21,746 nt of DNA from positions 1-21,746 of IMG/VR virus record IMGVR_UViG_3300025585_000187; one strand, written 5' to 3'. The position numbers and the translations under genes were made by a program. The notes beneath the pieces were generated by a model. That model did not search any database. It was not told the DNA's origin and saw only the letters and a list, made by a program, of their open reading frames with translations. Below are positions 1 to 21,746 of the stretch, piece by piece. Each line of letters starts with the position of its first letter. Within the stretch, counting starts at the first letter, position 1. Source of the stretch: a virus.

Positions 1-2761
1 TCATGATCTCAATCTGGTCAGCCGTCAACTGGCCTTCGGCGGCCATCTGCGAGAACGTAGCCAGCGTGGCCTGCGACTGCTCAAGGAATGCGGACGTGCC
101 GCCTTCGGCGGTAGATAGGAACTGGTCGAGGTCCGCAGTGGCGGCAGCCAGGTCGGCCTGCACCTGAACCTCTGGGAGTCGAGCGTTCTCGATCTCTGAT
201 CGCAGCCCCCGGACAAACTGCTGGCCAGCACCTTGGCCAGCCGCTTCGGCGTCGCCACCTCCGGTGAAGATGCTGTTGAACGTGTTGGCTGCATTGGCCG
301 CAGCGGCCTCCATCTCAGCAGCGTTCTTTCGTGCAGACTCCTCGGATGCTGCGGCAAGCCCGGCACCGAACTGTTCAAGGTCATCGCTGACGTAGCTGCC
401 GAGTGCCTCAATGATCTTTCCGAACCCAATGAGCAAGGCGTCGATGCCAATCTGGATAGAGTTAAAGACGGCACGAAACGCTTCCATGCCACTCACCAGC
501 AACCGGCCGCCAACGTCGAACACTTGGCCAACCTCGGCCAATGACGTTGTGATGTCGCCGAAGTTCTGCATGAACGAGTCGAACACGCCAGCAAAATACT
601 CAGCACCTTGCAGAAGAACGTCTGTGATGGCGTTGGCAATCCCGGTGCCGCCCTCACCTTGGCTGCCGCTCCACTCTTCCACAAACTTCAGAAACTGGTC
701 CGTAACGGCAGTGACGGCGGGAGCGAGGTTGCCGATGACTTGCCCGATGATGCCGTCAACAGTGGCACGCACCAGGTCGAAGGCGTCGTTCATGTCGGCG
801 ACATTGTTTACCTGCGTCTCGCTGATGATGATGCCGAGCCGCTCGGCACGGGCCTGCAGCTCCTCAATGCTGGCGGCACCCTCACGGAAGAGCGGAGCCA
901 GTGCGGCACCCTGCTTGCCGAAGATGGCCACAGCAGCGGCTGCACGATCTGCTGCAGTAGGAAGCTCCGAGATAGCCTGCCCGATCTCTGAAAACTGCTG
1001 CTCGGGTGACAACGCCCGCAGATCCGCCAGCGACAGGTTGATGCCCTTGAGTGCCTTATCAAGTGCGTCACCAGGCGTGGCCTTGCCGATGTTCACGGCC
1101 AGCTTCTGCACGGCAGTGCCGAACGCCTCGGTATCCACGCCGGCCAACTTGGCTGCGAGCGAGTAGCCCTGCAGTGCCTCCACGCCAATGCCGGTGCGAG
1201 CCGACAGGTCGTTCAGCGAATCAACGCCAGCGTTGACATTGCTGACGAGAGCAGTGACTTGGCTGGCAACCCTCGTGAATACGCCGGACAATGCCTGCAA
1301 TCCGTCGATAATGAGACGGCCAACCTCAATACGAGACAGAAGCGTAACGTTTTTATTGAGTTGTGAAATCTCTCTGTCTGTCTTGTTGGCCTGCTTTCCG
1401 ACTCCGTTGAGTTCATCGCCAGCCTTTGCAGCCGCGCGGTTGAACTGTTCTTGCGACAGACGACCGGCGTTTAAGTGCTCCTGCAGTTCTTGAATCTGCC
1501 GGTCGTACTTCTCTTGCGGAGTAAGGTTTCGCTCAATGATCCGTGCAGCCTCGGCAAACGCTTGCGACTGCTGAGCCAAATACGCTGAAGTCTGGGACGC
1601 AAAAAGGTCTGCCTGCTCCTTTTCTGCTTGCGCAAATATGTCTGACACAAGCCTTGCGGAGTCGGCACGGATTTTGTCTAGCCGCACCTGCTCGTCGGCG
1701 GCCTGCTTCTGTATCTGTAAGGACCGAGCATTTTCTCCGCTGTATTCTGCTCGAGCTCTGGCGGCAGTCTGTTCAGAGATCGCTCCGGCCTTGAGGAGCC
1801 TGTCAACTTCAGCGAGGCTTGCTGCCCGCTGCTCGTCCTCTGTAGAAAACTGCCTTGTTAGCGAAAGCCCTTGCGACAAGATGCGCAACCGCTCTTCCTC
1901 GGCTCTCGCTGCTGCTTCAGTGACGCCAGTAACCTTGTCAACTTCAAGCCCATACGTGCGCTCGTCAATTGCCCCGGCACGCAGAAGGTCTGCAAGCCTC
2001 ACAAGTCTTTCTGACCGTATCTGCTCTGCCGATGCGTTTGCCTGTATTAAGCGAAGCCCCTCTGCAGCATCGGCCTGTCGCTCAGCCGCAATCTGGCGTC
2101 TTAACTCTAGGCCATCTCTTTCAATTTGGGCGGCACGGCCGCTGAACTCAAATCGAGCTCGGGCGGCGGCTTCTTCAGAGATTGCACTTGCCGCCACTAG
2201 CTGATTCAGTTCTTCAAGTTTTCTGGATCGCTTTTCCTCATCAGTCAGGAACTGCTCGGTAATCTGTCGGCCACGCTCCAAAAGCCGCAGACGCTCATCC
2301 TCGGCCCGTGCCGCAGCGGCATTGGCACCGCTAGCCTCGGCGACGGCTCGTGCGTACTGCTCGTTGTCGAGAGCCCCTAACTGCAGCAGTTCGCTAAGTC
2401 TGGCCAGCGTGTCTGACCGACGCTCTTCGGCAGTACGGTTCTGCTCAATGATTTGCGACGCTTCCGAAAACGCCGCAGCAGTTTGCCGCACCTCGTTCTG
2501 AAGGGCGGCATATTGATCCGCATACTGCTGCGGATTCAGTCCGCCCTTGAGTTGCTCGGCCAGTGCGGCAAACTTGTCATTGAGTGCCGTCTGTGCCGCC
2601 GCAGCCGCTTCGCTGTTCCTAGTGAACTGATTAAAGACGGATGTGGTCTTCTCGGCCTGCTTGCCAAGGTTCTCCAACGCTCGCTCAGCCGGCGTGAGGT
2701 TTTTGATGACGCCGGATGCGTCAGCAGACACCTTCATCGCTAGTGAGAGAATGTTGGCCAT
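1..2761 (-). CDS. Tail tape measure protein (partial, C-terminus beyond the left edge)
   Basis: One frame stays open from an ATG at 2761-2759 to the left edge, giving at least 920 residues; I checked frame consistency at several internal points. The protein sets tail length and is threaded inside the tail tube. Residues 1 to about 450 are Ala/Glu/Arg-rich and predicted helical coiled coil. They contain five diverged copies of a motif of the form TxEExRxxxLxxLxxLLxxGAI, starting near residues 110, 172, 243, 306 and 413. The part after about residue 450 has hydrophobic, Ala/Gly-rich segments, as is usual for the tape measure core. The start lies 2 bases after the stop of the frameshifted chaperone ORF and has only a weak ribosome binding site, so coupling is likely. 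Length, composition and place directly after the chaperones fit the family. The C-terminus is not seen. Confidence 0.93.
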   Translation of the reverse strand, partial: MANILSLAMKVSADASGVIKNLTPAERALENLGKQAEKTTSVFNQFTRNSEAAAAAQTALNDKFAALAEQLKGGLNPQQYADQYAALQNEVRQTAAAFSEASQIIEQNRTAEERRSDTLARLSELLQLGALDNEQYARAVAEASGANAAAARAEDERLRLLERGRQITEQFLTDEEKRSRKLEELNQLVAASAISEEAAARARFEFSGRAAQIERDGLELRRQIAAERQADAAEGLRLIQANASAEQIRSERLVRLADLLRAGAIDERTYGLEVDKVTGVTEAAARAEEERLRILSQGLSLTRQFSTEDEQRAASLAEVDRLLKAGAISEQTAARARAEYSGENARSLQIQKQAADEQVRLDKIRADSARLVSDIFAQAEKEQADLFASQTSAYLAQQSQAFAEAARIIERNLTPQEKYDRQIQELQEHLNAGRLSQEQFNRAAAKAGDELNGVGKQANKTDREISQLNKNVTLLSRIEVGRLIIDGLQALSGVFTRVASQVTALVSNVNAGVDSLNDLSARTGIGVEALQGYSLAAKLAGVDTEAFGTAVQKLAVNIGKATPGDALDKALKGINLSLADLRALSPEQQFSEIGQAISELPTAADRAAAAVAIFGKQGAALAPLFREGAASIEELQARAERLGIIISETQVNNVADMNDAFDLVRATVDGIIGQVIGNLAPAVTAVTDQFLKFVEEWSGSQGEGGTGIANAITDVLLQGAEYFAGVFDSFMQNFGDITTSLAEVGQVFDVGGRLLVSGMEAFRAVFNSIQIGIDALLIGFGKIIEALGSYVSDDLEQFGAGLAAASEESARKNAAEMEAAAANAANTFNSIFTGGGDAEAAGQGAGQQFVRGLRSEIENARLPEVQVQADLAAATADLDQFLSTAEGGTSAFLEQSQATLATFSQMAAEGQLTADQIEIM

Positions 2762-2763
2762 GG

Positions 2764-3057
2764 CTACGTTTCAAAGATTGCTGAGAGTTTCGCCAACTCT
2801 CTGGCCATCTCCTCTGATGTCTGCGGTGGTTTCTCGATTGGGACGAAGTCGCTTGCTTTTGGTGCCTTGCCTCGCTCGCTGTACGGTGCCAGCACCGCAC
2901 TTGTGAGCAGGCCTGTCTGCTGCCACGGATCAGGCAAGGCGTGGTAGTAGCGGGTGAAAGCCACCCACTCCGACAACTCCTGCGAATCCATGCGGCGTGA
3001 CAGTTCACGCACCGTCATTCCAAGGTGCCCGGCGAGGCGGAAAAGGAATCTCCGCAT
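2764..3057 (-). CDS. Tail assembly chaperone, distal (T-type) reading frame reached by -1 frameshift
   Basis: This 97-codon frame lies between the G-type chaperone and the tape measure gene. Its ATG at 3057 has no recognisable Shine-Dalgarno sequence, and the frame is open upstream to the slippery site at 3072-3078. It is therefore most likely expressed as the C-terminal half of a -1 frameshift fusion. The fusion would be 227 residues: 124 from the upstream gene, a Lys at the slip point, the linker LKTRP, then these 97. The N-terminal part reads like the T domain of siphovirus chaperones (LAGHLGMTVRELSRRM, then a Trp/Tyr-rich stretch). In lambda the analogous G-T fusion coats the tape measure protein and recruits tail tube subunits. 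Independent initiation at 3057 remains possible but looks unlikely. Confidence 0.85.
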   Translation of the reverse strand: MRRFLFRLAGHLGMTVRELSRRMDSQELSEWVAFTRYYHALPDPWQQTGLLTSAVLAPYSERGKAPKASDFVPIEKPPQTSEEMARELAKLSAIFET

Positions 3058-3078
3058 CGGCCGGGTCTTCAGTTTTTT
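3028..3078 (-). promoter_or_regulatory. Programmed -1 ribosomal frameshift signal (slippery heptamer plus stem-loop)
   Basis: The upstream gene ends GCA AAA AAC TGA. This gives the heptamer A AAA AAC at 3078-3072 in the correct X XXY YYZ phase, right before the zero-frame stop. Six bases later a stem-loop begins. CCCGGC (3065-3060) pairs with GCCGGG (3033-3028), and an inner stem GCGGA (3055-3051) pairs with TCCGC (3041-3037). Slippage by -1 bypasses the TGA and enters the frame of the 2764-3057 ORF. Heptamer type, phase, spacer and stem all match established -1 frameshift signals. Phage tail chaperone pairs conservatively use such a signal. Only the efficiency is unknown. Confidence 0.92.
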
Positions 3079-3446
3079 GCGAGTTCCTCCACGTCGCTTT
3101 CAGTCATGTTGTTGTGCTTCATCGCCTTCTCAAACAGCTTCGACACAACAGCCGAAGACTTCTTCGCCAGCTGCTCGATGCCTTGCTCGTCGAAGAGCCG
3201 CTCGCCGTTCTCGGGATGGCACAGGCAGCGGGCCAGGTACTTCGTGCGGAAGTTGTCGATGCCACGCTCTTTGTTGCCGATCCACTCCTTCTCGTAGCTG
3301 TCCCGCTCCTCGACGGTCATCACACGGATGCCGAGCACCAGCGGCTTGCCGGTGCCGTCCTTCCACTCCTTCACCGTCACCTTCAGCACGGACAGGTCAT
3401 CCGATGCGAGGATCTGGGCGGCGAGCTCTTGCACAGTAAGGGCCAT
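3069..3446 (-). CDS. Tail assembly chaperone, G-type (zero-frame product)
   Basis: This 125-residue protein starts at an ATG preceded by AGGAG with a 6-base spacer. Its position just upstream of the tape measure gene and the frameshift signal at its last two sense codons identify it as the G-like chaperone. In lambda-type tails this protein binds the tape measure and is absent from the finished virion. The sequence is charged and mostly helical, begins MALTVQELAAQILASDD, and has a central Lys/Glu-rich region and an acidic C-terminus (TESDVEELAKN). I see no catalytic motif. Assignment rests on position, size and frameshift more than on residue-level recognition. Confidence 0.85.
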   Translation of the reverse strand: MALTVQELAAQILASDDLSVLKVTVKEWKDGTGKPLVLGIRVMTVEERDSYEKEWIGNKERGIDNFRTKYLARCLCHPENGERLFDEQGIEQLAKKSSAVVSKLFEKAMKHNNMTESDVEELAKN

Positions 3447-3455
3447 GAGAATCTC

Positions 3456-3773
3456 CTAGGCTTGGACTCTGAGCGTGACGCCGTAGCGGGTCACGTCGTT
3501 CACCACGCCTTGAAACGTCAACCTCTCAAGCACCGCCGTGGCACGGTAGGCAAACCCGCCGCCAGCAATCGTGACGAGCGAGCGGACTCCGTAGTTGGCA
3601 GTTGAGACGTTGGCCGTTGCAAAGCACGACATCTCTATAGTGCCTAGGTCAAGCGTCCACGTACTGGCGCGAGCCAATGGCAACGCACCGCCGTGGGTCA
3701 CGCGCAACTCTGAGACTTCGCTGAACGCCACGCCGTTCCACGTAGCCGTGACGCCAGACGCATAGGTAGCCAT
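3456..3773 (-). CDS. Tail-tube-like structural protein
   Basis: This 105-residue protein is rich in Thr, Val, Ala and Gly, with the alternating pattern of a beta-sandwich. It begins MATYASGVTATWNGVAFSEV and ends with a strand-like segment (TRYGVTLRVQA). The ATG has GGAGGA with a 5-base spacer, one of the stronger sites here. It sits between another beta-rich tail protein and the tail chaperones, where the major tail tube subunit or a second tail protein is expected. I cannot tell whether this gene or the one at 3792-4190 is the major tube subunit. It may instead be a minor or decorating tail protein. Confidence 0.65.
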   Translation of the reverse strand: MATYASGVTATWNGVAFSEVSELRVTHGGALPLARASTWTLDLGTIEMSCFATANVSTANYGVRSLVTIAGGGFAYRATAVLERLTFQGVVNDVTRYGVTLRVQA

Positions 3774-3791
3774 GACGGTCCTCCGTCAGGC

Positions 3792-4190
3792 TTACCGCTC
3801 GAGCTTGATCGTCGCCTGGCCTCGGATGGCGTCCTGCGTGGCGAGCGTCAGCGTCGAACTGGTCACGGTGCCGTTCTTGCTGCTCACGCCCGTAAGGGCC
3901 GAGCCACCGATGGTGAGCACGAACGCTCCGGTGCTCTTGTCAGCGATGAACGTCTTGCCGATGTAGTCAAACGTGACGCTGCGGCCGGTTTCGCCAGAGG
4001 CGGCACCAGCAAGCGGAAGCTCGAGAGTCTTGGCGGTTTCGCCGGCAGTCTGGCCGAGATGCGATACGGAAATCTTGTCCTCGTCCGCCGTGGGGTCGGT
4101 GGCACTGACAACCACGTTGGTGACGGTGTAGGTGGTGCCGTTGAACGAGAGAACTGTGCCGGAACCGTCGTGCGGGGTCTCGAAGGGCAT
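3792..4190 (-). CDS. Major tail (tube) protein candidate
   Basis: The product is 132 residues, beta-rich and full of Thr, Ser, Gly and Val. It opens MPFETPHDGSGTVLSFNGTT and closes with a strand containing RGQATIKLER. It directly follows the gp11-like tail completion gene, which is the normal place for the tail tube subunit in HK97 and lambda-like phages. The segment DEDKISVSHLGQTAGE resembles the loop of tail tube proteins that separates the first strands. There are no Cys residues, signal peptide or membrane segment. The stop codon is 18 bases before the next start. Structural role is likely; choice between major and minor tail protein is inference. Confidence 0.7.
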   Translation of the reverse strand: MPFETPHDGSGTVLSFNGTTYTVTNVVVSATDPTADEDKISVSHLGQTAGETAKTLELPLAGAASGETGRSVTFDYIGKTFIADKSTGAFVLTIGGSALTGVSSKNGTVTSSTLTLATQDAIRGQATIKLER

Positions 4191-4193
4191 CGC

Positions 4194-4613
4194 TTAAATC
4201 TCCTGCCAGAGGATTGAGTATTGCTGTTGAACAGTCAGAATCGGCGGCAAGTCACCGCCAGCCAGTTGAACCACGCCGTCTGATTCGGTGTCCAGCGACA
4301 CGTTTCGGACGCTCACGTAGTTTTCCACGGAGGTGCCGTATCCATCCAGAACCGAGCGGCACTTGTCAGCGATGTCTCGGGCCTCGCCGTACGTCTCGGC
4401 GTACACGTCCACGGCCAGCAAAACCGTTCCCATCCCCATCGGCCCGGATAGAGACTGCGACCGCTGAACGGCGGTGCGACGCCAGGTAATGAACGGGAGC
4501 GACGCCGAGGCCGGGGCCACGACGGGGTAGACACGCTGGCCCACCAGGGCGGCCACCTCGGGGCTTTGTACCAGGGCGTTGGCTAGCAGCTGCTCAGGGC
4601 TCTTCAGTGGCAT
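4194..4613 (-). CDS. Tail completion/terminator protein, HK97 gp11-like (DUF3168 type)
   Basis: The 139-residue product has the layout of the DUF3168 family. A helical N-terminus (SPEQLLANALVQSPEVAALV) is followed by GQRVYPVVAP and a strand with PFITWRR. The middle segment VLLAVDVYAETYGEARDIAD is typical, and the C-terminus is a QQQYSILW strand. These proteins cap the tail tube and join it to the head-completion complex. The start ATG is 2 bases after the stop of the gp10-like gene. Order gp10-like, gp11-like, tail tube is the standard one and supports the call. Confidence 0.82.
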   Translation of the reverse strand: MPLKSPEQLLANALVQSPEVAALVGQRVYPVVAPASASLPFITWRRTAVQRSQSLSGPMGMGTVLLAVDVYAETYGEARDIADKCRSVLDGYGTSVENYVSVRNVSLDTESDGVVQLAGGDLPPILTVQQQYSILWQEI

Positions 4614-4615
4614 GG

Positions 4616-5383
4616 CTACTCTCCGATGACGCCAGTGATGGTTCCGCTGCCGCTGGTGGCAACCTTCGCCAGAGCGGCATCTAGCGAGATGCTGAGCTCA
4701 CGGTTAAGGATCTCAGCGACTTGGTTGCGGGTCTGGGCGAATGCCGTCTGAATCGGAGGACGGCCAGCACGGCCACCGGCTGGATTCGCCGGGATTCGTA
4801 TGGCCCCCTGGCCTTTCTTGCCCTTCATGAAGAACCCGTATGGCTGGCGTGTGCCGTCATCGTTCAACGGCTTCACGCCACGGGTTCCAAGGCTTGAGGC
4901 GATGACGGCCCCCTGGCCCGCTTTGACTTCGTGGCCAACAACCACGGCAACCTTGCCAGACTTCATGCGGCGGATGTGTGATTTCCGCATGTATGGCTTA
5001 TTTGAGAAAGCGTCAACCACACGCTCCTTTGTGCCGAACTCCAGCCACCACTGATGAAATCCACGCTCCTTGCCGAGCCGCACGCTGCCTGGGCCGGCTG
5101 TGCCTTTCTCCTTGGACGATTGCCGGAAGCCGATAAGGCCAACGGCCGCGCCGTCTTTCGGATACGGCACCACTTTGTAATGGGCGGCACGCAGCAGGTT
5201 GCCCGTTGGCCCCACTGGCGTGACTTCACGCAGCCGTAGATACGCCGGCCAGACGGCACGCTCCAAAGCATCGCCGAGGATGTCGGCCAATCCTTTTTTG
5301 CCGTCAGAGCCGAACAAGTTGGCAAGTGCCTTCTGCTTCTCGTTTAGATCAGAGGCGTCGAGGCTAATCGTGATGAATGCCAC
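4616..5383 (-). CDS. HK97 gp10-like neck/tail completion protein
   Basis: I start this at a GTG (5383-5381), because AGGAGG lies 7 bases upstream and the GTG overlaps the previous TAG by one base. This gives 255 residues. The region TPVGPTGNLLRAAHYKVV is the hallmark of gp10-like proteins (Pxx-TGxLr), and HQWWLEFGTK matches their YxxxxExGT block. The Lys/Gly-rich insert at about residues 145-220 (KAGQGAVIASSLGTRGVKPL and following) is longer than in the usual 120-150 residue family members, so this is an enlarged version. The protein probably joins head closure protein and tail. An upstream in-frame start at 5401 is possible but has no comparable ribosome binding site. Confidence 0.82.
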   Translation of the reverse strand: MAFITISLDASDLNEKQKALANLFGSDGKKGLADILGDALERAVWPAYLRLREVTPVGPTGNLLRAAHYKVVPYPKDGAAVGLIGFRQSSKEKGTAGPGSVRLGKERGFHQWWLEFGTKERVVDAFSNKPYMRKSHIRRMKSGKVAVVVGHEVKAGQGAVIASSLGTRGVKPLNDDGTRQPYGFFMKGKKGQGAIRIPANPAGGRAGRPPIQTAFAQTRNQVAEILNRELSISLDAALAKVATSGSGTITGVIGE

Positions 5384-5697
5384 TAGGTCGCCTCCTGGCA
5401 CAGCAGCTCGTGCTCAGTGCGGTTGCCGTGCTCGAGCAGGCTGACGATCTCCAGTGTGCGGCCACGCCACTGAAGTCGCATCTGCTGGGTGAGCCCGCTG
5501 AGATACCGCATCCGCACCCGATGGCTGGCCTCGGTCTGCTGCTGGCCCTGCAAAAAGAACTCACGGGACGAGATGCCTTCGACGCTGGCCCAACGGGTGG
5601 CGAACGTGCTCCACGTCTGCACGGCTTCGCCCAGGCTATTCCGGTTGTCGGACGCCTGCTGAACGGTTACACGCTCACGGAGCTTGCCGATGTCCAT
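5383..5697 (-). CDS. Head closure/head-tail joining protein (SPP1 gp16-like)
   Basis: The 104-residue product is a small beta-barrel protein of the head-tail joining family (PF05521 type). It begins MDIGKLRERVTVQQ, has TWSTFATRWASVEG, and continues with the conserved R(M/V)RYLSG and W.GR.LEIVSLLE strands. It plugs or closes the connector after DNA packaging and gives a docking surface for the tail. Its ATG overlaps the previous stop by one base (TGATG), and its stop overlaps the gp10-like GTG. Length and motifs are typical; there is nothing odd. Confidence 0.88.
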   Translation of the reverse strand: MDIGKLRERVTVQQASDNRNSLGEAVQTWSTFATRWASVEGISSREFFLQGQQQTEASHRVRMRYLSGLTQQMRLQWRGRTLEIVSLLEHGNRTEHELLCQEAT

Positions 5698-6098
5698 CAG
5701 TCGTCTGCCCAGATGATGACGGTGTAGGTGCCAGTGGTGTCGTGTGCCATCAGCTGGAGCACAGGCTGCGTACCGTCAAGGTTCGTCACGGCGGCCTCTC
5801 CGCTCTTCGACATCAGCCGAAAGTCCGTTGTGCCGGATTCGTTCAGCTTTCGTGGCGTCGAGCCTGACCATGAGTAGGCCAGCTTCCGAGTATTCACCAG
5901 CGACACGACAGCCCCGGAGGCGTCACGGTAGTTCGTGAAAGTCAGCGTCGTGGCGGCGGTGCCAGCCGTCCCGGTGATCCGCACCACCTGTCCGCTGGTG
6001 TATCCATTGGACGATTCCAACGACAGCACCTTCAGCCGGGCGGTGCCAGACTTGTCGTGGAAAAGAGCGTCAACAGTGATGCGGCCGTCGATGCTCAT
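5697..6098 (-). CDS. Neck-region structural protein, downstream member of a tandem paralogue pair
   Basis: This 133-residue protein begins MSIDGRITVDALFHDKSGT, nearly the same as the next gene upstream (MSVEGRISVDVLFHDKDGT). The two remain similar in layout through a short G-Y-x-S-G motif, a YR(D/N)ASG(A/E) motif and a terminal strand that reads YTVIIW here and YTVLIY in the paralogue. It is beta-rich and has no Cys. The ATG overlaps the paralogue's stop by 4 bases. I do not recognise a named family. The place between connector and head closure protein suggests a virion component such as a fibre, a decoration or a carrier of a surface domain, but this is inference. Confidence 0.65.
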   Translation of the reverse strand: MSIDGRITVDALFHDKSGTARLKVLSLESSNGYTSGQVVRITGTAGTAATTLTFTNYRDASGAVVSLVNTRKLAYSWSGSTPRKLNESGTTDFRLMSKSGEAAVTNLDGTQPVLQLMAHDTTGTYTVIIWADD

Positions 6099-6487
6099 TG
6101 GTTGTAGATCAGCACCGTGTAGTTAGACGTGCCGGCCTGTCCAGACACGTAGAGATATTCCTGCTCGTCGATCTCCGTCATATTGACTTGGTCAACGCTT
6201 GAGCGGATGCGTACGTCACCATTTGCCTGCCACAACTGCGCCCCGTTTCCGCTGGCCTTCAGTGCCACACGAAACGCAGACAGCCCAATTAGTTCACCGG
6301 ACGCATTGCGGTATCCTGTCTGGCCCAGATCAATCGCCGTTGGAGTCTCGCTGCACGTTCCAGATACCATGGCAACGAAGCCGCTGTCGTATCCAATGCT
6401 TGAGCCGAGCGTCAGCACATTGACGGCGTTGGTGCCGTCCTTGTCGTGGAACAGCACGTCCACGCTGATGCGGCCTTCCACGCTCAT
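6095..6487 (-). CDS. Neck-region structural protein, upstream member of a tandem paralogue pair
   Basis: The ATG at 6487 forms an ATGA overlap with the connector stop, which decides the start over an in-frame codon at 6502. The product is 130 residues. Its first 20 residues match those of the gene at 5697-6098 closely, and the later GYRNASGELIGL and C-terminal YTVLIY segments also align, so the pair arose by duplication. The middle has diverged strongly. It is beta-rich with one Cys and no signal peptide or membrane helix. Function is unknown; a virion-associated role is inferred from its place. Confidence 0.65.
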   Translation of the reverse strand: MSVEGRISVDVLFHDKDGTNAVNVLTLGSSIGYDSGFVAMVSGTCSETPTAIDLGQTGYRNASGELIGLSAFRVALKASGNGAQLWQANGDVRIRSSVDQVNMTEIDEQEYLYVSGQAGTSNYTVLIYNQ

Positions 6488-7095
6488 CGGTAGGAGCCCC
6501 ACTTCTGCGATGACAGCAGGGACTCGACGGCAAACTCAAGTTGCTTGCTGATGCTGCCCACAAGCACGGTGCTGCGTTGTTCGTACCAGAACCCGACGAG
6601 CATCAAGATGGCGTGGCGGATTGCGGCTGGGACACTAGATCCGGCAGCCCCGTAGCCTGCCCACCACGTCACGCTCACGGCGTTGTCATCCATCAAGTGC
6701 GGCGGCCACGTTTGGCCATACAGCGTCTTCACCGCGCCCGGAGTGCTGTTGCGGTCCACCCGGTAGCTGGCCGTGGAGTAGGTAGCCGTCGTGCCGTTCT
6801 CGTACGTGAACGTCAGGGCTACAGCCGTCGTGGTTCCAGCGGTAGCCATGGGCGGCCGTGGCAGCTCGATGTCATGGGTGCCGTCTGGCGGAAACGAGTC
6901 GAACCTCATCACCCACTGCGTATTTACCAGCGTGCGGTCTAGGTACTGCTCGCACCACTCACGGCCGGCAGTGATGAGCGTGCCGATGTAGGTGTCATCG
7001 TCGCTCGTATCAACCCGCAGGTGGGCCTTCGCCTCGGCTACGGTAACGGGCTCAACGGCTGGCCCGGTCTGGCGTGTCAGGCTTCGATACTGCAC
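6484..7095 (-). CDS. Head-tail connector (HK97 gp6-like adaptor)
   Basis: The 203-residue product starts with the typical adaptor N-terminus: PVTVAEAKAHLRVD, then DDDTYIGTLITAGREWCEQY. This is the helical pair that lines the portal exit in gp6/gp15-type connectors. The central part is beta-rich, and the C-terminal helix includes VPAAIRHAILMLVGFWYEQR, another family hallmark. The start is GTG at 7095 with GAGGAG 8 bases upstream, and it overlaps the end of the preceding small gene by 44 bases. The protein forms a ring under the portal. Family members that end near the SLL..Q.WG..R segment are of this length. Confidence 0.88.
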   Translation of the reverse strand: MQYRSLTRQTGPAVEPVTVAEAKAHLRVDTSDDDTYIGTLITAGREWCEQYLDRTLVNTQWVMRFDSFPPDGTHDIELPRPPMATAGTTTAVALTFTYENGTTATYSTASYRVDRNSTPGAVKTLYGQTWPPHLMDDNAVSVTWWAGYGAAGSSVPAAIRHAILMLVGFWYEQRSTVLVGSISKQLEFAVESLLSSQKWGSYR

Positions 7096-7291
7096 GGCGT
7101 CGGCTCCTCTTCGGCGTGGCGTCTGCGGTTTCTACGTCGTGCTCGATGGCAGCCGTCTCAATCAGCGACGGCTGGTTGTCTTCGACGGCCACCCGCTGGG
7201 CGAGCAGCTGCGTGGTGATGCCGCCAGGAAGCTCAGCCGTCTGGCCCTTGCGGTATCCACGCCACGCTCGGGTGAACTTAATCTTCGGCAT
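7052..7291 (-). CDS. Small hypothetical protein before the head-tail connector
   Basis: I place the start at ATG 7291-7289, which shares one base with the stop of the glycosyltransferase gene (TAATG). It yields 79 residues. The N-terminal half, MPKIKFTRAWRGYRKGQTAE, resembles a short SH3-like fold often found in small phage head genes. The tail is basic and disordered (PKRSRRRAVSKPDTPDRASR). I know no assigned function. The last 44 bases overlap the connector gene in another frame. A minor head or connector-associated protein is a guess from position. Confidence 0.65.
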   Translation of the reverse strand: MPKIKFTRAWRGYRKGQTAELPGGITTQLLAQRVAVEDNQPSLIETAAIEHDVETADATPKRSRRRAVSKPDTPDRASR

Positions 7292-8022
7292 TAGGGCACG
7301 CTCCATGCAGATTCGGGACGTTTCCCGGTGTTTGTGAACTCGGTAGTCCACTGGAAAACAGGGCCGGCGAGTTGCTTACCTGGCCACGTCACGACGTACT
7401 CGCCGTGGCCCAGCACGACACGGGGAGAGACAAAGACACGGTTGCCGCTCTCTCGCCAGTTACGCCACCACCAGATATCTGGATCGACTCGCCCATCGTT
7501 CCACGAGCCCTCCGGGTCTGGCTTGCTCCAGAACCATGGCTTCTTCGCACGCTTGAGTGCGGCCGTGCTAATGACGGTGCAGCCAAAGTGTGCGGTGTCC
7601 ACTTCCTGCACAGGCTCGGCGAACCACGCCGTAGGCACCGACGTGTGGCCCTCATCGGGCGGATTGTCCAGCGTGCCTTTCAGAGTAAGCATCGGGCGGC
7701 CGTCTTCCCGCTTGGTCTGCAGCCCCGTGATGGCGTCGCATTGAAATGTCATGGCCATTGCGAAGAGCGTCTCTACGTCTTCCTTGGTGAAGAACGTGTC
7801 GTAGTCGATGGCCAGCAGATACTCGGCCTTGTCGATGAACTGCTCCATCACCCTGGTGTTCACTTGGTCCCAGAACGCACCAGTGCCCATCGTAGGGCGA
7901 ATGCCCAAGGGCATGAGTGCCTGAGCCCATGCGAAGTGATTGGCCGTAAACGAGAGCCTAGGCATCGACAAGATGGCTTCGACTCGGATATCGACTTCGG
8001 TGCCACCTACACGCACCAGCAT
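7291..8022 (-). CDS. Glycosyltransferase-like protein with DxD motif, downstream of the capsid terminator
   Basis: The ATG at 8022-8020 has GAGG 6 bases upstream; longer in-frame versions would begin inside the terminator hairpin and are rejected. The 243-residue product has the GT-A layout. A helical region (ANHFAWAQAL) precedes AEYLLAIDYDTFF, where D73-x-D75 would bind nucleotide-sugar through a metal ion. DAITGLQTKREDGRP follows. The C-terminal acceptor part has DTAHFGCTVISTAALKR, a Trp-rich PDIWWWRNW and GHGEYV. Enzymes of this kind transfer sugars to proteins, glycans or modified DNA bases; the acceptor cannot be read here. It is the first gene after the intrinsic terminator and lies inside the structural block. 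A late role on virion proteins or host glycan is inference. Confidence 0.75.
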   Translation of the reverse strand: MLVRVGGTEVDIRVEAILSMPRLSFTANHFAWAQALMPLGIRPTMGTGAFWDQVNTRVMEQFIDKAEYLLAIDYDTFFTKEDVETLFAMAMTFQCDAITGLQTKREDGRPMLTLKGTLDNPPDEGHTSVPTAWFAEPVQEVDTAHFGCTVISTAALKRAKKPWFWSKPDPEGSWNDGRVDPDIWWWRNWRESGNRVFVSPRVVLGHGEYVVTWPGKQLAGPVFQWTTEFTNTGKRPESAWSVP

Positions 8023-8032
8023 GGAGTGCCTC

Positions 8033-8074
8033 AAAAAAGAGAGCGGGCGGCCCCGTTGTGGAAGCCGCCCGCTC
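8033..8074 (-). terminator. Intrinsic (rho-independent) terminator after the capsid gene
   Basis: A perfect 11-bp inverted repeat, GAGCGGGCGGC at 8041-8051 and its complement at 8064-8074, encloses a 12-base loop. On the minus strand a T run (8038-8033, six T) follows 2 bases after the stem. The capsid stop codon lies about 30 bases upstream. This is the strongest terminator in the window. It would limit read-through from capsid into the tail genes. Confidence 0.93.
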
Positions 8075-8103
8075 AAGATTGCAGACTCGTCAAGCCGTTA
8101 GGC

Positions 8104-9411
8104 TCACGCACCCACGAGGCCGATGACCGGGCCGGCGACGGTGTCGCTGCCAAGATCGCTCCACGAGATCGCACACCGCATGGTGGCCCGCACGACGACC
8201 TGATCGCTCAGGAACGCCACCTGATCGCTTGAGGCGATCTCAAGGCCACGACGCACACCGAAGTGAGCGGCGTTTCTGAGGTTGGCGTACAGAGCCATCA
8301 CTTTGCCAGTCTGGTCGCCGGCACCAACCATCTGGTGCGAGAACAGAACGGGAGCACCAAGGAACGTCAGGCCCATGCCCTGCGACAGGCCGACAGATCC
8401 GCCTTGGGCGAGATCAAGAGCCTGCATCGACGTGGCGAACGCATACGGCGAGACGATCCACGCCGCACCGTTCCGACTGTGCGACGGCATCGTGCCGAGC
8501 ATCGTCAGATAGTTGGCCTTGGTAACCTCATCAAACGTGTCGCCGGCCGCCGTCACAAGCGAAGCGGCGTAGGTCGCCGACGAGCCCGCAAGGATTCCGC
8601 TGCTGGTCAGGATGCCAGCGACGAGCGGGGCATTGCCGACCACGCCGTTGAATGCCACCGTCTCGACCGCAGTGGTCAGCGTGTACGCCAGTTCAGTGGC
8701 CAACATTTCTGCGATTCCAACAACGGAGTCCTCAAAAAGCTCCGTACTTACCTTCGTGGCCGCCGTGACCTTTTTGGCCGTCAGCGTGACCTGCGAGTGG
8801 GTGGGGTCGCTATCAGTGATCGCCGTGTTCTCGTTGACCCAGTAGGCAGTGGCACCGCCGGTCCTCTTGGGCACCAGAACAACGTCAGACGGCATGTTGA
8901 CCGGAGTCGCATTGCTGGCGAACACCGAATCTTCATTCACCAACCGCAGCACCTGATTGCTCAGGATGTCTGGCACGAATGCCGAGCCAGTCGTGGAAGC
9001 CGCAGAGCCTTGAGCACGGGCCTCAACGCCGTAGTCCTGGCACCACCGCTTGGCTTCGGCGTCACCACGAAGGTGACCCTTGATCCACATGCCGGCCTTG
9101 TAGGCGTCTTCCTCGGACTTGAACGCACGGAGCTTTCCGGCGTACGGGATCGACTCGATCCGCACCTTCGGCTCCTCGGCACGCACCTCGGGGGCCGGCG
9201 TGCAACGCTCGACCACAGAGCGGAGGGACTTGGCCGACTCAACGACCTTCTTCTCGAAGTCGATCTTGGCCGTCAGCTCTTCGGCACGCTTGTTGAGGTC
9301 GATGAGCTCGACATCTCGGGCAGTCGTGTCTTCGGCCTCGACAGCACGCACGGCGTCGATCCGGTTGGCGAGGGCAGCCGCCTCGTCCTGAAGCTTCTTG
9401 AGGTTGTCCAC
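8104..9411 (-). CDS. Major capsid protein (HK97 gp5 family)
   Basis: The 435-residue product starts with GTG, with GGAG about 10 bases upstream. Residues 1 to about 65 form a charged coiled coil (KKLQDEAAALANRIDAVRAV), the delta or scaffold domain of HK97-type capsid precursors. The mature part begins after a linker and has the family features: GSAFVPDILSNQVLRLVNE, TPVNMPSDVVLVPKR and TAYWVNENTAI. Later come VTLTAKKVTAATKVSTELFEDS and a C-terminal FGVRRGLEIASSDQVAFLSDQ. The preceding prohead protease probably removes the delta domain. A terminator follows directly. The call is secure; the cleavage site is not assigned. Confidence 0.97.
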   Translation of the reverse strand: MDNLKKLQDEAAALANRIDAVRAVEAEDTTARDVELIDLNKRAEELTAKIDFEKKVVESAKSLRSVVERCTPAPEVRAEEPKVRIESIPYAGKLRAFKSEEDAYKAGMWIKGHLRGDAEAKRWCQDYGVEARAQGSAASTTGSAFVPDILSNQVLRLVNEDSVFASNATPVNMPSDVVLVPKRTGGATAYWVNENTAITDSDPTHSQVTLTAKKVTAATKVSTELFEDSVVGIAEMLATELAYTLTTAVETVAFNGVVGNAPLVAGILTSSGILAGSSATYAASLVTAAGDTFDEVTKANYLTMLGTMPSHSRNGAAWIVSPYAFATSMQALDLAQGGSVGLSQGMGLTFLGAPVLFSHQMVGAGDQTGKVMALYANLRNAAHFGVRRGLEIASSDQVAFLSDQVVVRATMRCAISWSDLGSDTVAGPVIGLVGA

Positions 9412-9459
9412 TGTGTAGGTTCTCCGCCGGCGGTATTGCCGATGGAGTCCACAGTGCCA

Positions 9460-9630
9460 CTATCGTGCTGGCCTCTTGCAGAACCGTACTTCGGAAACTG
9501 TTGTTTTCACAAACACAACGCCACGAGCACCGCACTTCGGACAACGCATGTAACGCTGCCGCTCGTCACCGCATGGGCGAGAGGAACGGCACCGCAACTT
9601 CTCGCCGCAGGTGCAGCGGGCCTCAGACAT
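9460..9630 (-). CDS. 56-residue zinc-ribbon-like protein between protease and capsid genes
   Basis: A short ORF starts at ATG 9630-9628, overlaps the protease stop by 8 bases and ends with TAG at 9462-9460. GAGG lies 7 bases before the ATG. The product begins MSEARCTCGEKLRCR and carries RPCG and CPKCG, so six Cys in CxC, C, C and CxxC groups can bind zinc. The C-terminus is basic (RFCKRPAR). It is below the length cut-offs of many gene finders. Zinc-ribbon miniproteins often bind nucleic acid or protein. It could act as a head-assembly accessory or translational regulator, but I do not recognise a specific family. Cys spacing and start context make a real gene likely. Confidence 0.75.
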   Translation of the reverse strand: MSEARCTCGEKLRCRSSRPCGDERQRYMRCPKCGARGVVFVKTTVSEVRFCKRPAR

Positions 9631-10282
9631 TACGAAGCCTCAGCGACCACGCCGCAGCGGCAGCACTGATGCCACGGCTCTTGGCGATAAAATCAATCAG
9701 AGCCTTTCGGTCTTCGGCCTCTTGCTCTGGTTGCTGCTGCGATGCCAGCCACGCCTCATAGGAACGCATAGCCACGCTCGCAGACGTTGACGGGTACGCC
9801 GGCACAAGCACTGGCCCAACGTCATACAGCCCGCTCACCTCTCGGATCTGACGGACAGCCTTGCCGTCCTCGCCCTGGCGGAAGCCTTCACCGTCTTTGC
9901 CAACCGTGAAGGCAAACGAACTTCCGGCGACATCTTTTCGGGCGATGAGTTCAAGAACGTCCGCACGGCTAACGGGCGGCGTCACCACATACCGCAGCCC
10001 CTTGGAATCGCTGGAGAGTTCCAGCGTGCCGCTTGAGGTGCGGCCCAGAACAATGTTGGAATCGTGGTTGAACAGAGCCACCACGTCTTGCTTGCCACGC
10101 TGGCGGCTTAGCACCTTGTCAAAGGCACCAGGCAGAATCTCCTCCTTGAATCCACCGAGGTCCAAAGAGAGCCGGTTGTAGACGGCTGCGTATCCAATGA
10201 TGGCGGCACGGCCGTCAGCACGCTGCTCAACGATGAGCTCGTCAGTCTCGTCAAACGCAAAGTCGCGGCGTTCAAGTTCCAT
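9623..10282 (-). CDS. Prohead maturation protease (HK97 gp4 / U35 family)
   Basis: The 219-residue protein has the HK97 prohead protease layout. An opening IIGYAAVYNRLSLDLGGFKE is followed by EEILPGAFDKVL. Next is ALFNHDSNIVLGRT with catalytic His73. KGLRYVVTPP and KDVAGSSFAFTV come later, with the catalytic Ser at 121 or 122. VGPVLVPAYPSTSASVA ends the fold. It is a serine protease with the herpesvirus-assemblin type fold that removes the capsid delta domain during head maturation. The ATG overlaps the portal stop by 11 bases. The order portal, protease, capsid is canonical, apart from the zinc-ribbon gene inserted before capsid. Confidence 0.95.
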   Translation of the reverse strand: MELERRDFAFDETDELIVEQRADGRAAIIGYAAVYNRLSLDLGGFKEEILPGAFDKVLSRQRGKQDVVALFNHDSNIVLGRTSSGTLELSSDSKGLRYVVTPPVSRADVLELIARKDVAGSSFAFTVGKDGEGFRQGEDGKAVRQIREVSGLYDVGPVLVPAYPSTSASVAMRSYEAWLASQQQPEQEAEDRKALIDFIAKSRGISAAAAAWSLRLRNV

Positions 10283-11579
10283 TCGTTGGCACCTCCTGGG
10301 CGGTGGTTGTGTCTTCTGTGTCGTCGGCCTGCGTGCCGTCCATCGGCTCGGCCGGCGACGTGTCTTGCTGCGGCTGCTGGGCTGGTGCGTCCTGGCCCAC
10401 CTTGTCCAGCGTGGTCATGTTCAACTGCACGAAGTGCTTGTCACCTTCCGGCCCGATCGGGTTGAGGTTCTCAAGCTCTCGGATCTCGTTAATCGTCATC
10501 CAGCCGTTCTGCAGGGCCGAGACGTAGTAGGCCGACCGGCTGGCGTGGTCGCCACGCAGCAGGCCACTCACGCTGTGCTCGGCAAAATACCGCTCATCAT
10601 CCACGATGAGGTCACGGCTGATCGCAGCCTCCCACCGCTTCAGATGCGGCAGGAGGCAGTGCTGCACAAATTCTGTCGATTGAACTTCGATATTGCTGTA
10701 GGTGCTTCTGTCAAGCTGCTGAATCAGATGAGGCGGCACATGAAAGATCCGGCAGCACTCGTACACGGCGAACGATCGGCTCTCCAGCATCTGGGCAGCC
10801 TCGTTGCTGCTGCTGAGCTCTTTTGCAGAGACGCCAGCAGGCAGAACGCACGTCCTAAAAGCACGGTCACTGCCTCGGTGCATTCGCTCCCAGCCCTCAC
10901 GCATACGCTCGGCAGCTTCTGCGGGGATCGGGTTGCTGCTTTCAAGAATCACCCCAGGACGCGCCCCGTTGCCAAAGTACGTTGCGGCATGCGTCTCAAG
11001 AGCTTGTGAAAGGCCAAGCACGTTCTGAAAAAGTTTGTACGTCGGAATCGCTTTGATGCCGTCCTCAGTCGTGAACCGAAGGGCGAATATTTGCTCTTGG
11101 CTATACAGCGTCTTCCGGCCACTCGGCTCACGGTAGATGTACCGCAGCGTGCCGTTCTCAAGCCGCTCTACTTCCATGCGGCTTGAATGCAGCGGCCACA
11201 GTTCCGAGACGGCACCTCGAGCACCTGGCCGAATCTCGGCGTAGCTCGCACCGTAGTGCAGGTACATGCCGGTCATCCAATCCCGAAACTCTTGAGCCGT
11301 CTGCCACGGGTTTGGCTGCTGGTGCAGGAGCCGATACACCGGGTGGCTCGTGGACTTCTGCTTGCCGCCGTTAGCCATCCGCTCGTAGACGTGCAACGGA
11401 AGTGCCGAGACTGCGTCCGAAATCACCCGGATACAGGCCGTGTAGGCCGAGCAGGCCATTGAGTTGTCGGCGTTGACCCGAATGCCAGACGGCGTCCTGT
11501 TGCCGCTCTCGGTCCAGTCGATGCCACGGAGATCGAACATCTTGAAATCCGGAACTGAGAGTTCTGTGGCGTCGCTCAT
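10272..11579 (-). CDS. Portal protein (HK97 gp3 family)
   Basis: The 435-residue product has the HK97 portal signature. The N-terminal block SMACSAYTACIRVISDAVSALPLHVY is followed by HPVYRLLHQQPNPWQTAQEF. Then come MTGMYLHYGASYAEI and ELWPLHSSRMEVE. The sequence near 270 (YECCRIFHVPPHLIQQLDRS) and the later SGLLRGDHASRSAYYVSALQ are the stem and wing regions usual in the family. The last 60 residues are Gln/Asp/Thr-rich and disordered. Twelve copies would form the DNA entry ring. The start ATG overlaps the terminase stop (ATGA). No abnormality is seen. Confidence 0.96.
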   Translation of the reverse strand: MSDATELSVPDFKMFDLRGIDWTESGNRTPSGIRVNADNSMACSAYTACIRVISDAVSALPLHVYERMANGGKQKSTSHPVYRLLHQQPNPWQTAQEFRDWMTGMYLHYGASYAEIRPGARGAVSELWPLHSSRMEVERLENGTLRYIYREPSGRKTLYSQEQIFALRFTTEDGIKAIPTYKLFQNVLGLSQALETHAATYFGNGARPGVILESSNPIPAEAAERMREGWERMHRGSDRAFRTCVLPAGVSAKELSSSNEAAQMLESRSFAVYECCRIFHVPPHLIQQLDRSTYSNIEVQSTEFVQHCLLPHLKRWEAAISRDLIVDDERYFAEHSVSGLLRGDHASRSAYYVSALQNGWMTINEIRELENLNPIGPEGDKHFVQLNMTTLDKVGQDAPAQQPQQDTSPAEPMDGTQADDTEDTTTAQEVPTNGT

Positions 11580-13135
11580 AGCGTGATAATGTCCCAGTTG
11601 TTCGATGTGGATGACGAGGTAGCGTGAACGCCTGCCGCCATCACTAGGGCGACGATCCCGTCAATCCGCTCGTGGCTCCGTTGCTTGCTTGGCTTGATGT
11701 TCTGCCCGTCTGTCTGAATCGCCACGTTTCCGGCCTGCCACGTCAACGGCTCATGGCCTCCGTGCAGGAGCTTTCCGCTCACGATCCATGCTTCTACCTG
11801 CTTCGCAGGTGCCGACATGGAGCCGTAGCCCTGTCCAAAACCTACAACTGGCAGCCCGTCCTCTTGCAGCAGTTGCGTCAGATGCGTCGAGTTCCACCTG
11901 TCCACGGCGATCTGCCGGAAGCCGTATTTCTTCGCCAGGTCGTTGATGTCGGCCCGCACCTGCGTGTAGTCGGTGACGTTGCCCTGAGTGACATGCAGCA
12001 AGCCCTTTCGCTGCCACACGTCGTACGGAACCTTGTCTCTCTTCACTCGCTGGTGCAGGTTCTCTTCCGGTATCCAGAAGTGCGGCTCAACCCAAAACGT
12101 GCCGTCGTCCAGCGGAAAAAGAATCACAAACGCAGTCGTGTCAAACGTCGTGGCAAGGTCGAGGCCGGCAAAGCACTCGCGGCCTACTAGGTTCACGGGG
12201 CATGGCACGTTGCCCTTCGCCCAGTTATGCATGGCAATCCAGCGAGTATCTTGCTGGGTCCAGCAATTCAAATAGAGTTGCTTGAAAGTGTTTTCGTATG
12301 CGGGCATTTCAATCGCCCGCTGGCACTCGCTTCGCAGGAAGTCGAGCTTTACCGATACACCGAGATTCGGATTTGCAGCGGCCCATGTTCTTTCGTCCTG
12401 CCAATCGGCCGCAGGGTCTGCACAGTAAATCGCCGGCAGGAACGTCTCGTCCTTGATGGCTCCCGTGCGGACAGCCTCGGCGTACTTCCACACCTCCCAG
12501 CAGACGCTCTTTTTGTCGTGGCCAGCCGTAGTCAATGCCACCGTCAGCGGGTTGCGTCTCGCGCCCTGGCCCGACAGCATCACCTCCCACATCTCCCGAT
12601 TGCTCACATGGAGCTCGTCAAAAATCACGGCGTGAGGCGAAAGCCCGTGCTGGATTCCAGCCTCAGCGGAAAGTGCTTTGTAGGTGGCGTGCGTGGACTC
12701 CCTCACGATGGCGTTTCGGTACACCTTGAGATGCTGCCGCAGCACCGGCGACTGCTCGACGGCGATCCTTGCGGTATCGAAGACCAGCCGTGCCTGATCT
12801 CTTGAGGCAGCACAGGAGTACACTTCGCAACCGGGCTCGTCCTCGAGCATGCACCTGAGTGCGATTCCTGCGGCTAACGTGCTCTTGCCATTTTTGCGAG
12901 GCAGTGCGAGGAGCGAAGTGCGTACCTTTCGCCGGCCACCTTCCTCGGCGAACAACGCCCGTAGGTAGTCACGCTGCCATGGCTGGAGCAGGAACGGCTT
13001 GCCACCGAGCTCGCCCTTGGCGTGCGTCAGGTGCTTCTCAAAGAACCGTACCGCCAGACACGACGAGCACGTATTGCACGGCTTCTCAGCCGAACATGAG
13101 CCGGTCTTCGTTGTCGCTGGACGTTGCTTGCTCAA
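11576..13135 (-). CDS. terL: Terminase large subunit (Terminase_1 / HK97 type)
   Basis: The 519-residue packaging ATPase/nuclease has a Walker A-like LPRKNGKST (79-86 region), Walker B AVIFDELH with D173 and E174, and motif III LTTAG at 201-205. The RNase H-like nuclease domain has acidic residues at D326 (FAGLDLATTFD), D412 (VDRWNS) and D492 (HERIDGIV). Near the N-terminus four Cys (C14, C20, C23, C26) could form a zinc site. The only usable start is a TTG at 13135, which overlaps the small-subunit gene by 50 bases and has a weak ribosome binding site, so translation may be coupled. The call is secure; the exact start is less so. Confidence 0.96.
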   Translation of the reverse strand: MSKQRPATTKTGSCSAEKPCNTCSSCLAVRFFEKHLTHAKGELGGKPFLLQPWQRDYLRALFAEEGGRRKVRTSLLALPRKNGKSTLAAGIALRCMLEDEPGCEVYSCAASRDQARLVFDTARIAVEQSPVLRQHLKVYRNAIVRESTHATYKALSAEAGIQHGLSPHAVIFDELHVSNREMWEVMLSGQGARRNPLTVALTTAGHDKKSVCWEVWKYAEAVRTGAIKDETFLPAIYCADPAADWQDERTWAAANPNLGVSVKLDFLRSECQRAIEMPAYENTFKQLYLNCWTQQDTRWIAMHNWAKGNVPCPVNLVGRECFAGLDLATTFDTTAFVILFPLDDGTFWVEPHFWIPEENLHQRVKRDKVPYDVWQRKGLLHVTQGNVTDYTQVRADINDLAKKYGFRQIAVDRWNSTHLTQLLQEDGLPVVGFGQGYGSMSAPAKQVEAWIVSGKLLHGGHEPLTWQAGNVAIQTDGQNIKPSKQRSHERIDGIVALVMAAGVHATSSSTSNNWDIITL

Positions 13136-13544
13136 CAGCTGAGACTCTCGCCAAGGCAGACGCCGTCAGGCCAAACTGCTCTGCGAAACGCAGCATGTGC
13201 AGCCGGGCGTCTTTCTTCCGATACCAGGCCGGGTGATTCATCACCCTGCCCTTGTCGTCCATGAACGTCGCACCGTGCTGCTTCAGTTCCGTCTCGGCCT
13301 TTACCATGTCCGCCAAGGCGTCGCAGTAGGCGGCCAGCGTGTGCTGATGCCGCAAACTCATTACCTTGGACGCCTCAAGCATCGGCACGATCCGCTCCCA
13401 CTCGGCTTTTCCAATGTCGCACAGGTAGGAAGGCGGCTCAGGAATGCCAGCGGGCGCGTCGATGCCGCTCTTATGCGGGCCTCTAACGCGAGCCCCTCGC
13501 AGCTTCAGGATCGGTTTAGGTGTTGGCTTTCGGCCCTTACCCAT
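13086..13544 (-). CDS. terS: Terminase small subunit (P27 family)
   Basis: The 152-residue protein has the P27-type N-terminus MGKGRKPTPKPILKLRGARV, then PEPPSYLCDIGKAEWERIVPML. QHTLAAYCDALADMVKAETEL and HPAWYRKKDARLHMLRFAEQFGLTASALARV follow. These are the helices of this family, including the WYRKK..A block near the oligomerisation region. It recognises the packaging site and regulates the large subunit. The ATG overlaps the ligase stop by one base (TGATG); a GTG three bases upstream (13547) is an alternative start. It is directly before the large subunit, as expected. Confidence 0.93.
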   Translation of the reverse strand: MGKGRKPTPKPILKLRGARVRGPHKSGIDAPAGIPEPPSYLCDIGKAEWERIVPMLEASKVMSLRHQHTLAAYCDALADMVKAETELKQHGATFMDDKGRVMNHPAWYRKKDARLHMLRFAEQFGLTASALARVSAVEQATSSDNEDRLMFG

Positions 13545-14293
13545 CACGCTATCCGCAAGAAGGCTGGAAACCGTGGCACGCCGGCATCGGTCAACTGCTG
13601 AAACTTAAAGGTAAACACGGTGCCAACTCGTGGCGGCTTGCGTCGCAGCGAGTCCGTCAGCCCTGACGATACACGAAACACCGTGCCATCTTGCATCCGT
13701 GCCACCAGGGCACCGACGCCAGAACTGTTGCGGCCAGTGCCGGGCTCGTGGCCGATGACCGTGGCCTCGGCGTCCTCAAACGTCTTCACCTTGAGAAGCG
13801 ATGCAGACCGCTTCGGCTCGTACGCACTGCCCGGCTCACGCAGCATCACGCCCTCGCCGCCGCCGCACACGATGTCTGACAGCATGGCCGTTAGATCATC
13901 ACGGCTGCCGCACCGTCGCTGCTCGAGCACGAACGCCGGGCCGGTGCTGCCGGCGAGCACTTCACGGAGCAGCTGCTGCCGCTCCTCAAATCCACCGGAT
14001 GCTTCCGGTGCGTCAAAGACGGCGTAGCGAATCGGACGCCACGCCGCCTGGTCGATGCGTCGATATGCACCGCTCACTTGCTGGAACGTGCCACGGCCAG
14101 CCCACAACTCGCCGTCCAGGCTCACGCCAACGGGCAGCGATGCCACGAACGACTCAGGGGCGTGAATCTCGTTGCCCGTGCGAGTCATGAGCCGGTAGCC
14201 GTCCCACACCGCACGAACGCCGTCAAGTTTCTCTGACATCCACCAGCCGCTTGGATCTGAACCGCTCCACGTCTTCGCAAGCATCACGGCCAT
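13544..14293 (-). CDS. ATP-dependent DNA ligase (small, two-domain)
   Basis: The ATG at 14293 has AGGAGGT 7 bases upstream, so I reject the longer N-terminus. The 249-residue enzyme has the adenylated Lys22 in SEKLDGVRA (motif I), SLDGELW with E62, and RYAVFDA (89-95, motif III). GGEGVMLRE (motif IV) and SLLKVKTF (motif V) complete the nucleotidyltransferase site. Residues 171-249 form the OB domain (VGTVFTFKFQ). It lacks an N-terminal DNA-binding domain and looks like the minimal LigE-type enzymes. It seals nicks during phage replication, recombination or repair. It is the first gene of the block that continues into the terminase genes, which is an unusual place for a ligase. No signal peptide is seen. 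Confidence 0.93.
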   Translation of the reverse strand: MAVMLAKTWSGSDPSGWWMSEKLDGVRAVWDGYRLMTRTGNEIHAPESFVASLPVGVSLDGELWAGRGTFQQVSGAYRRIDQAAWRPIRYAVFDAPEASGGFEERQQLLREVLAGSTGPAFVLEQRRCGSRDDLTAMLSDIVCGGGEGVMLREPGSAYEPKRSASLLKVKTFEDAEATVIGHEPGTGRNSSGVGALVARMQDGTVFRVSSGLTDSLRRKPPRVGTVFTFKFQQLTDAGVPRFPAFLRIA

Positions 14294-14310
14294 GGCACGC
14301 ACCTCCTGAG

Positions 14311-14347
14311 ATGCCGAAAGATACGCTCTACATCGGCACCGATTCAA
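14311..14347 (-). promoter_or_regulatory. Candidate sigma70-type promoter upstream of the ligase-terminase-head genes
   Basis: On the minus strand TTGAAT (14347-14342) and TATCTT (14323-14318) are separated by 18 bases, each matching 4 of 6 consensus positions. A start near 14311 would give a short leader containing AGGAGGT and then the ligase ATG at 14293. It is placed in one of the few gene-free stretches. The match is moderate, and host promoter rules are unknown. Confidence 0.35.
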
Positions 14348-14423
14348 GCCGTGGCCGCATGCTTTTTGAGCCTATTTTTCAGGCACGAAAACGCTGTAAC
14401 AGTGTGCAGAAAACACCCCATCA

Positions 14424-14633
14424 TCAGACGCAGCAGCGTGCGTCTACGCAGGCGTCGAAACTATCTGGCTTCAGCACGCGACCACCGATCGCACGGCCCG
14501 CAGGGGCCACGCCACGCACTAGGGGACGCCAATTTCGGCCACGCCTACAGACCGAACCGCTGGTTTTCGTCAGTCTGGGGTCTGATGATCGCAGGTGCCC
14601 TCCCAGGGCTAACCATTTCGCGTCAGACGCCAT
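14424..14633 (-). CDS. Doubtful small ORF after the HNH gene
   Basis: An ATG at 14633 overlaps the HNH stop by 11 bases and opens a 69-codon frame that ends with DACVDARCCV. The overlap geometry fits this genome, but there is no clear Shine-Dalgarno sequence and codon third positions are not strongly G/C as in neighbours. The product is basic and matches nothing I know. It may be a genuine small gene, a decayed one or chance. Confidence 0.25.
   Translation of the reverse strand: MASDAKWLALGGHLRSSDPRLTKTSGSVCRRGRNWRPLVRGVAPAGRAIGGRVLKPDSFDACVDARCCV
14426..14445 (-). repeat. Perfect 7-bp inverted repeat (hairpin) in the gene-poor interval
   Basis: AGACGCA and TGCGTCT pair around a 6-base loop. 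On the minus strand a TTTT run follows about 12 bases later, which is too far for a standard intrinsic terminator. It could be a weak terminator, a processing site or a protein-binding site near the unit boundary. Confidence 0.35.
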
Positions 14634-14955
14634 CCCGGTTGGTCTTGCGTGTGTGGCATGAATGGCAAAGACATTGGCCTGCAGCAACGTCGTAGCGGCT
14701 CCTGCCGTCCATGCACCGCTCTGTCCCTTCCATCACTGGGGAAACATGGTCAGCGTGGGCTTGCCCCTTTTGTGAGCAGATCACACCGCAGGACTGACAC
14801 TGCCACGCATCACGAGTCAGCACGGCCTGACGCCAGAGGCGGTGCTGCCTTGAGCAATAACCACGGGCTGCCGCGTTGGGCCTGGTGCTGTCGTCTCGCT
14901 GTGGGCGTGACGAACGCAGACGCAGCGGCCTGTGGCATGGGATGCGTTGGGGCAT
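14623..14955 (-). CDS. HNH endonuclease (terminase-associated type)
   Basis: The 110-residue protein has a basic N-terminus, then RGYCSRQHRLWRQAVLTRDA, the usual lead-in of phage HNH nucleases. A zinc site is formed by C53-x2-C56 and C97-x2-C100. The catalytic core has D69-H70 in HADHVSP and the final CHSCHTRKT with H101. Such nucleases are found next to terminase genes in cos-type phages and are needed for terminase DNA cleavage in HK97. Here a ligase gene and about 330 bases separate it from the terminase pair. The ATG overlaps the previous stop by one base (TAATG). A homing-type HNH is a less likely alternative, because it is not inserted in another gene. Confidence 0.9.
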   Translation of the reverse strand: MPQRIPCHRPLRLRSSRPQRDDSTRPNAAARGYCSRQHRLWRQAVLTRDAWQCQSCGVICSQKGQAHADHVSPVMEGTERCMDGRSRYDVAAGQCLCHSCHTRKTNRDGV

Positions 14956-15311
14956 TAGCTCTTCAGCATCACCACGCCAACCGTGCCTGTGCTGTTCGTG
15001 GTGGCCGAGACGATCTTGAGGAACTCGGTGCCAAACACTTCATCGGGCAGGGCATAGGCTCGCCCGTCCGTGCTCGATGCCGACAGGGTGAGATCAGCCA
15101 CGCTGCCGTCCGACTTGTACAGACGGCGGAAGGTTCCGGCCGTGCTGGTGCCAACCCACATCTGGAGCGCGCTGGCGTTGGTGCTCATTGTGCCAAACGA
15201 CACCACAGCACCCGCCACGTCACGCATGTCAAGCGTGGTGGCCGATGCGGTGGCCGTGGCCAGCGTGATGTCAATGTCTCGGTTCTTGCGGCTCAGAATG
15301 TTGTCTGCCAT
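14955..15311 (-). CDS. Beta-rich putative virion protein
   Basis: The 118-residue product begins MADNILSRKNRDIDITLATA and is dominated by Thr, Ala, Ser and Val in alternating strands. The later RRLYKSDGSVADLTL and LPDEVFGTEFLKIVS segments look like strands of a jelly-roll or Ig-like fold. It has no Cys, membrane segment or signal peptide. I do not recognise a named family. Composition resembles phage decoration or tail accessory proteins. It lies between the HNH gene and two genes near a LamG protein, so a virion surface role is plausible but unproven. Confidence 0.6.
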   Translation of the reverse strand: MADNILSRKNRDIDITLATATASATTLDMRDVAGAVVSFGTMSTNASALQMWVGTSTAGTFRRLYKSDGSVADLTLSASSTDGRAYALPDEVFGTEFLKIVSATTNSTGTVGVVMLKS

Positions 15312-15330
15312 TGGTGGCTCCTATGTGTGG

Positions 15331-15621
15331 TTACTGTACGGGAATCTGTGGCAACTCTTGCAGATACGTAACGGCGTCAATCTCTTCAATCGTTCCGCCG
15401 CTGATGAGCAACGTTAGCATCTGGGCCGCTGCCTCGTACTCGCAGAATGCCTCTGATGTTGCAAGCATGATGCGGCCTTGTCTGTCTCGCGGGGCCACGC
15501 TCGCCGGGTCAATGCACGTCAGTGTTTTCGTCTCGGCGTTTGGGTGGCCCCATGCCGCATCAAGTGTGGAGCGGATCTGCTCGTATGCTTCGTCATCGGC
15601 GAGGCAGCGGAAGTATCGCAT
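15331..15621 (-). CDS. Small hypothetical protein downstream of the LamG gene
   Basis: The 96-residue product starts with an ATG placed directly after the previous TAA. It has an N-terminal MRYFRCLADDEAYEQIRSTL, a middle part with CIDPASVAPRDRQGRIML and an acidic helical C-terminus ending LPQIPVQ. It is not membrane-bound or secreted by sequence. I know no family. Close packing with the LamG gene suggests co-expression and perhaps a shared role, such as a chaperone or partner of a surface protein. That is inference. Confidence 0.6.
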   Translation of the reverse strand: MRYFRCLADDEAYEQIRSTLDAAWGHPNAETKTLTCIDPASVAPRDRQGRIMLATSEAFCEYEAAAQMLTLLISGGTIEEIDAVTYLQELPQIPVQ

Positions 15622-16317
15622 TTAGATGCCCCACTTTGCTCGCAGGTAGTTCGTTGCAGCCGTTATATTTGCCGTGGACAACTCAGAAGATGAGAAGATG
15701 GCTTCATACAGCCAGCCCTTGTAATAGGTGCCAAGGTCGTTGAATCCAATCCTGTGATTGGTTCCTGCCGCATAGTCCGCCGCCACATCGTGAGCGGTAG
15801 CGCCGTTGACGTAAACGCGATAGGCAGACGCTGAGGATGTAATAGAAAGCACAGCAGCCGACGCCGTTGGCATCAAAGGAGATGCCACGTTGTTGAACCT
15901 CGTCGCCTTGAAAGCTCCGATGTAAGTGCGGCTTGTTGGGTATGCCCAGAATGCACTGTTGTTCGTGGTTGTGTAAAGGCTGTATTCTGTGTCCGTGTCG
16001 GGCTTAAACGCAAAGATCGCCGTAGCAGCAGCCGGGAAGCTAGCGGACAAATCGCCTATGGTGAATCCGTCATTTACGCCGTCAAAATAGATCGCGTTTT
16101 TTCCGTTTTGAGCCGCTGTCTGATACGCGGGCTGATTGTTGGCCGTTGCTTGCGTGGCTTTGATTGACGACGTGGACGCGCTGCGCCACTCACTCACGCC
16201 AGTTCCGACAGTGACGGTGGATGACTGCGATGCGTCAAGCCAATACACAAGCCCGCTCAACGCCTTCACGTTGAAGCCCGTGGCTCGCGGCCTCAACAGT
16301 CTCGGACTCATCCCCAT
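15622..16317 (-). CDS. LamG/concanavalin-like carbohydrate-binding protein, candidate virion adhesin
   Basis: The 231-residue protein carries one concanavalin-like jelly-roll of the LamG_3 type. The entry VYWLDASQSSTVT is followed by VSEWRSAST and NGKNAIYFDGVND (the FDGVND motif). YRVYVNGATAHDV and the exit WLYEAIFSSSELS complete the fold. The first 15 residues are basic (MSPRLLRPRATGF) with no signal peptide, so it is likely a virion or cytoplasmic protein and not secreted. Domains of this type bind glycans and occur in phage tail fibres or capsid decorations. It could mediate attachment to host or particle surfaces. AGGAG lies 9 bases before the ATG. Confidence 0.8.
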   Translation of the reverse strand: MGMSPRLLRPRATGFNVKALSGLVYWLDASQSSTVTVGTGVSEWRSASTSSIKATQATANNQPAYQTAAQNGKNAIYFDGVNDGFTIGDLSASFPAAATAIFAFKPDTDTEYSLYTTTNNSAFWAYPTSRTYIGAFKATRFNNVASPLMPTASAAVLSITSSASAYRVYVNGATAHDVAADYAAGTNHRIGFNDLGTYYKGWLYEAIFSSSELSTANITAATNYLRAKWGI

Positions 16318-16320
16318 GGC

Positions 16321-16563
16321 TCAGTTCTCCTGGCTTTCGCCGGCTCGAGGCTGGAGGGCGTAGAGCAGTCGCGTCTGCTCGCTCACGGCCTTGCTGATCT
16401 CACGCTGCGTCTCGCTCAGGCTCTTCACGAACGTGCGATGCTCCTCCACCAAGGGAAGCAGCACGTCTTGCCGAAGCACCCAGCCGCAGGCAATCGCTAC
16501 CAAAGTGGGAAATCCCCACCGCTCAATGATGCCATACATGGTTTCCTTCGCAGCGTCAGTCAT
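16321..16563 (-). CDS. Small membrane protein, holin-like candidate
   Basis: The ATG at 16563 overlaps the upstream stop by 8 bases and gives 80 residues. One hydrophobic segment (about residues 18-30, FPTLVAIACGWVL) is followed by a charged helix predicted as coiled coil (HRTFVKSLSETQREISKAV). The layout recalls BhlA/UviB-type small holins, with an N-terminal helix and a charged C-terminal helix. It would insert in the host inner membrane. A holin role is not shown by any specific motif. The next two genes upstream also encode small envelope proteins, which supports a lysis or envelope cassette. Confidence 0.6.
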   Translation of the reverse strand: MTDAAKETMYGIIERWGFPTLVAIACGWVLRQDVLLPLVEEHRTFVKSLSETQREISKAVSEQTRLLYALQPRAGESQEN

Positions 16564-16900
16564 TGCGGGCCTCTTTGGCAATTAGCCGCATCTGGCTGCG
16601 GTTCTCGCTCTTCTCCATCCACCACCGTACAAGAATCTTTACAATCTCTTGCACCAAGGCCGAGAAGATCAGCAGAGTGAAGAAGCCCATCTGCATGTCG
16701 GCACGCACGGCACGCTCGACGGTGCGGGTGTAGTACTTCGCCACCACAGCGGCTTCGGCATCGTCGCACTGCTCAAGCACAGGGATTGGCCAGCCAGAAA
16801 CGGCACGCCGCACGACACGGTCCACAATGCGTCGGCCAGCAATACGCTGAAGCGTAGGCAGGCGATCCCAGACGTGCGTCTCCAAGTCGGTGAGCGTCAT
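16556..16900 (-). CDS. Single-pass membrane protein of unknown function
   Basis: The start at ATG 16900 is fixed by the ATGA overlap with the lipoprotein stop and leaves 114 residues. The N-terminal 65 residues are soluble and basic (RRIVDRVVRRAVSG). A hydrophobic helix at about 71-91 (MGFFTLLIFSALVQEIVKIL) is followed by a charged C-terminus. A two-domain arrangement with a long N-terminal part is not typical for a holin but could fit an antiholin or a holin partner. I recognise no family. Confidence 0.6.
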   Translation of the reverse strand: MTLTDLETHVWDRLPTLQRIAGRRIVDRVVRRAVSGWPIPVLEQCDDAEAAVVAKYYTRTVERAVRADMQMGFFTLLIFSALVQEIVKILVRWWMEKSENRSQMRLIAKEARND

Positions 16901-17136
16901 TTCTTGCCAGTTCCTTTGCACGCAGGGCATTCAAGCACAATGCGGCCATCCCCGATCTTGCCGGTGCCGTCGCAGTTGTCGCACTTATCGCTGGCCGGCG
17001 TAGGGGCAATCTCCTGCCGCAGCTGCGTCACCATGCGGGCCGTCTCGCAGGCCATGTCGGCGGATACGCCGTGGTCATCTGGCAACGTGGCCACGCATCC
17101 GATCACGGCGATGAGCAGGCAGAGCAAATACCTCAC
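16897..17136 (-). CDS. Small putative lipoprotein with a CxxCxGxG zinc knuckle
   Basis: A GTG start overlaps the peptidase stop by 4 bases (GTGA). The 79-residue product starts MRYLLCLLIAVIGCVA, which fits a lipoprotein signal with the lipobox VIGC and Cys14 as the lipidated residue. Near the C-terminus two CxxC pairs (C52/C55 and C70/C73) carry the pattern CxxCxGTGK, the zinc knuckle also seen in DnaJ. It lacks the J domain and other DnaJ parts. The mature protein is likely held at the inner or outer membrane. Its place beside a cysteine peptidase and membrane proteins points to envelope or lysis work. Spanin-like function is only a guess. Confidence 0.7.
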   Translation of the reverse strand: MRYLLCLLIAVIGCVATLPDDHGVSADMACETARMVTQLRQEIAPTPASDKCDNCDGTGKIGDGRIVLECPACKGTGKK

Positions 17137-18047
17137 AGCACACCTCTGAGCCAGTTATCGGGCAGCGTCCTCGGCTTGAATCCGCTGTACCCGGCGAGGG
17201 CGAACGAGTCTTCACCAGGGCCAATCATGCGAGTGAAGTCCTTGGCCTTTACCCAACCGGCAGACCTCTGAAACTGGGCCGGAAGGTTCTTGTCGAATGT
17301 TCCCGTGTAGCAGTCGCCCCACGAGTTGACGACGAGAATCGCAGGCTCTGGATTCCATCGGACGCCTGCTGCCATTTGGCAATGAGCCCACCCGCCCATC
17401 GGCGTCATGTAGCCATCACGCAGCGTCATTGAAAAGCCCATGCCGCTACACAGGGCGACCGGGTAGCCGTTCTGGAGGCTCTTGGCCGTGTCCTCAAACG
17501 ACGTGACGAGTGCCACGCTTTGCACCTTGTGCTCAGCGGCGAACTTCTCCAGCGAGTCTGGCACGCCGTCACGGCCCCACTCACGTTCCCTGGTGCCGCT
17601 GTTGTCCGTGAACTGCTGGCCGTTGTAGGTCACGCCGTAGTGCAGCGTCCCGTACTTCGTGACGGCCTTGGCAGCAGCACCGCCATAGGAACCGTCGCCG
17701 CCGTAGTTCTTCTGCCCACGCACCTCAACTCGGCTGAACCCGTAGACGCTTGCCTCGAGCACCCGCCCGCCATACGTCTCGGCTTCGTTTCGCAGCAGGA
17801 TGTCGCAGGCGGCCAGGATGTCGCAGGAAAGCGCCCAGCCCCATCCAACGCAGGAGCCGATCTTCTGGCTGCCACGCTTCCAATCAGGAGCGACGGACAG
17901 CAACGCCGAACCCAGGAACACGTCCCGGCTTTCGTCTAGTGCGAGATCCGGCCCAGCCTGTGCCAGCGTCGGCTTGGCGAGCGTGGCAAGGAACGCCTCG
18001 GTGCCCTTGCGGTCTGGCTGGTAGCCAAAGAGTGGAACGAAGTCCAT
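17133..18047 (-). CDS. Papain-like (C1 family) cysteine peptidase
   Basis: The 304-residue product shows the papain catalytic quartet in order: Gln61 and Cys66 in GSQKIGSCVGWGWALSCD, His222 in GGWAHCQMAAGV, and Asn241 in ILVVNSWGD, the classic NSWG block. Gln at the oxyanion position precedes Cys by five residues instead of the usual six. Residues 1-55 could be a short propeptide. There is no signal peptide or membrane segment. The family cleaves peptide bonds; the substrate here is unknown. It is next to a lipoprotein gene and three membrane-protein genes, and no amidase, lysozyme or other murein hydrolase is visible in the window. It could serve host proteolysis, virion maturation or lysis. 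Peptidase fold is well supported, role is not. Confidence 0.85.
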   Translation of the reverse strand: MDFVPLFGYQPDRKGTEAFLATLAKPTLAQAGPDLALDESRDVFLGSALLSVAPDWKRGSQKIGSCVGWGWALSCDILAACDILLRNEAETYGGRVLEASVYGFSRVEVRGQKNYGGDGSYGGAAAKAVTKYGTLHYGVTYNGQQFTDNSGTREREWGRDGVPDSLEKFAAEHKVQSVALVTSFEDTAKSLQNGYPVALCSGMGFSMTLRDGYMTPMGGWAHCQMAAGVRWNPEPAILVVNSWGDCYTGTFDKNLPAQFQRSAGWVKAKDFTRMIGPGEDSFALAGYSGFKPRTLPDNWLRGVL

Positions 18048-18050
18048 GCG

Positions 18051-18659
18051 TCAGCCCCCGTTGACGCCGGCCCACGCTACGGCCTTCGCAAATGCGGTGT
18101 AACGGCTTCGCACGTCCGCAGTGACCGGAACCACATCAGTGCCAACGGCATGCCCATATGAGGCCTCTACGGCCTTCCTGAGCGGCTCATTGCTGCCGGG
18201 CTGGTGCTGGCCAATCCGACGCCAGGCGATGTCGAGAGCCAGCGTGGTGAACATCCGCAGCGAGCGGGTATCGGTGAACACAACTTCCGTAGTGACGGCA
18301 TCGCCGGCCACAACCACGGCAGCCTTGGTCCACGTCTGAGCCCATAGCATCCGGTCGCCCATAGGCAACGCCTTGAGAGCCTCGGCCACCGGCTTCACCA
18401 GCTGCTGCATCTCCACGCTCGGAGTCTCCACGTCCACAGTGACGGCGGGAGCCGCCGGAAGCCTTGGCATCGGCACCTTGCCCCAGGCCGCAGCGATCAG
18501 GAGGAGTGCGGCGGCGATTCGGCCGAGGGTGGAACGCTCGGCGTAACAGGCTTCGGCGGCCGTAGAAAGCCAGACAGCGATCCGGTCCCGATACGGGGCG
18601 GCCAGCAGAGCAACCGCCGCCACCACGGCAGCGAGGCGTATGACGGACTCATCGTTCAC
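18051..18659 (-). CDS. Two-helix membrane protein of unknown function
   Basis: I start at GTG 18659, which gives a GTGA overlap with the preceding gene and GGAGG 4 bases upstream. The product has 202 residues. Two hydrophobic segments lie at about 6-21 (VIRLAAVVAAVALLAA) and 45-59 (LGRIAAALLLIAAAW). The remaining 140 residues are soluble. They include a Pro-rich linker, TKAAVVVAGDAVTTEVVF and a C-terminal helix-rich part. I recognise no family. It precedes the papain-like peptidase by 3 bases and may be part of the same envelope or lysis unit; an inner membrane location is likely. Confidence 0.6.
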   Translation of the reverse strand: MNDESVIRLAAVVAAVALLAAPYRDRIAVWLSTAAEACYAERSTLGRIAAALLLIAAAWGKVPMPRLPAAPAVTVDVETPSVEMQQLVKPVAEALKALPMGDRMLWAQTWTKAAVVVAGDAVTTEVVFTDTRSLRMFTTLALDIAWRRIGQHQPGSNEPLRKAVEASYGHAVGTDVVPVTADVRSRYTAFAKAVAWAGVNGG

Positions 18660-18958
18660 CTGGCGGCCTCCACCTGCAGCAGGCACCACCGCACAAGGGC
18701 TTCGCCTTCCTTGGTCTTCAGCAGATCGCCGAGAAGCCGCACCAGTTGGTCATCCACCTTGGCGTCGGTCTTGCTGGCCACCCATTCGGCGGCCTCGCTG
18801 ACGATGACGGCCTTGGCGTACGGATCGGCCGTCTGGGCGAAACGCTGGGCGAATCCGACGAGCGGTGCCCACGTCTGCAGGAGGCGGATCTGGTCCCAGA
18901 TCGACAAGTTGCCGCCGTACTTCTCGAGCTCGGCAGGCGTGGCTTCGTAGTTTGGCAC
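18656..18958 (-). CDS. Small helical hypothetical protein
   Basis: The GTG start has AGGAGG 7 bases upstream, inside the end of the preceding gene. The 100-residue product is all-helical by pattern. It reads SIWDQIRLLQTWAPLVGF, then AVIVSEAAEWVASKTDAKVD and QLVRLLGDLLKTKEGEALVR. It has no membrane segment, signal peptide or zinc site. I recall similar small proteins in phage contigs but no assigned function. Neighbours on both sides are also unknown. Confidence 0.6.
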   Translation of the reverse strand: MPNYEATPAELEKYGGNLSIWDQIRLLQTWAPLVGFAQRFAQTADPYAKAVIVSEAAEWVASKTDAKVDDQLVRLLGDLLKTKEGEALVRWCLLQVEAAR

Positions 18959-18960
18959 GG

Positions 18961-19233
18961 CTAGTCCTCCTCTTCGGAGTCTGCCTCACCGTCGTCGTCC
19001 TCTTGCAGTGGCGTCACATTGACGATCTCGTTGATCCAATCGTAGGCGGCGTCGTAGGCGTCTTTGGCTTCCTCGAATGCGTCCTTGCGATCCAGCCGAA
19101 ATGGCTGCTTGAACACCTCTTCATCCAGCAGTTTCCCGCTGCCGTCCGTGAGGTATATGTAGGCATACAGCTGCCCGTACTCGATGACGATCCGACGCAG
19201 CACGTCCTCTTTGCCCCGTGGTGACAGCGTCAT
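18961..19233 (-). CDS. Small acidic protein
   Basis: ATG 19233 is chosen because GGGAGG lies 7 bases upstream and an ATGA overlap joins it to the previous gene. The 90-residue product has an N-terminal SPRGKEDVLRRIVIEYGQLY. A Tyr/Asp-rich helix (DAYDAAYDWINEIV) and an acidic tail (EDDDGEADSEEED) follow. The strongly acidic C-terminus could mimic DNA or bind a basic protein. I know no family. The position next to a DNA-binding protein is suggestive only. Confidence 0.6.
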   Translation of the reverse strand: MTLSPRGKEDVLRRIVIEYGQLYAYIYLTDGSGKLLDEEVFKQPFRLDRKDAFEEAKDAYDAAYDWINEIVNVTPLQEDDDGEADSEEED

Positions 19234-19604
19234 CGGTTGGCCTCCCACAAGTCAGCGTCGCCGTCGTAGGCGGTGTGCTCTCTCGTCTCACTGTCGAGCG
19301 GGATTCGTTTGAGCGACACCAGCTGCGTCTTCGTCACTCGGCGATCCTCACGCACGTCATCGCTCCACGTCGCCTGAATCTGAATGCAGGCCTGCTGGAT
19401 CTCGGTAGTTGTCGGATCTCGCTGCCGAACAGGCTTCGCCCGCAGCTTCCGGTCGTGCCGTCGTGGCAACTCCCAGACAACCGCCAGGCGGATGACTTGA
19501 TCACGCGAAATAGTCCACCGCTCGCACAGTGCCCGCATCGGCATGTGCGTGGCCCAGTCGGCTCGGAACGCCGTCAGGCTGATGGTTGCGGTGTTGCCTC
19601 GCAC
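19230..19604 (-). CDS. Helix-turn-helix DNA-binding protein (GcrA-like)
   Basis: The start is uncertain. A GTG at 19604 has AGGAGG 4 bases upstream, which gives 124 residues; a TTG at 19622 and an ATG near 19544 are alternatives. The N-terminal block reads WATHMPMRALCERWTISRDQVIRLAVVWELPRRHDR. That is a helix-turn-helix of the GcrA/Sigma70 region 4-like type: a short W-containing helix, a turn, and a recognition helix ending in L-P-R-R. The middle is basic and the C-terminus charged. It probably binds DNA as a transcription regulator, perhaps of the phage genes downstream. The start overlaps the glycosyltransferase end. Confidence 0.7.
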   Translation of the reverse strand: MRGNTATISLTAFRADWATHMPMRALCERWTISRDQVIRLAVVWELPRRHDRKLRAKPVRQRDPTTTEIQQACIQIQATWSDDVREDRRVTKTQLVSLKRIPLDSETREHTAYDGDADLWEANR

Positions 19605-20467
19605 GACTCCTCCTGCAGCCAACTCATCAGCATCCGTTGCGACGGGTTTAGGTACAGATGCTGTCTCGTGGCCTTGGCAATGCTCTGATGAAACGGCACA
19701 TGCTCGCAGTCTGACACGCCGTCATACGTTCCCTTCAGATACGCATCGGTCCGATAGATGCACATGCCGCCGAACGCTGACGAGACGAGCACGGGCGGCG
19801 AGCCAACAGGCGGCAGCCACGAGAAGCCGAAGCCGCCGTACCCGTTCTGATACGTGTCGAAGTAGCAGTTAGCCTGCCCAACGCCACGCAAAGCCCATAG
19901 GTCGTAGTGGCACCACTGAGGGCCACCGCCGAAGTCGTACTGAAACAGGCTGGCACTGGCCATGCCGTAGGAACCTTGCAACTCCACAAGCCAGCCGAGG
20001 CCGTTCAGAAATCCTTCGTCGTTCCAGCCGCCCCATGCGTCGAAGTCGATGACGCAGACGTAGTCGGCGTCCCTGGCACACGCTCGCACCCACCGCTGGC
20101 ATGCGTCTCGGTACTCGGCCAACGCAGTCGTGCGACGGCCGGCGAACTCAGCCCCGAAGTGCCCACGTCCGAGAATCTGATAGTGAAACGTCGCCTGCGG
20201 ATTGTCACGGCAGTAGTCGTGCAGCACCTCGAGCGTCTGATCTTCGCAGTCGTTCGACTCAATGTGCAGCGACCACGAACCGGCGATCTCTTGGAGTTTC
20301 TGGAGCCGTCCTAGGTTGCTGGCGAGCCGCACCGCACAGTTCCGAGCCAGGCCCACGAAGGCAATCTTGGCGTGCCGCAGACGTTCAGTGCCTTCGGCCA
20401 CACGCTCACGGTAGGCATCAATGAACGGCTCATGCGGCAGCCAGAGCCGTGACGGCATGTCAGGCAT
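19574..20467 (-). CDS. Glycosyltransferase, Anp1/GT62-like, with DxD motif
   Basis: The 297-residue product has KIAFVGLARNCAVRLASNLG at about 34-53 and HIESNDCEDQTLEVL at 68-82. The metal site D141-x-D143 lies in VCVIDFDAWGG. These match the core of Anp1-type (GT62-like) enzymes, which usually form mannosyl bonds in fungi but also occur in phages and bacteria. A central QYDFGGGPQWCHYDLWALRG and the downstream SAFGGMCIYRTDAYLKG are the acceptor-side blocks. The ATG overlaps the previous stop by 8 bases, with GAGG 5 bases upstream. The acceptor is unknown; virion or host glycan and modified DNA are possible. Paired with the next gene upstream, it forms a two-gene sugar-transfer unit. Confidence 0.82.
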   Translation of the reverse strand: MPDMPSRLWLPHEPFIDAYRERVAEGTERLRHAKIAFVGLARNCAVRLASNLGRLQKLQEIAGSWSLHIESNDCEDQTLEVLHDYCRDNPQATFHYQILGRGHFGAEFAGRRTTALAEYRDACQRWVRACARDADYVCVIDFDAWGGWNDEGFLNGLGWLVELQGSYGMASASLFQYDFGGGPQWCHYDLWALRGVGQANCYFDTYQNGYGGFGFSWLPPVGSPPVLVSSAFGGMCIYRTDAYLKGTYDGVSDCEHVPFHQSIAKATRQHLYLNPSQRMLMSWLQEESCEATPQPSA

Positions 20468-21230
20468 CGACGCCTCGCTTTCGGCAGATTGCGGCTGCCA
20501 CGTCCTGCGGCACGCCGGCCCGTTTCAGAAACGCCCAGCACTCAACCATGTACCGGCTGGCGTCGTGGCTGTTACGCACTGTTACGCCGTAGCCGGCATC
20601 GTCCTCAGTGAAGATGGCACCAGCCTGCGGCACATAGACGCATCCGCCCATGGCGGCGACGGCCGAGTAGCCGATGGCGTCGGCCCATGGCCCCATCCGC
20701 CAGTATTCAAGATTGCAAAGCCATAGCAGCCAGCTCCACCGGATGGCCGAGCCGATTCCCGTTTCGCACGGCAGCGCGTCGCTGCAGATGTGCTGCTCGG
20801 CCTCTGACGCCGTCATCCGTTTCACTTCTGGAAACGGCATCGGCACGGCGGCGTGAGGATCTTGGCCAGGCTTTCTGACGTAGTACGAATGGAACACGAC
20901 GGCAGCGTTGGGGTGCCGCATCGTGCTCTGCACCACGCCTGGGCAGAGCTCGTCATCGGCAGAAAGCCCGATGACGTGCGAGCCGCCGAAGAACGTGAAC
21001 TGCTCGGCAGCGGCCTGCTCCCAACAAGCAGCCTTTACGGTGTTGCGATGCAGCCAGACGCCGTCGTACGTCATTACCGCAGCATTGGCCACGTCAACGC
21101 TCTCATCGGTGCTGGCGTCATCAATGACGGCAACCTCCACCGGCATCTGGCTGGCCGCTGAGTAGATCGCCGCCGGCAGCGTGGCAGCGTGGTTGCGGTT
21201 TGGTATGTAGACCGAGACGCCGAACTTCAC
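20460..21230 (-). CDS. Glycosyltransferase family 2 protein
   Basis: The 256-residue product is a GT-A enzyme. The opening FGVSVYIPNRNHAATLPAAI is the family 2 start. AVIDDASTDESVDVA has D37/D38 for the nucleotide, and GLSADDELCPG with D92/D93 takes the place of the DxD motif. A C-terminal Trp-rich region (GSAIRWSWLLWLCN) is probably acceptor-binding. There is no membrane helix, so it acts in the cytoplasm. Start is GTG, overlapping the RusA stop by 4 bases. The transferred sugar and acceptor cannot be read. It sits directly next to the Anp1-like enzyme. Confidence 0.88.
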   Translation of the reverse strand: MKFGVSVYIPNRNHAATLPAAIYSAASQMPVEVAVIDDASTDESVDVANAAVMTYDGVWLHRNTVKAACWEQAAAEQFTFFGGSHVIGLSADDELCPGVVQSTMRHPNAAVVFHSYYVRKPGQDPHAAVPMPFPEVKRMTASEAEQHICSDALPCETGIGSAIRWSWLLWLCNLEYWRMGPWADAIGYSAVAAMGGCVYVPQAGAIFTEDDAGYGVTVRNSHDASRYMVECWAFLKRAGVPQDVAAAICRKRGVDA

Positions 21231-21625
21231 GAGATTCGCACGGTGGTCCGTGCCTCCGTGCCGTAGGACTTCTCGACCACCAGGCGAAACACGTTCGTGT
21301 CATCGCCCACCACGTCCTGCAGTGCGTCGAGCACCGCCTTGCCGATGTTGTCCACGTCGGGCCTGGGCAGCCGTGGTGCCGATGGCTTCACGCCGGCCTT
21401 GTTCGTGTGCGACTTCGGCCGCACGAACACGGCGTCGATCACGACGTTGAGCGGCTCAGTCGTCTGAGCCAGGCCAGCGGCCTTGGCGTGGTAGGCAATC
21501 GCCCGCCGGTACGCATGCACCGGGTGATCCTTCGGCACGTACGCTCGAGCAAAGCCGCCACGAGTCGAGACGCGGGGCCTCGGCTGTGGGACGGGCTCGC
21601 CTGGCACGCAAAACGTGATGGCCAT
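21227..21625 (-). CDS. rusA: RusA-like Holliday junction resolvase
   Basis: The 132-residue protein begins with the RusA signature VPGEPVPQPRPRVS. It has the catalytic block LPRPDVDNIGKAVLDAL (D90, D92, N93, K96, D100) and DD at 108-109 in VVGDDTNVF. These acidic residues bind the metal ions that cut four-way junctions. It resolves recombination or replication intermediates so that DNA can be packaged. Length is typical (about 120-140). No Shine-Dalgarno sequence precedes the ATG. The start codon lies inside a 7-bp inverted repeat, which could restrain translation. Confidence 0.93.
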   Translation of the reverse strand: MAITFCVPGEPVPQPRPRVSTRGGFARAYVPKDHPVHAYRRAIAYHAKAAGLAQTTEPLNVVIDAVFVRPKSHTNKAGVKPSAPRLPRPDVDNIGKAVLDALQDVVGDDTNVFRLVVEKSYGTEARTTVRIS

Positions 21626-21639
21626 GCACGGAGCATGGC
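21621..21639. repeat. Inverted repeat over the rusA start codon
   Basis: GCCATGC and GCATGGC form a perfect 7-bp repeat around a 5-base loop (acgga). The left arm contains the complement of the rusA ATG. In RNA it would form a hairpin that hides the start; in DNA it could be an operator. A 7-bp repeat can also arise by chance in G/C-rich DNA. Confidence 0.35.
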
Positions 21640-21746
21640 AGCGGCGTCAAGCGAGACTGCTATGTCGCACTGCGTAGCAGCGTGATCCTGCGACTGCCTG
21701 CGATGAGACGCAAACTCTGCGGCGTGTTATGCAGCACACCGGGCGG
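21640..21746. other. Right-edge sequence upstream of rusA
   Basis: About 100 bases upstream of rusA hold no clear gene. One minus-strand frame is open from the edge to a TAG at 21662-21660 and could be the last 28 residues of a gene outside the window, but it matches nothing I know. I see no strong promoter or terminator. Confidence 0.3.

Follow-up and report, generated by a model that had tools for sequence, protein, structure and literature searches.

The 21.7-kb stretch of virus DNA analysed here (21,746 nucleotides of IMG/VR record IMGVR_UViG_3300025585_000187, hereafter the window) encodes a divergent papain-type cysteine peptidase, and we consider it fairly probable (about 0.6) that this enzyme is a lysis endopeptidase which acts on the envelope and takes the place of the endolysin. 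The relatives that were examined closely have no recognisable cell-wall-cutting enzyme, so the protease may be their means of bursting the host. Its catalytic set is intact, and proteolytic activity is predicted.

The peptidase gene and its neighbours

The window is a tailed-phage fragment of 60.9% G+C with almost all genes on the minus strand. Read from right to left, a RusA-like gene and two glycosyltransferase-like genes are followed by a run of small genes, the peptidase gene among them (19604 to 16321), and then by fibre-like genes, an HNH gene, a ligase-like gene, and the genes for terminase, portal, protease, capsid and tail. The small-gene run comprises the following features.

19230..19604, minus strand: 124-aa protein with no assigned function, of helix-turn-helix-like appearance; conserved first gene of the cassette
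18961..19233, minus strand: 90-aa protein with no assigned function; kept in most relatives
18656..18958, minus strand: soluble protein of 100 aa with no assigned function; conserved in the cassette
18051..18659, minus strand: 202-aa protein; N-terminal hydrophobic helix, a second marginal one, and a conserved soluble part
17133..18047, minus strand: C1 (papain/xylellain-type) cysteine peptidase, 304 aa; Gln61, Cys66, His222, Asn241
16897..17136, minus strand: lipoprotein candidate, 79 aa; VIGC lipobox and C-terminal CxxC...CxxC zinc ribbon of DnaJ type
16556..16900, minus strand: single-pass membrane protein, 114 aa; helix at about 73-91
16321..16563, minus strand: membrane protein, 80 aa; one helix and a charged, coiled-coil-looking tail

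A first-pass annotation had read this locus as a C1 peptidase lying among a lipoprotein, two single-pass membrane proteins and a two-helix protein. The gene boundaries were confirmed exactly (start codon ATG at 18047 and stop codon at 17133 on the minus strand), Gln61, Cys66, His222 and Asn241 are all present, and the neighbours are as described, the second helix of the upstream 202-aa protein being marginal. The 202-aa gene exists as two genes in some relatives, and the 79-aa lipoprotein candidate is kept in all relatives compared. Since the peptidase gene shares 4 bases with the lipoprotein gene and is separated from the 202-aa gene by a gap of 3 bases, the small-gene run is probably a single late transcript. 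This tightly packed run shares its strand with the genes for terminase, portal, capsid and tail, which follow shortly downstream.

The 80-aa membrane protein is, by layout only, a holin candidate. No sequence match to a holin family was obtained for it, including the BhlA holin (PF10960), which was tested specifically; one relative matches phrog_2429 at E 0.0005.

Several other features of these genomes were observed in passing. Two adjacent window genes (5697-6098 and 6095-6487) each show 30-32% identity to one and the same gene of the relatives, a tandem duplication. The gene at 13544-14293, which adjoins the terminase, reads from its sequence as an ATP-dependent DNA ligase and was confined, among the contigs compared, to the window and a contig nearly identical to it. 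DNA-modification genes occur in two related genomes (a Tet/JBP oxygenase and a TET-associated glycosyltransferase in G002, and Mom in G003), and the glycosyltransferase-like genes of the window (19574-21230) may likewise be part of DNA modification.

A divergent C1 fold in a viral family

On its own, the window protein matches nothing in Pfam, PHROGs or the PDB sequences. It falls below the curated cut-off of PF00112 (Peptidase_C1) and is therefore classed here as a divergent peptidase of C1 type and not counted by score among the PF00112 members; two distant relatives with 34-35% identity (L076 and L084) do exceed that cut-off (23.5 and 25.2 vs 20.7 bits). The Pfam scan gave the window protein no profile match to CHAP, NlpC/P60 or C39, and two relatives reached C39_2 below threshold (12.9 and 13.1 vs 24 bits). 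A family profile matches cathsilicatein in the region of the His and Asn motifs (E 0.013). The first profile also hit drimenol synthase (E 1.5), which was attributed to chance, and weak matches to Microbacterium phages were dropped as they ran antisense to a giant gene.

An AlphaFold2 model built from 47 diverse sequences reached a pLDDT of 84.7 and a pTM of 0.87 (six close sequences gave a pLDDT of 33). Among the 47 aligned relatives Cys66, His222, Asn241 and Trp243 are invariant, and Cys66 opens a helix in the model, as in papain. In papain the Gln stands 6 residues ahead of the Cys; it stands 5 residues before it in the window protein and 5 or 6 in the relatives. Structure comparison bore out the papain-like fold that had been read from the sequence: the top Foldseek match was xylellain (PDB 3OIS; E 2e-9), followed by cathepsin B, and the best 50 of 111 PDB matches at E <= 0.001 were all C1-type enzymes, with moderate TM-scores of 0.5-0.6. 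The peptidase shares with xylellain and other C1A peptidases this fold and the Gln-Cys-His-Asn order, and one phage branch also carries the motif NQGQVGSCVAFG. It differs from them in its low identity (13-14%; TM-scores 0.52-0.59), in the location of its gene in a membrane-protein cassette, and in a WGR(T/D)GVPD motif. Viral fold matches include proteins annotated as peptidoglycan-binding or muramidase, which are suggestive only.

Eight close relatives with 78-100% identity were found in IMG/VR. A match to a plasmid of Planctopirus limnophila, pPLIM01, had an E value of only 0.8 at first and was upheld by a profile (E 6e-8) and by the alignment of the active-site region. When this homologue was added to the query, the search yielded 67 loci and then at least 566 confirmed IMG/VR stretches, a count that is not dereplicated. 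The conserved WGR(T/D)GVPD motif served to find these members of what is a viral peptidase family without prior annotation. In one of them (L074:9995-10902) a stop at 10387 breaks the frame and the match runs on to 10902, owing either to a frameshift or to a fault in the assembly.

In comparisons of the window with four relatives, the dN of the peptidase gene is 0.09-0.19 and its dS 0.8-1.5, with dN/dS at about 0.11-0.16; the gene is under strong purifying selection. A frame kept in relatives of 78-91% identity, this ratio and the good model together indicate that the reading frame is more than a chance one. The peptidase (78-91% identity to the relatives) is better conserved than the terminase (43-65%) or the capsid (35-70%), which would be unusual for an endolysin and weighs against a role in lysis.

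Envelope setting of the family

The surroundings of the peptidase were compared over 29 sequence clusters (55% identity), with genes taken from a simple codon-usage caller, membrane helices from hydropathy and lipoboxes from a pattern, all of them crude predictions. Genes for membrane proteins or lipoproteins made up 74 of the 163 genes within three genes of the peptidase (45%) vs 52 of 464 elsewhere (11%; odds ratio 6.6, p 9e-19). Their rate falls with distance, from 67% in adjacent positions (38/57) through 42% and 25% to about 12%. The 40-kb phages have their genes in a completely different order, yet two genes before the peptidase they encode a homologue of the 80-aa membrane protein of the window. 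At locus L082, the second gene after the peptidase encodes a small long-tailed membrane protein, and a gene of terminase size follows soon afterwards.

A Tat signal or membrane anchor of its own was found in 20 of 138 family members: nine have a Tat-like N-terminal signal (eight by pattern, and L120 by eye), and 11, including the pPLIM01 protein, have an N-terminal membrane helix. In a tree from which most of the N-termini were omitted, these members fall into one Tat group and one anchored group; pPLIM01 stands separately, its position being unsure because of its long branch. The exported members are predicted to act outside the cytoplasm. The window peptidase and its branch have no predicted export signal, as is the case in classical holin-dependent endolysins.

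These signals bear on two other readings of the enzyme. One is a protease that would work inside the cell, in host takeover or in counter-defence. C1-like enzymes that act on host proteins are widespread, and the lack of an export signal in the window protein would fit such a role; the export of relatives via Tat signals or membrane anchors, the constant envelope-protein neighbours and the late gene position all speak against it, and we hold it to be improbable. The other is a protease of the virion, which would process head or tail proteins or act at entry. Its gene does lie close to tail-fibre-like and packaging genes, and the first-pass annotation had named virion maturation among its alternatives. 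However, the lineage already has a prohead protease of the Peptidase_S78 type, pPLIM01 has a Clp-type one, and Tat or transmembrane signals in relatives are ill-suited to virion assembly in the cytoplasm. Virion maturation is thus unlikely for the members that bear such signals, and a virion role has very little probability overall.

A second recurrent neighbour is a thioredoxin-like protein with a WCxxC motif, encoded one or two genes downstream of the peptidase in 17 loci from seven clusters. Such genes account for 17 of 779 genes near the peptidase vs 2 of 2193 farther away. The protein starts with a hydrophobic stretch in 12 of the 17 cases; one matches thioredoxin at E 0.002, and the other 16 were identified by the motif. 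The window has no thioredoxin-like gene; the corresponding position is taken by the lipoprotein, whose DnaJ-type ribbon contains two CxxC pairs and which one might speculate to be a functional substitute for thioredoxin.

The first-pass annotation had offered participation of the peptidase in lysis or in attack on a proteinaceous envelope alongside other ideas, and this suggestion stands in part. Action on the envelope is well supported for the family by the conserved membrane-protein and lipoprotein neighbours, the Tat and transmembrane signals, and the thioredoxin-like neighbours, most of which look exported; the purpose of lysis and the substrate are what we infer beyond that.

Other proteins encoded near the peptidase or elsewhere in these genomes were also recorded. 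Small membrane proteins with an NIEHH motif lie one and two genes from it (L104:7478-8011 and L065:5480-6007), and we take these to resemble lipid desaturases of the TMEM189/CarF type. Proteins with GDSG or TAAH motifs lie two to three genes before it in L104 and L108. A trypsin-like protein with an apparent signal peptide is encoded at G003:41792-42571 (L012:1792-2571; Pfam Trypsin, E 4e-12). Small, apparently secreted proteins with a common EG(V/I)G(F/M)...C...GVA pattern occur in several lineages (G009:26876-27127, G002:11356-11655 and G003:41407-41727).

Proposed lysis without a recognised endolysin

The first-pass annotation saw no murein hydrolase in the window, and none emerged here: a six-frame search found no Amidase_2, and neither the 10 flanking proteins nor the structural-gene orthologues contained such an enzyme. 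It had also proposed to look for an endolysin in the rest of the genome, and complete-looking relatives of 53.9 kb and 40.2 kb allowed this. Genome G002, from the lineage of the window and with a peptidase 82% identical, has direct terminal repeats of 127 bases and is therefore expected to be a complete circular assembly; Pfam searches of its predicted proteins gave no recognisable murein hydrolase. The same was true of Pfam scans of G003 (its PHROG scan is represented by the 25 of 109 families listed). In G009, which belongs to another lineage and has 127-base repeats too, the C1 peptidase itself was the only candidate for a wall or protein hydrolase among 23 Pfam families listed in full, and the 21 Pfam families of pPLIM01 included no murein hydrolase. 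Six-frame searches of 20 contigs of 38-226 kb found no match to Phage_lysozyme or Amidase_2; when four to five further records were included, SLT and CHAP also gave no match and M15_4 gave one sub-threshold match. Control genomes produced matches in each of these searches. The survey covered phages that bear the peptidase, and the rate of absence is therefore without a control; moreover, silence of Pfam is not proof that an endolysin is absent, because many proteins of these phages have no assigned function.

We propose that the peptidase would be made in the cytoplasm without an export signal, and that a small, holin-like membrane neighbour would let it through the inner membrane late in infection. 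There it would cut peptide bonds of the envelope, freeing the progeny where other phages use a lysozyme or an amidase. Lacking an export signal, the window peptidase probably needs its small membrane neighbours to reach its substrate; in other branches a Tat signal or membrane anchor on the enzyme itself would serve this purpose. In the phages that have it, the exported thioredoxin-like protein probably keeps the catalytic Cys reduced or opens disulfides of envelope proteins. The activity, the passage through the membrane with the aid of neighbours, the envelope substrate and the role at the end of infection are all parts that we infer. Peptidoglycan peptides and an envelope protein layer appear about equally likely as the substrate. 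Classical C1 peptidases cut between L-residues and peptidoglycan peptides contain D-residues, which counts against the lysis reading.

The same envelope evidence would also fit a peptidase that shortens or strips away proteins of the host surface or periplasm, for instance to keep out superinfecting phages or to ease the detachment of virions, with lysis left to an unrecognised protein. Every genome has many unassigned proteins that could do so, and the peptidase is unusually conserved. On the other side, in several lineages the gene lies in the late run beside packaging genes, and no other candidate lysis enzyme was recognised in G002, G003, G009 or pPLIM01. This alternative seems rather unlikely to us.

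Papain-superfamily peptidases have precedents in phage lysis. In the LysA enzymes of mycobacteriophages, the papain family includes the N5 domain, and L5 gp10 is capable of lysis with nothing more than a peptidase at its N-terminus and a presumed binding domain (PMC3314691). CHAP, NlpC/P60 and the pseudomurein endoisopeptidases are enzymes of the same superfamily that cut wall peptides (PMC10318531). The principle is thus not new. In LysA, however, the RipA-like N4 and the C39-like N5 are usually joined to other catalytic or wall-binding parts, whereas the window protein is of C1 type with no additional part of either kind recognised; it differs from CHAP and NlpC/P60 in giving no match to their profiles and in having C1 enzymes as its best fold matches. 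A small membrane protein, a soluble hydrolase and a lipoprotein side by side recall the holin-endolysin-spanin cassette, except that the hydrolase is a C1 peptidase, no holin family is matched, and the lipoprotein combines its lipobox with a zinc ribbon in place of a known spanin sequence. What appears to be new is the proposed use of a stand-alone C1-type enzyme for lysis, joined in some phages by thioredoxin partners; no description of such an enzyme was found in the open-access papers searched.

The sole plasmid match, pPLIM01 (NC_014149.1, L024) of Planctopirus limnophila DSM 3776, encodes a homologue of about 29% aligned identity (WP_013112484.1). Its gene lies just before HNH and TerL with membrane proteins on its flanks, as in the envelope context of the window; unlike the window protein, it has an N-terminal membrane anchor, and it is annotated only as hypothetical. 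The plasmid carries TerL, portal, ClpP-type head protease, capsid, tape measure, ParB/partition and integrase genes, and with this mix of phage structural and partition genes it looks like a phage-plasmid. Judging from this one homologue, the host of the window phage is probably a planctomycete. Two scans of 84,980 cellular genomes with exact peptide patterns (peptidase and capsid) found no relatives. Family members span 33% to 67% G+C, so other hosts are likely too.

Planctomycetes were long assumed to have a protein wall (PMC3422733); sacculi of P. limnophila contain DAP and are dissolved by lysozyme (PMC4432640), and a pure protein wall is therefore not the whole barrier in this species. 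One might tentatively, and with some doubt, envisage a separate class of lysis for protein-rich envelopes, in which a papain-type protease, with an exported thioredoxin in some branches, would dismantle a disulfide-containing protein layer instead of or before the peptidoglycan.

No relevant paper on phages of planctomycetes was found in the open-access literature, and the phages of this and other poorly studied phyla are almost unknown. If the lysis reading is true, a large C1 peptidase family with envelope partners would fill a gap in how phages without a recognisable endolysin lyse their hosts, and would provide a handle on the disputed cell wall of planctomycetes.
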